From Rhizomicrobium sp. (lineage in GTDB: Bacteria > Pseudomonadota > Alphaproteobacteria > Micropepsales > Micropepsaceae): a DNA stretch of 64,000 bases. The DNA lies in assembly GCA_037200985.1 (NCBI GenBank), contig JBBCGJ010000001.1, forward strand, positions 1,464,756-1,528,755. The letters run 5' to 3'. Both the position numbers and the translations under genes were made by a program. Below, one piece after another: positions 1-64,000 of the stretch. The stretch's first letter is position 1. Every line of letters starts with the position of its first letter. The notes beneath the pieces are model-generated. The model was not told where the DNA came from. It was given only the letters and a program-made list of their open reading frames with translations, and did no database searches.

Positions 1-404
1 GCCGCGTGCGGATGCTCCGCCCCGGCATAGACGCGCAGATTGGAGAGCTGGCGCCGGCCGAGCGGCCCGCGCGGCAGCATGCGTTCCACCGCCTTGTGCA
101 GCACGCGCTCGGGGAATTTGCCGCGCATGATCTGGCCCGCGGTGCGCTCCTTGATGCCGCCGATGTAACCGGTGTGGTGGTAGTAGGTCTTGTCCTTCAT
201 CTTGTTGCCGGTGAGGACGATCTTGGCGGCGTTGATCACGACGATATTGTCGCCGCAGTCCATATGGGGCGTGAAGGTCGTCTTGTGCTTGCCGCGCAGG
301 CGCAGCGCGAGGATCGAGGCAAGCCGGCCGACGACGAGCCCTTCGGCATCGACGAGGATCCATTTCTTCTCGATCTCGGACGCCTTGGCCGAGTAGGTTT
401 TCAT
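1..404 (-). CDS. rplM: 50S ribosomal protein L13 (partial, 3' end outside window)
   Basis: Large-subunit ribosomal protein that binds 23S rRNA early in assembly. The minus-strand translation opens [15 protein letters not shown] and carries the L13 core: [13 protein letters not shown] near residues 18-30, [13 protein letters not shown] near 45-58, the [13 protein letters not shown] segment, and [12 protein letters not shown] near 105-120. About 134 codons are visible; the C-terminal end lies left of base 1. The ATG at 404 is the usual L13 start and sits about 30 nt below a good promoter. In most bacteria rpsI (S9) follows, which would be off-window. Confidence 0.97.
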
Positions 405-440
405 CGGGTTACCTGTGAGGAATTTCGGTTCAGGGCGCCG

Positions 441-469
441 CTATTACGCGGCGCGAAGCCACAGGTCAA
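441..469 (-). promoter_or_regulatory. rplM promoter (-35/-10)
   Basis: On the minus strand TTGACC (464-469) and TAATAG (441-446) are separated by exactly 17 nt. This is a good sigma-70 type promoter, and it gives a short leader of about 30 nt before the rplM ATG at 404. Seen by eye only; no transcript data. Confidence 0.6.
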
Positions 470-500
470 GACAAAGCGCCGGGAAACCGGCACTTTTTTG

Positions 501-522
501 ATGCGGTATCATGATACCGCAT
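501..522. repeat. Perfect 22-bp palindrome upstream of rplM
   Basis: The 11-base half ATGCGGTATCA is followed directly by its exact complement, giving a perfect 22-bp palindrome with no spacer. It lies about 30 bp upstream of the rplM -35 box and just beyond the end of the convergent hydrolase gene. It has no T-tract on the strand that would need one, so it looks more like a dimeric-regulator site than a terminator. Confidence 0.55.
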
Positions 523-523
523 T

Positions 524-543
524 GTCCGGGCCGCGCCCCGGAC
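524..543 (-). terminator. Hairpin directly after hydrolase stop codon
   Basis: GTCCGGG (524-530) pairs with CCCGGAC (537-543) around a 6-nt loop, immediately after the stop codon of the minus-strand hydrolase. No T-run follows, so termination here would be weak or would use another mechanism. Confidence 0.35.
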
Positions 544-1578
544 TTAGGCCCTGGCGAAATCCGCGATGGCGACGGCCGCTTCGCGGCTGATGTCAGGACA
601 GGTGACGGCAAAGATTTCCGTGCCGTGCACCGTGCCGAGCGCCACATGGGCGCGCGCCGGCACGCCGGCCCTCAAGAGCAGGCGATAGAACGCGATGCCT
701 TCGTCGCGCAGCGGATCGCATTCGTTGACGCTGATCACGGTCGGCGGCAGGCCCTTCACGTCGTCTTCCGTCGCGAAGGCCGGCCAGGCCAGCGGATTGC
801 GCGCTTCGTATGCCTCGATCCCGTAGCCCATGGCGCCGCGGTTGTTGTGCAGTTCGAGCAGGATGCCGTTGTTCTCGATCGACGAGGGATATTGCGGCTG
901 CGGCCAAATCCCGGCGATGTAGGGGCAGAGCGCGTAGAGCCCCTTGACGAGGCCGGCATCGCCCTCCTTCGTCAGCTTCATGCCGGTGGCGAGCGTCAGG
1001 TTGCCGCCGCCGCTCTCGCCCGCGATCACGATCCGCTTGGGATCGATCTTCAGCAGGTCCGCATGGGCATGCACCCAGCGCAGCCCCGCGGCGCAATCGT
1101 TGAGACCGGCCGGAAAGGGTTCGACCTCCGGCGCCGAGGAGGCGCGGAGGCAATTGCGGAAATCGACCATCGCGACCGCGACGCCTTGCGCCGCGATGAT
1201 GCGGCCCCAGGCCCGGTACATCCCGTCGAAGCACGACATCGTCGCCATGCCGCCGCCATGGATGTAGTAGACGCAAGGCAGCCGCTCGCCATTGTCCGGC
1301 CGGATGAACTGGATCTTGACCGTATTGCCGTCCGGCTCGGAGCGGAAGGTCTCGGTGCGTATGGCGAGCCCGGCCGAGGGCGCGACCTGCTCATTGTCCA
1401 CCATGTTCATCATGGCGGTGAGTTGCGCGGCGGCGGCCTTGGCCGCTTCAGTGTTCTCCGCGGCCAGCATCTCCTCGCGGCCGGCGACGTTGCCGGCCGG
1501 CGAAATCGGCGGCATGGCGCCCAGAAAGGCCTTGATGCGGGGATCGATGCGCGGATCTTCGGCGAGCTTGGAGGCCAT
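544..1578 (-). CDS. Alpha/beta hydrolase (hormone-sensitive-lipase-like esterase)
   Basis: A 344-aa cytoplasmic carboxylesterase-type enzyme of the HSL (family IV) branch. The oxyanion-hole motif HGGGM is at residues 107-111, the nucleophile elbow GESGG at 188-192 (Ser189), and the probable acid and base are Asp288 (NECDPLRDEG) and His318 (GTVHG). The ATG at 1578 is preferred over the ATG at 1587 because GGAG lies 10 nt before the former and only 1 nt before the latter. The natural substrate cannot be read from the sequence. It stands alone on the minus strand, between terminator-like hairpins. Confidence 0.88.
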   Translation of the reverse strand: MASKLAEDPRIDPRIKAFLGAMPPISPAGNVAGREEMLAAENTEAAKAAAAQLTAMMNMVDNEQVAPSAGLAIRTETFRSEPDGNTVKIQFIRPDNGERLPCVYYIHGGGMATMSCFDGMYRAWGRIIAAQGVAVAMVDFRNCLRASSAPEVEPFPAGLNDCAAGLRWVHAHADLLKIDPKRIVIAGESGGGNLTLATGMKLTKEGDAGLVKGLYALCPYIAGIWPQPQYPSSIENNGILLELHNNRGAMGYGIEAYEARNPLAWPAFATEDDVKGLPPTVISVNECDPLRDEGIAFYRLLLRAGVPARAHVALGTVHGTEIFAVTCPDISREAAVAIADFARA

Positions 1579-1625
1579 GGCGTGCATTCTCCGGAAGACA
1601 GGCCGCAGTCTAGGAACTGTCGGGC

Positions 1626-1665
1626 ACAAAAGAAAAGGCCCGGCTGTGGGGGACAGCCGGGCCTT
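1626..1665 (-). terminator. Intrinsic terminator of the PRC-barrel gene
   Basis: A perfect 13-bp stem (AAGGCCCGGCTGT / ACAGCCGGGCCTT, 1635-1665) with a 5-nt loop is followed on the minus strand by TTTTCTTTT. It lies 25 nt after the stop of the PRC-barrel gene and before the hydrolase start. Confidence 0.85.
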
Positions 1666-1689
1666 CTCACACGACAGGTATGGGGGGGC

Positions 1690-2058
1690 TTACCAGTCGC
1701 GCTTAATGTTGAAGTAGTCGTAGGAGCTCTCGCGGATTTTGCCGAAATCGCCGTCGTTCTTCGTGAGGTCTTCGAGCCGGTAGGTCGGAGCCTTGGAGAT
1801 CACGTCCTGCGCCACCGGCACGACATAACCGCCCATGTCCTTCGAATAGCCGAGCATCGACCACGGGACCGGGAAGAACTTCTCGCCGAGACCGAGCACG
1901 CCGCCCTGCCCGAGCGCGGCGAACATGATGCGGTCGGACTGCTTGTCGAGCACGATGTCCTCGACATGGCCGATCTTATCGCCAGCCTGATCGTAAACGC
2001 TCGTGCCTTTGACCTTGGAGGCCAGAATTGCGGAGGTGTGACCGCTCACCGTTGTCAT
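1690..2058 (-). CDS. PRC-barrel domain protein
   Basis: A 122-aa soluble protein. Residues about 14-90 match the PRC-barrel pattern: KGTSVYDQAGDKIGHVEDIV, then DKQSDRIMFAALGQGGVLG and FFPVPWSML. PRC-barrel proteins in Alphaproteobacteria resemble the RimM C-terminal domain and the photosynthetic reaction-centre H subunit; most free-standing ones have no assigned role. The ATG at 2058 has GGGAG upstream. Longer in-frame reading to 2121 is possible but has no ribosome binding site. The gene is monocistronic, with its own terminator at 1626-1665. Confidence 0.85.
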   Translation of the reverse strand: MTTVSGHTSAILASKVKGTSVYDQAGDKIGHVEDIVLDKQSDRIMFAALGQGGVLGLGEKFFPVPWSMLGYSKDMGGYVVPVAQDVISKAPTYRLEDLTKNDGDFGKIRESSYDYFNIKRDW

Positions 2059-2143
2059 GTAGTATCTCCCTTGGGACGCATTCTCAGAACGTCCTCTTAC
2101 TGCCTTCGTTCCGGATTTCACTGGTTCCTATTTGGAGTTCCTC

Positions 2144-2683
2144 ATGAAGTCGCAACTCGCCGCCCTCGCTCTCGCGTTCGCCATCGGCGGCATGGCCATC
2201 GCGGCGCCTCCCCAGCCGCTCAAGGGATTCGCGAGCGACAAATCGAAGGACTATTTCGGCTACTTCCTGCCGGCGTCGCCGATCGCGGCCGGCAAGTGGT
2301 CGGTGCGCAACCTGTTCGTCGCGCCGCCCGACGACCTGAAGACCTTCGAGTCCGGAAAATCCGACAAGGCGTTCGGCGGCGTGATGGTGGAGTTCGAGGA
2401 CCTGACCAGCCCGGTGAAGACCGGCGAGGACAGCATTCCGTACCATACCGGCCAGATCCGGGTCCTGCCCACGGCCTATGCGCTCGGCGACGGCCATCTG
2501 CGCTTCGTCGGGACCGACAAGACGCTCGGTACGATCACTTTCGAGGGAACATTCAGCGCCGATTTCTTCAAGAAGCCGACGCCCGATGTGCCGCATCCCG
2601 ACGACCATCCTGTGCTAAAAGGCAAGCTGACGATCGGCGCCAAGAGCTTCGATGCCGCCTTCAACTGGTTCGGCGGGGATTGA
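2144..2683 (+). CDS. Conserved secreted protein of unknown function
   Basis: A 179-aa protein with a signal peptide: MKSQLAALALAFAIGGMAIA, probable cleavage after AIA near residue 20. The mature part has no motif I recognise. It ends in alternating beta-like segments (TLGTITFEGTFSADFF and KLTIGAKSFDAAFNWFG). The ATG at 2144 has GGAG 6 nt upstream and follows a 10-nt lysine start that would otherwise spoil the signal peptide. It is 11 nt upstream of an enoyl-CoA hydratase gene and probably cotranscribed with it. It is divergent from the PRC-barrel gene. Confidence 0.75.
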   Translation: MKSQLAALALAFAIGGMAIAAPPQPLKGFASDKSKDYFGYFLPASPIAAGKWSVRNLFVAPPDDLKTFESGKSDKAFGGVMVEFEDLTSPVKTGEDSIPYHTGQIRVLPTAYALGDGHLRFVGTDKTLGTITFEGTFSADFFKKPTPDVPHPDDHPVLKGKLTIGAKSFDAAFNWFGGD

Positions 2684-2694
2684 GGAGAGTTAAG

Positions 2695-3498
2695 ATGAAC
2701 GCACCCGCAACCATTCCCCTGGTGCTCGCCGCGCAGGACGGCGCCGTGCTGCGCCTCACGCTCAACCGCGGCCCGGCGCGCAACGCGCTGAGCCAGGGCC
2801 TGATGACGGCCTTGCAGGACGCGCTCGACGCGGCGGCGGCCGACACCTCCGTTCGCGTGATCGTCATCGCCGCCGACGGCCCGGCCTTCTCCGCCGGCCA
2901 CGACCTCAAGGAGATGACCGCGCGCCGCACCGATGCCGACAAGGGCAAGGCCTATTTCGCCGCGCTGTTCGCGCAATGCTCCCGGCTGATGCAGACCATC
3001 GTGCGCCATCCCAAGCCGGTGATCGCGCAGGTCCAGGGCATCGCCACCGCCGCCGGCTGCCAGCTCGTCGCGAGCTGCGACCTGGCCGTCGCCTCCGCCG
3101 CGGCGCAATTCGCGACGCCCGGAGTCAATATCGGCCTGTTCTGCTCGACGCCGATGGTGGCCTTGTCGCGCAACGTCGCGCGCAAGCACGCGATGGAAAT
3201 GCTGCTGACCGGCGAGACGATCGCGGCCGAGGAAGCCCGCCGCATCGGCCTGATCAACCGCGTCGTCGCGCCCGAGACGCTGGCGGAGGAGACCGCCAAG
3301 CTCGCCGCCCTGATCGCCACCAAGCCGCACGGCACGCTGAAGATCGGCAAGGAGGCGTTCTACCGCCAGATCGAGATGGGCCTGGGCGAGGCCTACGACT
3401 ATGCGAGCCAGGTCATGACCCTGAACATGCTCGGCTCCGAGGCCGAGGAAGGCATCGGCGCTTTCGTGGAAAAACGCGAACCGAAATGGCCGGCGTGA
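2695..3498 (+). CDS. Enoyl-CoA hydratase/isomerase family protein
   Basis: A 267-aa crotonase-fold enzyme, expected to act on acyl-CoA thioesters. The N-terminal oxyanion segment FSAGHDLKEM is near residues 63-72 and the second one GIATAAGCQLVASCDLA near 115-131. Where 2-enoyl-CoA hydratases carry two catalytic glutamates this protein shows IATAAGCQ and PGVNIGLF, so at least one Glu is absent. Hydratase activity is therefore not certain; an ECHDC3-like or another crotonase role is possible. GAGGAG lies just upstream of the ATG. It follows the secreted-protein gene closely. Confidence 0.88.
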   Translation: MNAPATIPLVLAAQDGAVLRLTLNRGPARNALSQGLMTALQDALDAAAADTSVRVIVIAADGPAFSAGHDLKEMTARRTDADKGKAYFAALFAQCSRLMQTIVRHPKPVIAQVQGIATAAGCQLVASCDLAVASAAAQFATPGVNIGLFCSTPMVALSRNVARKHAMEMLLTGETIAAEEARRIGLINRVVAPETLAEETAKLAALIATKPHGTLKIGKEAFYRQIEMGLGEAYDYASQVMTLNMLGSEAEEGIGAFVEKREPKWPA

Positions 3499-3554
3499 TC
3501 CATCGCCTTCCCTTGGGGGGTGATTTCGGGCGCCGAAAGCACTAAGTAGCGCTC

Positions 3555-4070
3555 ATGCCCGGTTATCCCGACGACCTGATCAAATCGATCCTGCGCTCGA
3601 CCAAGACCATCGCCATGGTCGGGGCGTCCGGCAACGACATGCGGCCGTCCTATTTCGCGATGATGTACCTGCTCGCCAAGGGCTACACGATCCATCCGAT
3701 CAATCCCTCGATGGTGGGAAAGAAGATCCTCGGCCAGACCGTCTATGGCGCGCTCAAGGACGTGCCCGCCCCGGTCGACATGGTCGACATCTTCCGCGCC
3801 TCCGACGCCGCGCCCGAGATCGTGCGCGAGGCGCTGGCCGAGAAGGACCGCCTCGGCATCAAGACGATCTGGATGCAGCTCGGCGTGATCAACGAAGAGG
3901 CGGCGGCGCTGGCGCGGGAGGCCGGCCTCACCGTCATCATGGACCGTTGCCCGAAGATCGAGCATGGCCGCTTCTCCGGCGAGATCGGCTGGATGGGCGT
4001 CAACCGCAAGGTGATCGACAACCGCAAGCCCCTGCTCTTCGGCAAGGGCGGATCGCTCAAGCGCGTCTGA
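3555..4070 (+). CDS. CoA-binding domain protein (YccU type)
   Basis: A 171-aa protein made of one CoA-binding Rossmann-like domain. It shows TIAMVGASGNDMRPSYF near residues 18-34, HPINPSMVGKKILGQTVYG near 47-65, and VDIFRASDAAPEIV near 78-91. The family is related to the N-terminal half of succinyl-CoA ligase alpha and ADP-forming acyl-CoA synthetases but lacks the ligase domains; its role is unknown. It is separated by 4 nt from the GST gene and probably shares its transcript. Confidence 0.88.
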   Translation: MPGYPDDLIKSILRSTKTIAMVGASGNDMRPSYFAMMYLLAKGYTIHPINPSMVGKKILGQTVYGALKDVPAPVDMVDIFRASDAAPEIVREALAEKDRLGIKTIWMQLGVINEEAAALAREAGLTVIMDRCPKIEHGRFSGEIGWMGVNRKVIDNRKPLLFGKGGSLKRV

Positions 4071-4074
4071 GGCG

Positions 4075-4722
4075 ATGCTGAAGATTTGGGGTCGCCGAAA
4101 CTCGATCAACGTTCAAAAGGTGCTATGGGCGGTCGGCGAGCTCGGCCTGGCGCATGAGCACATCCCGGCCGGCGGATCCTTCGGTCTGCTGGATACCGAT
4201 GAATTCGGCGCGCTCAATCCCAACCGCCGCGTGCCGGTGATCGACGATGGTGGGATGGTGGTGTGGGAAAGTCATGCCATCCTGCGCTATCTCGCGGCGA
4301 AATACGGGGCGGGCTCGCTCTGGCCCGACGACCCAGGCATCCGCGCGCGGGCCGACCAATGGACCGACTGGACGCTCGCGGATCTCCAGCCAGCCTTCAT
4401 GAACGGCGTGTTCTGGGGCTTCTACCGGACGCCGGAAGACCAGCGGAACTGGCCCGCGATCCGCAAGGCCATCGCGCGCTGTGCTATCCTGTTTCGTCTG
4501 CTGGACCGCCATCTGGAGACCGGCGCCTTCGTCGCCGGCGACACCTTCACCTTCGGCGACATCCCCGCCGCGACCCAGCTCTACCGCTATTTCGAGCTGG
4601 AGATCGACCGCCCCGCCCTGCCCCGTGTCGAGGCATGGTATGAAAGTCTCAAGGCTCGCCCGGCCTATCGCGAACATGTCATGATCGCGTTCGACGATCT
4701 GAAAGGCCGCCTCGCTTTCTGA
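4075..4722 (+). CDS. Glutathione S-transferase family protein
   Basis: A 215-aa cytosolic GST. The thioredoxin-like N-terminal domain (1-80) has GRRNSINVQKVLWAVGELGL, the cis-Pro segment RRVPVIDDGG and the glutathione-gamma-Glu binding pair in WESHAILRYLAAKYG. The helical C-terminal domain covers about 90-205 with the N-capping box GDTFTFGDIPAA. The class and substrate cannot be decided. It starts 4 nt after the CoA-binding gene. Confidence 0.88.
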   Translation: MLKIWGRRNSINVQKVLWAVGELGLAHEHIPAGGSFGLLDTDEFGALNPNRRVPVIDDGGMVVWESHAILRYLAAKYGAGSLWPDDPGIRARADQWTDWTLADLQPAFMNGVFWGFYRTPEDQRNWPAIRKAIARCAILFRLLDRHLETGAFVAGDTFTFGDIPAATQLYRYFELEIDRPALPRVEAWYESLKARPAYREHVMIAFDDLKGRLAF

Positions 4723-4729
4723 CGCGGCG

Positions 4730-4766
4730 TTGATCTATACCCTATTGAATAGGTAGAGTTTCTACC
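4730..4766 (+). promoter_or_regulatory. Candidate promoter with overlapping operator upstream of metY-like gene
   Basis: TTGATC (4730-4735) and TAGAGT (4754-4759) have an 18-nt spacing and could be -35/-10 boxes. The spacer is filled by the near-perfect inverted repeat TACCCTATTGAATAGGTA (4738-4755; one unpaired C in the left arm). A second perfect repeat, GGTAGA-GTT-TCTACC (4752-4766), shares its left arm with the first. A repressor bound here would cover the promoter. The regulator is not known. Confidence 0.45.
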
Positions 4767-4783
4767 CGCCCACGGAGGAAGCC

Positions 4784-6055
4784 ATGTCCGACTACGGTTT
4801 CAACACGCTCGCCGTCCATGCCGGCGCGCAGCCCGATCCCGCCACCGGCGCGCGGGCGACCCCGATCTACCAGACCACCGCCTATGTGTTCGAGGATGCC
4901 GACCACGCCGCGGCGCTGTTCAACCTCCAGGTCTTCGGCAACATCTATTCGCGCATCATGAACCCGACCAATGCGGTGCTGGAGGAGCGTGTCGCGGCGC
5001 TCGAGGGCGGCCGCGCGGCGCTCGCCGTCGGCTCGGGCCACGCCGCGCAGCTCATCGCGCTGCACACGCTGATGAGCCCGGGCGACAATATCGTCGCGGC
5101 GCGCCAGCTCTATGGCGGCTCGATCAACCAGTTCTCCCAGGGCTTCGCCAAATTCGACTGGCATGTGAAATGGGCCGACACCACCGATCCGGCGTCGTTC
5201 AAGGCGCAGATCGACGATCGCACGCGGGCCGTGTTCATCGAGAGCATCGCCAATCCCGGCGGCATCATCAGCGACATCGAGGCCATCGCCGGCATCGCCC
5301 ATGCCGCAGGCGTGCCGCTGATCGTCGACAACACGCTGGCCTCGCCCTATCTGATCCGCCCCATCGAATGGGGCGCCGACATCGTGCTGCATTCAGCCAC
5401 GAAGTTCCTCGGCGGCCACGGCAACTCGATGGCCGGCATCATCGTCGACAGCGGCAAGTTCGATTGGGGCGGCGGCAAATATCCGACGCTGAGCGAGCCC
5501 TGCCCGTCCTATCACGGCATGAAGCTGTGGGAGACGTTCGGCGACATGGCTTACGCCATCGCCTGTCGCGTGCTCGGCCTGCGCGATCTGGGGCCGGCGC
5601 TGTCGCCGATGAACGCGTTCCTGGTCATCACCGGCACCGAGACCCTGCCGCTGCGCATGCAAAAGCATTGCGACAACGCGCTGGCGGTCGCCAGATGGCT
5701 GCAGAAGAACCCGAAGGTCGCGTGGGTAAACTATGCCGGGCTGGAGGACAATCCCTCCTACGGACTGCACCGCACCTATTGCCCCAAGGGCGCCGGCGCG
5801 GTGTTCACCTTCGGCCTGAAGGGCGGCTATGACGCGGGCGTGAAGGTCGTGAACGGCGTCAAGCTGATCAGCCATCTCGCCAATGTCGGCGACACCCGCA
5901 GCCTGATCATCCATCCCGCCTCGACGACGCATCGCCAGCTCAACGACGACGAGCGCGCCAGGGCCGGCGCCGGCAACGAGGTCATGCGGCTGTCGATCGG
6001 CATCGAAAGCGTCGAGGACATCATCGCCGATCTGGATCAGGCGATGGGGGGCTGA
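4784..6055 (+). CDS. metY: O-acetylhomoserine aminocarboxypropyltransferase (OAH sulfhydrylase)
   Basis: A 423-aa PLP enzyme of the Cys/Met-metabolism family, making homocysteine (or methionine) from O-acetylhomoserine and sulfide (or methanethiol). The PLP lysine is Lys207 in [12 protein letters not shown]. The phosphate-binding SGHAAQ near 84-89, [21 protein letters not shown] near 55-75 and [10 protein letters not shown] near 181-190 fit the MetY branch, including its long length (cystathionine synthases are about 390 aa). GGAGG lies 8 nt before the ATG. The 3' end overlaps the convergent heme A synthase gene by 35 bp. Confidence 0.92.
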
Positions 6056-7082
6056 ATTTCATCTCGAAGCCATGCCACACCGCCGTGCACAGCAGCAGCG
6101 CGGCGGTTAGCTGGTGGGCCGCGGCGAGGAATTCGGGCGCCTGCAGCAGAAGCGTGGCGATGCCGAGCACGATTTGGAACAGGGTGAGATGCAGCAGCGC
6201 ATTGCCGCTGCGCCGCGCCCAGCCCGTAAGTCTTCCCCGCTCGCGCCACCACAGGGCAAAGACCGAGATCGCGACGATATACGCGCCCATGCGGTGATCG
6301 AATTGCGCCGTGCCGGGGTTTTCAAAGAAATTGATCCACCAGGGGCGTTGGACGAAAACGTCTTCCGGCGCAAAGCGCCCGTCCATCGACGGCCAGGTGT
6401 TGTAGAGCAATCCCGCATGCAGGCCCGCAACGAGCGCGCCGAGCAGCGTCTGCACATAGATCAGCGCGGCGATGACGAAGGGGAAGTGCGGCGCGCGCGA
6501 GGCCGTCGCCGGTTTTTCGTCCAGCCGCAGATATTCCAGCGCGATCCACACCATCGCCACCAGCAGGATCAGCGCTACGCCGAGATGGATCGCGAGGCGG
6601 TATTGCGACACGCTGAGGCGCGTCTCGAGGCCGCTCTCGACCATCCACCAGCCGACAAAGCCCTGCAGTCCGCCCAGCAGGAACAGCAGAACCATGCGCG
6701 GCCACTCGGCGCGGCGGATGGCGCCGGTCCAGGCGAACCAGAGAAACGGCACCAGGAAGAACACGCCGAGCAGGCGGCCCAGGAGCCGGTGCGCCCATTC
6801 CCACCAGAAGATGCCCTTGAACGCGGCCAGGCTCATGCCGGCGTTCTCGTGGATGTATTGCGGGATGCGCCGGTATTTGGCGAAGGCGTCCTGCCATTGC
6901 GCGTCGGTCAGCGGCGGGACGGCGCCCATGAGCACGTCCCATTCCGTGATCGAAAGGCCGGAGCCGGTGATCCGCGTCAGGCCGCCGACCGTCACCATGC
7001 CCAGGATGATCGCCGCCACCGCCAGCAGCCAGATCCCGACCGCCCGGCGGCTGCGCCAGAAATCGGGAGCCGCTTGCTTCAT
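6021..7082 (-). CDS. ctaA: Heme A synthase (COX15/CtaA)
   Basis: A 353-aa integral membrane oxygenase that turns heme O into heme A for aa3-type cytochrome oxidase. It has about eight transmembrane segments and the type-2 family motifs: TVGGLTRITGSGLSITEWD near residues 25-43, WWEWAHRLLGRLLG (heme-ligand His) near 88-101, and later FDHRMGAY and AAHQLTA histidines. The ATG at 7082 is chosen because the extension to 7232 is arginine-rich with no coding character. It is divergent from the TPR gene and convergent with metY. Confidence 0.93.
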   Translation of the reverse strand: MKQAAPDFWRSRRAVGIWLLAVAAIILGMVTVGGLTRITGSGLSITEWDVLMGAVPPLTDAQWQDAFAKYRRIPQYIHENAGMSLAAFKGIFWWEWAHRLLGRLLGVFFLVPFLWFAWTGAIRRAEWPRMVLLFLLGGLQGFVGWWMVESGLETRLSVSQYRLAIHLGVALILLVAMVWIALEYLRLDEKPATASRAPHFPFVIAALIYVQTLLGALVAGLHAGLLYNTWPSMDGRFAPEDVFVQRPWWINFFENPGTAQFDHRMGAYIVAISVFALWWRERGRLTGWARRSGNALLHLTLFQIVLGIATLLLQAPEFLAAAHQLTAALLLCTAVWHGFEMKFSPPSPDPDRR

Positions 7083-7180
7083 GACGCCTGCATAAAGCCA
7101 CGGCCGCCCAAGGTCTTGCCGCCATCTTGTCGCGGCGGCCCGGCGCGTGCTTGAAACATGGATCGGGAGAAGAGGAACCC

Positions 7181-8905
7181 ATGAAGATCGCGATTGCCGC
7201 CCTTGCCCTCGCCCTGGCCGTGCCGGCGGCACTGGCCGCGGACACGATGCCGGACGGCATGCCCATGGGCGCGGCGATGCCGATGTCCGGCATGGTCATG
7301 AAGATGATCGACCCCATGCCGGCGGTGTATATGGGCGAGGCCGACAAGCCCGGCGCGCCGCTCTTCAAGGGCCTGGGCAGCCACACGCACAAGATCTCGA
7401 CGAAGAACGCGATGACGCAGCGCCTGTTCGACCAGGGCGTCAATCTGATGTTCGGCTTTAACCATGCCGAGGCGATCCGGTCGTTCCGCGAGGGCGCCCG
7501 CCTCGATCCGCATTGCGCGATGTGCTGGTGGGGCGTCGCGATGGCGCTGGGCCCCAATATCAACCTTCCGATGCCCGACGACGCGATCAAGCCGGCCTGG
7601 CAAGCGGTCTCCAACGCCGTGGCGCTCGAGCGCTACGCCTCGCCCGAGGAGCGCGACTGGATCAACGCGCTGACGGAACGCTATTCCGCGGATCCCAAGG
7701 CAGACCGCGCCCGTCTCGACGACGCCTTCGCGCGCGCGATGGGCGAATTGTGGAAGAAATATCCGAACGATCTCGATGCCGGCACCTTCTATGCCGAGGC
7801 GATGATGGACACCCAGCCCTGGGGTTATTGGGAGCAGGACGGCGTGACCCCGAAGGGCCGTGGCCTTGCCATCGTCGCGACGCTCGAAGGCGTCATCGAG
7901 CGCTCGCCCTACCATCCGGGGGCGCTGCATCTTTACATTCATGCGGTGGAAGCGACGACGACGCCGGAGCGCGCTGAGATCGCCGCGGACCGGCTGGAAA
8001 AGCTGATGCCGGGCGCGGGCCATATCGTGCACATGCCGTCGCACATCTACTATCGCATCGGCCGCTATGAGGACGCCGCGAAGGTCAACACGCTGGCGGC
8101 GCTGGTCGACGAGCAATATATCGCCGCCTGCCATGCCCAGGGCTATTATCCGGTCGGCTATTACGGACACAACATCCACTTCCTGTGGACTTCGTCGGAG
8201 ATGGAAGGCCGCTACCAGGCCTCCATCGATGCGGCGCGCCGGCTGGTGAACGTTGCCGGCAAGCCCGAAGACGTAAGGCGCAATTACGGCGTCCAGCTTT
8301 TCATCTTCACGCCCGTCGCCACGCTGCTGCGTTTCGGCAAATGGGATGCCGTGCTCGCCGAGCCTCTGCCGGCCGACGACCTGAAGCTCGATCTCGTCAT
8401 CGCGCACCTGGCGCGGGGCTTCGCTTATGCCAACAAAGGCGACAAGACGAACGCAGAGACCGAACGCAAGGCGCTGGCCGCGCTCATCGACGATCCGGGC
8501 CTCGCCGCGCTCAAGGGCATTCCGGCCCAGGAGATGGCGCAGATCGCGCTGGCCGATCTTCGCGGCGAGATCGCGCGCACCTCCGGCGACATCGAAACCG
8601 CCATCGCCTTCTTCTCCAAGGCGCGCGACCTGGAGGAGGCCCTGCCCTACACCGAGCCGCCCTATTGGCATCAGCCGTCGAGCCATCTGCTCGGCGCCGC
8701 GCTGCTGCAGGCCGGCCGCGCAAAGGAAGCAGCGGAGGTCTATGCGCGAAGCCTCAAGACCTATCGCCTCGACGGCTGGGCGCTTTACGGCCTGGCGCAA
8801 GCGCAAGACGCACTGGGCGACAAGGCCGCCGCAGCGGCGACGCGTAAGGAATTCGCAAAAATCTGGAAACGCGCCGACGTGACGTTGACGAGCTCCCGGT
8901 TCTAA
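7181..8905 (+). CDS. Secreted tetratricopeptide-repeat protein
   Basis: A 574-aa exported protein: signal peptide about 1-20 (MKIAIAALALALAVPAALA), a methionine-rich stretch (residues 22-50, many MP/MG pairs), then helical repeats. TPR-like units include RLFDQGVNLMFGFNHAEAIR near 85-105 and ALYGLAQAQDALGDKAAAAA near the C-terminus. The Met-rich N-terminus could bind copper, an inference only. GGGAGAAGAGG lies upstream of the ATG. Family members are frequent in Alpha- and Gammaproteobacteria and have no firm function. Confidence 0.82.
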   Translation: MKIAIAALALALAVPAALAADTMPDGMPMGAAMPMSGMVMKMIDPMPAVYMGEADKPGAPLFKGLGSHTHKISTKNAMTQRLFDQGVNLMFGFNHAEAIRSFREGARLDPHCAMCWWGVAMALGPNINLPMPDDAIKPAWQAVSNAVALERYASPEERDWINALTERYSADPKADRARLDDAFARAMGELWKKYPNDLDAGTFYAEAMMDTQPWGYWEQDGVTPKGRGLAIVATLEGVIERSPYHPGALHLYIHAVEATTTPERAEIAADRLEKLMPGAGHIVHMPSHIYYRIGRYEDAAKVNTLAALVDEQYIAACHAQGYYPVGYYGHNIHFLWTSSEMEGRYQASIDAARRLVNVAGKPEDVRRNYGVQLFIFTPVATLLRFGKWDAVLAEPLPADDLKLDLVIAHLARGFAYANKGDKTNAETERKALAALIDDPGLAALKGIPAQEMAQIALADLRGEIARTSGDIETAIAFFSKARDLEEALPYTEPPYWHQPSSHLLGAALLQAGRAKEAAEVYARSLKTYRLDGWALYGLAQAQDALGDKAAAAATRKEFAKIWKRADVTLTSSRF

Positions 8906-8912
8906 GAACCGG

Positions 8913-8946
8913 CCGTCATGGCCATCTCCAACGATGGCCATGACGG
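8913..8946. terminator. 14-bp perfect hairpin between convergent genes
   Basis: CCGTCATGGCCATC (8913-8926) pairs perfectly with GATGGCCATGACGG (8933-8946) around a 6-nt loop, 7 nt after the TPR gene stop and 11 nt from the end of the convergent small gene. It lacks a T-run on either strand. It may serve both genes as a 3'-end structure. Confidence 0.55.
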
Positions 8947-8957
8947 TCGGCGATCGA

Positions 8958-9254
8958 CTACATGCCGCTGAGAAGGTTCAGCGCGGCATTCGCGTGGCTC
9001 TTGCAGGTGGCGTCGTCATTGGCCGCGTCGGCGGTAGCAAGTTCCTGCCTCACCTGCTGTGCCTTGGCCGTATCGCTCGGAAGGGTCATACCCTTCGCCT
9101 GCGTGATCAGCTCCGCGCAGGTGGCAGCGCTTGCTGTGCTGGCCGGGGTGGTGACCGTCGGCGCGGTGGTCGGCGCGGGTGGTGGCACCGGATCGGCGGC
9201 AAAGGCTGCGGTGGCGAGCATGGTGGCGGCCGCGGCCGCGAGAAGTATTCTCAT
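8958..9254 (-). CDS. Small secreted protein, unknown
   Basis: A 98-aa protein with a signal peptide (MRILLAAAAATMLATAAFA), a Pro/Thr/Ala-rich linker (residues 20-43), and a helical C-terminal domain with two cysteines (TCAEL and ATCKSHANAALNLL) that could form a disulfide. Similar short periplasmic proteins occur in Alphaproteobacteria; no function is known to me. It runs opposite the TPR gene and appears monocistronic. Confidence 0.7.
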   Translation of the reverse strand: MRILLAAAAATMLATAAFAADPVPPPAPTTAPTVTTPASTASAATCAELITQAKGMTLPSDTAKAQQVRQELATADAANDDATCKSHANAALNLLSGM

Positions 9255-9410
9255 GTCGTTGTCTCCCTGGTTTCCCCACGACCCTCGCTTGGCGAACGCC
9301 CGATGCCGATCATGGTTTCCAAGGTTTCATGAACCCGGACGAGGTTCCGGCGCTTGACCGCGGAACCGCGAGGCCTCTTACATGGCGCGGTCCATTCGAA
9401 AGGTCGCCGC

Positions 9411-9629
9411 GTGACGGTGCGCGTAAAAAAGCTGATCGGCACGATCCTGATTCTGATCTGGTTGCCGGCCTATGCCCTGGTCGCATCCGGCATCGCCGTG
9501 CTGGTGCTGCCGCGCGCCAGCGGGCTCGCGGCCTTTCTGTTCTACGCCATCGCCGGAATGCTCTGGGCGGTGCCGGTGGGGCTGATGCTTCCCTGGATGT
9601 TCCGCGAACCGAAGGCCGGACACCCCTAA
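9411..9629 (+). CDS. DUF2842 family membrane protein
   Basis: A 72-aa protein with two transmembrane helices (about 8-30 and 36-60) and the DUF2842 ending VGLMLPWMFREP. The GTG at 9411 is chosen over upstream ATG reading because AGG lies 6 nt before it and the family starts in this way. Function unknown. Its TAA overlaps the stop of the convergent phosphodiesterase gene by 4 bp. Confidence 0.78.
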   Translation: MTVRVKKLIGTILILIWLPAYALVASGIAVLVLPRASGLAAFLFYAIAGMLWAVPVGLMLPWMFREPKAGHP

Positions 9630-10930
9630 GGCGCGCTTACCGTCGCCACCGCGTGGCCGTCCACCGGACGGCCGGGCCGCAGGCCCAGGAGCGTCATCAC
9701 CGTGGGATGCACGTCGATCTGGTCGAGCCGCTTGATCTCGCCGGGCCGCACGCCCGCGCCCCAGGCGTAGAAGATGCCGTGCATCTGCACCACGGCCGGA
9801 TCGTAACCGTGCGTCGCGGCGAGATGCACGGTCGGCGGGACGAAGGCGAGCGGCCAGAACCAGTCGATGCCGAGATACTTCGCCCAGGACGGGTAGAGTT
9901 CGAAGCCCGCCATCCAGTAGGGCGGATGCGTCACGAGCAGCAGGTCGCCGGCGCGCGGGCCGGTGCCCAGATGCGCATAGGCGGGATAATGGCCCTTGCG
10001 ATAGACCGCGAAGAGATCGGGATATTTCTTCAGCGCCTTTTCGACCCGATCGACGCTATCGTGCTGCCTGTCGACATAGACATAAGCGCTCGCGCCGTCG
10101 GTCGCCTGGTCGGCATGGATGTCGTTCTCCGCCCAGATTCGACCCAGATTGATCATCGGGCCGACATCGATCATGCCGTGATCGGTGCCGATCACGAGCG
10201 TGCCTTCGCGCCCCGGCGGCAGCGCCTTGAGCGCCGCCATCAGACGGCCCGTGATCGCATCCGCGCGCTTCACGGCCTCCTGGGTCTCGGCGCCGGTCAC
10301 GCCGTGGCCATGCGCCACGCTGTCGGGAATCGAGAAATAGAGCGCGATCAGGCGCGGATGGTTCGGTCCGTTGTCCTTCAGCAGCTTGAGCGCGCGCTCG
10401 ATGATCGTGTCGTCGCTTTCGTGCTTTTTCCACGGCACTTCGGGATTGATGTAGGTCGCCCGCGCGCCCGTCTTGCTCGACCAGCGGCTGACGGTATTGA
10501 ACGCCGCGGCGCGCACGCCCTGGCGCTCCGCCGCCTCCCACATCGTCTCGCAGCCGGTGCGCCACGCCGCGTCGGCGGCGTCGCCGCCTTCCTCGCCGAA
10601 GCGCCCCTTCTTCGGATCGTCGAACAGGTTCGACAGGATACCGTGATGCTCCGGCCAGCATCCGGTGTAGGCCGTGGTGTGGTTGATCAGCGAGACGGAG
10701 GGAAAGGCCGGCACCAGATGGCGGGACCACGCGCCTTCGCGCCGCAGCCGGTCGAAATTCGGGGTCGGATGCGCCGCGTCGAGTTCGGCGGGCGAGAAAC
10801 CGTCGAACAGCACGTACACGACGGTGCGTTCGGGAGCGGTCGTAAGAATTTCGTCGTGCAGATTGGGGGCGCTCGCCGCCGGAAAGGCGCCGAACAGCAC
10901 GATGGCCAAAATAACGAGAAAACGCTTCAC
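9626..10930 (-). CDS. Secreted type I phosphodiesterase / nucleotide pyrophosphatase
   Basis: A 434-aa exported enzyme of the alkaline-phosphatase superfamily (ENPP-like). Signal peptide about 1-20 (VKRFLVILAIVLFGAFPAASA). The metal-binding and nucleophile region is VLFDGFSPAE near 37-46 then PAFPSVSLINHTTAYTG near 73-89; the usual nucleophile Thr is replaced by Ser-Leu, so a Ser may serve. Later metal ligands appear in SIPDSVAHGHG, IGTDHGM and AATHGYDP. The GTG at 10930 with GGGGGGATG upstream gives a good signal peptide. Substrate unknown. Confidence 0.85.
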   Translation of the reverse strand: MKRFLVILAIVLFGAFPAASAPNLHDEILTTAPERTVVYVLFDGFSPAELDAAHPTPNFDRLRREGAWSRHLVPAFPSVSLINHTTAYTGCWPEHHGILSNLFDDPKKGRFGEEGGDAADAAWRTGCETMWEAAERQGVRAAAFNTVSRWSSKTGARATYINPEVPWKKHESDDTIIERALKLLKDNGPNHPRLIALYFSIPDSVAHGHGVTGAETQEAVKRADAITGRLMAALKALPPGREGTLVIGTDHGMIDVGPMINLGRIWAENDIHADQATDGASAYVYVDRQHDSVDRVEKALKKYPDLFAVYRKGHYPAYAHLGTGPRAGDLLLVTHPPYWMAGFELYPSWAKYLGIDWFWPLAFVPPTVHLAATHGYDPAVVQMHGIFYAWGAGVRPGEIKRLDQIDVHPTVMTLLGLRPGRPVDGHAVATVSAP

Positions 10931-10945
10931 GACATCCCCCCGGAA

Positions 10946-10977
10946 AGCAAAAAGCGGCGGGACATTACTCCCGCCGC
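10946..10977 (-). terminator. Intrinsic terminator of the thiolase operon
   Basis: GCGGCGGG pairs with CCCGCCGC (10954-10961 and 10970-10977, 8-nt loop) and is followed on the minus strand by TTTTT. It lies 31 nt after the thiolase stop. Confidence 0.88.
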
Positions 10978-11007
10978 GCCGCAATGTCTTCGCAAGGCTG
11001 CTATGCG

Positions 11008-12153
11008 CTACGCTTTTTCGAGGATGTGCACCGCGCAAGCGCTGCCGGCGCCGACGACATGCGTCAGGCCGATTCGGGCGCCGTCGACCTGGCGGTTTCC
11101 GGCCTCGCCGCGCAGATGCGTCGTCACTTCGTAGATGTTGGCGATCCCCGTGGCACCGAGCGGATGGCCCTTGGACAGAAGCCCGCCCGAGACGTTCACC
11201 GGGATGCGCCCGCCGAGCTGCGTCTCACCGGTATCGATCAGCCGGCCCGCCTCGCCGTCCTTGCACAGGCCGAGATTCTCGTAGTGCACGAGCTCCGCCG
11301 TCGCGAAACAGTCGTGCAGCTCGATCAGATCGACCTCGTCCGGGCCGAGTCCCGCCATCTCATAGGCGGTCTTGGCGGCAAGCCGCGTCACCGCGTTGAA
11401 ATCCATCATCGCGATGTTGCGCGGCGTGTAGGGATCGGAGGTCAGCGCGGACGCGCGAACCTTCACAGCGCGGCCCATCAGGCCGAGCTCGCGGGCCTTC
11501 TTCTCCGAGCACAGCACCGCCGCGGCCGAACCGTCGACATTCACCGAGCACATCAGCTTGGTGTTGGGATAGGAGATCATCTCCGCGCCCATCACTTCTT
11601 CCAGCGGCGTTTCCTTCTGGTACATCGCCTTGGGATTGAGCGTCGAGTGATGGTGGTTCTTCACCGACACTTTGGCGAACTGTTCGAAGGTCGTGCCGTA
11701 CTGGCGCGTGTGCTCCAGGCCGACATGGGCGAACACGCTCGGCATCGTACCGGAGCCGAGCAGGCCTTCGGTCGGGATGCCCTTGCTTCCGCCCCCGCCG
11801 CCGAGCAGGCCCGAACCCATCTGCTCCGAGCCGACGCAGAGCACGACGTCGTAGATACCGGCCTTGATCGCCATCCAGCCCTCGCGGAACGCGGTCGCGC
11901 CGGTGGCGCAGGCGTTCGCGGTGTTCACCACCGGAATGCCGGTCTGGCCGATCTCGCGCAGGATGCGCTGGCCGACGCCGGCGCTGGCCTCGAACAGGTT
12001 GCCGCTGTAGAGCGCCTGCATGTCGTGGATGGTCAGCCCGCAATCGTCGAGCGCCATCAGGGCGGCCTGGGCGCCGAGTTCGGGAACGGACCGCTCCGGG
12101 AAGCGCCCGAACTTGATCATGTCGGTTCCGACGACATAGACGTCGTTGCTCAT
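11008..12153 (-). CDS. SCP2-type thiolase (lipid-transfer protein/acetyl-CoA acetyltransferase family)
   Basis: A 381-aa thiolase-fold enzyme. The reactive Cys lies in NTANACATGATAF (near residue 81), and the active-site His in LLSKGHPLGATG (near 336). The extra HDCF in ELHDCFATAELV is typical for the SCP2 branch, which acts on branched or sterol side-chain beta-ketoacyl-CoA. It is 10 nt downstream of a zinc-ribbon/OB gene, the usual partner of this branch. The two proteins are likely a complex; the substrate is not known. Confidence 0.9.
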   Translation of the reverse strand: MSNDVYVVGTDMIKFGRFPERSVPELGAQAALMALDDCGLTIHDMQALYSGNLFEASAGVGQRILREIGQTGIPVVNTANACATGATAFREGWMAIKAGIYDVVLCVGSEQMGSGLLGGGGGSKGIPTEGLLGSGTMPSVFAHVGLEHTRQYGTTFEQFAKVSVKNHHHSTLNPKAMYQKETPLEEVMGAEMISYPNTKLMCSVNVDGSAAAVLCSEKKARELGLMGRAVKVRASALTSDPYTPRNIAMMDFNAVTRLAAKTAYEMAGLGPDEVDLIELHDCFATAELVHYENLGLCKDGEAGRLIDTGETQLGGRIPVNVSGGLLSKGHPLGATGIANIYEVTTHLRGEAGNRQVDGARIGLTHVVGAGSACAVHILEKA

Positions 12154-12163
12154 GGCTTGCTCC

Positions 12164-12598
12164 TCAATTCCGGGGTTCGAAGAAATAGGCGAGATAGGAA
12201 TTGCCGTCCTTGTCCTTCTGGGGGACCGGCCGGATCACGATGTTCACCGGCATGTCGAACTTGATCTTGGCCGGATCGGGATCGACGCCGAGCAGATTGC
12301 CCTTCAGCGTGCCGCCGCCGTCGACGTCGACGATCGCGGAGATGAACGGCACCGGCACGCCCGGAAAATTCCGGTGCACGACGGTGAAATTGTAGAGCTT
12401 GCCGGTGCTCGCGAGCTTGACGGGCTCGACGCCCTGGCGCGCGCCGCAACGGCCGCAGGTCTCGCGCGTGCCGACCGCGACCTCGCCGCATTTGCCGCAC
12501 TTCGATCCGGCGAGATAGGGCTCGCCTTCCTTGGGGACTTTCAGAAACGGCACAGCGCCCTTCGTGGTGGGCGCCGGTTTCACGCCGGCGGCTGACAT
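12164..12598 (-). CDS. Zn-ribbon/OB-fold protein (DUF35), thiolase partner
   Basis: A 144-aa protein with a rubredoxin-like zinc ribbon CGKCGE-X9-CGRCG at residues about 34-52, followed by an OB-fold that binds acyl-CoA (KLYNFTVVHRNFPGVPVPF, then IVDVDGGGTLKGNLLG). DUF35 proteins pair with SCP2-type thiolases, and here the thiolase gene follows after 10 nt. The ATG at 12598 has GGGAG 8 nt upstream; a longer open frame runs into the neighbouring aldo-keto reductase region but is a shadow. Confidence 0.88.
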   Translation of the reverse strand: MSAAGVKPAPTTKGAVPFLKVPKEGEPYLAGSKCGKCGEVAVGTRETCGRCGARQGVEPVKLASTGKLYNFTVVHRNFPGVPVPFISAIVDVDGGGTLKGNLLGVDPDPAKIKFDMPVNIVIRPVPQKDKDGNSYLAYFFEPRN

Positions 12599-12807
12599 AT
12601 GTGGTTCTCCCTGAATTTGCGGAAGAGCAAATCCCGGTTGGAGCCGCAACGCAACGATTCCCCAAGGGAAGCTCGGCCGACAATTTATTGCTGTCGCGCC
12701 CGCGAATGCAGGGCTCTGGTTGTGGCCTGCATCGCCGGTGCAGATTTCATCTGGGTCCGCGGCATTTGCGGCGGATGACACCGGGTGATGTGACCGCCGA
12801 TCGGACG

Positions 12808-13755
12808 CTAGCCGGGCAATGCCTCCGCCACGATCGCTTCGGCCTTTGCGAACAGCGCCGGATCGACCTTGGCGCCGCTGGCGCCGGCGTTCTCGTCGAG
12901 CTGCGCGGGGCGGCTGGCGCCGACGATGGCGCTCGCGATGTTGGGCTCGCGCAGCACCCAGGCGAGCGCGAACTGGCCGAGCGTAAGACCGGCCTCTTGC
13001 GCCAGCGGCTTCAGCTTCTGCACGGCCTGGAGCACGGGCTTGGTCATCAGGCGGCCGATGAAGCTGCCCATCGCCTCCGAGGTCGCGCGGCTGCCGGCCG
13101 GCGGCGGGGCGGCGGGATCGTATTTTCCCGTCAGCACGCCTTGCGCCAGCGGCGACCACACGATCTGCGAAATGCCGTTCCTGGCGCTGAGCGGAATGAC
13201 CTTCTCTTCGGGCCGGCGCCACAGGAGCGAATATTGCGGCTGGCTGGAGACGAAGTGTTCGACGCCTTTCGTCGCGATGGACGCTTCGATCTGGTCCGGC
13301 GACCATTCGGAGAAGCCGATATAGCGCGTCTTGCCGCTCTTCACCGCCTTGGTCAGCGCCTCCATGGTCTCGTCCAGCGGCGTGTCGGCGTCGTAACGGT
13401 GGCACTGATAGAGATCGACGAAGTCGGTCTTGAGCCGCTTGAGCGAGGCATCGAGCTGCTTTTCGATCTGCGCCCGCGACAAGCCCTTGTCACTGTCGCT
13501 CATCGGGAAGAACACCTTGGTCGCCAGGACATAGGAGGCGCGCGGCCGGCCTGCCAGCGCCTCGCCCAGGAAGCTCTCCGCCGCGCCGCGGCCGTAGACA
13601 TTCGCGGTGTCGATGAAGTTGATGCCCAGCTCGAAGGCACGGTTGAGGCAGGCGAGCGCGCTTTCTTTCTCCACGCCGACGCCATAAGTCAGCCACGAAC
13701 CCAGGGAAATCTCCGACACGGAAAGGTCGCTGGCGCCGAGTTTGCGGTATTTCAT
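12808..13755 (-). CDS. Aldo/keto reductase
   Basis: A 315-aa NADPH-dependent oxidoreductase with a TIM barrel, closest in pattern to the Kv-beta/YghZ group. Visible motifs are FIDTANVYGRGAAE (catalytic Asp and Tyr, near 47-60), VLATKVFFPM (Lys near 79), LYQCHRYD (His near 117) and the cofactor segment SAIVGASRPAQLDEN near the end. Substrate unknown. It is divergent from the TIGR02206 gene with an 81-nt gap. Confidence 0.9.
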   Translation of the reverse strand: MKYRKLGASDLSVSEISLGSWLTYGVGVEKESALACLNRAFELGINFIDTANVYGRGAAESFLGEALAGRPRASYVLATKVFFPMSDSDKGLSRAQIEKQLDASLKRLKTDFVDLYQCHRYDADTPLDETMEALTKAVKSGKTRYIGFSEWSPDQIEASIATKGVEHFVSSQPQYSLLWRRPEEKVIPLSARNGISQIVWSPLAQGVLTGKYDPAAPPPAGSRATSEAMGSFIGRLMTKPVLQAVQKLKPLAQEAGLTLGQFALAWVLREPNIASAIVGASRPAQLDENAGASGAKVDPALFAKAEAIVAEALPG

Positions 13756-13836
13756 GGGGCTTCCTTTTGCTGTTCTGCCTCAAGGATCGGAAATCAGCCG
13801 CCCCCAAGTCAAAGGAATAACGAGGGAGACCCCGGG

Positions 13837-14574
13837 ATGGCCGCGCCTTTCGCCCTGTTCGGCCTCAGTCACATCGTCGCGTTGTGCCTGCCTTTCTTGC
13901 TGCCGCTGGCCGCCGCCTGGCTGGTGAAGCCGCTTGCCCATCCCATCACCGACCGAGCGGTACGCTGGACGCTGGGCGCGGCGATGACGATCAACTGGTT
14001 CGGCTGGATGCTGCTCCTGCACGGCAAGGGCTGGCTCGGCGTCGACAACGAATTCCCGCTCAACCTGTGCGACTGGGCAACGGTGGCGACGGTCGTCACG
14101 CTCTTTTGGCCGAACCAGCGGACCTATGAGCTCGCCTATTTCTGGGCGCTGGCCGGCACGCTCCAGGGCATGCTGACGCCGGACGTTCAGCTCGACTTCC
14201 CGGACATCCAGTTCCTGCTGTTTTTCGTCTTCCACGGCGGCATCATCGCGAGCGTGCTCTATCTGACCTTCGGGCTGAAGATGCGGCCCTATCCGTCGTC
14301 GCTGCCGCGCGCGATCGGCTGGTCCTTCGTCTACGCCGCCACCGCGGGCCTGTTCGACTGGGCGAGCGGCGCCAATTACGGGATGCTGCGGACGAAACCG
14401 CCCTACCCGACCATCCTCGACGTCATGCCGGCTTGGCCGTGGTATATCGGCGTGCTGATCCTGATGGGGCTGGCCTCGACCTTGGTCTATTACGCGCCGT
14501 TCTTCGTTATCGACCGCATCCGCGCGGCAAGGCAGACGCAACCCGGCGGCACCGAGGCCGTTACCGCGCCATGA
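13837..14574 (+). CDS. TIGR02206 (YwaF) family integral membrane protein
   Basis: A 245-aa protein with six or seven transmembrane helices. Family marks are LFGLSHIVALCLPFLLPL at the N-terminus, FPLNLCDWATVATVVTLFW near 70-88, and YFWALAGTLQGMLTPD near 98-113. Function unknown. GAGGGAGA lies 8 nt before the ATG. It overlaps the next gene by 4 bp (ATGA), so translation is likely coupled. Confidence 0.85.
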   Translation: MAAPFALFGLSHIVALCLPFLLPLAAAWLVKPLAHPITDRAVRWTLGAAMTINWFGWMLLLHGKGWLGVDNEFPLNLCDWATVATVVTLFWPNQRTYELAYFWALAGTLQGMLTPDVQLDFPDIQFLLFFVFHGGIIASVLYLTFGLKMRPYPSSLPRAIGWSFVYAATAGLFDWASGANYGMLRTKPPYPTILDVMPAWPWYIGVLILMGLASTLVYYAPFFVIDRIRAARQTQPGGTEAVTAP

Positions 14575-14840
14575 CCGTCGCCGACAACCACGACCGCAGC
14601 CGCTTCGAACTCGTGGAGGACGGCCAGACCGCCTTCGCCAATTATCGCCGCAACGGCCTGCATGTGGTCATCCCGCATGTCGAGGCGCCGCCGGCCTTGC
14701 GCGGCAAAGGCACCGCGAGCCGTCTGATGGAGGGGATCGTCGCGAAAGCCCGCGCGGAGGGGTTCAAGATCGTACCGACCTGCTCCTACGCCTTCGCCTG
14801 GTTCCGCCGCCACAAGGATGCGGCGGATGTGCTGGATTAG
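14571..14840 (+). CDS. Small GNAT-like N-acetyltransferase (YidJ/YjdJ type)
   Basis: An 89-aa minimal GNAT fold. The acetyl-CoA loop is PALRGKGTASRLME (residues 41-54), and the C-terminal segment KIVPTCSYAFAWFRRHKDAADVL is typical for this short COG2388 family, with the conserved CSYA and FRRH. The ATG overlaps the upstream stop (ATGA), and the 3' end overlaps the convergent NUDIX gene by 4 bp. The acceptor is unknown. Confidence 0.85.
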   Translation: MTVADNHDRSRFELVEDGQTAFANYRRNGLHVVIPHVEAPPALRGKGTASRLMEGIVAKARAEGFKIVPTCSYAFAWFRRHKDAADVLD

Positions 14841-15304
14841 GCGCTCTTCGGCGCCTGCGCCCCGAATTTCAGGATCAGGCGCTTGAGCTCCGGCTCGCTC
14901 ACCAGCGCCGCGGCCTCGCCGACCGGGTACCATTTGGCGTCCCGCGCCGCCTTTTCCGACCAGCTCTTGCGCTGGCGCGTGACCTTCAGCGGATAGAGGC
15001 TCACCCGGCACGGCAAGCCCGCGCCATGCTTCAATTCCTTGACGTAGTGGAAAACGCCGATCGCCTCCTGCGCGATCTCGCCGACCACGCCGGCCTCCTC
15101 GAGCGCCTCGCGCGCCGCGTCGGCCGGCGGCGTCGAGCCCTTGGCCGGCCAGCCCTTGGGCACGATCCAGCGATGCGTGCGGCGCGAGGTGATGAGCAGG
15201 ACCTCGATCCCGGCCTCGGTCATGCGATAGGGCAGCGCGGCCACCTGGGTACCCGCCGTCGTTCTGGCCGCCACACTGCGCGGTATCGCCGAAGCCGCTC
15301 TCAT
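14837..15304 (-). CDS. NUDIX hydrolase
   Basis: A 155-aa NUDIX pyrophosphatase. The Nudix box, GWPAKGSTPPADAAREALEE with AGVVGEI following (residues about 52-78), has the key REALEE but shows GWPAKGST in place of the usual GX5E start, so the first Glu is lost. The family resembles DIPP/diphosphoinositol-type or ADP-ribose NUDIX enzymes of Alphaproteobacteria. It is alone on the minus strand and convergent with the GNAT gene. Confidence 0.85.
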   Translation of the reverse strand: MRAASAIPRSVAARTTAGTQVAALPYRMTEAGIEVLLITSRRTHRWIVPKGWPAKGSTPPADAAREALEEAGVVGEIAQEAIGVFHYVKELKHGAGLPCRVSLYPLKVTRQRKSWSEKAARDAKWYPVGEAAALVSEPELKRLILKFGAQAPKSA

Positions 15305-15426
15305 TCCAAACTATTAGCTCACGATTCGTTACATGCAAGTGTACGCGTTTTCGTCCGCACGCGAACGATTGCCTGATGCAAACGTCCGACGACGGCGGAC
15401 GGCGCCGAGACGGCACGCGGCGAACG

Positions 15427-16041
15427 CTAGATGTGCCTCTCGAAGCCCGGCAGCGTCCAGCCGCGCGCGATGGCCCCGGCGCGCAGCACGAAGCCGCAGA
15501 AGAAGGCGACGAGCCCGGCGAGCACGGCGTCGCTGCCCAGGCTGACCGCCCCCACGAACACGGCTGCGGCCAGCACCGCGGCGGTGATGTAGATCTCGCG
15601 GCGCAGAAGCACGGACGGCTCGCCGGCGAAGAGATCGCGCAGGATGCCGCCGAAGGTCGCGGTCACGGTGCCCATCGCCACCGCGACCGGCGGCGGTACG
15701 CCCATCGCCAAGGCCTTGGCGGCGCCGAGCACCGCATAGCCCGCGAGTCCCACCGCGTCGAGCCAGATCAGCGCGCTGGAGCGCCAATGCCGGCTGCCCA
15801 GCAGCCACACCGCACCCGCCGCCGCCAGGCAGACATAGAGATAGCCGCTGGCATGCACCCAGAACACCGGCGCGCCGATCAGCAGGTCGCGCAGCGTGCC
15901 GCCGCCGATACCGGTGACGATGGCGAAGGCGGCGAAGGTGACCGCGTCATGCCGGCTGCGCGCCGCCGCCAGCGCGCCGGTGACGGCGAACACACCGACG
16001 CCGAGATAGTCGAGGGTGACGAGCGGAACGGGGAGAGCCAT
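15427..16041 (-). CDS. TRIC/UPF0126 family membrane channel protein
   Basis: A 204-aa protein with seven predicted transmembrane helices in two repeats of the UPF0126 (YicG, prokaryotic TRIC) domain. The duplicated glycine motif is visible: GIGGGTLRDLLIG near 43-55 and TATFGGILRDLFAGE near 127-141. Prokaryotic TRIC channels conduct monovalent cations as trimers. The ATG at 16041 follows GGAGAG closely. It is monocistronic. Confidence 0.9.
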   Translation of the reverse strand: MALPVPLVTLDYLGVGVFAVTGALAAARSRHDAVTFAAFAIVTGIGGGTLRDLLIGAPVFWVHASGYLYVCLAAAGAVWLLGSRHWRSSALIWLDAVGLAGYAVLGAAKALAMGVPPPVAVAMGTVTATFGGILRDLFAGEPSVLLRREIYITAAVLAAAVFVGAVSLGSDAVLAGLVAFFCGFVLRAGAIARGWTLPGFERHI

Positions 16042-16086
16042 GGTTCAGTGAATCGGTTCGGTCTTCGCGCGACCTTCTTAATCGTC

Positions 16087-16162
16087 GTGGCCGGGCTTGT
16101 CCCGACCACCCATATTCCTGGGCCCCTGACGTGTTCGTGGTCGCCGGCGCAAGGCCGGCGAC
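16087..16162. repeat. Two adjacent REP-like palindromes
   Basis: GTGGCCGGG-CTTGT-CCCGACCAC (16087-16109, one mismatch) and GTCGCCGGC-GCAAG-GCCGGCGAC (16140-16162, perfect) stand 30 bp apart in the intergenic region between divergent genes. Paired GC-rich palindromes of this kind are often dispersed through alphaproteobacterial genomes; copy number cannot be judged from one window. Confidence 0.45.
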
Positions 16163-16265
16163 GGCGGCGATCGGTGTTTCCCCCTACCCTCCGTCTGACA
16201 ATTCGCAAGGCATCGCAGCGCCTTGGCCTTCATTCTTCGTATCGTCATCCAACGAAGAAATCGCC

Positions 16266-16802
16266 ATGGGCCGCAACATCCTCGTCGTCAACGGACACCC
16301 CGATCCCAGGCCCGAGCGCTTCTGCGCCGCGCTCTGCACCGCCTACGAGGCCGGCGCCCGGACGCGCGGCTGTGCGACGCGCCGGCTCGACGTCGCCGCG
16401 CTCTCTCTGTCAGCTCTCGCCACCGGCAAAGGCACCGCTCCGCTCGACAAGCTGGAACAGGCTTTCCGCCTGATGCGCGCCGCCGACCGGCTCGCCATCT
16501 TCTATCCGCTTCTGTCCGACGGCCCGCCGGAAGAACTGAGCCAACTCTTCGACTATGTCGCCCGCTTGCGCGCCCATCTCGAGCCCGCGGCGCTGGGCGG
16601 CGCCAAGTCCGCCCGCATCGTGGTGACGACTGCCATGCCGGCCTTCCTCTATCGCGGCCGCGCCGAACCCGTGACGCGCCACAAGCTCTGCGGCGTCGTC
16701 GCGGGCGAGCCGCTCTTCATCGGCAGCGTCGATTCCATATCCTCCACCCAGCGCGCCCGCTGGCTTGAGGAGATGCGCGGGCTGGGCGGGAAGATGAACT
16801 GA
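16266..16802 (+). CDS. Flavodoxin-fold NAD(P)H oxidoreductase-like protein
   Basis: A 178-aa protein of the NAD(P)H dehydrogenase (quinone)/flavodoxin_2 fold: N-terminal NILVVNGHPDPRPERFCAAL (residues 4-23) matches the FMN phosphate loop of YwrO/MdaB-like proteins, and ADRLAIFYPLLSDGPPEELS (near 78-97) matches the WPLWWxxxP region, but without its tryptophans. FMN binding may therefore differ. The ATG at 16266 is supported by AACGAAGAAA upstream only weakly. No partner gene. Confidence 0.78.
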   Translation: MGRNILVVNGHPDPRPERFCAALCTAYEAGARTRGCATRRLDVAALSLSALATGKGTAPLDKLEQAFRLMRAADRLAIFYPLLSDGPPEELSQLFDYVARLRAHLEPAALGGAKSARIVVTTAMPAFLYRGRAEPVTRHKLCGVVAGEPLFIGSVDSISSTQRARWLEEMRGLGGKMN

Positions 16803-17082
16803 GGTCGTCAGACCTCCAAACAATGCCCGCGTTCGAGATCGGCGATCAGCCCGGGCCCCTTCAGACTCCCGGGCCGGCTCATCTTCCTGGACCGGCCCGT
16901 CCGCGCCGCGCAGGCGGATCGGGACAGCGCCGCGCGCTTGGTGGTTGCGGCGTTACGCGTCTACGCGGACAGGACCGGTCTCAGCATGTGGTCGGCAACC
17001 CGCCGACGCCCAAGGATGCGAAGCTGGTCCGATCGCCGATCGAAAGCAGGCGCAAGGCGTCCCGCCAGGCGACCGCGCCTTT
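16803..17082. other. Gene-free stretch with weak hairpin
   Basis: No convincing gene. A small hairpin, GAGGTC-GTCA-GACCTC, follows the stop codon of the preceding gene at 16801-16816. One plus-strand reading frame around 16880-17000 has protein-like composition (LIFLDRPVRAAQADRD and AARLVVAALRVYADR) but no start or end, so it may be a decayed gene fragment. Together with 17248-17809 it makes a gene-poor kilobase on the 3' side of tRNA-Pro. Confidence 0.5.
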
Positions 17083-17247
17083 TTACCCGACGATCAGGCG
17101 CGCGATCTCATACACGCCGTCCGCCGCCCAGGCGCCCGCGATGAAGACGATCAGCACCGCATGCGGGATGAAGGCCGGGTGGATCTGGAACGGCATCGAC
17201 ACGACCGACCGGCGGTCGAAAATCTCAATCCTGGTTGACGACGTCAT
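17083..17247 (-). CDS. Possible small membrane protein (54 aa)
   Basis: Not recognised. The frame has an ATG at 17247 preceded by AGGAG at 7 nt, a polar N-terminus (MTSSTRIEIFDRRSVVSM), and one strong hydrophobic helix (HAVLIVFIAGAWAADGVYEI, residues about 29-48). The ribosome binding site and a single transmembrane segment make translation plausible. No neighbour suggests a role, and it lies in a gene-poor region. Confidence 0.45.
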   Translation of the reverse strand: MTSSTRIEIFDRRSVVSMPFQIHPAFIPHAVLIVFIAGAWAADGVYEIARLIVG

Positions 17248-17809
17248 GGCGGGCTCCTGGCAATACGAGATGGGCGCCGCCTTGATGCGGCATGTGCCAT
17301 CGCGTGATGCCCGAGCGGTTGCGGCGCTCCGCCTGCCGGCGCGTGCCGCGCCGCCAGACGCCGAAACAGGCGATTTGATTGGTGCCCATTTCGCAGCGCC
17401 GCCACGCGGCATTGAGTGCCGTATGGCTGCCGCGGCGCGTTCTTTCCGCGCCGCTCCGCCGTCCCTTGTCCGCCGATGCCGCATGACGCGCGGCGAGGCC
17501 GACGCGCAGGCTGCGCTTCGGTGCCGGTTCCATGTGCTTGCGACTGCGCATTCTGCGGGCCCTTCGCGATGAACGGGAGCGCCTTCTGCGTCCCCGCGAA
17601 TCGCATGAAAGCTCCACAAGAGTCGCACCGCATTGCGGAAACGCAAAACGAACCGGTAAGGAATTCTGCTTACGGGATTCGAATCAGGGTCCGGAGGTTA
17701 AGATGAGGTCGAGTTTGCGGCATGCGCGGAATGAGCGTCGGCGCGATTTGGCCTCACGCGGCCGACCGGTTCGTGACGTTGGAATTGGCATTGCAAGGCC
17801 GATGACCAT
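17248..17809. other. Gene-free stretch downstream of tRNA-Pro
   Basis: Open frames here are short, overlapping on both strands and arginine-rich, with no ribosome binding sites or known domains. I see no gene. The region is on the 3' side of the minus-strand tRNA-Pro, a common place for past integrations, but I found no copy of the tRNA 3' end that would mark an attachment site. Confidence 0.5.
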
Positions 17810-17887
17810 TGGTCGGAGCGGCGGGATTTGAACCCACGACCCCCAGTCCCCCAGACTGGTGCGCTAACCAGGCTGCGCCACGCTCCG
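17810..17887 (-). tRNA. tRNA-Pro (GGG)
   Basis: The minus strand folds as a tRNA: acceptor CGGAGCG/CGCTCCG, D-arm GCGCAGCCTGGTTAGCGC, anticodon arm CCAGT-CTGGGGG-ACTGG with anticodon GGG, T-loop GTTCAAATC, and an encoded CCA end (17810-17812). The anticodon reads CCC/CCU proline codons. Confidence 0.96.
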
Positions 17888-17993
17888 TATCCAATGTGTC
17901 TCGCGGAAAAGCTCGAAAGCCGGCGGCGGGGGAGCCGTTTTCGCGAAGGCCGCGGACTATAGTCGCCGCGCCGTCAAAGGCAAATCCGCCGTC

Positions 17994-18512
17994 CTAGACC
18001 CGTTTCAGCCGTGCCTTCAGCTGCTGCAGTTCCGCCAGCAGGATTTCCAGGCGCACCCGTTGCTCCTCCGCCAGCGAAGGGGCGGGCTCGGCGGACGGCG
18101 CGGGCGCCGGAACGGGGTCCGCGGCGCTCGCCAAAGCCGCCGGCGGCTCGGCGGGCCGCTCCAGCGCGATCACGTTGGAGGCGAAGGCGCGCATGACCGG
18201 CGCCAGACCCGAAGCGGCCTCGCTCCGTCCGAGCTCCGCGACATGGCGCAGGCCCTTGTCACGCAGAATCTTCTGCACGCCCTTGATCGTGAAACCGTCG
18301 CCGTAGAGCAGCGTGCGGATGCCGCGCAGCAGATCGACGTCCTCGGGCCGGTAATAGCGCCGCCCGCCGGCACGCTTCACCGGCTTCACCTGGGCGAAGC
18401 GGCCTTCCCAGAAGCGCAGCACGTGCTGCGGCACATCCAGTTCGGCCGCGACCTCGCTGATGGTGCGGAACGCTTCCGGCGATTTCGTGCGAAGAACGGC
18501 CGAGGCCAGCAC
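17994..18512 (-). CDS. MerR-family transcriptional regulator
   Basis: A 172-aa regulator. The winged helix-turn-helix is at residues about 16-85 ([20 protein letters not shown], then [17 protein letters not shown]), with the extended MerR wing and [10 protein letters not shown] helix. The middle is Ala/Pro-rich, and the C-terminus ([20 protein letters not shown]) is a short coiled coil. No metal-binding cysteines. It lies 3 nt after ihfA, the normal alphaproteobacterial order, so it is probably cotranscribed. Confidence 0.88.
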
Positions 18513-18515
18513 GCG

Positions 18516-18833
18516 TCAATCCTTCTTGTCGGGATCGGGCGTCTGCCCGTTGATGATCGCCTTCAATACATGACTCGGGCGGAAGACAAGAACCCGGCGC
18601 GGCGCGATCGGCACCTCGTCGCCCGTCTTGGGATTGCGGCCCATGCGCTGGCTCTTCTGGCGGACGGCGAAGGTGCCGAAGGAAGAAAGCTTCACCGTCT
18701 CTCCGCGGGTCAGCGCGACGCAGACTTCCTCGAGAAGATCCTCGACCATCTGGGCCGACTCGTTGCGCGAAAGCCCGACGGCCTGGAATACGGCCTCGGT
18801 CAGGTCGGCACGAGTCAGCGTATCTGTGGACAT
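18516..18833 (-). CDS. ihfA: Integration host factor subunit alpha
   Basis: A 105-aa DNA-bending protein that pairs with IhfB. It shows the HU/IHF fold with [18 protein letters not shown] near 20-37, [20 protein letters not shown] near 47-66, the arm sequence [20 protein letters not shown], and a short acidic-basic tail. It sits between fabH and merR as in many Alphaproteobacteria. The start at 18833 lies 92 nt below fabH, room for a separate promoter. Confidence 0.96.
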
Positions 18834-18925
18834 GGGCCGCGACTCCCTTATGGCTAATGAAAGTTAGGCGCGGGAGAATTATCCGTCAACGTCAAAGGGA
18901 TAGGGGACGGGCTTCACCCGTCCGT

Positions 18926-19897
18926 TCACCAACGGATGAGGCTGGCGCCCCAGGTGAAGCCGCCGCCCATCGCTTCCAGAAGGACGAGATGGCCCGGCTT
19001 GATCCGGCCGTCGGCGACCGCGGTGGCGAGGGCCAGCGGCACCGAGGCCGCGGAGGTATTGCCGTGCTGCGCCACGGTGGTGACCACTTTCTGCGGCGCG
19101 ATGCCGAGCTTGCGGGCGGTGCCGTCGAGGATGCGCTGGTTGGCTTGATGCGGCACGAACCAGTCGACGTCGGCGATCGAAAGGCCCGCCTCGTCCAGCG
19201 ATGCCACGATGGCGGCCGAAATATTGGTCACGGCGTGGCGGAAGACCTCCTTGCCCTGCATGCGCAGATGCCCGGTGGTCTGGGTCGAGGACGGACCGCC
19301 GTCGACATAAAGCAGGTCGTGCAGCCTTCCGTCGGAGAACAGCTTGGTGTTGAGGACGCCGCGATCGGTGTTGTCGCCCTTGCCGTCGTCGGCCTGAAGC
19401 ACGACGGCGCCGGCGCCGTCGCCGAACAGCACGCAGGTCGTGCGGTCGTTCCAGTCCAGCAGGCGGCTCATGGTCTCGGCGCCGACCAGAAGCACGGTCT
19501 TCGCCATGCCGGTCTTGATGAAATTGTCCGCCACCGCCATGCCGTAGATGAAGCCGGAGCACACCGCCTGGACGTCGAAGGCGGCGCCGTGATTCATGTT
19601 GAGCCGCGCCTGGAGTGTCGTGGCGGTCGCGGGAAACGTTTCGTCCGGCGTGGTCGTCGCGCAGACGATCATGTCGAGCTCGTTGGCGTCCATGCCGGCC
19701 ATGGCGAGCGCGTTGCGCGAGGCCTGGAGCGCCAGATCGGAGGTCTTCTCGCCGTCGACGACGACGTGACGCTGGCGGATGCCGGTGCGCTCGCGGATCC
19801 AGTCGTCCGAGGTGTCGATCCGCCGGGCGATCTCGTCATTGGTGAGGACGGTCGGAGGCAGATACGCGCCGCAACCGACGATTTTCGAACGAATCAC
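18926..19897 (-). CDS. fabH: Beta-ketoacyl-ACP synthase III
   Basis: A 323-aa condensing enzyme that starts fatty-acid synthesis by joining acetyl-CoA and malonyl-ACP. The catalytic triad is Cys113 ([10 protein letters not shown]), His in VPHQANQRI (near 250) and Asn in QHGNTSAAS (near 280). The C-terminal glycine-rich [14 protein letters not shown] is canonical. Its ATG overlaps the plsX stop by 4 bp, so translational coupling is likely. Confidence 0.97.
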
Positions 19898-20937
19898 GAA
19901 GCGACCGCCTCCGGTTCAAGCGTGCGGATGCCGGCGCGGTCGGCGACGATACGGGCGATGACGTTCGCCTTGGCCATGTCGATGGCCATGTCGAGCGCGC
20001 TCGCGAAGCCCAGGGCGTCGGTGCCGCCATGGCTCTTCACGACGACGCCGTCCAGGCCAAGGAAGATGCCGCCATTGGAGGCGCGCGGATCGAGCTTGCG
20101 GCGCAGGGCGTTGAGCGCGCCCGAGGCGATGACGGCGCCGAGGCGGCCGAGAAAGGAGCGCCGAAGCGCGGTGCGCAGATAGTGCACGATCAGCTTGGCG
20201 GTGCCTTCCGCCGTCTTCAGCGCCACATTGCCGGTGAAGCCGTCGGTCACGATCACGTCCACCGTGCCCTCGGAAATGTCGTCGCCTTCGACGAAGCCCG
20301 CGAACTCGATCGGCAGCGACGGGGTATTGCGCAGCACATGCGCAGCGCCCCTGACGGCATCGTTGCCCTTCACGTCCTCCGATCCGACATTGAGGATGCC
20401 GACGGTCGGCCGTTCCAGGCCGAGGATCGCGCGGGCGAAGGCCTCGCCCATCACGGCGAAGTCGACGAGCTGTTCCTCGCTGGCGGTGACGTTGGCGCCG
20501 ACGTCGAGCACGACGCTCTGGCCGCGCTTGGTCGGCCACAGCGCCGCGATGGCCGGACGCGAAATGTTCTCCAGCGTGCCGAGCTGGAACATGGACATCG
20601 CCATCAGCGCGCCGGTATTGCCGGCGGAGATCACGACCTCGGCTTCCTTGGTCTTCACCGAATCGATGGCGCGCCACATCGAGGTGTTGCGGCCCCGGCG
20701 CAGCGCCAGGCTGGGCTTCTCCTCCATCCGCACGCGCTCGGGCGCGTGGCGGATGGTGACGCGGTCGAGCAGCTTGGCGCGCTTGGCAAACAGCGCGTTG
20801 AGCTCGGTCTCGTCGCCGTGGAGGATGAACTTCACCGTCGGATGGCGCAGCACCGAGCGCGCCAGCGCGGCCACGACGATGCCCGGCCCGGCGTCGCCGC
20901 CCATGGCATCAATCGAGACGGTCAGTTCGCGGGCCAA
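19894..20937 (-). CDS. plsX: Phosphate acyltransferase PlsX
   Basis: A 347-aa peripheral enzyme that converts acyl-ACP to acyl-phosphate for the first step of phospholipid synthesis. It shows [16 protein letters not shown] at the N-terminus, [17 protein letters not shown] near 102-118, and a conserved [20 protein letters not shown] near 213-232. It follows rpmF by 40 nt and overlaps fabH; the order rpmF-plsX-fabH is widely conserved. Confidence 0.97.
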
Positions 20938-20977
20938 GCCTGCCTCGCAATCCCTGTCCGATCGTCAGCGGATCGGG

Positions 20978-21157
20978 TCAGGCTTCGGTCTTCGCGACTT
21001 CGCGGCCGTCGTAATGGCCGCAAGCCCCACACACATGGTGCGGACGCTTCTGCTCGCCGCAGTTCGGGCACTCATTGTGGCTGGCCGGGGCCAGACGGTG
21101 GTGCGACCGACGCATATTGCGCCTGGACGGCGAGGTTTTTCTCTTTGGCACCGCCAT
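20978..21157 (-). CDS. rpmF: 50S ribosomal protein L32
   Basis: A 59-aa protein, [20 protein letters not shown] at the N-terminus and two CxxC-like pairs ([18 protein letters not shown]) that would bind zinc. GGAG lies 9 nt before the ATG at 21157, so the longer reading to 21283 is rejected. It links ribosome and lipid synthesis genes as elsewhere. Confidence 0.97.
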
Positions 21158-21310
21158 GGCGGGTAGCTCCTTGAAGGAACCCGGGACCCAATCTTCGGGC
21201 GTTGCGCACTGTCTGCGCGAGCCTTGCGGACCGGACGGGCAAAACAAGGGGCGGAAGTAACAGGAAACCCCACCCGGTTTCAAGCCGGATTCGGGCAGGA
21301 TTTCGGAACC

Positions 21311-21850
21311 TTAGCTCCGGTCCTTGAGAGCCTTCAGGACCGCGAAAGGACTCTCCGGCTTCGCCTCGGGCTCGGCCGGCACGACAAATTCCACACCGGA
21401 TGCGCGTGGATAGGGGTCGATCGCGAGGACCAGCTCCTCCAGAAGGGGCGCCGCCAGGTCGTAGGTCAGGCTGTCGATCTCCTCGGGGACCTCGTCGTCG
21501 CCCGCGCCCGGGGCGAGCGCGATGCTCTCATGCGGCTTCAGGCGGACCTGCTCGGCCACATGCAACTCGCGGTGGAAGGGGCGCGCGATGTGGGTGCGGA
21601 CCGGCTCCAGCGTCACCACGCAGTCCTGGACGATATCGGCCTCGAGCACAGCGTCGAGAGCGAAGCGGGTGGCGGAATGCTTGCGCAGGCGGACGGTCGA
21701 ACCGAACGACTCCACGGCGCGGACATCGGCCCAGGCGGCGATGCGCGCGAGATCCTCTGCCCCCGCCTCGACGCGGATCTCCTCCTCGCCGCGGCGCAGA
21801 TCGCCGAGGTCGTAATCCTGTTCGAAAGGCTTGGTTTCCGGTGCGCTCAT
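21311..21850 (-). CDS. DUF177 (YceD) family protein
   Basis: A 179-aa protein. Family marks are ESFGSTVRLRKHSATRF near 48-64, DIVQDCVVTLEPVRTHI near 73-89, and the acidic DEVPEEIDSLTYDLAAPLLEELVLAIDPYPR near 118-148. The second family Cys is not present, only VQDCVVTLEP. DUF177 genes lie next to rpmF across bacteria; in plants and cyanobacteria a relative is linked to 23S rRNA accumulation. It is 2 nt downstream of the CBP3 gene. Confidence 0.88.
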   Translation of the reverse strand: MSAPETKPFEQDYDLGDLRRGEEEIRVEAGAEDLARIAAWADVRAVESFGSTVRLRKHSATRFALDAVLEADIVQDCVVTLEPVRTHIARPFHRELHVAEQVRLKPHESIALAPGAGDDEVPEEIDSLTYDLAAPLLEELVLAIDPYPRASGVEFVVPAEPEAKPESPFAVLKALKDRS

Positions 21851-21852
21851 CG

Positions 21853-22377
21853 TCAGCCGAATGTCGTCGGCACCGGGCCGAATTCAAGGGGCGCGGCGAT
21901 CGGATCGCCTGCTTCGAGGCGGGCGCGCGCGGCCAGCGCGTACCGCGCCAGCGCCGCGGCGGCGCGCTCGTGCCCCGGATCGCCGCGATAGATATTGCGC
22001 CCGATCGCCTCGGCCAGGGCGGCTTCGTCACCGGCGGCGGCCTCGTAGGCGTGCAGCCTTCCGTTGAAGGCGTTGCCGAGCTTCTTCATGCGCGGACCCA
22101 TGCCCATGTCGCCGTTGCCGAGATCGCGCAGCGCCTCGTCGAAGGCGACGAAGATCGCATCCGACAGGGCCTGCGCCAGGTCGGCCCGCCCGGCGCCGCG
22201 CAGGCGGCCGAGCACCAGCCAGCCATGCAGCGCGACCATGTCGAAGCGGCCGTCGATAGTGTCGGCGACGCCGTATTCGCGGAAAAAAGCCGGCTGGCGA
22301 GCGGCGCTGACCAGGGCGGCGTGCAGGCTCTGGACGAGCCGGGCGGTCGGCGAGGTGCGGCGCAGGATCTTCAACAT
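21853..22377 (-). CDS. Ubiquinol-cytochrome c chaperone (CBP3 family)
   Basis: A 174-aa protein with the CBP3 core: YRD-like FREYGVADTIDGRFDMVALHGWLVLGRL split around residues 34-61, then DAIFVAFDEALRDLGNGDMGMGPRMKKLGNAFNGRL near 76-111. In mitochondria the homologue helps cytochrome b synthesis and bc1 assembly; in Alphaproteobacteria the same role is assumed. It overlaps the DUF177 transcript and is divergent from bamE. Confidence 0.9.
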   Translation of the reverse strand: MLKILRRTSPTARLVQSLHAALVSAARQPAFFREYGVADTIDGRFDMVALHGWLVLGRLRGAGRADLAQALSDAIFVAFDEALRDLGNGDMGMGPRMKKLGNAFNGRLHAYEAAAGDEAALAEAIGRNIYRGDPGHERAAAALARYALAARARLEAGDPIAAPLEFGPVPTTFG

Positions 22378-22473
22378 GTTGGAACTCTTAATTTTCGGCG
22401 GTCTTGCCAGCGCGGCCGGCCAAGGCTAGCACGTCAGGCCGGACGGGATTTATCCGGTTTGAGGTTCCTGCGC

Positions 22474-22980
22474 ATGCGAAAAACGGTTCTGGTCCTGACG
22501 GCCCTGGCGCTTCTGGGCGGCTGCACGCCGGTGGTCAACCAGCGCGGCTATTTGCCCGACCCCGACGCCGAAAAGAAGATCGCGGTCGGCAAGGACACCA
22601 AGACCTCGATCCAGCAGGCGCTGGGCTATCCCTCGACCGAGGCGACGTTCACCCAGGCCGGCGACGCCTGGTACTACATCACTGCGGTGGAGAAGCAGAT
22701 CGCCTTCTTCCAGGCCTCGGTCCAGTCGCGCGCCATCCTGGCGGTCTATTTCGACAAGGACGGCAAGGTCACCGACCTCAAGCACTATTCGCTGCGCGAC
22801 GGCCATATCGTCGCCTTCGAGACCCGCGAGACGCCGGCCAAGGGCCGCGAGATGACGTTCCTGCAGCAGCTCTTCAACGCCACGCCCGGCGTGCCGCTCG
22901 GCAACAATGGCGGCACCAACAATCCCAATCCCGGCGGCGGCAATGGCGGCCCGCCCGGCAGCGGCGGCGGTTATCCGTAG
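22474..22980 (+). CDS. bamE: Outer membrane assembly lipoprotein BamE
   Basis: A 168-aa lipoprotein of the BAM complex. The lipobox LLGGC puts the acylated Cys at residue 14, and the SmpA/OmlA domain spans about 20-115 (VGKDTKTSIQQALGYPS, then DAWYYITAVEKQIAFFQ and ILAVYFDKDGKVTDL). The C-terminal 25 residues are Gly/Asn/Pro-rich, unlike enterobacterial BamE. The bamE/CBP3 divergent pair is typical for Alphaproteobacteria. Confidence 0.93.
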   Translation: MRKTVLVLTALALLGGCTPVVNQRGYLPDPDAEKKIAVGKDTKTSIQQALGYPSTEATFTQAGDAWYYITAVEKQIAFFQASVQSRAILAVYFDKDGKVTDLKHYSLRDGHIVAFETRETPAKGREMTFLQQLFNATPGVPLGNNGGTNNPNPGGGNGGPPGSGGGYP

Positions 22981-23002
22981 CGCCCAGCGCTTCGCGGAAA
23001 TG

Positions 23003-23040
23003 AAAAACGCGCGGAACCTTCGTTCCGCGCGTTTTCGTTT
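23003..23040. terminator. Bidirectional terminator between bamE and hppA
   Basis: AAAACGCGCGGAAC pairs with GTTCCGCGCGTTTT around CTTC (23004-23035), with A-rich and T-rich flanks on each side. It lies 23 nt after bamE and 15 nt after the convergent hppA stop, so it can end both transcripts. Confidence 0.85.
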
Positions 23041-23054
23041 GTCCAAACCTCGGT

Positions 23055-25196
<2,142 letters not shown>

Positions 25197-25378
25197 GGTA
25201 GATCCCTCGAGTTTTCGGTTTTCCGGACGGCGCGAATGAACCGCCCGTCCCCATGGCCGGCGGAAGGACCTAACCGCTTCAAGGGCGGCGGACATATGCC
25301 AAAAACGCCGCCCGGGCGCAATCGCAGTTTGATACAAAATTTCTCAGGAAAAGCGCTGCGTCCCGGCCCGGCGGGCCG

Positions 25379-25867
25379 TCAGGGCGCCGGCTTGGCGGGG
25401 GGCGGCGTCATATTGTCCGCCTGATCGGCTTTGGCGGGCATCTGGGTGGGGTGAAGCGTCGCGAACTGGATTCCGGTGCTTTTCTGGCCGTCGCCGAAGA
25501 CGATGCGGGCGACCTTGGCGGTGCCGACGATCCTGCGGGCGTCGGCCACCAGACGGCCGGCGAGCAGGCCGGTGTCCACCTTGGTCGGATCGCCGGCCAA
25601 TGCGACCGGCGCCGCGTTCACGTCGCGGACGAAGGCGTCCTGGATGAAGGCGATCTTGCCGCGGATTTCGAGGGCAGCGCTCTGCGACGAGGCCACGATC
25701 CTGGAGGAGATGTAGGAATAGCCCAGGAGCCGGCCGTCCTTGGTCATGGGCGCGATGAGAAACGGCATCTCGACATTGGTGCCGGGATCGCCGGCCTTTG
25801 GCGCGGCGACGGCCGGCATGACGATCGAGACGAGCGCGAGCAGCGCGATGGCGGATGGACGGCGCAT
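25379..25867 (-). CDS. Conserved secreted protein, unknown
   Basis: A 162-aa protein with a signal peptide (MRRPSAIALLALVSIVMPAVAA), a beta-rich middle (YSYISSRIVASSQSAALEIR), and a Pro-rich tail ending PPPAKPAP. It resembles the uncharacterised periplasmic proteins often found near thiL/hppA in Alphaproteobacteria, but no domain name can be given. It lies 40 nt downstream of thiL and may be cotranscribed. Confidence 0.7.
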   Translation of the reverse strand: MRRPSAIALLALVSIVMPAVAAPKAGDPGTNVEMPFLIAPMTKDGRLLGYSYISSRIVASSQSAALEIRGKIAFIQDAFVRDVNAAPVALAGDPTKVDTGLLAGRLVADARRIVGTAKVARIVFGDGQKSTGIQFATLHPTQMPAKADQADNMTPPPAKPAP

Positions 25868-25907
25868 GTCACGAGAATAGGAAGCGGCGCTTAACGTGGC
25901 GTATACG

Positions 25908-26864
25908 CTAGAAGTGCTCCCAGCCGGCCTTCTTGACCTGTAGCGGCTTGCCGCCGGCGCCGAGAAACGCGGCGCCCCTGCCCTGCATGACGAAGCCGAT
26001 CTCCGTCACCCGCGTCCCGGCGGCTTTGGCGGCCTTCAAGATCGCCGCGCGTTTTGTGGCAGGCGCAGTGAAGGCGATCTCGTAGTCGTCGCCCGCGGTC
26101 GCGGCGCGCAGGATCGCATCGTCACCGTCGCCCCATGCCTTTCGAAGTGCGGTCGATAGCGGCACGCGCGCTGCCTCCACGGCGATATGGACCTTCGAGA
26201 CCTCGGCGATGTGGCCGAGATCGGCCAGCAATCCGTCCGACACATCGAGCGCCGCGTGCGCGAGGCCGCGCAACGCCCGGCCGAATGCCATACGCGGCCG
26301 CGGCACGCGATAGCGTCCGATGAGGAAGGGCTCCCGCCGCTTCGCTTTGAGCGCGGCGAGGCCGCCGCCGCTGTCGCCGATCGTGCCGGTGACGAACACG
26401 CGGTCGCCGATGCGCGCGCCGCCGCGCAGGATGGCCTTTCCCTTCGGCACATAGCCGAGGGCCGTCACCGATACCGTCAACGGACCCGGCGTCGATGACA
26501 TGTCGCCGCCCAGCAGCGTGATGCCGAAAACCCGCTGATCGGCTTTCAGGCCGCGGGCGAATGCGGTCAACCATTCGGCATCGACCGATTTGGGAAGCGC
26601 CAAGGTCAGGAGATAGCCGAGCGGCGCGGCGCCCTTCGCGGCGAGGTCGGAGAGGTTGACCCTGAGCACCTTGCGGGCAATGGCGGACGGCGGATCGCGC
26701 GCGAAGAAATCGACGCCTTCGAGGATCGCGTCGGTGGTCAGGACGAGGTCGTATCCCGGACGCGGCGGGAGCAGCGCGACGTCGTCCTTCAAGCCGAGCG
26801 CGGCTTTCGAGGTCGCCAGCGGCGCGAAAAACCTGGCGATCAGGTCGAATTCGGAGAGGGGCAT
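25908..26864 (-). CDS. thiL: Thiamine-monophosphate kinase
   Basis: A 318-aa kinase making thiamine diphosphate from thiamine monophosphate. It shows the PurM-like fold motifs KDDVALLPP near 26-34, TTDAILEGVDFF near 43-54, KVLRVNLSDLAAKGAAPLGY near 64-83, GGDMSSTPGPLTVSVTALG near 118-136, and the second metal site DVSDGLLADLGHIA near 207-220. Here it follows hicAB, while in relatives it usually follows nusB directly. Confidence 0.95.
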   Translation of the reverse strand: MPLSEFDLIARFFAPLATSKAALGLKDDVALLPPRPGYDLVLTTDAILEGVDFFARDPPSAIARKVLRVNLSDLAAKGAAPLGYLLTLALPKSVDAEWLTAFARGLKADQRVFGITLLGGDMSSTPGPLTVSVTALGYVPKGKAILRGGARIGDRVFVTGTIGDSGGGLAALKAKRREPFLIGRYRVPRPRMAFGRALRGLAHAALDVSDGLLADLGHIAEVSKVHIAVEAARVPLSTALRKAWGDGDDAILRAATAGDDYEIAFTAPATKRAAILKAAKAAGTRVTEIGFVMQGRGAAFLGAGGKPLQVKKAGWEHF

Positions 26865-26873
26865 ATGCCCGGA

Positions 26874-27305
26874 TCAACCGACGCGATGCTTCAACTTGGC
26901 ACGCGCCGCCTCGGCCAGGAATGCCGATCGCGTCTGACCCGCACTCTCCGCCGATTTGTCGATGGCGCCCAAGAGCCCGTCGTCGATGGAGATGTTCACG
27001 CGAACCTGTTTCGACAGGAAATCCGTCGGCACTTTCACCACGCAGACATGTTTCACGTCCTTCGCTTCTTCCGCGAATTCACGGTCCGCGCGCAGTTCCT
27101 CGAGCGATCGGATATTCGGCAAGCGTTCGCCATCCTCGATCATGCCGGTAACGTGAAAGGCAAGCGTTTCCCGACCACGCTCGATCGCCTCGTCGAGGGA
27201 CGAGCCCGCCGATACGACACCGGGAAAATCCGGAAAGGAAATTCCGTACGCATTACGGCCTCGCACTTTTTCTTCGTGGACCAATGCCCAAACCGTCTTC
27301 GACAT
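26874..27305 (-). CDS. hicB: HicB-family antitoxin
   Basis: A 143-aa antitoxin. The N-terminal HicB domain (about 1-65) has YGISFPDFPGVVSAGSSLDE and AIERGRETLAFHVTGMIEDG; the C-terminal ribbon-helix-helix (about 100-138) has VRVNISIDDGLLGAIDKSAE for DNA binding. An AAGGAG lies 6 nt before the ATG. It is 21 nt downstream of a frameshifted hicA. It is intact, so it could still repress the promoter. It is 9 nt upstream of thiL and may drive its expression. Confidence 0.9.
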   Translation of the reverse strand: MSKTVWALVHEEKVRGRNAYGISFPDFPGVVSAGSSLDEAIERGRETLAFHVTGMIEDGERLPNIRSLEELRADREFAEEAKDVKHVCVVKVPTDFLSKQVRVNISIDDGLLGAIDKSAESAGQTRSAFLAEAARAKLKHRVG

Positions 27306-27326
27306 GCGATCTCCTTAAGGGCACTG

Positions 27327-27532
27327 CTACCAATCCCAGCCGGCCTGCCGGAAGACGCTGCGCAAGGTCCGATGGGGATATCTCGCGCGCCTGTATCGAT
27401 CGTTACGCGTCCCGGCCTTGAAGGATGCGTATACTGAACATGGTCGCCCGGGCCTTTGCGCTTCAGCACCCAACCGTCATCGATGAGCCGTCGGACGACC
27501 TCCCGGGGCTTCATCGTCCCGCGCTTGCTCAC
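27327..27532 (-). pseudogene. hicA: HicA toxin gene with frameshift
   Basis: The frame from GTG 27532 (or ATG 27514) reads MKPREVVRRLIDDGWVLKRK, then GPGDHVQYTHPSRPGRVTID with the catalytic-type His, and ARDIPIG, then loses the family sequence. In the next frame it continues LRSVFRQAGWDW and stops at 27327, exactly as HicA proteins end. One base is missing near 27366-27371 (GGACC where GGxACC is expected). As read, the frame runs on into hicB. It is either a true pseudogene or a sequencing error. Confidence 0.75.
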
Positions 27533-27545
27533 GCCGCCCCCCGAC

Positions 27546-27563
27546 TTGTGTATATATACACAA
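27546..27563. promoter_or_regulatory. Palindromic operator upstream of hicAB
   Basis: TTGTGTATATATACACAA is a perfect 18-bp palindrome 13 bp before the GTG of hicA. Its TATA core can also supply a -10 element. HicB and other ribbon-helix-helix antitoxins bind such sites to repress their own operon. Two direct TGTGTA copies lie just upstream near 27590-27605. Confidence 0.65.
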
Positions 27564-27622
27564 AACAGACAATTCGACGCAAGTCCCCGTGTGTATCCAT
27601 GTGTAAGGAGGGACGCTCTCCC

Positions 27623-28111
27623 CTAGAACTGCAGCTCGTCGTCCGGCGGGGTTTCGCCGAATTCGGCGGCGCGTTTGCGGCGCGCCAGCTTGTCGAGCGC
27701 GGCGTTGACGAAGGACGGCTCGTCGCCCGAAAAGAAGGCGTGCGCGATCTCGACATATTGGTCGATCACGACCCGGGCCGGCACGTCGCGGCGGGCGATC
27801 AGCTCGAAGCTCGCGGCGCGCAGGATGGCGCGCAGGATCGAATCCACGCGCTCCAGCCGCCAGTCGGCCGCCAGCACCTTGGCGATGGAACGGTCGATCT
27901 CGACCTGGTGATGCGGCACGCCGCGCACGATGGTTCCGAAGAAATCCGCGTCGGCCTCGCCGCCGCCGATCTCGGGCTCGCGGCCCAGGCGATGTTCGAC
28001 GAATTCCAGCGCGACGGTTTCGGCGTCCTCGCCGGTCAGCTCCATCTGGTAGACCGCCTGCACGGCGTTGAGGCGGGCGGCGCGCCGGGAATCGTAAGCG
28101 TTCGCGGTCAC
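27623..28111 (-). CDS. nusB: Transcription antitermination factor NusB
   Basis: A 162-aa all-helical RNA-binding protein that works with NusE (S10) in rRNA antitermination. It shows [20 protein letters not shown] at the N-terminus, then [20 protein letters not shown] and [20 protein letters not shown], with a conserved [12 protein letters not shown]. The GTG at 28111 overlaps the ribH stop (GTGA). The order ribH-nusB is widespread. A hicAB module separates it from thiL. Confidence 0.95.
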
Positions 28112-28563
28112 CGGTGAACGCCGAGGCGGTTGCGCGCATGGACCAGCGCCAGGCAGGCGCGCGCCGCATCGCCACCTTTGTCGCCGGTTTCGACCGCCGC
28201 GCGCTCCCGCGCCTGCTCTTCGTCTTCGACCGTCAGGATGCCGTTGCCGATGCACAGACCGTGATTGATGCCCAGTTCCATCAGCCCGCGCGCCGATTCG
28301 TTGGCGACGATCTCGAAGTGATAGGTCTCGCCGCGGATGACGCAGCCGAGCGCGATATAGCCGTCGAAGCTCTTGCCGCCATGCTCGCCGGCGCGCGCCG
28401 CGATGGCGATCGCCGGCGGGATCTCGAGCGCGCCGGGCACCGCGAGGCGCTCGAAATGCGCCCCGCCCTTCTCCAACGCCGCGGTCGCTCCGTCGAGCAG
28501 CGCATCCGAGACGTGGGCGTAGAACCGCGCCTCGACGATCAGGATGTTGGGCTTGTCGCTCAT
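28108..28563 (-). CDS. ribH: 6,7-dimethyl-8-ribityllumazine synthase
   Basis: A 151-aa enzyme, penultimate in riboflavin synthesis, that condenses a diaminouracil with dihydroxybutanone phosphate. It shows [20 protein letters not shown] near 6-25, [12 protein letters not shown] near 41-52, and the substrate loop [20 protein letters not shown] near 71-90, with the catalytic His. It overlaps ribBA and nusB by 4 bp each. Confidence 0.97.
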
Positions 28564-29690
28564 GAACTCTTTTCCTTGCCGCGGATGGCGTGGGTGCCGA
28601 CGATGTTGAGGTCGTAGCCTTCCAGCGCGACGATCTTCTTCTCCGGCGTGTCGGTCAGCAGGATCATGTCCTTGACCCCGAGGTCCAGCAGGATCTGCGC
28701 GCCGACGCCATACTCCTTCACGCGGCGCCGGTCGATGTCCTCGGCGACGCGGCCGGACACGATGTCGGAGACGAAGGTCGGACGCGTCGTGCGCAGCAGC
28801 ACGACGACGCCGCGCCCCTCCCTGGCGATGATGCGCATGGATTCGCCCAGCACGTCGCGCTCATAGGCCTTCCAGTCGAGCATGTCGGTGAAAATGTTGA
28901 CCGCGTGCATGCGCACCAGCACAGGCTCGGCGCCCGACAGATCGCCCTTCACCAGCGCGATGTGCTCGGCATATTCGAGCTCGTTGACATAGACGTACAT
29001 CGTCCAGGTGCCGCCATTGTGGCTTTCGAACGGCCCCTCGGCCGTGCGCTTGACGAAGTGGTCGTATTTGCGGCGGTAGGCGATCAGGTCGGCGATGGTT
29101 CCGATCTTGAGGCCGTGGAGCTGGGCGAAGGGAACGAGATCGGGCAGCCGCGCCATGGTGCCGTCGTCGTTCATGATCTCGCAGATGACGCCGGCGGGGA
29201 TCAGGCCGGCCAGCCGCGCGATGTCGACCGCGGCCTCGGTATGCCCCGCCCGGACGAGCGCGCCGCCATGGCGCGCCACCAGCGGGAAAACGTGGCCGGG
29301 CGAGGTGATGTCGGCGGCGCCCTTTGTCGGATCGATCGCCACGGAGATCGTGTGGGCGCGGTCATGCGCGGAAATGCCGGTCGAGATGCCTTCCTTGGCC
29401 TCGATGGAGATCGTGAAGGCGGTCTGGTTCGGCGTGCCGTTGACCTGGGTCATCATCGGGATGTTCAGGTCGTTGGCGCGCTCCTGCGTCAGAGCCAGGC
29501 AGATCAGGCCGCGGCCGAACCTGGCCATGAAATTGACCGCCTGGGGCGTGCACATCTGCGCCGGGATGACGAGGTCGCCCTCGTTCTCGCGGTCGTCGGC
29601 GTCCATCAGGATGAACATGCGCCCGTTGCGCGCGTCCTCGATGACGTCTTCGATCTTGGAGATGTAGTCGTGATAGATCGCGACGTTCAT
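28560..29690 (-). CDS. ribBA: Dihydroxybutanone-phosphate synthase with degenerate GTP cyclohydrolase II domain
   Basis: A 376-aa two-domain protein. The N-terminal domain (about 1-205) is an intact RibB, with [17 protein letters not shown] near 30-46 and the [16 protein letters not shown] helix. The C-terminal domain (about 210-370) has the GCH-II fold, but the zinc motif with three cysteines is absent: [15 protein letters not shown] stands where it should be. It should therefore make dihydroxybutanone phosphate only. It overlaps ribE and ribH by 4 bp. Confidence 0.93.
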
Positions 29691-30280
29691 CCCTTCACGA
29701 GCCTCGCGACATAGCGCGCCAGGAGGTCGATCTCGAGATTGACCATCATGCCGGGCTTCAGCTTTCCGAAGGTCGTCACCTTCTGGGTGTGCGGGATGAT
29801 GTTCACGCCGAAGCGGGCGCCGTCGACGTCGTTGACCGTCAGCGACACGCCGTCGAGCGCCACCGAGCCTTTCGCCGCGATCAGCCGGGCGAGCGCCACG
29901 GGCGCCTCGAAGACGATGCGGATCGATTCGCCTTCGGGCAGGACGGATTTGACCTCCGCCACGCCGTCGACATGGCCGCTGACGATATGGCCGCCGAATT
30001 CGTCGCCGACCCGCATGGGGCGTTCGAGGTTGACGCCATCGCCCGCCTTCCAGCTTCCCAGCGTCGTCTTCGACAGCGTTTCGCCCGAGGCCGTGGCGGC
30101 GAACCAGCGGTCCTTGGCCGTGCCCTTGTCCACCACGGTCAGGCAGATGCCCGAACAGGCGATGGAGGCGCCGAGCTCTATACCCGACACGTCGTAATTG
30201 GTCGCGATGACCAAATGGGTGTCGCCGCGCTTCTCGACATGGCGCACGCGTCCGACATCGGTGACAATTCCGGTGAACAT
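29687..30280 (-). CDS. ribE: Riboflavin synthase alpha chain
   Basis: A 197-aa enzyme that dismutates two lumazines to riboflavin. It is a duplicated lumazine-binding barrel: MFTGIVTDVGRV and GASIACSGICLTV in the first half, GGHIVSGHVDGVAEV and GSVALDGVSLTVNDV in the second. It overlaps ribBA by 4 bp and lies 9 nt after ribD. Confidence 0.97.
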   Translation of the reverse strand: MFTGIVTDVGRVRHVEKRGDTHLVIATNYDVSGIELGASIACSGICLTVVDKGTAKDRWFAATASGETLSKTTLGSWKAGDGVNLERPMRVGDEFGGHIVSGHVDGVAEVKSVLPEGESIRIVFEAPVALARLIAAKGSVALDGVSLTVNDVDGARFGVNIIPHTQKVTTFGKLKPGMMVNLEIDLLARYVARLVKG

Positions 30281-30289
30281 GTGTTCCTT

Positions 30290-31393
30290 TTAGGCTCTGG
30301 CCCGGTAGCTTTCCAGCACATCGGCGCCGATTTTCCGCACCGACTCCCGGGTAAACCTGGGCGCCGCGCCGACCGTCGCCGCCGCAAGCACGTCGATCCC
30401 ATCGTGCCCATCGCCGCCCAGCGCGATGGGCGCGGTGAAAATCTCCAGCGCGTCCGCCAGGCCACGGTCGAGGAACGCAGCATGGATGGCGGCACCGCCC
30501 TCCACCAGCAGCCGCGTAACGTTCCGGGTCGACAGCTCGGTCAGCATTGCATTCAGGTCCGGCCTGCCCTGCGCGTCGGGCGCGACACGGATGACATCGA
30601 TGCCCCTGGCGGAAAGCGCCGCGCCGCCAGCCTCGGCCGTCGTGAAGACGACCGTTGGAATTTTCAAAGCTCCGGCCGCCAGTCTGGAATCCGCCTGCAG
30701 CCGCAGGCGCGAGTCGAGAACGACCCGCAGGGGCGAATAGCGCTCAAGCCCCGCGACGCGGCAGGTCAGCTCCGGATCGTCGGCCAGGGCGGTGCCGATG
30801 CCGACGAGGATCGCATCGTTGCGGGCGCGCAGGAGATGTCCGAAGCGACGGGATTCTTCGCCGGTGATCCATTTGCTGTCGCCATTGGCCGTCGCCGTCT
30901 TTCCGTCCAGGCTCTGGGCGATCTTCAGCGTGACGTAGGGGCGCTTGCGCCGGATATGGCTGAAGAAGCCTTCCAGGGTCGAACGCGCCTGGGTCTCGTC
31001 GAGACCGAGATCGACGACGATCTTTGCCGCTTTCAGTTTCGCGATGCCCTGCCCGTCCACGCGCGGATCGGGATCGCCGCAGGCGATCACCACACGGGCC
31101 ACCCCGGCTGCAATCAGCAGGTCGGCGCAGGGGCCGCCGGTCAGCCCGACATGCGAACAGGGCTCCAGCGTCACATAGGCCGTCGCGCCCCGCGCTGCCG
31201 TGCCAGCCGCGGCGAGCGCCACAGCTTCGGCATGCGGGCGGCCGCTCTCGTCGGTCCGGCCGCACGCGACGACGCTGCCGTCAGGCCCGACGATGACGCA
31301 GCCGACGGACGGTACCCGGCCGGTGCGCCCGACGCCGCGCGACGCCAGTGCGATCGCGTGGCGCATATGACGGCGGTCGGCCTCCGTCGTCAT
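30290..31393 (-). CDS. ribD: Bifunctional riboflavin deaminase/reductase
   Basis: A 367-aa enzyme for steps two and three of riboflavin synthesis. The N-terminal deaminase (1-150) has the zinc motif GRPHAEAVAL and TLEPCSHVGLTGGPCADLL; the C-terminal reductase (150-367) has RPYVTLKIAQSLDGKTATANG and LLVEGGAAIHAAFLD. The ATG at 31393 overlaps the CPBP gene stop by 4 bp. The open frame continuing upstream to 32122 is a shadow. Confidence 0.96.
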   Translation of the reverse strand: MTTEADRRHMRHAIALASRGVGRTGRVPSVGCVIVGPDGSVVACGRTDESGRPHAEAVALAAAGTAARGATAYVTLEPCSHVGLTGGPCADLLIAAGVARVVIACGDPDPRVDGQGIAKLKAAKIVVDLGLDETQARSTLEGFFSHIRRKRPYVTLKIAQSLDGKTATANGDSKWITGEESRRFGHLLRARNDAILVGIGTALADDPELTCRVAGLERYSPLRVVLDSRLRLQADSRLAAGALKIPTVVFTTAEAGGAALSARGIDVIRVAPDAQGRPDLNAMLTELSTRNVTRLLVEGGAAIHAAFLDRGLADALEIFTAPIALGGDGHDGIDVLAAATVGAAPRFTRESVRKIGADVLESYRARA

Positions 31394-32172
31394 GGGTAGA
31401 ACACCGAGAACAGGATGGCCGTCGCATTGTAGGCGGCATGGGCGGCGAAAGACGTCCGCAGCGAGCCGGTGCGAACGACCCATTGCGCCAGGATCACGCC
31501 GGCGGCGAACAGCTCGGCGGTGAATACCAGGCCCTGGGTGCCGGGATGGACGAAGAGATGGCCGTGCGCCAGAGCGAAGCCGAGCGCGGTGATGACGGTC
31601 CCCGCCCAGGCGCCCGTCGCGTGGCGGGCCCAGGCGAGAAAGACGCCGCGAAAGAAATATTCCTCGATGAAGGGCGCGAACAGCGCGACGACCGCCAGCG
31701 CGACGGCGAACTGGCCGGCGCCATGCGGTTCGAGCACGCGCTCGATATCGGTTTCCTCGAACCGGACATGCAGCACGCGCTCCAGCAGCTCGTTGCCGCC
31801 ATTGAGCAGAAGGGACAGGCCGAGACCGCTCAGAATCGCCCAGACGACGGCCGAAGACCGGACGGGCGCGAAGAATTGCGCGGTGGGATGGGCGAAGCGG
31901 CGGCGGGCCACCAGCCAGACGACGGCCAGCAAGCCCCCGTCGCTCAGCACGATCGTCGCCATGTTGGTCGCGAAGCTGGTGCGCAGGAAGGTCGTGAGGC
32001 TTGCCACCGTCGGCCGGAAGCCGTAGCGCATGGCGATCAAGACGCCGACGAGGCCCACCAGAGCCGTCAGCACGATGCCGGCGAGGGTTCCGCCGAAGAA
32101 CGCGATCAGCAGATCGTACCACCGCACGCGGCCGTCGCGGTGTGCGGGTTCCTGGGCTAGCTGATCGGCCAT
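31390..32172 (-). CDS. CPBP-family intramembrane metalloprotease
   Basis: A 260-aa membrane protein with about seven helices and the CPBP (Abi/CAAX) motifs: FIEEYFFRGVFLAW near 174-187, ALAHGHLFVHPGTQ near 203-216, and AHAAYNATA near 245-253. The two Glu and two His are all present, so it should be an active glutamic-type intramembrane protease. The ATG at 32172 is chosen over a TTG at 32193. It stands between nrdR and ribD and overlaps ribD, a place where relatives have no such gene. Confidence 0.85.
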   Translation of the reverse strand: MADQLAQEPAHRDGRVRWYDLLIAFFGGTLAGIVLTALVGLVGVLIAMRYGFRPTVASLTTFLRTSFATNMATIVLSDGGLLAVVWLVARRRFAHPTAQFFAPVRSSAVVWAILSGLGLSLLLNGGNELLERVLHVRFEETDIERVLEPHGAGQFAVALAVVALFAPFIEEYFFRGVFLAWARHATGAWAGTVITALGFALAHGHLFVHPGTQGLVFTAELFAAGVILAQWVVRTGSLRTSFAAHAAYNATAILFSVFYP

Positions 32173-32197
32173 CGGCCCGTCACGCTCCGACAAGGTT

Positions 32198-32662
32198 CTA
32201 GGCCTTGTCGTCCCCGCCGTCGAGCTCGCCGATCAGCGCCTCGAAATCCTTGGTCTCGCGGAAGTTCTTGTAGACCGAGGCGAAGCGCACATAGGCGACT
32301 TTGTCGAGGCTCTGCAGGGCCTGCATGATCAGCTCGCCGATCACCGGCGAGGGGATTTCGTTCTCGCCCATGCTTTCGAGCCGGCGCACGATACCGGTGA
32401 TGGTGCGGTCGATGCGCTCGCGCTCCACCGGACGCTTGCGCAGGGCGTGGTTCATCGAGCGTTCGAGCTTCTCGCGCTCGAAGGGTTCGCGCCGCCCGTT
32501 CTTCTTCACCACGATCAATTCGCGCAGCTGGACGCGCTCGAAGGTCGTGAAGCGGCCGCCGCATTCGGGACAATGGCGCCGCCGCCGGATCGCCGAATTG
32601 TCCTCGCTCGGGCGGCTGTCCTTCACCTGGGTATCGTCGTGTCCGCAAAAGGGGCAGCGCAT
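32198..32662 (-). CDS. nrdR: Transcriptional repressor NrdR
   Basis: A 154-aa zinc-finger/ATP-cone repressor of ribonucleotide reductase genes. The zinc ribbon is [18 protein letters not shown] ... [20 protein letters not shown] (residues 1-46), with the ATP-cone from about 49 ([18 protein letters not shown]). It lies 12 nt after glyA and 26 nt before the CPBP gene. No NrdR box was seen in the window. Confidence 0.97.
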
Positions 32663-32674
32663 GGTCGCTCTCGT

Positions 32675-33946
<1,272 letters not shown>

Positions 33947-34364
33947 TACGTCTCTCCCGGCGCCGGCGAACCGCCGGCATTGCGACCTCGAATACCGCTG
34001 GAGCCGCCGCCCCTCGGCGCCGGCTGGATACCCCTACCGCTTTACCAAATCTAGCGCCAGATCGCCCTGCGCCTCCCAATCCTGCGACGTGCCGGTGCTT
34101 GCGGATACGAAGAAGACCGCGACCTCCCAAGACTTTCCGAAGGGTAGTCGAGAGCGATTTCATGACAAGTGACCGATGGGACTGCTGTCTCACAAAGACT
34201 AGAGAATCGCCGCAAGACGAGACCGACGTTAACTCAAATAGAAAAGACTAAATTGCCGCAGGCAATTCACACACACGCAAAGAGAGTTGTTTGTATTGAT
34301 TTCGTGCCCAGACCAAGCAATACCAATACGTTGATTGAAACCCATGAGTAGAGGGTGCGTGCCC
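33947..34364. other. Intergenic region between glyA and mucR
   Basis: A 418-bp divergent intergenic stretch. The glyA side is GC-rich with palindromic GCCGGCG runs near 33960-33990. The mucR side (34200-34340) is AT-richer, with the inverted repeat at 34251-34267 and GTATTG/CAATAC repeats near 34290-34330 that may serve promoter control. No gene supported. Confidence 0.5.
34251..34267. promoter_or_regulatory. Inverted repeat in the mucR upstream region
   Basis: AATTGCC-GCA-GGCAATT is a perfect 7-bp inverted repeat about 98 bp before the mucR start. MucR proteins commonly repress their own genes through AT-rich sites. The link is an inference. Confidence 0.35.
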
Positions 34365-34805
34365 ATGAGTAGTGAAGACATGCCGGTCGGGCGTTCCGAA
34401 GAGATTCTGAAACTGGCCAGTGATATCGTTGCAGCCTATGTCAGCAACAACCCCGTCGCGGTCGGGGACCTTCCCGCAATGATCAAGAGCGTCCACGCCA
34501 CGTTGGGCGGGCTTTCCGGCATCGAAGGGGTCGATTTCGTCACCTCGCAGAAGCCGGCCATCCCGGTGAAGAAGTCGATCACGCCGGACTATCTGATCTG
34601 CCTCGAGGACGGCAAGAAGCTGAAGATGCTCAAGCGCTATCTGCGCTCGCGCTTCAAGCTGACGCCCGATCAGTATCGCGCGAAGTGGGGTCTGCCGGCC
34701 GACTATCCGATGGTCGCCGCGAATTACGCGGCCAAGCGGTCCGAGTTCGCCAAGAAAATCGGTCTCGGCCGCACCTCGCCGCCGAAGGGCCGGCGCCGGA
34801 ACTAG
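34365..34805 (+). CDS. mucR: MucR/Ros-family transcriptional regulator
   Basis: A 146-aa regulator. After an acidic N-terminal helical part, residues about 60-140 match the Ros/MucR domain: KKSITPDYLICLEDGKKLKM, then LTPDQYRAKWGLPADYPMVA, NYAAKRSEFAKKIGLG. The first zinc ligand Cys79 is present with Asp82, but both expected histidines are replaced (KRYLRSRF), so zinc is probably not bound. The ATG at 34365 is preferred to that at 34344 because GAGGG lies 10 nt upstream. It overlaps the convergent DUF6898 gene by 4 bp. Confidence 0.9.
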   Translation: MSSEDMPVGRSEEILKLASDIVAAYVSNNPVAVGDLPAMIKSVHATLGGLSGIEGVDFVTSQKPAIPVKKSITPDYLICLEDGKKLKMLKRYLRSRFKLTPDQYRAKWGLPADYPMVAANYAAKRSEFAKKIGLGRTSPPKGRRRN

Positions 34806-35014
34806 CCGGACGGCGGCGGTCGGGCGCCGCCGTTCTTCTTCTGCTGGACGTATCTCAGCTTGCGCATCGCGGCGTCGGACAGTGCTGCCCGCGACGCGCC
34901 GGCCGGACCCATCACGCTTGCTTCGACGCCCGTCCGGGAGTCGATGGCCGTCACCTTGACGAAGGCGCCCTGCACGACGAATTCAACGTAGACATCGCCG
35001 TTTTCCGGCGGCAT
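34802..35014 (-). CDS. DUF6898 family protein
   Basis: A 70-aa protein typical for Alphaproteobacteria: DVYVEFVVQGAFVKVTAIDS near 7-26, TGVEASVMGPAGASRAALSD near 28-47, and LRYVQQKK near 53-60. The role is unknown. Its ATG overlaps the hemA stop (ATGA), so translation is probably coupled to 5-aminolevulinate synthase. The 3' end overlaps mucR by 4 bp. Confidence 0.85.
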   Translation of the reverse strand: MPPENGDVYVEFVVQGAFVKVTAIDSRTGVEASVMGPAGASRAALSDAAMRKLRYVQQKKNGGARPPPSG

Positions 35015-36231
35015 CAGGCGGCGCGTTTCAGCCGGTGCACCGTCCAGACCTCGTCCAGCGCGCGCACCAGCGCGTCCATCATCTCGTCGCTGTGCATCGG
35101 CGACGGCGTGAAGCGCAGCCTTTCCTTGCCGCGCGGCACGGTGGGGAAGTTGATGGGCTGCACATAGATCGCGTGATCGCGCAGAAGCGCGTCCGACACC
35201 GATTTGCACAGCGCCGCGTCGCCCACGAACACCGGAACGATGTGGCTGGGCGAATCCATGACCGGCAGGCCGGCCTCGGCGAACAGGCGCTTGAGCCGCG
35301 CGGCCCGCTCGTGCAGGCGGCCGCGCTCGACGTCGCTCGCCTTCAGATGGCGGATGCTGGCGAGCACGCCGGCCGCGATCGCCGGCGCCAGCGAGGTCGT
35401 GAAGATGAAGCCGGGCGCGAAAGAGCGGATGCAGTCGACGAGTTCCGGCGAGGCCGCGATATAGCCGCCCATCACGCCGAACGCCTTGGCGAGCGTGCCC
35501 TCGACGATGTCGACGCGGTGCATCACGCCATCGCGGGCCGCGACGCCGGCGCCGCGCGGACCGTAGAGGCCGACGCCGTGGACTTCGTCGAGATAGGTGA
35601 TGGCATCGTATTTCTCGGCAAGGTCGCAGAAATCCGAGATCTTCCCGAAATCGCCGTCCATCGAATAGACCGACTCGAAGGCAATCAGCTTGGGCGCCGC
35701 GGGATCGGCCGCGGCGAGCAGCGCTTCCAGATGCTGAAGATCGTTGTGGCGGAAGAGATGCTTCTGCATCCCGCCATGCTTGATGCCCTCGATCATCGAG
35801 GCGTGGTTGAGCTCGTCGGAAAACACGATCAGGCCCGGAAGGATCTTTCCAAGGGTGGCGAGCGTCGCGTCGTTGGAGATGTAGCCCGAGGTGAAGAGCA
35901 GCGCGGCTTCCTTGCCGTGCAGATCGGCGAGCTCCCGCTCCAGCTCGACGTGGTAATGCGTGGTGCCCGAGATGTTGCGGGTGCCGCCGGCGCCGGCACC
36001 GGCAGCGTCGATCGCCTCGTGCATGGCGGCGAGCACGACGGGATGCTGGCCCATGCAGAGATAGTCGTTGCTGCACCACACCGTGATAGGCCGCTTGTCG
36101 GCGTCGGTATAGAAATCGGCCTTGGGATAGCCGCCGCGCTGGCGCACGATATCGGCAAAGACGCGATAGCGGCCCTCGCGCCTCAGCCCGGCGAGCGCGT
36201 CGCGGCAGCGGTTGAGATAGGGAAACGCCAT
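35014..36231 (-). CDS. hemA: 5-aminolevulinate synthase
   Basis: A 405-aa PLP enzyme that makes 5-aminolevulinate from glycine and succinyl-CoA, the C4 start of heme synthesis typical for Alphaproteobacteria. The PLP Lys is Lys249 in [13 protein letters not shown]. Other marks are [14 protein letters not shown] near 78-90, [12 protein letters not shown] near 139-150 and [18 protein letters not shown] near 212-229. The ATG at 36231 matches the family start ([16 protein letters not shown]). hemB lies 3 kb away in the opposite direction. Confidence 0.97.
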
Positions 36232-36410
36232 ATGTCCAGTCCCATGCAACCTTGATCTGGGCCGGCCGCGGCCGGATTCAACCGGGCCGCAAGATACCCC
36301 AATCCGCCCGGCGGAACCTATGCCTTTTGTCACATGACTTGTCCCAGGATCGCAGCAAATCCTGGCCGGCCCCGGGCCTGGGTGCCTTGATCTGGATCAG
36401 GCTCAGCGGC

Positions 36411-36998
36411 TCAGGACCCGCCGGATATAGCCGCATTGACCGCCATGGCGATCAGGACCGTATTGAAGAAAAACGACACGACCGCGTGCACGGTGATCGC
36501 GTTGCGCATGTCGGTCGTCTGGACGTTGGTGTCGGAGACCTGCGCGGTCATGCCGATCACCATCGCCAGGTAGACGAACTCCGGCGGCCCCGGCTCCCTG
36601 CACTTCGGAAAGTCGACCGGTGCGACATAGCCCTTCGCGTCGTCATGCCGGTAGTAGATGTTGGCGTAGCGGAACGCCATCACGGTCTGCAGCATGAACC
36701 AGCCGAGCGGCGCGCCGGCCAGGGTCAGGCAGGTCTCCAGGACCGTGTCGTGCTGCTTGCGGTTCAGCGCGGCGAAGATCGCGAAACAGGTATACGCGAT
36801 CGCCGCCAGCGTCATGATCGTGACGATAAAGGCGCCCACGTCTTCGATGTCCGCCTTGCGGGCGAGATCGGCATCGGTGAGCATGAAGACCAGCCACACG
36901 CTCCAGACCAGGAAGGTCGCGAAGAACATGTCGGCGCCGATCGCGGCCGGCGCCGGCGCGCCGAACAGCCGCGCGAGCCCGTATGACGCGACGCCCAC
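36411..36998 (-). CDS. DUF1345 membrane protein, N-terminus uncertain
   Basis: At least 195 aa, four or five transmembrane segments and the DUF1345 pattern: FATFLVWSVWLVFMLTDADL near 26-45, FVTIMT-like AFIVTIMTLAAIAY near 55-68, PPEFVYLAMVIGMTAQVSDT near 134-153, and NAITVHAVVSFFFNTVLIA near 163-181. The GTG at 36998 has no ribosome binding site. A frame one base off, starting GTG 37075 with GGAGG before it, would join a natural N-terminus (VSRSLRP + LSPLSRHAKHHGRFYVALLV) if one C were added to the run at 37054-37057. Confidence 0.75.
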   Translation of the reverse strand: MGVASYGLARLFGAPAPAAIGADMFFATFLVWSVWLVFMLTDADLARKADIEDVGAFIVTIMTLAAIAYTCFAIFAALNRKQHDTVLETCLTLAGAPLGWFMLQTVMAFRYANIYYRHDDAKGYVAPVDFPKCREPGPPEFVYLAMVIGMTAQVSDTNVQTTDMRNAITVHAVVSFFFNTVLIAMAVNAAISGGS

Positions 36999-37112
36999 GA
37001 GGAGCGCAACATAGAACCGGCCGTGATGCTTGGCGTGGCGCGAAAGCGGTGACAGGGGCGAAGGCTCCTCGACACGGGCGCCTCCGCCTGTCTTAAGCCT
37101 TTTGGAGGCGAA

Positions 37113-37619
37113 TTACAGCCGGAAGCGGACCTGATCTATCCAGAAACGCTCGAGCCGCTTCAAAGTCACGTTCAGCAGGTCCAGATCGTTCGCGGCCACG
37201 TTGCCGACGGCGTTGAGCGAGCCCAGATGGCGCTCGAACAGCTCGCGCAGCATATCGCGCACCGCCTCGCCCTTGCGCGTCAGGCGCACGAGGACGGAGC
37301 GGCGGTCGGCCTCCGAACGTTCGTGATGGATATAGCCGGATTCGACCAGCTTCTTGAGATTGTACGAGACGTTGGAGCCCAGATAGTGGCCCCGCGTGCG
37401 CAGTTCGCCGGCGGTCAATTCCTGGTCGCCGACATTGAACAGGAGCAGCGCCTGGACGCTGTTGATCTCGCGCTCGTCGCGGCGATCCAGCTCGTCCTTG
37501 ATCACGTCGAGCAACTGGCGATGCAGGCGCTCCACGAGATTGAGCGTCTCGAGATAGTACTTGGCTTCCACGCGCGTGCTCTCGAGCACCGCGGTCTGCG
37601 GCTTCGTGAATGCTGTCAT
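37113..37619 (-). CDS. MarR-family regulator (LdtR-like)
   Basis: A 168-aa winged-helix protein with the LdtR pattern: YLETLNLVERLHRQLLDVIK near 22-41, VQALLLFNVGDQELTAGELR near 55-74, GSNVSYNLKKLVESGYIHHE near 81-100 (recognition helix) and RSEADRRSVLVRLTRKG wing near 101-117. LdtR regulates an L,D-transpeptidase and stress genes in relatives; no such gene is in this window. The ATG at 37619 follows GGAAGGAAG. A hairpin lies in its leader. Confidence 0.86.
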   Translation of the reverse strand: MTAFTKPQTAVLESTRVEAKYYLETLNLVERLHRQLLDVIKDELDRRDEREINSVQALLLFNVGDQELTAGELRTRGHYLGSNVSYNLKKLVESGYIHHERSEADRRSVLVRLTRKGEAVRDMLRELFERHLGSLNAVGNVAANDLDLLNVTLKRLERFWIDQVRFRL

Positions 37620-37626
37620 CGTCTTC

Positions 37627-37645
37627 CTTCCGCTTTTTGCGGAAG
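37627..37645. promoter_or_regulatory. Inverted repeat in the MarR/LdtR-like gene leader
   Basis: CTTCCGC-AAAAA-GCGGAAG (minus-strand sense) is a perfect 7-bp repeat 8 bp before the ATG; its 3' arm supplies part of the GGAAG ribosome site. It could be an operator or a small structure that hides the site. A TTATAAT box lies nearby at 37656-37662. Confidence 0.4.
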
Positions 37646-37717
37646 CCCACCTTTGTTATAATGGCAGACTAGGAGCGATTTCTTAAAAGGCGGTAAAAGT
37701 CGCCGCACCGCAGCGCA

Positions 37718-38859
37718 TTATTGCTGCCGTGACAGCTCGCGCGCCACGATCACGCGCATGATCTCGTTGGTGCCCTCCAGGATCTGATGCACGCGCAGGT
37801 CGCGGACATGGCGCTCGGCCGGAAAGTCCTTCAGATAGCCGTAGCCGCCGTGCAATTGCAGGGCATCGTTGGCGATTTTGAAGCCGGTGTCGGTGGCGAA
37901 GCGCTTGGCCATGGCGCACAGCATGGTCGCGGCCGGGTCGCGCCGGTCCAGCGCCGCCGCGGCGCTGCGGATCATCAGGCGCGACGCTTCGAGTTCCGTC
38001 GCCATGTCGGCGAGCTTGAACTGGCTGGCCTGGAAATCGGCGATCGCGCGGCCGAACTGCTTGCGGTCCTTCGCATAGGCGAGCGCCTCTTCCAGTGCGG
38101 CGCGCGCGGTGCCGACCGAGCAGGCGCCGATATTGATCCGCCCGCCGTCCAGACCCATCATCGCGATGCGGAAGCCCTCGCCTTCGCCGCCGATGCGGTT
38201 GGCGATGGGCACGCGGCAATCCTCGAAAATCACCTGGGCGGTGGGCTGGCTGTTCCAGCCCATCTTGCGCTCCTTTTTGCCGAAGGAAAGGCCGGGCGTG
38301 CCTTTTTCCACCACGACGCAGGAGACGCCCTTGGGGCCGTCCTCGCCGGTGCGCACCATGCAGACATAGACGTCCGAAACGCCGGCGCCGGAGATGAAGG
38401 CCTTGGCGCCGTTGAGGACGTAGCTGTCGCCGTCCCTGACGGCGCGCGTCTTCAGGCTCGCCGCGTCGGAGCCCGCGCCCGGCTCGGTCAGGCAATAGCT
38501 GGCGATCTTTTCCATCGTGGTCATCTTCGGCAGCAAGCGCCTGCGCTGCTCCTCGTTGCCGAAGCGGTCGATCATCCAGGACGCCATGTTGTGGATGGAG
38601 ATGAAGGCGGCGGTCGAGGTGCAGCCGGCAGACAGCTCCTCCATGATGATCGCGGCGTCGAGCCGGCTCAGCTCGGAGCCGCCGACATCGGATTTCACAT
38701 AGATGCCGGCGAAGCCGAGCGCCGCAGCCTCGCGCAAGGTCTCGACCGGGAAGAATTCCTCGGCGTCCCATTCCGCGGCGAAGGGGGTGAGGCGATCCCT
38801 GGCGAAACGCCGTGCCGCGTCCTCGACCGCCCGCTGATCCTCGTTGAGAGCGAAATCCA

Positions 38860-38863
<4 letters not shown>
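37718..38863 (-). CDS. Acyl-CoA dehydrogenase (isobutyryl-CoA type)
   Basis: A 381-aa FAD enzyme. It shows [20 protein letters not shown] near 124-143, the FAD-binding [18 protein letters not shown] near 212-229, [20 protein letters not shown] near 334-353 and the catalytic Glu in [17 protein letters not shown] near 357-373. The pattern is closest to ACAD8/isobutyryl-CoA dehydrogenase of valine breakdown; short-branched-chain specificity is inferred. It overlaps the upstream small gene by 4 bp. Confidence 0.92.
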
Positions 38864-40487
<1,624 letters not shown>

Positions 40488-40601
40488 AAAGTATGGATAT
40501 ACGGTCGTCCAATAGAGACGATGTAAATCGCCTCCGGACCGACCCGTTCCCCATACTTTGGTTTGCTGACTGCGTTCGAACTTCCACGTACTGGGACGAA
40601 C

Positions 40602-41207
40602 TCAATCCCGCCTTGTCGAAAACAAACTGCGTAAAATGATCTCGGCGCGCGACGGCAGCACATCCAATCCGGATTTGCGCTGACCGAGGTCAATGACGTT
40701 TCTGAGGATCAGCATCGCCAATCCATGCACCGCGGCCCACACCGCCAATCCCAGCGCCGAGTCGTGCAGCGCGGCGCCGATCTCGGCGCCGATGGCATCG
40801 GCGGCGGTGCCGAGTTCGGGAAACGCGTCGCGATTGGGAAGCTGCGGTCCGAACATCAGGCTGGTCAATTCGGGCCGGCGGACCACGAAGCGCATATAAG
40901 CCGCGCCGATCTTGGCGATGCGGTCGGACTCGGCGCCGGTCGAACTGCCGGCGGCCTGGAGCTCGGCGCGCAATTCGACAAAACCCTCGACGGCGAGCTC
41001 GACGAGGAGCGACTCGTGGTTGGGAAAATGCCGGTAGGGGGCGGCATGGCTCACGCCGGCCCGGCGGGCGACGGCGCGCAGACTGAGCTGCGCCAGGGAT
41101 TCTTCTTCCAGAATCTTCCGCGCCGCATCGAGAAGAGCGTTACGCAGATCGCCATGGTGATAAGCCCGCGCCCGTACAGGCTGCGTGGACGGATTTGTGC
41201 TGTCCAT
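40602..41207 (-). CDS. TetR/AcrR-family regulator
   Basis: A 201-aa regulator. The N-terminal helix-turn-helix (about 17-62) reads YHHGDLRNALLDAARKILEE, LSLRAVARRAGVSHAAPYRHF, and the C-terminal domain fits the TetR_C_33/WHG group (SLMFGPQLPNRDAFPELGTA, GLAVWAAVHGLAMLILRNV). Its ATG shares one base with the stop of the upstream dehydrogenase gene (TGATG). It is the last gene of the marR-efflux operon. Confidence 0.88.
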   Translation of the reverse strand: MDSTNPSTQPVRARAYHHGDLRNALLDAARKILEEESLAQLSLRAVARRAGVSHAAPYRHFPNHESLLVELAVEGFVELRAELQAAGSSTGAESDRIAKIGAAYMRFVVRRPELTSLMFGPQLPNRDAFPELGTAADAIGAEIGAALHDSALGLAVWAAVHGLAMLILRNVIDLGQRKSGLDVLPSRAEIILRSLFSTRRD

Positions 41208-42085
41208 CAATCCTTCTTCCGCTGTGCTTCCTGTCGCGCGAAGAGGCTGGACGTATCCCAGCGTTTGCCGCCCATATTCTCGACCTCCGCGTAAAACTGA
41301 TCCACCAAGGATGTCACGGGAAGCGTCGTTCCGTTCCGACGCGCCTCGTCCAAGCAGATCGCAATATCCTTGCGCATCCACTCTACGGCGAAACCATGTC
41401 GAAACTGTCCCAAGAGCATGGTCTTGTGACGATTTTCCATTTGCCAGGACTGCGCCGCGCCCTTCGAAATGACCTCGACAACGGCGAGGGGATCGAGCCC
41501 CGCGGCGTTGGCAAAGCTCAGTCCTTCCGACAGCGCCTGCACCAAGCCGGCGATACAGATCTGGTTGACCATCTTGGTCAATTGTCCCGCGCCCGCTTCG
41601 CCCATCAGGCGACACTGCCGCGCATAGGCGGCCATCACCGGCTCCGCCTTGGCGTAGGCCGCGGACGAGCCGCCGCACATGATGGTCAATTGTCCGTTCC
41701 TGGCGCCCTGCTCTCCGCCGGAGACCGGCGCGTCGAGGAAATACATGCCACGCCGCAGCGCTTCCTCGGCAAGCTCGCGCGCGAGGCCGGCAGAGGCCGT
41801 GGTGTGGTCGATGAAGACGGCGTCGCGCTTCATGGTGATGAAGGCGCCGTGGCGGCCGGTCGCCACTTCGCGCACGTCGTCGTCGCGGCCGACACAGGCC
41901 AGAACGACGTCGGCGTTCGCGGCCGCCTCGGCCGGCGTGGGCGCCGATACGCCGCCATATTCCTCCACCCAGCGTTCGGCCTTGGCGGTCGTGCGGTTGA
42001 AAACGGTCAGGTCGTGCCCGGCGCGCTTGAGATGGCCCGCCATCGGGTATCCCATGACGCCCAATCCCAAGAATGCGACGCGCAT
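41207..42085 (-). CDS. 3-hydroxyisobutyrate dehydrogenase-family oxidoreductase
   Basis: A 292-aa NAD(P)-dependent beta-hydroxyacid dehydrogenase. It shows VAFLGLGVMGYPMAGHLKRA near 3-22, FLDAPVSGGEQGARNGQLTI near 119-138 (substrate motif), GAGQLTKMVNQICIAGLVQA with the catalytic Lys near 170, and KDIAICLDEARRNG near 238-251. Substrates in the family include hydroxyisobutyrate, tartronate semialdehyde and gamma-hydroxybutyrate; this one is not decided. It shares one base with the MFS stop and with tetR, so it belongs to the efflux operon. Confidence 0.9.
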   Translation of the reverse strand: MRVAFLGLGVMGYPMAGHLKRAGHDLTVFNRTTAKAERWVEEYGGVSAPTPAEAAANADVVLACVGRDDDVREVATGRHGAFITMKRDAVFIDHTTASAGLARELAEEALRRGMYFLDAPVSGGEQGARNGQLTIMCGGSSAAYAKAEPVMAAYARQCRLMGEAGAGQLTKMVNQICIAGLVQALSEGLSFANAAGLDPLAVVEVISKGAAQSWQMENRHKTMLLGQFRHGFAVEWMRKDIAICLDEARRNGTTLPVTSLVDQFYAEVENMGGKRWDTSSLFARQEAQRKKD

Positions 42086-43650
42086 TATTCCATGACCTCC
42101 GCGGCGGGCTGGGGCGCGCCGGACTGGAAGGTCGGGCGCTTCATCAGCCAGATGATCAGAATCGTCGGCAAGCTCACATAGAACATGAACAGGAAGTCGT
42201 TCTGAAAGCCTATCACCTGCGCGCGAAATTCGATCATGTTGTTGAGATTGGTGAGGCCGAGCGGGATCTGCGGGCTCATCATCAGGGACGGCCCGTTGAC
42301 GCCGAGCGCGCGGTTGAACGGCGAGGCGTATTGGCTGAGCAGCGAATGGGCGACCTGAACGCTGCCGCCCAGGACCGAGGTCGTCACGCTGACGCCGATG
42401 GCGCTGCCGACATTTCGCATCAGATTGGTCAGCGCGGTGCCGTCGGTGCGGAATTGCGGCGCCAGCGTCGCGAAGGCCGTGAGATTCATCGGCACGAAGA
42501 CGAAGCCCATGCCGACGCCCTGGATGAAGGTCACCCAGATCAGGGTCCAGTCGTCGATCTGCGGCGTCCAGCCGGCCATGTCCCACATCGACCAGGACAG
42601 CATTCCGGCACCCACCGTCATCAGCACGCGCGGATCCAAGCGCAGCGCCATGCGGCCGGCGAACATCATCGCGAACATGGTGCCGAAGCCGCGTGGCGCC
42701 ATCAGCATGCCGGTCTGGTAGACGCTGTAGCCGGCAAGGTTTTGCAGAAACGGTGGAAGCAGCGCCGAACTCGCCAGCAGCACGGCGCCGAGCGCAAACA
42801 TCAGGATCAGGCCGAACAGGAAATTGCGGTCGGCGAAAATCCCGGGAGGAATAAACGGCGTCTTTGCCGTCAGCATGTGCGCGAGGAAGAGATAGATGCC
42901 AATGCCGGCGATCAGCGCCTCCAGGATGATCTCGCCGGAATCGAACCAGCCCTGGCCGGTGCCGCGATCCAGCACGAGCTGCAGCGAGGCCAAGCCCACG
43001 GCGAGCGCGCCGAAGCCGAACCAGTCGAAGCGCAGGCCGCGATCGTGCGGGCTGTCCTTGAAGAAGAGCCAGATGCCGGTGACGGCGGCGATGCCGAACG
43101 GCACGTTGACGTAGAACACCCAGCGCCAGCTATAGGCCTCGGTCAGATAGCCGCCCAGCGTCGGGCCCAGGATCGGGCCGAGCATCACGCCCATGCCCCA
43201 GATCGCCATGATATTGCCGCGCTTATGCGGCGGGTAGAGGTCGAGCATCACCGCCTGGCTGAGCGGCGACAGCGCCGCGCCGAAACAGCCCTGCAGCAGG
43301 CGGAACAGGACCATCTGCTCGAGCGACTGCGCCGCGCCGCACATCATCGAGGTGATGGTGAAGCCGGTCAGCGAGATCAGGAGGAAGTTGCGCTTGCCGA
43401 AGCGCGAGGCGATCCAGCCGACCGGCGCGGTCATGATCGCCGCGGCAACGATGTAGGAGGTCAGCACCCAGGTGATCTGGTCGCGCGACGCCGACAGCTC
43501 GCCCTGCATATAGGGCAGCGCGACATTGGCGATCGTCGAATCCAGGGCCTGCATCAGCGTGCCGGCCATCGACGCGGCCAGCACGATCCACAGTTCTACC
43601 TTGTTCTCGTAGGAGTCGGCGGTATGGATGGTTGCGGCGTGCGCCGACAT
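42085..43650 (-). CDS. DHA2-family multidrug MFS transporter (EmrB-like)
   Basis: A 521-aa inner-membrane antiporter with 14 transmembrane segments. It shows ALDSTIANVALPYMQGEL near 36-53 (motif D1), ASRFGKRNFLLISLTGF near 79-95 (motif A), GCFGAALSPLSQAVMLD (near 119-135) and GMGVMLGPILGPTLGGYL (motif C, near 150-167). Together with the adjacent HlyD protein it should form a tripartite drug pump with an outer membrane channel not coded here. It lies 13 nt after the HlyD gene. Confidence 0.93.
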   Translation of the reverse strand: MSAHAATIHTADSYENKVELWIVLAASMAGTLMQALDSTIANVALPYMQGELSASRDQITWVLTSYIVAAAIMTAPVGWIASRFGKRNFLLISLTGFTITSMMCGAAQSLEQMVLFRLLQGCFGAALSPLSQAVMLDLYPPHKRGNIMAIWGMGVMLGPILGPTLGGYLTEAYSWRWVFYVNVPFGIAAVTGIWLFFKDSPHDRGLRFDWFGFGALAVGLASLQLVLDRGTGQGWFDSGEIILEALIAGIGIYLFLAHMLTAKTPFIPPGIFADRNFLFGLILMFALGAVLLASSALLPPFLQNLAGYSVYQTGMLMAPRGFGTMFAMMFAGRMALRLDPRVLMTVGAGMLSWSMWDMAGWTPQIDDWTLIWVTFIQGVGMGFVFVPMNLTAFATLAPQFRTDGTALTNLMRNVGSAIGVSVTTSVLGGSVQVAHSLLSQYASPFNRALGVNGPSLMMSPQIPLGLTNLNNMIEFRAQVIGFQNDFLFMFYVSLPTILIIWLMKRPTFQSGAPQPAAEVME

Positions 43651-43663
43651 CGCGGTGTCTCTG

Positions 43664-44800
43664 TCAGATGCTGTCGAGCAGGCGCGACCAGCGGCGCTCT
43701 CCGGTGTCGATCGAGATCACCGTGCTCAGCCCCGCGCGGAGCGGGACGTTGCAGGAATTTTGCGTGACTCGGACGCGGACCGGGATGCGCTGGACGACCT
43801 TCACCCAATTGCCGCTCGCATTCTCCGCCGGCAGGGCCGAGAATTGCGAGTCGCTGCCGGCGCTGATCGAATCTACCACGCCCTTGAAATCGCAGCCAGG
43901 ATAGGTGTCGACCGAGAAGTCCACCGGATTGCCCTTGCGGACATAGGTCAGTTCGGTCTCCTTCAGATTGGCCTCGATCCAGACATTCTTGCTGGCGATC
44001 AGGCCGACCGCGCTCGTCGTCGTGAACGCGGACATCGCGGAAATCACCAGCGTTCCGGGCTGCAGCGAGTCCACCTCGCTCACGATGCCGTCGAAGGGCG
44101 CGCGCACGACGGTGTGATCGAGCTGGCGCTGCGCTTCGGCGACGGCGGCCTGCGCGCGCATGTAAGCCGGCGTCCGGGTCGCGGGGATGTCCAGGTTGTT
44201 GTTGAGCTGGGCGAGGGTCTGGCGCGCCTGCTGCTGCAGCGATACCAGCATCGCCTGGGCGCTTTGCAGCGCGCCGCGGGCCTGATCGACCTGCGTGCCC
44301 GCGATGGCGTTCTGGCGCTGGAGCGCGACATAGCGTGCATAGGTCTTGGCATTCAGGTCGAGCTGCGCCTGCTGCGACGCGATCTGGCCGACGATCGAGC
44401 GGTACTGCGCCTTGGTGCCCTCGACATCCTGGACGGTCTGCGCCAGCGCGGCCTTGGCGTTGTCGAGCGCGATCTGGAACGGGCGCGGATCGAGGCGGAA
44501 CAGGATTTCGCCGGCCTTGACCTGCTGGCCCTCATGGACGTCGACGTCCTGCACCAGGCCCGACACATCGGTCGAGACCATCAGCTTGGCCGCATGCACA
44601 TAGGCGTCGTCCGACGACACATAGCGCCCGCCGGTCAGGTAGAAATAGAGCGCCACGGCGAGGATGAGCGCCAGGCCCCAGATCATGGCGATGCGGCGCA
44701 GCCGCGCCTTGTCGGCCCAGATCGACGCGGCCCAATCGCGCACGCGGCTCCCCACGCCGGATGCGGCGTAATCGACGGAATCGGTTCTCATGGCGGACAT
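43664..44800 (-). CDS. HlyD/EmrA-family membrane fusion protein
   Basis: A 378-aa periplasmic adaptor. One N-terminal transmembrane helix (IAMIWGLALILAVALYFYLT, near 37-56), a split biotinyl-lipoyl domain (VSTDVSGLVQDVDVHEGQQV near 72-91 and VRAPFDGIVSEVDSLQPGTL near 226-245), a long alpha-hairpin coiled coil (about 110-215), and a beta-barrel C-terminus. ATG 44800 gives MSAMRTDSVDY; ATG 44791 is an alternative. It partners the DHA2 transporter next to it. Confidence 0.92.
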   Translation of the reverse strand: MSAMRTDSVDYAASGVGSRVRDWAASIWADKARLRRIAMIWGLALILAVALYFYLTGGRYVSSDDAYVHAAKLMVSTDVSGLVQDVDVHEGQQVKAGEILFRLDPRPFQIALDNAKAALAQTVQDVEGTKAQYRSIVGQIASQQAQLDLNAKTYARYVALQRQNAIAGTQVDQARGALQSAQAMLVSLQQQARQTLAQLNNNLDIPATRTPAYMRAQAAVAEAQRQLDHTVVRAPFDGIVSEVDSLQPGTLVISAMSAFTTTSAVGLIASKNVWIEANLKETELTYVRKGNPVDFSVDTYPGCDFKGVVDSISAGSDSQFSALPAENASGNWVKVVQRIPVRVRVTQNSCNVPLRAGLSTVISIDTGERRWSRLLDSI

Positions 44801-44811
44801 GACGGTGCTTT

Positions 44812-45282
44812 CTACTCTCCGGCCTGGACCAGCGTGTGGTCGGCCGGGGCTTCGTTTGCAAGATTTTCTTTGATCACCAGCAGCGCGTCGATCAGCGTCT
44901 CGCGGGTCTTCTCGTCGAGGCCGGCGATGATGCGTTCGCTCATCGCTTCTCGCGCCTCGGTGATGATCTTCAGGATGGGCTTCGCGGCGGGCAACAGATG
45001 GAGCCGGCGGATGCGCCGGTCGGACGGATCGCTGCGCCGCTCCACCAGCCCGCGCGCTTCGAGGCGATCGACGAGGCGGGCGACGGTGATCGGCTCGACT
45101 TCGCAGATCGCCGCCATCTCGTTTTGCGACATGCCCGGCTGGCGCTCCAGGCGCGACAGGATGATCCACTGCGCCCGCGTCATCGCGTGACTGGCGCGCG
45201 CCTTCTGATCGAAGCGCGTGCGCAGGGCACGGGCGACGTCATGCAGGACGATCAGCAGATCGCGGTCGAGGGATTCGGACAT
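44812..45282 (-). CDS. MarR-family regulator of the efflux operon
   Basis: A 156-aa regulator. The winged helix reads AMTRAQWIILSRLERQPGMS near 32-51, QNEMAAICEVEPITVARLVD recognition helix near 52-71, and the wing GLVERRSDPSDRRIRRLHLL near 77-96. The ATG at 45282 is preferred to upstream reading. It is 11 nt upstream of the HlyD gene and 22 bp below a long inverted repeat, the probable autoregulatory operator; a typical local repressor of the pump. Confidence 0.9.
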   Translation of the reverse strand: MSESLDRDLLIVLHDVARALRTRFDQKARASHAMTRAQWIILSRLERQPGMSQNEMAAICEVEPITVARLVDRLEARGLVERRSDPSDRRIRRLHLLPAAKPILKIITEAREAMSERIIAGLDEKTRETLIDALLVIKENLANEAPADHTLVQAGE

Positions 45283-45303
45283 CGGTCTCAAATTCTTAAG
45301 CAG

Positions 45304-45331
45304 TGATAACATAAGCGGCGTTATATTATCA
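45304..45331. promoter_or_regulatory. Inverted-repeat operator before the marR-efflux operon
   Basis: TGATAACATAA (45304-45314) and TTATATTATCA (45321-45331) are inverted with 10 of 11 positions paired and a 6-bp spacer. AT-rich repeats of this size upstream of a marR gene are usual MarR sites. It lies between the divergent ends of the marR gene start and the ModE-like gene stop. Confidence 0.65.
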
Positions 45332-45340
45332 TGCAAGACA

Positions 45341-45739
45341 TTAAGCCGGCTTCCTTTTCAATTTCGTTGTGGGCCTTGGCGCCAATTTTCGGCCTTTTTG
45401 CTGGGACGCCAAGGCCTTGGCCAGGGCCTTCAAGTCCTGCGACGCCGTGCCGCTGGCGGCGCTCTCGACCCGTCTGTACCGCGCCACGACGGCACGCCCC
45501 AGGGGCGACAGGCGGGCGCCGCCGCCCTCCTTGCCGCCGGTGGCGGTCTGCGACAGCTTCTCGCCGAACATATCGTCCAGCGCCTTCAGAAGCAGCCAGG
45601 CGCGGCGGTAGCTCATCTTCATCGCGGCCGCCGCCTTGCGGATCGAGCCGGTCTCCGCCACCAGCTCCAGGAGCCGCACCTTGCCGGGGCCCAGAGCCGT
45701 TCCGTCGGCGAAATCGATCCGAATCGTCAGGCGCGTCAT
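45341..45739 (-). CDS. ModE-type winged-helix protein without MOP domain
   Basis: A 132-aa protein. Residues about 14-80 match the ModE N-terminal helix-turn-helix: GPGKVRLLELVAETGSIRKA, AAAMKMSYRRAWLLLKALDD. The C-terminal molybdate-binding domains are absent and replaced by a basic tail (RKLAPRPTTKLKRKPA). Short ModE-like regulators occur near molybdate or tungstate genes, but none is here. It is 41 bp downstream of the pstS terminator on the same strand. Confidence 0.83.
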   Translation of the reverse strand: MTRLTIRIDFADGTALGPGKVRLLELVAETGSIRKAAAAMKMSYRRAWLLLKALDDMFGEKLSQTATGGKEGGGARLSPLGRAVVARYRRVESAASGTASQDLKALAKALASQQKGRKLAPRPTTKLKRKPA

Positions 45740-45766
45740 GGTGCAAAATATTGAGCCGGCCCCGCA

Positions 45767-45804
45767 CAAAAGAAAACAGGGACGGATCCTGCGATCCGTC
45801 CCTG
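45767..45804 (-). terminator. Intrinsic terminator of pstS
   Basis: CAGGGACGGATC (45777-45788) pairs perfectly with GATCCGTCCCTG (45793-45804), followed on the minus strand by TTTTCTTTTG. It lies 23 nt after the pstS stop and separates the phosphate unit from the ModE-like gene. Confidence 0.9.
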
Positions 45805-45826
45805 CCCTCACACCACGGAGTGGTGA

Positions 45827-46858
45827 TTACATGCCCGAGCCCTGGATCTGCTTCCAGCTCGCCTGGATCGCCTGCACGGCATTGTCCGGCAGCGGGACGT
45901 AGATCAGGCTCTTCGCGGCGTCGTCGCCATTGGCGTAGGCCCATTTGAAGAACTTCAGCGTCTCGGCCGAGGCCGCCGGATCGGACGGCTGCTTGTACAT
46001 CAGGATGTAGGTCGTCGCCGTGATCGGCCAGGAGTCGGCGCCGGGCTGGTCGACGAGGATGATGTAGAAGCTGTTCTGCGCCGCGGAGGCCCAGTCGGCA
46101 TGCGAGCCGGCCGCACCGAAGGTCGCGAGCGACGGCTCGACGACCTTGCCATCCTTGTTCTGCATGCGCGCATACTTCAGATGGTTCTGCAGGGCGTAGG
46201 CGTATTCGACATAGCCGATCGAACCGGCGGTCTGCGCCACGTTGCCGGCAACGCCTTCGTTACCCTTGGCGCCGATGCCGAGCGGCCAATCGACCGACGT
46301 GTTGGCGCCGACATTGGTCTTCCACTCGTTGCTGACGCGCGCGAGGTAGGTCGAATAGACGAAGGTGGTGCCCGATCCGTCCGAGCGATGCACGACGGCG
46401 ATCGCCTGGCCGGGGAGATTGACGCCCGGGTTGAGCTTCTTGATCGCCGGATCGTCCCAGCGCGTGACGTGGCCGAGATAGATGTTGGCCAGGGTTGCAC
46501 CGTCCAGCACGAGCTGGCCGGCCGCGACGCCGGGGATGTTGTAGACCGGAACGATGCCGCCGATCACGGTCGGGAACTGGGTCAGACCCAGGGCATCGAG
46601 CTGCTTGGTCGGCAGGGGCATGTCCGAGGCGCCGAACGTCACGGTGCGCGCCTTGATCTGCGCGATGCCGCCGCCGGAACCGATCGACTGGTAGTTCAGG
46701 CCGACGCCGCTCACGCCCTTATAGGACTGGGCCCATTTGGCATAGATCGGATAGGGAAAGGTCGCGCCTGCGCCGGAAATTTCCGCGGCGACTGCGGCCG
46801 TCGCGGCGCATGCGAGTCCCGCAAGCGCTACGGCGATTAGCTTCAACGAAATTCTCAT
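45827..46858 (-). CDS. pstS: Phosphate ABC transporter substrate-binding protein
   Basis: A 343-aa periplasmic protein that captures phosphate for PstCAB. Signal peptide about 1-24 (MRISLKLIAVALAGLACAAT). The phosphate-binding parts are ISGAGATFPYPIYAKWAQSY near 27-46, YQSIGSGGGIAQIKARTV near 56-73, and VVHRSDGSGTTFVYSTYLA near 155-173. The pstCAB and phoU genes are not in the window. It follows the porin by 57 nt and probably shares its PHO-box promoter. Confidence 0.95.
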   Translation of the reverse strand: MRISLKLIAVALAGLACAATAAVAAEISGAGATFPYPIYAKWAQSYKGVSGVGLNYQSIGSGGGIAQIKARTVTFGASDMPLPTKQLDALGLTQFPTVIGGIVPVYNIPGVAAGQLVLDGATLANIYLGHVTRWDDPAIKKLNPGVNLPGQAIAVVHRSDGSGTTFVYSTYLARVSNEWKTNVGANTSVDWPLGIGAKGNEGVAGNVAQTAGSIGYVEYAYALQNHLKYARMQNKDGKVVEPSLATFGAAGSHADWASAAQNSFYIILVDQPGADSWPITATTYILMYKQPSDPAASAETLKFFKWAYANGDDAAKSLIYVPLPDNAVQAIQASWKQIQGSGM

Positions 46859-46876
46859 AGGATCCTCTTTCGGTCT

Positions 46877-46894
46877 GGGGGGCTCTCGCCCCCC
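46877..46894 (-). terminator. Hairpin between porin and pstS
   Basis: GGGGGGC pairs with GCCCCCC around a 4-nt loop, 22 nt after the porin stop. No T-run follows on the minus strand, so it would at most attenuate and may set the ratio of porin to pstS messenger. Confidence 0.45.
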
Positions 46895-46915
46895 GGTTTT
46901 ACCCCAAGCCTGCGA

Positions 46916-48559
46916 CTAATTCGCGAACTGCAAACGAACGCCGACGATGTTCAGGTCCTGACCATCGCGGTTCGGGATCGCGAGCGTTCCCTTTTTCACG
47001 CTGACGATATTGTCGTCGATCATCAGGCGGATGTTGCGGTTCAGGTACCAGTTGAGCGCGATCGCCACGATCCGCTCCTCGCCGCCGAACACGCCGCTGG
47101 CGACATTGGTGTGCCAGTTGAGGTCGGTGTTGCTGTAGCGCACGGCCAGTTCCCACGCGCCCCAGGAATTTCCGTTCCAGGAGAAGGGCGAGGCCGGGAT
47201 CGGGGCCTGGAAGCCGCCGACTTCGTTGTTGATCGCGCCGGGCGTGTACTGCTTCGCCTCGCCGGTCAGGATCCACGAACCTTCCAGGTACCAGCCGGAG
47301 AAGGTCGGATGGTCGATGACCACCGGGCTGCCCAGCGTCGGATTGCGGTCGAGCGTGAACTGCGAATATTCGCCGCCGAGGAAGAAGTTGTTCCAGTTGC
47401 CGCCGAAGTCGACCGCGAACATGTCGGCCGTCTTGGCGTTGACGCCGCCGGTCGAGATGAGGCGCGTGCCGTCGACGCGGATTTCGGGACGATCCTGGAG
47501 ATTGAACTGCGCCGTGCCGCCATTGCCGCAAACCGGCGGGGTTGCCGTCGAGCAGCCCGAGCCCGCAACGCCGCCCGGGGTCACCGAGCCGGAGCTGAAG
47601 ACATGCGCGCCGCTGGCGCCGATCTGGATGTTCGACGCGACGCCGTCCGTCCACAGACGTTCGGACACGCGGCCGAGGATCTGGTTGTTCTCGTCGCCGC
47701 CATTGCCGTGGTTGTTGGCGGAGCCCGTCTTGTTGCCGGTGTAGGCGAAGGTGCCGGCAAGGTTGTCACCCGCCCACAGCGTGTCGGTCTTCTGCCAGCC
47801 GATTTCGATGCCGCGACGCGAGTCGCCGGCGCCGAAGCTGTCGGCTGCGATGTTGTCGATCTCCGGACGCTCCAGGAAGATCAGCGAGGCCGAGGAGGTC
47901 GTGCCTTCGAACATGAAGGCCGGCTCGATCACGCCGACGTTGAAGTGCCAGTGCGGAATGCCGGTATAGGTGATGACCGCCTTGTTCAGGATCGGGTCGC
48001 CTTCGCCGGCGGTCGGGAACGCGCCCGCCGTGCCGGCCGGGACCGGGGTGTTGCCCAGGCCGCCATTGGTGCCGCCCGCATTCAGGCGGAATTCGTACGC
48101 GAAGTCGTTGAACACCTTACCTTCGACGCCGAAATAGGCGCGGCGGATGACGGCACCCGAGGACAGATCGCCCGGACCGGCGAAGCCGGCGGGGTGAGTC
48201 GAGTCCTGCATGAAGCCCGCGAAGTCGCTCTGGAAACGCACGCGGATCGCCATGGTGAAGCGGCCGTCGCCGGACTTCACGGTCGGACGACCGTTGTCGA
48301 ACGACCAGGTCGTGTCGTTGAAATTCTGCTCGAGCGTGGAGAGGCGGCTGTGGTCGGCGTTGCGGTGCTCTTCGGCGGCAGCGAGCTCGGCTTCCAGCGC
48401 GTCGATGCGCGCGGCCAGCTCGGCATTGCTCGGGCCGGACGCGCTCGCCGGCGGCGGCGACGACGAATAGCTCGAATCGGATTTGGCATAGCCGGCGCCG
48501 GAAGACGCGGCCAAGGCGACCACGGCAACCGTGGTCAGCAAAAATGATTTCCCTTGCAT
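46916..48559 (-). CDS. Phosphate-selective porin (OprP/OprO family)
   Basis: A 547-aa outer membrane beta-barrel. Signal peptide about 1-25 (MQGKSFLLTTVAVVALAASS), a short coiled coil (ELAARIDALEAELAAAEEHR, near 46-65), then repeated beta-strands such as MAIRVRFQSDFAGFMQDS and AVIRRAYFGVEGKVFNDFAY, ending LNIVGVRLQFAN with the C-terminal aromatic-like tail. ATG 48559 with GAGGGG upstream is preferred to a TTG at 48574. The PHO box upstream and pstS downstream support a role in phosphate entry. Confidence 0.9.
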   Translation of the reverse strand: MQGKSFLLTTVAVVALAASSGAGYAKSDSSYSSSPPPASASGPSNAELAARIDALEAELAAAEEHRNADHSRLSTLEQNFNDTTWSFDNGRPTVKSGDGRFTMAIRVRFQSDFAGFMQDSTHPAGFAGPGDLSSGAVIRRAYFGVEGKVFNDFAYEFRLNAGGTNGGLGNTPVPAGTAGAFPTAGEGDPILNKAVITYTGIPHWHFNVGVIEPAFMFEGTTSSASLIFLERPEIDNIAADSFGAGDSRRGIEIGWQKTDTLWAGDNLAGTFAYTGNKTGSANNHGNGGDENNQILGRVSERLWTDGVASNIQIGASGAHVFSSGSVTPGGVAGSGCSTATPPVCGNGGTAQFNLQDRPEIRVDGTRLISTGGVNAKTADMFAVDFGGNWNNFFLGGEYSQFTLDRNPTLGSPVVIDHPTFSGWYLEGSWILTGEAKQYTPGAINNEVGGFQAPIPASPFSWNGNSWGAWELAVRYSNTDLNWHTNVASGVFGGEERIVAIALNWYLNRNIRLMIDDNIVSVKKGTLAIPNRDGQDLNIVGVRLQFAN

Positions 48560-48651
48560 GGAACCCCTCTTCAAAAAATGGTTTGGAAAGGGTCTGCCCG
48601 GACGTCGTGCCCTTCCGCGGCCGCTTCTTTTCAGCGGAGCACAACGGCGGA

Positions 48652-48680
48652 GTGACGGATTTGTGAAGCTAATGCGACAG
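48652..48680 (-). promoter_or_regulatory. PHO box upstream of porin-pstS
   Basis: On the minus strand three 7-mers, CTGTCGC, GCTTCAC and CCGTCAC, are separated by 4-nt AT-rich spacers ATTA and AAAT. This is the PhoB direct-repeat layout (7+4 bp; consensus CTGTCAT). It ends 92 bp before the porin ATG. Confidence 0.72.
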
Positions 48681-48835
48681 CGGATTCGGCGCGCCGATTC
48701 AGGGCATTCCGCCGTGACATCCGGGGCACAGGGCGGAAAAAACGGATTTTCGGCCGCCGGCGCGGGTATAGCGGGCCGAATGCGCCCGGCCGGAACGCCT
48801 ATTCCGCAACGCCCCGCGCCGGGGGCGACTCGCGA

Positions 48836-49321
48836 TTATGCCGGTTGCGCCAGCGCGCCGTATTTGCCGCGATAGAAGACGAGCGGCGGGCCGCCATCCT
48901 GGCGCGAGAAATGGACGACGCGGCCGATCAGGATCGCGTGATCGCCGGCATCGTGCACCGTCTGCGCCTCGCATTCGAAGACCGCCAGCGCATTGGCGAG
49001 CGCCGGCGGGCCGAGCGTCGTCGCACTCAAGGCGATGCCGTCGAGGCTGTGGTTGCCGCGGCTCGCCAGCCGCGACGAGACTTCCTGATGCGCCGTGCCG
49101 AGAATGCTGACGGTGTAGCAGTCGGCCTTGGTAAAAGCCTGGTAACGATCCGATTTGCGGTCCATGCACCAGAGCACCAGCGGCGGATCGAGGGAAACCG
49201 AGGTGAAGGAATTGACGGTGATTCCCATGTGATGCTCGGCGCTGATCATGGTGGTCACGACGGCGACGCCGGTCGGGAAGCTGCCCAGCGCAGTGCGGAA
49301 GGCGCGGGTATCGAAGGTCAT
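48836..49321 (-). CDS. Flavin reductase family protein
   Basis: A 161-aa FMN-binding split-barrel protein of the Flavin_Reduct family (HpaC/NtaB-like). It shows FRTALGSFPTGVAVVTTMIS near 8-27, GITVNSFTSVSLDPPLVLWC near 33-52, SRLASRGNHSLDGIAL near 83-98 and the C-terminal PPLVFYRGKYGAL. Such enzymes supply FMNH2 to two-component monooxygenases; none is next to it. Monocistronic, divergent from motB. Confidence 0.9.
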   Translation of the reverse strand: MTFDTRAFRTALGSFPTGVAVVTTMISAEHHMGITVNSFTSVSLDPPLVLWCMDRKSDRYQAFTKADCYTVSILGTAHQEVSSRLASRGNHSLDGIALSATTLGPPALANALAVFECEAQTVHDAGDHAILIGRVVHFSRQDGGPPLVFYRGKYGALAQPA

Positions 49322-49436
49322 GGCGTTTCACACTCGGTTAAGCGGCGATCAGGCATTGTTCGCAGGTTAGGCGAGGCATGGTGCGGCGCAAAGACCGCTC
49401 CACCCGTCTACGGGTGATAGAGCGGGATCAAGGGCC

Positions 49437-50357
49437 ATGGCCAGCGACGGCGCGGTCGTCATCAAGCGCATCAAGAAGGGCGGTCACGGCGGCCATCACG
49501 GCGGCGCGTGGAAAGTCGCCTATGCCGACTTCGTGACGGCGATGATGGCGTTCTTCCTTCTCATGTGGCTGATCAACACGACCACGCCGGAACAGAAGCG
49601 CGGCATCGCCGACTATTTCGCACCGCAGAGCATCGCCGAAACCATCAGCGGCGCCGGCAGCGTGCTCGGCGGCAAGGTGATGAGCGAAGACAATTCCAAG
49701 GCCGGCGGCGCGGCCTCGGTGTTCCAGAAGAACAGCCCGACCTCGCCCGCCACGCCCACCCGCTCGACCCAGACCGGCACCGCCCATGGCGGCGCCTCCG
49801 ACGCCGACAGCCAGGGCGCCGCGGGCGCGGCCGACGGCAACGGCACGGCCTCCACCCAGGACGGCGATTTCGAACATGCCGCCGAAGCCATCCACCAGGC
49901 GATCCAGGACAATCCCGACATCGCGACGCTCTCCAAGCAGGTGATCATCGACAACACGCCGGAGGGCCTGCGCATCCAGCTGGTCGACCAGGACGGCCGC
50001 CCGATGTTTCAGCAGGGCACCGCCGAGCCGATGCCTTACACCAAGCGGCTGCTCGCCGAGATCGGCAAGATCATCGACCGGCTGCCGAATCGCGTGTCGA
50101 TCGGCGGCCACACCGAGGCGACGCCGTTCGAGGGCCCCGGCGGCACCACCAATTGGGAATTGTCCTCGGCGCGGGCCAATGCGGCGCGGGCGCTGCTCAC
50201 ATCCGGCGGGCTGGTCCAGGACCGCATCTATGAGGTCGCCGGCAAGGCCGGGTCGGAGCCGCTCCTGCCGGAAGACCCCAACGCCTCGGCCAATCGCCGG
50301 CTCAGCATCGTGCTCCTGCGCGAGGCGCCGCCGGTGCCGCCGGGCCATCAACTGTAA
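49437..50357 (+). CDS. motB: Flagellar motor protein MotB
   Basis: A 306-aa stator protein. A basic N-terminus, then the transmembrane segment with the proton-path Asp31 (YADFVTAMMAFFLLMWLINT), a long low-complexity linker (about 75-140, Ser/Thr/Gly-rich), and an OmpA-like peptidoglycan domain (about 185-295: SIGGHTEATPFEGPGGT, LSSARANAARALLTSGG, NRRLSIVLL). motA is not adjacent. The ATG follows GGGCC only weakly. Presence implies a motile relative. Confidence 0.94.
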   Translation: MASDGAVVIKRIKKGGHGGHHGGAWKVAYADFVTAMMAFFLLMWLINTTTPEQKRGIADYFAPQSIAETISGAGSVLGGKVMSEDNSKAGGAASVFQKNSPTSPATPTRSTQTGTAHGGASDADSQGAAGAADGNGTASTQDGDFEHAAEAIHQAIQDNPDIATLSKQVIIDNTPEGLRIQLVDQDGRPMFQQGTAEPMPYTKRLLAEIGKIIDRLPNRVSIGGHTEATPFEGPGGTTNWELSSARANAARALLTSGGLVQDRIYEVAGKAGSEPLLPEDPNASANRRLSIVLLREAPPVPPGHQL

Positions 50358-50426
50358 TCGACCGCCAGACTGGCGCACGCGCCCCAAGTTTTGTCATAGT
50401 CGGGGCGTGGGAGTCCGGGTTCGCAC

Positions 50427-51158
50427 GTGACCGAGCAGCACAACGCACGCGTACCGCAGTTTTTCCTGACGCCCGGCGGGCCTTGCCCCTATTTGCCCGG
50501 CCGGATCGAGCGCAAGGTCTTCGCCCGGCTGTCCGGCACCTTCGCCCAGCCCTTGAGCGAGGCGCTGACCCATTCCGGCTTCCGCCGCAGCCAGTCCATC
50601 GCCTACCGCCCGGCCTGCGAGGGCTGCTCGGCCTGCGTCTCGGTCCGCATCCTGGTCAACGAATTCGCGATCTCCCGCAGCTTCCGGCGGGTGGAGAAGC
50701 ACAATGCCGACCTGGTGCGCAGCGAGGTCGTGGCGGAGGCCACCCGCGAGCAGTTCGCGCTGCTCCGGACCTATCTCGACTCCCGCCACGCAGGAGGCGG
50801 CATGTCGGACATGGGCCTGTTCGACTATGTCGCCATGGTCGAGGAGACGCCGGTCGACACCCAGATCGTCGAGTACCGCCGCGCCTCGAAGGATGGGCGG
50901 CCCGGCGCGCTGATCGCCTGCGCCCTGACCGATGTGCTGCGCGACGGCGTATCGATGGTCTACAGCTTCTTCCATCCGGGCGAGGACGCGCGGAGCCTCG
51001 GCACCCACATGATCCTGGACCATATCCGCGACGCCAAGAGCCGCGGGCTGCCGCATGTCTATCTCGGCTATTGGGTCGAGGGCAGCGAGAAGATGTCCTA
51101 CAAGACCCGCTTCCGCCCGATGGAGGCGCTGGGCCGCGAAGGTTGGGCGCGGATTTAG
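50427..51158 (+). CDS. bpt: Aspartate/glutamate leucyltransferase (Bpt)
   Basis: A 243-aa N-degron enzyme that moves Leu from Leu-tRNA to proteins with N-terminal Asp or Glu, marking them for ClpSAP. It shows PCPYLPGRIERKVFARL near 18-34, GFRRSQSIAYRPACEGCSAC near 51-70 (Cys cluster), SDMGLFDYVAMVEETPVDT near 127-145 and the C-terminal LGYWVEGSEKMSYKTRFRPM. Start is GTG 50427. It is the last housekeeping gene before the accessory island. Confidence 0.93.
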   Translation: MTEQHNARVPQFFLTPGGPCPYLPGRIERKVFARLSGTFAQPLSEALTHSGFRRSQSIAYRPACEGCSACVSVRILVNEFAISRSFRRVEKHNADLVRSEVVAEATREQFALLRTYLDSRHAGGGMSDMGLFDYVAMVEETPVDTQIVEYRRASKDGRPGALIACALTDVLRDGVSMVYSFFHPGEDARSLGTHMILDHIRDAKSRGLPHVYLGYWVEGSEKMSYKTRFRPMEALGREGWARI

Positions 51159-51509
51159 AAAACGCGCCGCACATTCGAACGGAAAAGACGGTTCGAAGGA
51201 CGGGAAGTTCGCGCAATGCCTTGAGGCGACTTCCATTTCGGCGAGGATAGATGGTCTGGCGGCGCGATAACGCATGCGACAGTCGTCCAAATGCTTGCAA
51301 TTTTCGGGATATAGATGAGATGGTGCTTGGACCGACTCGGTTCAAGGGGTGGGTGCTCTCCTAAACCGCCCCTCGGTGTCCTAGTTCGTTCTGGAGGGTG
51401 TCCGAGTTAGGTGGGACGTTGTGCATGATGCAATGGTGGGATTAGGACTCATCCGCATTTCTAGCGAGATGAGGCACAACCCCGACGCCCGCACTTGTTC
51501 GGGACCAAT

Positions 51510-51541
51510 GCGGCGGTAATGCACTTCGCCATTACCGCCGC
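51510..51541. repeat. 11-bp hairpin in the gene-free stretch
   Basis: GCGGCGGTAAT (51510-51520) pairs perfectly with ATTACCGCCGC (51531-51541) around a 10-nt loop. No T-run follows. It may be part of a structured RNA or a protein-binding site. Confidence 0.45.
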
Positions 51542-51679
51542 GTTCTTGGAACTGCGAGGTGTAGCCCTCTCCCGAAGGTGATGACGTTATCACTCACTCA
51601 GAATGCGTGAGATGTTTTGACCATCGATTCGTAGGACGAGTCTTTCAACGGAGACGGCGCTCCAGATTGGCGGGATTTT

Positions 51680-51845
51680 CGGTGGTGCGAAAGTTCGATC
51701 TCTCAGACCAAATATGCGCTGGCTGGCGCAATTTTATTACATTTCCAGAAAGTATATATGTTTCAGTAGGTTAATGGGTGTAAAAGGGCCAAATTTTTAC
51801 CATTCAATTTATATTTGATCTGGGAGTTGAACCTTCGCACCACCG
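51680..51845. repeat. 166-bp element bounded by long inverted repeats (MITE-like)
   Basis: The left 36 bp (51680-51715) and the right 35 bp (51811-51845) are inverted copies: both read CGGTGGTGCGAA from the outside, then GTTC, CTC, CAGA and CAAATAT, with 31 of 36 positions identical and one gap. The 95-bp interior is AT-rich and has no open frame. Such a form suits a miniature inverted-repeat transposon or a hairpin RNA. No target duplication is seen (TTTT left, TTAT right). Confidence 0.65.
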
Positions 51846-51938
51846 TTATTGTTTTCTTCATGCGGAAACGTGATATTCCGCCTGTCGGGTGCCGCTGGTC
51901 GGCTCGATATGGATCATCCCAGCCCGACAACAAATTCC

Positions 51939-51969
51939 GCCCCGCACCTCATCGGTGCGGGGCTTTTTT
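51939..51969 (+). terminator. Strong plus-strand intrinsic terminator
   Basis: GCCCCGCACC pairs perfectly with GGTGCGGGGC around a 5-nt loop and is followed by TTTTTT. On the plus strand no open frame leads into it, so it would end a transcript from the gene-free stretch. Its right part overlaps the last codons and stop of the minus-strand DUF3800 gene. Confidence 0.85.
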
Positions 51970-52458
51970 CTGGAACTCAGTCCACCCGAGACGCGCAAAT
52001 TCGATCAACTCGGAGGCGTCCAGGAATACCTTTAATCCGTCAAGACGGTCTTGGTTTGGCCGCCGATAGAAGAACGGGAGCAGCCGTTCAAAATAAGGAT
52101 ACGTCAAATCCCGGCTCTTGAACGCACGATAGACATTGTAGGCGCACAAATCAGCGAGTTGAACGCCGTTGGACAACTCGCTGCGAGCGAAGAATGGATA
52201 TTCGATGATGTGCCGGAATTTTAGGTTCTGATTTCCACTCCGCTGGAAAAAGGCGTGTTTCATAGCAACAGCACGATTTAACTGGATGCTCGTATCGTCC
52301 ATGACGATCAGCGCATTATGCTTCGGATGATATATGTTCATAAAATTCTCGATGCGCTCGAGAATTAGTTCGTACGCCTTCTTATGGAGAATTTCGTGTG
52401 TGATGTGGTCGTGCAAGTGCCGTTTATCAATTACGACTGCAAAGATCGTCGCGTGGCA
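51949..52458 (-). pseudogene. DUF3800 protein, 3' fragment (interrupted by IS5-family element)
   Basis: This part codes the C-terminal two thirds of a DUF3800 protein: ATIFAVVIDKRHLHDHITHE, then ILERIENFMNIYHPKHNALIVMDD split over the middle, RAVAMKHAFFQRSGNQNLKF, and RSELSNGVQLADLCAYNVYR. It has no start of its own. The 5' part is on the other side of the IS at 53288-53643. DUF3800 proteins have an RNase H-like fold and are often found in accessory islands; the role is not settled. Confidence 0.85.
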
Positions 52459-52466
52459 AGGGTCTA

Positions 52467-53287
52467 GGGTCCAGACTCATAAAGTCCACCACACGATAGC
52501 AGCGACGAGGCATACGGAGGCTAGGAAGTTTCTGGCGAGCCTGTCGTAGCGTGTGGCGATGCGCCTGAAGTCCTTGAGGCGGCAGAAGGCGTTCTCGATC
52601 TTGTGTCGCTGCTTGTAGGATTTTCTGTCGAAGCTGAAGGGCTGCTTGCGGTTCGATCTGTTGGGCACGACGGGCTTGGTGCCGCGCGCCGTCAGCCATA
52701 ATCGCAGTTCTTCGCTGTCGTAGGCTTTGTCGCCGAGCAGCTTCTTGGCGATCTTGCTTCGGCGGATGAGACGCTGGGCCGGCGGGCAATCGTGCGCCTG
52801 GCCGCCGGTCAGGAGGATGGAAAGAAGACGGCCCTTAGCATCTGCGATTGCGTGGATTTTCGTGTTTCGCCCGCCGCGCGAGCGGCCGATCGCCTGCTTA
52901 AGCTCCCCCTTTTTGCGCCCGATGCCGAGCGGTGGGCTTTGACATGCGTCGAGTCGATCATCTGGGTATCGGTGGATCGTCCGCGCTCCGCCAATTTGCG
53001 GAACAGCCGCTCCCAGATGCCGCGCTCGGCCCAGCGCACGAAGCGATTGTAGATTGTCGTATGGGGGCCGTATTCCGGCGGGCAGTCGCACCACCGGCAG
53101 CCGCTCTTCAAGACATGTAGGATGCCGCTGATTACGCGACGGTCGTCCACACGATCTTTGCCGCGCACGTCCGTCGGCAAGTGCGGCTCGATCCGAAGCC
53201 ATTGCTCGTCGCTCAGCCAAAACAGGTTGTTCCGCATCCCAATGCCTCCGAATCACGAAGCAACGGAATCATCAACCGATTCAACCG
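52467..53287 (-). mobile_element. IS5-family insertion sequence
   Basis: About 820 bp inside the DUF3800 gene. The ends are approximate: left GGGTCCAGACTCAT (from 52467) and, read inward from the right, CGGTTGAATCGG (from 53287) share GGT and GA(C/A)TC with a 2-nt gap, so the inverted repeats are imperfect. No clean target duplication was found; CAA occurs on both flanks. The single transposase gene has a frameshift site. The codon and base make-up differ little from the chromosome. Confidence 0.8.
52477..53237 (-). CDS. IS5-family transposase, two frames joined by -1 frameshift
   Basis: The first frame (ATG 53237) reads MRNNLFWLSDEQWLRIEPHL, the DUF4096-like helix-turn-helix, and MIDSTHVKAHRSASGAKRGS with the first catalytic Asp. 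The second frame, one base back, continues GRKKGELKQAIGRSRGGRNT, LGDKAYDSEELR (second Asp) and QRHKIENAFCRLKDFRRIAT (Glu) to 52477. The switch lies at the run AAAAAGGGGG (minus strand; 52905-52914), a normal slippery site for this family. The joined protein is about 252 aa and has its full DDE set. Confidence 0.85.
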
Positions 53288-53643
53288 ACAATGACTTTTT
53301 TGGGTTTCGGCCCTAATTGCTCGTAAAATTTGTTCGCGAGCCGCGTGCGGTCATCATCGGTTAGTCCAGACAGAAAAGGGCTTTTGTTCGTGCGTTCTTT
53401 CACATTTCGCAGCCAATTTGATTTGACTTCACAATCTGCGAGGTCAAAGGGCCCCTTTCCTTCGCGTCGAAGCCATCCCTCCAACTCAAGTTTGAGCAGT
53501 GAGATTTCGCGATCGAATTTTCGCCAGTTGTTTTCAAAAATGCCCACGGCAAGAAGGACGTAGATATGATCCTTCTCCGGACGCCCATTTCCGCCCACGT
53601 CGGGATCTCGGCTGCCGCTTTCATCGAAATAGAAGAGATACAT
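53288..53643 (-). pseudogene. DUF3800 protein, 5' fragment
   Basis: Codes the N-terminal part: MYLFYFDESGSRDPDVGGNG (the DESG motif), HIYVLLAVGIFENNWRKFDR, and TRLANKFYEQLGPKPKKVIV, then enters the IS and stops at a TGA. The start ATG is at 53643. Read with 51949-52458 it makes one protein of about 290 aa before the insertion. Simple removal of the IS with one CAA copy does not restore the frame, so the junction may have decayed. Confidence 0.83.
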
Positions 53644-53807
53644 GGCGCAATTCCGATGGAGCTTTTCCCGATAACGTTATTATCTAGTCGCTGACAGACA
53701 GGTCCAAATCAATTTTCAATTCAGCAGGATCGCTCTCGGCGTCATAAATTTCTGAGACGTTCATCGGGGAAGGAATCGTCATCGCTAGGTTCCTCACGGA
53801 GGCTGCA

Positions 53808-54035
53808 ATGGACGAGCCCTATTTTAGCGCCAGCATCGACAACTCGACTTCGCTGTGTCTGTCGCCATTGAGTGATCGCGGCGCGGCGGCCACCAGCCTC
53901 GACCCGAATCACGCAGAAGCGTACTTTCTTTACGAAAGAACCCAAACGGATGGCGACCCGGAAATATCAGTAATCGCACAGGTATCGACATCAGACGCGG
54001 CCCTTAGGCCGAGTAAACTGCTGAATCTGGAGTAG
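53808..54035 (+). CDS. Possible small protein (75 aa), unknown
   Basis: Not recognised. A GGAGG lies 5 nt before the ATG at 53808, a good ribosome site. The product (MDEPYFSASIDNSTSLCLSP..., with LDPNHAEAYFLYERTQTDGD near 32-51 and a leucine end) is acidic, has no transmembrane segment and has protein-like composition. A 10-bp hairpin follows at 54073-54097. It lies in the accessory island between the DUF3800 gene and the GNAT gene. Confidence 0.5.
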   Translation: MDEPYFSASIDNSTSLCLSPLSDRGAAATSLDPNHAEAYFLYERTQTDGDPEISVIAQVSTSDAALRPSKLLNLE

Positions 54036-54072
54036 TGCAGGCTCTACGGTAAATCGCCTCACCTTCAAGCTT

Positions 54073-54097
54073 TGCGGCGTGTCGGTCACACGCCGCA
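54073..54097. terminator. Hairpin after the 75-aa frame
   Basis: TGCGGCGTGT (54073-54082) pairs perfectly with ACACGCCGCA (54088-54097) around CGGTC. No T-run. It sits between the convergent 75-aa frame and GNAT gene and may act for both. Confidence 0.45.
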
Positions 54098-54130
54098 GCC
54101 TCCCAATTGTACCATTCCCGTTGCACAGCC

Positions 54131-54619
54131 TCACGCCGCGCGCCACATCTCCAACTCGTCGTAGAACACCCCGCCCACCTTCATCGAGCGGGGCTTGCGG
54201 CCGGTCACGGCGAAGCCGTGGCGCTCGTATAGCTTGATGGCGCGGGTGTTTTCGGATTCGACGGTCAGCACCAGCTGCTCCGCCCTGCCCTTCGCGTAAT
54301 CGATGAAATTCGTCATCAGCGCATCCGCCGCGCCGGTGCCCCGGACGGCCTCGCGGACATACATCGCGCCCAGATGCGCGACATGCGCCGTCTTCTTCGA
54401 AGTGCTCTCCGTCGAGAAGGCGTTGATGCCCATGAGCGCGCCGTCGACAAACACGCCGAACCAGATGCGGGTCTCCAGATGCTCGCGCCAGCGTTCGAGC
54501 GGAAAGGCGCCTTCGACGTCGGGATCGGCCGAGAACGCGGTCGGGTGCAGGCGCAGCGCCTCCAGCCGGATGTCGCGCAGCGCCTCCGCGTCGCCGGCGG
54601 TCAGGCGGCGGACGATCAC
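54131..54619 (-). CDS. GNAT-family N-acetyltransferase
   Basis: A 162-aa acetyltransferase. Start VIVRRLTAGDAEALRDIRLE, acetyl-CoA motif MYVREAVRGTGAADALMTNF near 86-105, and LVLTVESENTRAIKLYERHG near 116-135. The GTG start at 54619 overlaps the metG stop (GTGA), so the two genes are coupled. The substrate is unknown. Confidence 0.88.
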   Translation of the reverse strand: MIVRRLTAGDAEALRDIRLEALRLHPTAFSADPDVEGAFPLERWREHLETRIWFGVFVDGALMGINAFSTESTSKKTAHVAHLGAMYVREAVRGTGAADALMTNFIDYAKGRAEQLVLTVESENTRAIKLYERHGFAVTGRKPRSMKVGGVFYDELEMWRAA

Positions 54620-56328
54620 GCTTGCGTGCCGCCGAAGCGGGCGCGCCACTCCGCGACCTGCTCGTCGGTGATCTTGGCGAACAGGACCGGCGGCGGATCG
54701 ATCGTCTGGCCGGGCTCGAGCTGGTCGAGGAACTGCGCCATCGGCGCGTCCGGCCAGGGGACGATCGGCGGCGCCGGCATGATCGCCTGGTGGATGTGGC
54801 GCGAAATGGCCGGCATCACCGGCCAGCACAGATGGCCCAGCAGATGGACGAGGTTGAGCCCCATGCGGACGCCCGCCGCGGCGCGGTCGCGGTCGGTCTT
54901 GATCGCCGTCCAGGGCGCCGCCCGGGTGATGTATTCGTTGGCGACGACACAGATCGCGCGCAACTCGGACAGGGCTTTGCGGAACTCGCAATTCTCCAGA
55001 TAATCCGTGTACCGAGCAATCAGCGTGTCGAGCTCGGCGCAGACCGCCTGCTCCTCCGGGCCGTAGGCGCCCTCGCCCGGCACCTTGGCGTCGAATTTCG
55101 CGGCGCAGTATTTGGTGATCCGGTTGACGAAATTGCCCAGGACGTCGTTGAGGTCCTTGTTGATCACGCCGGCGAAATGCTCCCAGGTGAAATTGGTGTC
55201 GGCGCTTTCCGGCGCGTTCGCCATCAGGTAATAGCGCCAGTAATCCGCCGGCAGGATGTCGAGCGCGCCGTCCATGAAGATGCCGCGCTTGCCGGAGGTC
55301 GAGAACTTGCCGCCGTCGTAATTGATGTAGTTGAAGCCCTTCAGCCGGTCGACCTTGTGCCAGGGCTCGCCGGTTCCCAGGATCATCGCGGGGAAGATGA
55401 TGGTGTGGAAGGGGACGTTGTCCTTGCCCATGAACTCGACATAGGTGACGTCCTTGGCGTCGTACCACCAGCTCCGCCAGGCCGCGTCGTCGAGCCGGTT
55501 CTTGTCGGCCCATTCCTTGGTCGCGGCGATGTACTCGATCGGCGCGTCGAACCAGACATAGAACACCTTGCCCTCGAGCTTGCCGTCGGCGATGTCGTCC
55601 GGCACGGGAAAGCCCCATTCGAGATCGCGGGTGATGCCGCGGTCCTGCAGGCCCTCGTCCAGCCATTTGTTGGCGATGGAGGTGACGAGCACCGGCCAAT
55701 CGTTTTTGTGGCCCGCGATCCAGGCGCGCAGCTCGTCGACGAATTTGGACTGCTTGAGGAAGAGGTGGACGCTGTCGCGGATCTCGATGTCCTTCGCGCC
55801 GGAGACCGCCGAGCGCGGCTCGATCAGGTCGACCGGATCGAGGACGCGGGTGCAGTTCTCGCACTGGTCGCCCCGGGCGTTGGCGTAGCCGCAATGCGGA
55901 CAGGTGCCGATGACGTAGCGGTCGGGCAGGAAGCGGCCGTCGGTCGCCGAATAGGCCTGCTTGGTGGTGCGGACGTCGAGATGGCCGTTGGCCCAGAGCC
56001 GGCGCGCGAAATGCCAGGTGAGCTCGCGGTTCTGCTCCGACGAGGAGCGGCCGAAATGGTCCCAGGAGAGGCCGAAGCGGGCGCCGAGATCGGCCTGCAC
56101 CGCGTGCCATTTGTCGCAATAGTCGGCGACGGGGATGCCGTCCTCGGCGGCGGCGAGCTCGATGGGGGCGCCGTGCTCGTCGGTGGCGCAGATCGCCAGC
56201 GTCTCGTAGCCCCGCGCCCGGCAGAAGCGGGCATAGACGTCCGCCGGCAGCATCGAGCCCACGAGATTGCCCAGATGCTTGACGCCGTTGACGGACGGGA
56301 TGGCGGAGGTGATGAGGACGCGTTTCAT
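54616..56328 (-). CDS. metG: Methionyl-tRNA synthetase
   Basis: A 570-aa class I synthetase. The HIGH-type motif is SVNGVKHLGNLVGS near 12-25, the zinc knuckle CPHCGYANARGDQCENC near 144-160, and the KMSKS region is GGKFSTSGKRG near 337-347. These departures from the textbook motifs are the rule in this alphaproteobacterial subfamily. The C-terminal half is the anticodon-binding helical domain. Length is normal for the type without the dimerisation tail. Confidence 0.95.
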   Translation of the reverse strand: MKRVLITSAIPSVNGVKHLGNLVGSMLPADVYARFCRARGYETLAICATDEHGAPIELAAAEDGIPVADYCDKWHAVQADLGARFGLSWDHFGRSSSEQNRELTWHFARRLWANGHLDVRTTKQAYSATDGRFLPDRYVIGTCPHCGYANARGDQCENCTRVLDPVDLIEPRSAVSGAKDIEIRDSVHLFLKQSKFVDELRAWIAGHKNDWPVLVTSIANKWLDEGLQDRGITRDLEWGFPVPDDIADGKLEGKVFYVWFDAPIEYIAATKEWADKNRLDDAAWRSWWYDAKDVTYVEFMGKDNVPFHTIIFPAMILGTGEPWHKVDRLKGFNYINYDGGKFSTSGKRGIFMDGALDILPADYWRYYLMANAPESADTNFTWEHFAGVINKDLNDVLGNFVNRITKYCAAKFDAKVPGEGAYGPEEQAVCAELDTLIARYTDYLENCEFRKALSELRAICVVANEYITRAAPWTAIKTDRDRAAAGVRMGLNLVHLLGHLCWPVMPAISRHIHQAIMPAPPIVPWPDAPMAQFLDQLEPGQTIDPPPVLFAKITDEQVAEWRARFGGTQA

Positions 56329-56548
56329 AGGCCTGCTCGAAAAGGGGCGCGCAGATTAGCGGCTTGCGCGGGAGCGTCCACCCTTACGGGCTGGGAGGCT
56401 GCCTTGCCAAGGGCCGGGCGGGTCCGCCGCGCCTGCCCCGAAGCAATCGGGGCATTGAAAACGCAACGGCAGAACATAGCTCCTTGCCGGGGGATCGCGG
56501 GGATCCGTCCCGTGGCTCGCCGGGAGGGCCGGCAGAGGGGGCAAGCCG

Positions 56549-57499
56549 TTGACGCAGAACGCGACCCTCGCCCCGGTCGGCGAGGAAGGCCCGGCGCCTC
56601 TCCTGGACTTGCGGCACGTCAACAAGACGTTCTCGCGCGGCAAGAACGCGTGGCGGGCGCTGAAAGATATCAGTTTCGCCCTCCGTCCCGGGGAGTCCGT
56701 GGCGCTGATCGGCGCGAACGGCGCGGGAAAGACGACGCTGATCCGGTTGATCGGAGGTGTCCTGGCTCCCGACGCGGGAACCATTTCGATCGATGGCAGA
56801 TCGCTGCGGGGATATTCGTCGATCGCCCAGGGCGTCGGCGTGGTGGCCGAGGGCGCGCGCGATCTCTACGGCAATCTCACCGTGCTCGAGAACATGGAAT
56901 ATTTCGGAATGCTGCGTGGGATGAAGAAGCGCCGGCAGCGGGCAACCGACATCTGCGCGGCGCTCGGCCTTGCCGGAGAGTCCGGGAAGCTCGTGCGCCT
57001 CCTGTCGCGCGGCAACCGGCAGAAAGCGGCCATCGCCGCGACGCTGCTGTTTTCGCCCGCGCTGTTGATCATGGACGAGCCGACCTTGGGCATGGACCAG
57101 GAGGCGACGCGGCTTTTCGCGGAAACGATCGTCAAGCTCAAGACCATGGGACCTACGCTCCTGCTGGCAACGCACCAGCTGGAAATCGCGGATGAATTGT
57201 GCGACCGCGTTCTCGTGCTGAATTCCGGCGAGCTGCGCTATGACGGCCCCATCCGCGTCGCACCCCAGGAGGGCGCGCGCGTCGTGGAATACGAGATCCT
57301 TCTCGCCCGGCCCTTCGCGGGCGCGACCGGCGATTTCGACGCCGCCGTCAAGGGGCAGCGGATCGCGATATCCTGCACGCCGGAGCGGCTCTACGACTTT
57401 CTGCGCACGATCGCGCCGGCGGAGATCGTGGCGGTGGAGCAATTGTCCTCAGGGACGAAGAACATCTTCCGGCGATATGGAGGCGACCCTGGTCGCTAA
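56549..57499 (+). CDS. ABC transporter ATP-binding protein
   Basis: A 316-aa ATPase of the exporter (polysaccharide/drug) class. Walker A LIGANGAGKTTLIRLIGG near 52-69, Walker B LLIMDEPTLGMDQEA near 170-184, and signature region LVRLLSRGNRQKAAIAATLL near 148-167, where LSRGN replaces LSGGQ. A 75-aa C-terminal extension follows the nucleotide-binding domain. Start TTG 56549 has AGAGGGG 8 nt upstream. It overlaps the permease gene by 23 bp. Confidence 0.88.
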   Translation: MTQNATLAPVGEEGPAPLLDLRHVNKTFSRGKNAWRALKDISFALRPGESVALIGANGAGKTTLIRLIGGVLAPDAGTISIDGRSLRGYSSIAQGVGVVAEGARDLYGNLTVLENMEYFGMLRGMKKRRQRATDICAALGLAGESGKLVRLLSRGNRQKAAIAATLLFSPALLIMDEPTLGMDQEATRLFAETIVKLKTMGPTLLLATHQLEIADELCDRVLVLNSGELRYDGPIRVAPQEGARVVEYEILLARPFAGATGDFDAAVKGQRIAISCTPERLYDFLRTIAPAEIVAVEQLSSGTKNIFRRYGGDPGR

Positions 57500-58235
57500 G
57501 ATCGCCTTCGCCGAACTCTACAGAGCATGGCTTCTTGCGAGCCGCGAAAAGACGCAGTTCCTGCTCGGCTGCGCGATCCTTTTCATTTTCTATTTCGGCT
57601 ACCATGCAGGCGCCACGTTCTTCGCACACGCGGCGCCGAGTTATCGGAATACGGCGACGGCCTATTTGTCCTGGATGCTCGTCGTGAACGGAATGACATA
57701 TACCTCGTCCGAAATCGAACGCGACATCACACAAGGGACGTTCTTCCGGGTGATGTCGCTCTGTGGCGGCAACGTCACGAACACCATAGCCGTGCGGACG
57801 GTTATCGGCTTCGCGCATAGCCTGATTCTATATGCAATATTCTCAGCGATATTCTGGGCCGCGGGGTTGGCGCCGCGCGTTCTGAGCCCGGACGCGGACA
57901 CGCTCATCATACTTGTCCATGCCGCGCTGGTCGGCGCGGGCCTGGGGCTGGCGGCGAGCGGGCTGGCGCAGGTCGCGCGTCCCGTTCAGGTGTATCTTCT
58001 CCCGCTTCACCTGGTGGTGCTGGTTTCTTCCCTGCTGCAGTTCGGCGGCTCCGGATCGTCCTTGCTTGTCGACCTGCTGCCGCTCGGCGCCGCGCCGGCA
58101 AGCCCGTCCGGAGAGATCGCGTTCAACGCACTGCATGCAGCCATCCATGCCGCCGGCTATCTGGGGCTCGGCTCGGCGTTCCTGGCCTGGTCCGTGCGAT
58201 ATTCGCGCCGCCATGGATCGGCGCTCCAGGTCTGA
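57477..58235 (+). CDS. ABC transporter permease (ABC-2 type)
   Basis: A 252-aa membrane protein with six predicted helices, including LLGCAILFIFYFGYHAGATF near 27-46, SLILYAIFSAIFWAAGLAPR near 114-133, and HLVVLVSSLLQFGGSGSSL near 177-195. ERDITQGTFFRVMS near 80-93 matches the cytoplasmic coupling region of ABC-2 permeases (EREXGT-like). With the overlapping ATPase it forms a two-gene exporter; the cargo is unknown. Confidence 0.82.
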   Translation: MEATLVAKIAFAELYRAWLLASREKTQFLLGCAILFIFYFGYHAGATFFAHAAPSYRNTATAYLSWMLVVNGMTYTSSEIERDITQGTFFRVMSLCGGNVTNTIAVRTVIGFAHSLILYAIFSAIFWAAGLAPRVLSPDADTLIILVHAALVGAGLGLAASGLAQVARPVQVYLLPLHLVVLVSSLLQFGGSGSSLLVDLLPLGAAPASPSGEIAFNALHAAIHAAGYLGLGSAFLAWSVRYSRRHGSALQV

Positions 58236-58302
58236 CGTTTCAAAATGCGCGCCGGGCGTGCTTGCCTATCCGAGCCCGTGTCGGCTATCCCGTGGATATC
58301 GT

Positions 58303-58378
<76 letters not shown>

Positions 58379-58442
58379 TATTTGATGGCGGGCGGGCGAG
58401 GTAGCCGCCACGCCAACCCGGCTTTGCCCGCCCGCATGGGTA

Positions 58443-58937
58443 TTACGAAACCCGATCGATCTGCGTGATCCTGCGGGCGTGGCGCGCTTCTCCGGGAAAC
58501 GGCGCCGCGAGCCAGCGCGTGACGGCGTCCTTGGCCTGGTCGAGGCTAAGAAACCGAAGGCCGAGGGAGAGCGCATTCGCGTTGTTGTGCTCGCGCGTCG
58601 ACGCGAGAATATCCAGATGCTTGCCGGACGCGTCCACCTGGCTGTTCCCGGGGTCGCCATAATAGAGCGCGCAGCGAACGCCCTTGAACCTGTTCGCCAC
58701 GATGGCTTCGCCCTGTCCCGACGCCCCGGCGACGATGGCGCGGCTGTCTTTTCCCGCGGCGACGTCGTCCGAAAGTTTTCTGGCGGCGACGGCAATGATC
58801 TCCGGGTAGTCGTCCTGCGGATCGTCTACCAGCGCACCGCAGTCTTCGACGTTGTATTTGAGGCGATCGCGGATATATTCGACGAGCTTGTTCTTGGCTT
58901 CAAATCCGGCGTGGTCCGAGGCGAAATAGACTTTCAT
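58443..58937 (-). CDS. RpiB/LacA/LacB-family sugar-phosphate isomerase
   Basis: A 164-aa enzyme similar to ribose-5-phosphate isomerase B. It shows MKVYFASDHAGFEAKNKLVE, DYPEIIAVAARKL near 43-55, and IVAGASGQGEAIVANRFKGV near 67-86, where the usual LxCGTGIG/S catalytic Cys segment reads VAGASGQG, so the catalytic Cys is changed to Ala. Activity as RpiB is thus uncertain; REHNNANALSLGLRFLSLDQ near 114-133 is canonical. Start ATG 58937. Confidence 0.83.
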   Translation of the reverse strand: MKVYFASDHAGFEAKNKLVEYIRDRLKYNVEDCGALVDDPQDDYPEIIAVAARKLSDDVAAGKDSRAIVAGASGQGEAIVANRFKGVRCALYYGDPGNSQVDASGKHLDILASTREHNNANALSLGLRFLSLDQAKDAVTRWLAAPFPGEARHARRITQIDRVS

Positions 58938-59087
58938 GGCGATATCGCAGCATCCTAAAGCCGGGTGTTTTTCACAGCTTTCGGAGAAATTTCCAAGTGT
59001 GCCTTCGCGCACATGCATGGACCGAACGCCCGGCGAAATATGCGAAGATTGTGCGCCGCCGCCGGCCGAAGTGGTCTATGGTCGCGC

Positions 59088-59333
59088 ATGACTCGCGAGA
59101 CCGCCTATATCGTGCAAGCTTTCGTCGCCGGCCGGGGCACGGGGTTGAAGGCCGAAAAGGCCGTTCCCTGCAAATCGGGCGAGGCGGCGCGCCGGATGGC
59201 CGAGCGCATGGCGGCGTCCAAGCTCGGCGTCGTCGCGTTCTCCACCGCCGGAGACCCCGAGACCGGCGACTATGACGAGCAGCCGACGATCCTCTTCAAG
59301 GCGGGCCGCCTTTCGCCGCAGTTCGAAGACTAG
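59088..59333 (+). CDS. Conserved small protein, unknown
   Basis: An 81-aa soluble protein: YIVQAFVAGRGTGLKAEKAV near 7-26, CKSGEAARRMAERMAASKLG near 28-47, and the C-terminal DYDEQPTILFKAGRLSPQFE. The shape and sequence suggest the small alphaproteobacterial family often found as a free-standing gene; no function is known to me. The ATG at 59088 follows weak AAGTGG. Confidence 0.7.
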   Translation: MTRETAYIVQAFVAGRGTGLKAEKAVPCKSGEAARRMAERMAASKLGVVAFSTAGDPETGDYDEQPTILFKAGRLSPQFED

Positions 59334-59469
59334 CGGCCGGCGCTGAAACTTTCGTTCGACGTGCGCGTTGTTCGTTCGCCTGGGTTGGTGGCAGCAAGGG
59401 CTCTGGCAGCGTCTCTGGCAGGAAACGCGGCAAGGACCGCGGCATGCTTTGCCCACGCCGGATGCCTCC

Positions 59470-59835
59470 ATGGCCGTCATACTCATCGTCGAAGACGAAG
59501 TGTTCACGCGCGAAATCGCCGAGATGATGATCCGCGACTGGGGTCACGTAACCCTGTCGGCCGGCGACATGGACGAGGCGCTGTTCCATCTGCGGTCGCC
59601 CCGGCACATCGACGCGATGTTCACCGACATCTACCTCAAATCGACGATCCTCGGCGGCTGCAACCTGGCGCGGGAGGCGATAAAGCTGCGGCCGATGCTG
59701 CGCATCCTCTACACGACCGGAAATTTCGTCACCGAGCAGATGAAGGCGCTGTTCGTCGAGGGCATGGGCTGCCTGAGCAAGCCCTACACGGAGCAGCAGC
59801 TCCGGGGATCGTTCGCGCACCTGCTCGCGGTCTGA
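59470..59835 (+). CDS. CheY-like response regulator
   Basis: A 121-aa single-domain receiver. Acidic pair Glu8-Asp9 (ILIVEDEVF), phosphoacceptor Asp53 (MFTDIYL), switch Thr83 region YTTGN and Lys104 (CLSKPY). No output domain, so it acts through protein contact. It is 17 nt upstream of the sensor kinase and surely coexpressed. ATG 59470 is chosen over 59368 because the extension is Trp/Arg-rich. Confidence 0.92.
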   Translation: MAVILIVEDEVFTREIAEMMIRDWGHVTLSAGDMDEALFHLRSPRHIDAMFTDIYLKSTILGGCNLAREAIKLRPMLRILYTTGNFVTEQMKALFVEGMGCLSKPYTEQQLRGSFAHLLAV

Positions 59836-59852
59836 CGGAGCGACGAGGGACC

Positions 59853-61253
59853 ATGCCCGTATCCGACATTGCCGCGAGCGACATCGTCGAGACCGTGCCG
59901 AGCGCGCTGCTCGTGCTCGACCGCAACCTGAACATCACCTCGGCCAATCGCGCATTCTATCAGACCTTCCGCACCAGCGCCGACGAGACCGAGGGCTGCC
60001 TCATCTACAATCTCGGAAACCGGCAATGGGACATTCCCGCGTTGCGCACGCTCCTGGAGAGCGTGATCCCCCACCGCGCCTCGGTCGAGGGGTTCGAGGT
60101 CGAGCACGATTTCCCGACCATCGGCCAGCGCACCATGCTGGTCAACGCGCGCAAGATCTACCGGCCGGGCGAGCATGACGGCTTCATCCTGCTCGCCATC
60201 GAGGACGTGAGCGAGGAGCGCGCGGCGCGCAAGGAGAGCAACCGCAACTGGCAATTGACGCAGAGCATCGTCGACACGATCCGCGACCCGCTCGTCGTGC
60301 TCGAAACCGACATGACGATCGTGACGGCGAGCAAGGCGTTCCTGACGATGTTCGGCATCACCCAGGCCGAGGCGCATGGCCGGCGCATCTCCGAGCTCGG
60401 CCAGCATCAATGGGACGTGCCGGCGCTGCGCCATCTGATGGAAAAGGTGCTTCCCGAAAACAAGCCGATCGAGAATTTCGAGATCGAGGACGACTTCCCG
60501 GGCCTGGGCCTGCGCGTCTTCAACCTGAACGCCCGGAAGATCTCGCAGCCGGGAAACCACGCGCATCGCATGCTCCTGGTGTTCGAGGACATCACCGACC
60601 GCAAGCAGCGCGAGCGCGACGCGCAGATGCTGACCAACGAGATTTCCCACCGCATCAAGAACAATTTGCAGATCGTGGTCGGCCTGATCTCCTACGAGGC
60701 CAAATGGACGGCGGCGCCGTGCCTGCCGGGCTATATGGCGATGCAGGCGCGCATCGGCGCCATCGCCCAGCTCTACGACCTGATATCCCAATCGAGCCGC
60801 GGCCGCACCGTCGCCGTCGACGCCTATCTGACGGAGATCGCCAAGGCGATGGCCGCGAGCCTGGGGGCGGATTCGGGGATCGCGATAAAGGTGGAGGCCG
60901 AGCCGCTGGAGATCGATCCGGATCGCGCGGTGCCCTTCGGCCTTCTGGTCAACGAGCTGGCGACGAACGCCATCAAGCACGCCTTCCCCGGCGGGGCGGG
61001 ACGGATCCTGCTGGCGGTCGAACGGATCGGCGACGAAATCGAGCTGACCGTCGCCGATGACGGCATCGGCATGAAGCAGAAGGCCGTGGCGAAGATCCCG
61101 GAGAAGCGCGGGGCCGACTATGTGGCCATCTTCGTCCGCCAGCTTCACGGGCGCCTTGCCGTGTCGGGCCCAGAGCAACCCGGGACCGCCATCACGATCC
61201 GCCTTCCGCTGCTTCTCGTTCCTTCCGGCGGGGCCGAGCCCATCGCCGCGTAG
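59853..61253 (+). CDS. PAS-PAS sensor histidine kinase (HisKA_2 type)
   Basis: A 466-aa soluble kinase. Two PAS domains (about 10-122 and 135-250) share the repeat NARKI, followed by a phosphoacceptor His266 in NEISHRIKNNLQ and the HATPase: N box LVNELATNAIKHAF near 365-378, G1 VADDGIGM near 400-407. The G2 part reads KRGADYVAIFVRQLHGRL near 418-435, with no GLGL. No membrane segments, so it senses an internal signal. It pairs with the CheY-like protein just upstream. Confidence 0.9.
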   Translation: MPVSDIAASDIVETVPSALLVLDRNLNITSANRAFYQTFRTSADETEGCLIYNLGNRQWDIPALRTLLESVIPHRASVEGFEVEHDFPTIGQRTMLVNARKIYRPGEHDGFILLAIEDVSEERAARKESNRNWQLTQSIVDTIRDPLVVLETDMTIVTASKAFLTMFGITQAEAHGRRISELGQHQWDVPALRHLMEKVLPENKPIENFEIEDDFPGLGLRVFNLNARKISQPGNHAHRMLLVFEDITDRKQRERDAQMLTNEISHRIKNNLQIVVGLISYEAKWTAAPCLPGYMAMQARIGAIAQLYDLISQSSRGRTVAVDAYLTEIAKAMAASLGADSGIAIKVEAEPLEIDPDRAVPFGLLVNELATNAIKHAFPGGAGRILLAVERIGDEIELTVADDGIGMKQKAVAKIPEKRGADYVAIFVRQLHGRLAVSGPEQPGTAITIRLPLLLVPSGGAEPIAA

Positions 61254-61256
61254 AGG

Positions 61257-61979
61257 TCAGACGGCCGATTGGCCGCCGTCGACGCGCAGGATCTGGCCGG
61301 TCGTGTAGCCGCCGCGCATCAGATAAAGATAAGCCTCGACCACCTCGCCCGGCTCGCCGATGCGGGCGATCGGCAGGCGCTCCGTCATGTGCTTGAAGCG
61401 CGCTTCGCGCTGCTCGGGCGGGATCGAATTCCAGATGTCGGTGCGGATGGCGCCGGGGCATACGGCGTTGACCCTGACCGGCGCGAGCTCGACCGCCAGC
61501 GCCTGCGTCAGATGCTCGACAGCGCCCGCCATGGCGGAGACCACCGCCGCGCCCTTGCGCGGACGATGCGCGATCATGCCGTCGGTCAGGGTGATCGAGC
61601 CGCCGGCGCGGATATTCCCGGCGGCGTGCTTGATGGCGGCGATGGCGCCCCAGAAGCGCACCGCGAACAGGCTCGCCGCGCCCGCGATGTCGACCTGCCC
61701 GACCGGCGCGCCGCCGAAGCCGCCCCAGTCGCCGGCGGTGTGCACGAGATGGTCGAACGCGCCGACCGTCTTGAAGAATTCGGCGACGCTCGCTTCATGC
61801 CGGACGTCGATCGCCTGGGCCTTCAGGTCCGGCAGTTTCGCGCGCGCGGCCGCGACCTTCTCGGCGCTGCTCGATCCGACGACGACATAGGCGCCTTCCG
61901 CCAAGGCGCGCTCCGCCACCGCAAAGCCGATGCCCGACGTTCCGCCGATCACGACGACGCGCTGGTCCCGCAAGGTCAT
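61257..61979 (-). CDS. SDR-family protein lacking catalytic Tyr and Lys
   Basis: A 240-aa Rossmann protein: VVVIGGTSGIGFAVAERALA near 8-27 binds the nucleotide, and PVRVNAVCPGAIRTDIWNSI fits the SDR C-terminal part. The segment that should read YxxxK is GAAVVSAMAGAVEHL (V147 and A151 in place of Tyr and Lys). The Ser position (LTDGMI) is also missing. It may not be a dehydrogenase. ATG 61979, with GGAG 9 nt upstream, is preferred to the GTG at 61994. Confidence 0.85.
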   Translation of the reverse strand: MTLRDQRVVVIGGTSGIGFAVAERALAEGAYVVVGSSSAEKVAAARAKLPDLKAQAIDVRHEASVAEFFKTVGAFDHLVHTAGDWGGFGGAPVGQVDIAGAASLFAVRFWGAIAAIKHAAGNIRAGGSITLTDGMIAHRPRKGAAVVSAMAGAVEHLTQALAVELAPVRVNAVCPGAIRTDIWNSIPPEQREARFKHMTERLPIARIGEPGEVVEAYLYLMRGGYTTGQILRVDGGQSAV

Positions 61980-62153
61980 GCGTTTTTTCTCCACTGGCTG
62001 GCGGCCGAGACTAGAACCGTTTCAGGGGGGATTGAATCGGATAAAAACCGTCATCGCCCGTCCCACGCTTCGCCAGGACCATGCGGGCGAGCCAATTCGG
62101 CCGCGAGGAAAATGGATTGCCCCAATGAGGGTTTTGGATATCCGACAAACGCA

Positions 62154-64000
62154 TCAGCGGCGATGCGGCCGGACGGGCGCGCCCTGGGCTTTCGCCTCGG
62201 TCAGGAGACCGGCGCAGTTGGCGTCCTTCTCCAATCCCGGATCGACGAAGGGAAGGATGGCGGCGGGAGGAAACAGGAACCCCAGCGCGACCGCGATGCC
62301 GCCCTGCAGCGCCAGGGGCCCGGCCTCGATGCCGATATGGGGATGCGCCAGGGGGCCGTCGATCCGGATCGGCGCGTGCAGCCGGCCGATGCGGAATTCC
62401 TTGGGCTTGCCCTGCAGGGTCATGGCGAGGGTCTCGTTTCGCAGGTCGATCGCGCCCTTGCCTTCGATGCGCACGGGATCGGTGTCGAACACGAAGCGCG
62501 GCGCGGTCATGACGCCGTTGCGCGTCTCGAAATGCGCCACGGCGCAGCGCAGATTCGTGGTCCGGCGGCCGCCGACCAGAAGCGCGTTGAGCAGATCGAT
62601 GCCGGTCAGCTCGGCGAGCTTTTCGTTGAAATTGCCCTGGGGCACGACGAGCGTCACCGGCCCGTTCGCGCTGGCCGCGACTTTCTGCACGCTGTTGCCG
62701 GCGCCTTCGAGACGGGCACGCGCTTCGAGCAATCCGGTCGCGGCGGGCGCGTCGCCGCCGCCGAGGAATTGCTGGATCTTGATGTCGGTGACGCGGGCAT
62801 CGACGCTCGTCACCGGCACGGCGTTGCGCGCATCGATCCGCAGCGTGCCGCCGAGCCTGCCATAGGCGAACTGGAACGACAGCGGCTTGAGGACCAGCAC
62901 GGAATTCCTGAGCGCGACATGGGTGTGCACGCCGCGCAGCGGGAAGTCGCGGCTGCGGATGGTCTGCGCGTCGTAATCGACATCGGCGTCCATCTGGCGC
63001 AGGCGGTCGACATGCAGCGGCAGGTCGGGCAGCAGCCGGCCGGTCGCGATCGCCTGGCGCGACTGGCCGCCGAACAGGGCGCCGAGGTCCTTGAAGTCGA
63101 GCACCTTGGAGGTCGCGGCGCCCGACACATACGGCTTGGCGCCGGAGGCATCGACCGTCACCGAGCCGCGAAGGTCGGAAGAGCCGACCACGCCGGAGAA
63201 GTCGCGGAACCGGTAAAGCGCGCCGTCGCGCGTCAGCGTGCCCGACACGCGATAGGCCGCGGTCTGCGGCATGGCGAGGCCCGTCAGGTCGTAAAGCTGG
63301 GACAGGTTCGCGCCGGAGATCGTCGTCGCCGCGGTGAACTGGCCGAGATGGAACGGATGGGTGATCGTGCCGGCCACCACGACATGGGTGGCGCCGGCGC
63401 GGACGTCGGCCTGAAAGGCGTAAGGCTTGTTCAGGTCGACATTGATCAGCGGGCCGCCATGGACCTGTGCCGTGAAGGCGTTGCCGTTGAGCGATCCGTC
63501 GCCCATGAGCTCGAACGCGCTGCCGCCGCCGCCGGCGGTCTCGCGCGAGGACACCCGGCCGGTGAATGCCAGCTTGCGCACGCGGTCGTCGATCCGGATG
63601 TGCCCGTCCTGAACGATGAAGCGCCGGATCGGCGGGATGTTCCAGCCGGTATTGCCGCCGCCGAACTCCCAATTGGTCACGCCGTCGGCGCGGCGGACCA
63701 CCACGATGTCCGGCTTGTCGAACCGCACCAGCGGCAGAATCGTATTGCCGAACAGAAGCGGCAGAAGCCGCACGCTGAACGCCAGATGCGCGATGTCGGC
63801 CGCCTGCCTGGTGCCGGCCCAATCCGGGTTGGCGACCTTCAGACCGAACACGGAGACGCTGGGCGTGAAGCTGAAGAGATGGACGTCGAGATTGCCGTCG
63901 ATTCGCACCGGGCGGCCCAGACGCGCCGAGGCGTAGCGCGCCACCGGTCCGCGCATCGTGTTCCAGTCGAGGAAATAGAGCCAAAGCACGGCGGCGGCGA
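62154..64000 (-). CDS. AsmA-family protein (partial, 5' end outside window)
   Basis: At least 611 aa of a large protein. The visible N-terminal part WLYFLDWNTMRGPVARYASA follows what should be a membrane helix beyond base 64000. It shows AsmA-type repeated strands, DLNKPYAFQADVRAGATHVV near 180-199, and the C-terminal domain VRIEGKGAIDLRNETLAMTL, PIRIDGPLAHPHIGIEAGPL. AsmA-like proteins help lipid movement to the outer membrane in the periplasm. The true start is outside the window. Confidence 0.85.
   Translation of the reverse strand, partial: AAAVLWLYFLDWNTMRGPVARYASARLGRPVRIDGNLDVHLFSFTPSVSVFGLKVANPDWAGTRQAADIAHLAFSVRLLPLLFGNTILPLVRFDKPDIVVVRRADGVTNWEFGGGNTGWNIPPIRRFIVQDGHIRIDDRVRKLAFTGRVSSRETAGGGGSAFELMGDGSLNGNAFTAQVHGGPLINVDLNKPYAFQADVRAGATHVVVAGTITHPFHLGQFTAATTISGANLSQLYDLTGLAMPQTAAYRVSGTLTRDGALYRFRDFSGVVGSSDLRGSVTVDASGAKPYVSGAATSKVLDFKDLGALFGGQSRQAIATGRLLPDLPLHVDRLRQMDADVDYDAQTIRSRDFPLRGVHTHVALRNSVLVLKPLSFQFAYGRLGGTLRIDARNAVPVTSVDARVTDIKIQQFLGGGDAPAATGLLEARARLEGAGNSVQKVAASANGPVTLVVPQGNFNEKLAELTGIDLLNALLVGGRRTTNLRCAVAHFETRNGVMTAPRFVFDTDPVRIEGKGAIDLRNETLAMTLQGKPKEFRIGRLHAPIRIDGPLAHPHIGIEAGPLALQGGIAVALGFLFPPAAILPFVDPGLEKDANCAGLLTEAKAQGAPVRPHRR

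Follow-up and report, generated by a model that had tools for sequence, protein, structure and literature searches.

The question raised by this locus is what the inverted repeat at positions 51680..51845 represents in the window, by which we mean the whole 64,000-nucleotide stretch of Rhizomicrobium sp. DNA that was analysed. The original prediction offered three answers, a miniature inverted-repeat transposon (MITE), a large regulatory stem-loop or a structured RNA, in a stretch thought to be free of genes. The element, to which no strand is assigned, consists of two arms (51680-51715 and 51811-51845) around an AT-rich interior. Alignment of the arms gave identity in 31 of 36 columns with one gap, and when the element was used as a BLAST query on the genome it comes from, its own opposite arm was matched at 40.1 bits (E 7e-4). 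Among inverted pairs of the window whose arms are separate and no more than 400 bp apart, gapped scoring ranked the 166-bp element first; the four entries with higher gapped scores are self-overlapping palindromes. By ungapped scoring the repeat was reduced to only 17 nt at 94%, and it was absent from the 25 longest of the 42 inverted pairs in the window. Owing to this combination of top gapped and low ungapped rank, we consider the repeat distinctive as a gapped stem and not by its ungapped arm length. Folded as RNA the element reached -62.3 kcal/mol, versus a mean of -41.5 kcal/mol for shuffled sequences (z -5.4), and its value was equalled by 0 of 200 shuffles. Arm identity, fold and rank among separated gapped pairs together confirm that the predicted inverted repeat is real.

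The description of the interior as AT-rich and without an open frame also held. The GC content is 0.41 for the element and 0.36 for its interior, compared to 0.65 for the window, and no open reading frame of at least 60 residues was found wholly within the element; a mechanical 84-residue frame covers its last 31 bp. A separate hairpin, with a 15-bp stem in which 14 of 15 positions pair, an 8-nt loop and no T run, was observed at 51507-51544, 135 bp to the left of the element.

The genomic setting of the repeat is a gap of 2.97 kb (51159-54130) between ate (50427-51158; PF04376/PF04377) and the metG side, where two genes at 54131-56328, opposite ate, are ones that we take, from BLAST positions, to be a GNAT-like gene and metG. 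The repeat and all of the features described below (a small RNA, a DUF3800 gene and an insertion sequence) lie inside this gap. Of 80 ate loci from relatives, 50 also included the GNAT-like gene or metG, with metG present in 49. The gap measures between a few and some tens of bases in relatives' loci L042 and L054 and holds 1-2 kb of other cargo in L037, L041 and L069. Since the inserts of relatives differ or are nearly absent, the gap is, as judged from these comparisons, an insertion-prone spot. A long inverted repeat was present in two of 17 ate-metG gaps scanned, and the one arm inspected in each was unlike the element. A strong inverted repeat was noted in the same gap of a relative at L043:5755-5950, and its first arm differs from the element.

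The gap also contains a dispersed repeat (51296-51357) with the core CTTGGACCGACTCGGTTCAAG, other copies of which lie in the same genome at G000:C1:287567, 1989758, 2263432, 2315022 and 2750791. Counted at up to three mismatches, copies of CTTGGACCGACTCGGTTCAAG number six in the own genome, nine in G051, three in G052, one in G012 and none in G020. Several longer copies (~80 bp) have inverted ends, for example GTCGGGAT...ATCCGAC, and for that reason the repeat resembles a REP-like or small mobile element. Its copies showed no conspicuous RNA fold in common.

The inverted-repeat element has features expected of a MITE, being short, bounded by terminal inverted repeats and without a coding frame, and it shares with MITEs its size, its inverted ends and its AT-rich non-coding interior. 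It is unlike them in being single-copy, in having no target duplication and in having no parent that we could find. The own genome is a single contig of 4.64 Mb, in which a 186-bp query matched itself and its own arms alone and the exact 11-mer GGTGGTGCGAA occurred at the two ends of the element and nowhere else. The element was present in one of 69 genomes of the genus, its own, with no match in the 68 others; 48 of these 69 genomes reach 90% completeness with no more than 5% contamination. At the four end positions tested the flanks shared at most 2 nt, so that no longer target-site duplication was found. Searches further afield gave comparable results: no exact arm pair in viral contigs, only chance-level matches of one arm to plasmids, no further match to the element at E<=1 in 191 comparison loci (1.10 Mb), and, in a 20-mer scan of 1.02 Mb of loci, three matches with four mismatches that were unpaired and chance-like. 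Neither the own genome, as judged by the exact 11-mer, nor limited plasmid and viral searches revealed a parent transposon bounded by the same ends.

Several copies and a target-site duplication are two of the features that define a MITE family; both were sought and neither was found in these searches, and assignment to such a family was rejected. The original prediction had proposed searching the genome and its relatives for copies as its own check, and by that test the missing second copy and duplication disfavour a mobile family while leaving room for a lone relic. An alternative is that the element is nevertheless a true, non-autonomous MITE whose parent is missing from the genomes searched. 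The matching outer ends, the length of 166 bp, the AT-rich and frameless interior and the position in a gap where relatives carry insertions are all compatible with this, but the single copy, the 68 other genomes of the genus without it, the flanks without duplication and the chance-level plasmid matches to one arm make it a doubtful explanation.

The surroundings of the repeat proved not to be gene-free, as there is a conserved small RNA from 51884 onward and a minus-strand DUF3800 gene that ends at 51949. The RNA core, placed on the plus strand at 51884..51929 from sequence conservation and fold, is a predicted three-way junction of helices P1, P2 and P3. A 1271-bp query matched genome G050 at exactly 51846-51932, and across the core all 46 of 46 bases were identical. 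When 385 genomes of the class were searched with a 127-bp query, seven matched: the own genome, three in which the core was covered (G269, G364 and G457) and three matches off the core (G273, G318 and G154), which were dropped. A match in G077 with three mismatches was likewise dropped, lacking the flanking stem. We then used a search model, R1, built from five sequences with a hand-drawn structure of 12 pairs. R1 identified four of the 385 class genomes at 70.2-74.9 bits, with the next match at 26.1 bits; at E<=0.1 it matched 40 genomes in all, of which the other 36, with scores of 19.8-26.1 bits, were discounted as noise. The loci of 26 of those 36 weak matches were compared with DUF3800, and none of the 26 had a homolog at E<=1e-3. 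In the family of G457, R1 found the RNA in two of 14 genomes, adding G480, and in the order of G269 it found the same two genomes (G269 and G364) among four, while a 29-base core pattern allowing up to three mismatches occurred in two of 96 genomes of the own family.

The core is therefore carried by six genomes in three genera and three families: the own genome (G000) and G050 (genus g1, family f1), G269 and G364 (g163, f142), and G457 and G480 (g229, f80), with 35 of 49 core columns invariant. In both G269 and G364 the RNA is flanked by anmK and hisB, a conserved location, and in G050 it lies beside panB, 55 bases from the end of a contig. Viral contigs scanned for the RNA and for the protein yielded nothing, and searches of plasmid and phage DNA with the RNA gave partial, weak matches only, those in phage DNA mostly on the terminator stretch. 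The sequence groups differ by 1 nt in length, which shifts the reading frames and speaks against a conserved peptide encoded by the core.

Unguided RNAalifold analysis of the six sequences returned a three-way junction of 14 pairs with no pair broken in any sequence (P1, positions 1-7 with 39-45; P2, 8-11 with 17-20; P3, 27-29 with 36-38), approximately the structure drawn by hand for R1. One pair changes on both sides (GC, UA and CG), two become G-U in two sequences each, one is U-G throughout and 10 of the 14 are invariant. In a shuffle test, the covariation score together with the percentage paired was equalled in four of 500 shuffles, whereas the number of doubly changed pairs was equalled in 346 of 500 and the pair types in 259 of 500. 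With a sample of six sequences that amount to three close pairs, covariation support for the junction is real but thin. The RNA is likely to correspond to the plus strand, since the G-U cells would become A-C on the opposite one.

A promoter-like site for this RNA is present on the plus strand at 51849..51877 (TTGTTT, 17 bases, GATATT), its -35-like box beginning 3 bp to the right of the inverted repeat. The same arrangement, a -35-like TTGTTT or TTGACA, 17 bases, a -10-like hexamer, six bases and then GTCGGG, was found in four of the six carriers, and the spacing from promoter to core in the window is the same as in G050, G457 and G480; G269 and G364 have the -10-like hexamer alone. A simple promoter scanner listed no promoter at 51849-51877. 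On the other side of the core is an intrinsic terminator at 51939..51969 on the plus strand, its stem (51939-51963) identified by a terminator scan and its T run read off the sequence. The strong terminator noted originally near the repeat is thus present, and it belongs to the small RNA. By eye, terminators also follow the RNA in G457, G480 and G050, and in G269 a T run comes directly after the P1 stem. A transcript from 51884 to the terminator would be ~85 nt. The earlier suggestion of a structured RNA was close to right and slightly misplaced in position: the RNA is adjacent, at 51884-51929, and excludes the inverted repeat.

Possibly, the inverted repeat could itself be functional, either as a cis element of the RNA promoter or as a transcribed hairpin of its own. 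Its end lies very close to the -35-like box and its fold is very stable, but the element was not found at the RNA loci of G050, G457 and G480. Moreover, the mismatches between its arms comprise one that would be G-U if the plus strand were transcribed, two that would be G-U on the minus strand and one that would be neither; with the G-U cells split in this way, they show no consistent strand preference. We regard this explanation as quite improbable, and a conserved hairpin RNA made by the repeat, as first suggested, is not supported. The reading we prefer, that the repeat is a lone and probably transposon-derived insertion, a relic, is favoured by the three RNA loci that have no element and by the similarity to G050, which begins at 51846, the first base after it.

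Beyond the RNA core are two minus-strand segments with similarity to a single DUF3800 protein of G457. The C-terminal part (51949..52467; Pfam PF12686) is 65% identical to residues 109-267 of that protein and the N-terminal part (53308..53643) is 62% identical to residues 1-111, or 63% over 110 residues in a second comparison. Against a cut-off of 21 bits for PF12686, the C-terminal part scored 42.1 bits and the G457 protein 65.9 bits, both of which pass, and the N-terminal part alone had no match to Pfam. Between them is an IS5-family insertion sequence on the minus strand at approximately 52468..53307, with ends placed from the points at which the DUF3800 matches stop. Its transposase (52477-53256) matched NCBIfam NF033580.1 at 162 bits, above the cut-off of 110. 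By eye, the ends of this element are followed by CTAG and CTAA; CTAR is the target of the IS5 family, which these would fit. From these alignments, the two segments are one DUF3800 gene split by an IS5-family element.

The DUF3800 gene is arranged tail-to-tail with the RNA in three of the six carriers (the window, G457 and G480), which represent two families, and its stop lies ~20 bp from the core in the window and ~40 bp from it in G457 and touches the last core columns in G480. In G457 the relative of the gene is intact, and in G480 it is 75% identical and in the same place, with its last part in another frame. Proteins of the window subtype (E<=1e-10) were found in two of 385 class genomes, both of which have the RNA. 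No DUF3800 gene is near the RNA in G269 or G364, and in G050 the contig ends 55 bases past the match, so that the six loci divide into three with the gene, two without it and one at a contig end. Searches of PADLOC, and of the PDB by sequence, gave no match.

Association with RNA is a known property of this protein family: a published account describes DUF3800 as having an RNase H fold and, with reference to Weinberg et al. 2017, as accompanied by putative ncRNAs (PMC10910872), and two others record that Rfam lists DUF3800-I and -IX (PMC11701678) and mention DUF3800-IX (PMC7657543). In the whole window, Rfam gathering scores were reached by two tRNAs only. Matches of the core stretch to Rfam 15 at E<=10 were all well below gathering scores, several of them on the terminator hairpin, and the DUF3800 models had no match at E<=10 to the window stretch or to the G480 core. 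This applies to DUF3800-I, DUF3800-IX and the other Rfam RNAs that, like the core, are linked to DUF3800 genes. Membership of the DUF3800-VI RNA family (RF02915) was rejected as well, the gathering score being unreached. The core RNA is thus new to Rfam 15, and it is absent from the literature passages on DUF3800 RNAs that we consulted.

DUF3800-VI RNA nevertheless offers the closest comparison. In a distant sample comprising every DUF3800 record found (five plasmid and two phage), it was upstream of the gene in seven of seven loci, on the same strand and ending 20-55 bases before the annotated DUF3800 start. Like the core it is a three-way junction of ~50 nt beside a DUF3800 gene, and by eye a terminator follows it in the five plasmid loci, as here. 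Its sequence is different, and neither model matches the loci of the other, R1 having no match in the seven distant loci. The helices of the DUF3800-VI model have 8, 7 and 5 pairs, versus 7, 4 and 3 in the new RNA, and a junction segment of six invariant nt in the new RNA is only 2 nt long in that model. The DUF3800-VI RNA precedes its gene and shares its strand, whereas the new RNA is tail-to-tail with the gene. By layout, as far as these comparisons reach, the core RNA resembles the DUF3800-linked kind and is outside family RF02915. At one of the comparison loci, on an Agrobacterium plasmid (L186:2172-2280), an ar15 sRNA (113 bits) was observed just upstream of the DUF3800-VI RNA and DUF3800 gene.

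It could be argued that the new RNA acts independently, as a trans-acting or terminator-like small RNA, and is beside DUF3800 by chance in some genomes. The conserved anmK-hisB location in the two genomes without DUF3800 and the T run that directly follows P1 in G269 would suit this. It does not readily account for the close tail-to-tail packing with DUF3800 in two families, with stops ~20 bp or ~40 bp away or touching, or for the known linkage of RNAs to DUF3800 genes (PMC10910872), one being present in all seven distant loci examined, and we think it unlikely. The small RNA is probably DUF3800-linked, with its partner gene broken here.

The inverted repeat, taken alone, is ordinary. The explanation that we favour for the locus as a whole, and consider somewhat better than even, is that a lone, probably transposon-derived insertion abuts the promoter-like site belonging to the gene of a small RNA that is the partner of DUF3800, and that the pair has decayed here. 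The insertion would have landed against the promoter-like site, and the RNA may serve the DUF3800 protein as a guide, a substrate or an inhibitor, which is also presumed of the other DUF3800-linked RNAs. The pair looks decayed in this strain: its protein gene is interrupted by the IS5-family element and the inverted repeat stops 3 bp before the -35-like box, while the RNA remains intact. Transcription of the RNA, its link to the protein and any function are what we infer from this arrangement.

More tentatively, and as a proposal that we hold to be possible more than probable, one DUF3800 lineage may use a tail-to-tail RNA, different in sequence and with the same helix order, in place of the upstream DUF3800-VI RNA. 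The pair would then spread between alphaproteobacterial families as a protein-RNA module, potentially defence-like or toxin-antitoxin-like, and the RNA could outlast the protein, as in G269 and G364 and, in effect, in this strain. For the question of what such pairs do, this RNA offers a good test case, being compact, sharply conserved, bounded by a predicted start and terminator and closely packed against a protein partner. That it also occurs where the gene for the protein is missing or disrupted is relevant to whether the RNA restrains the protein or works independently of it.
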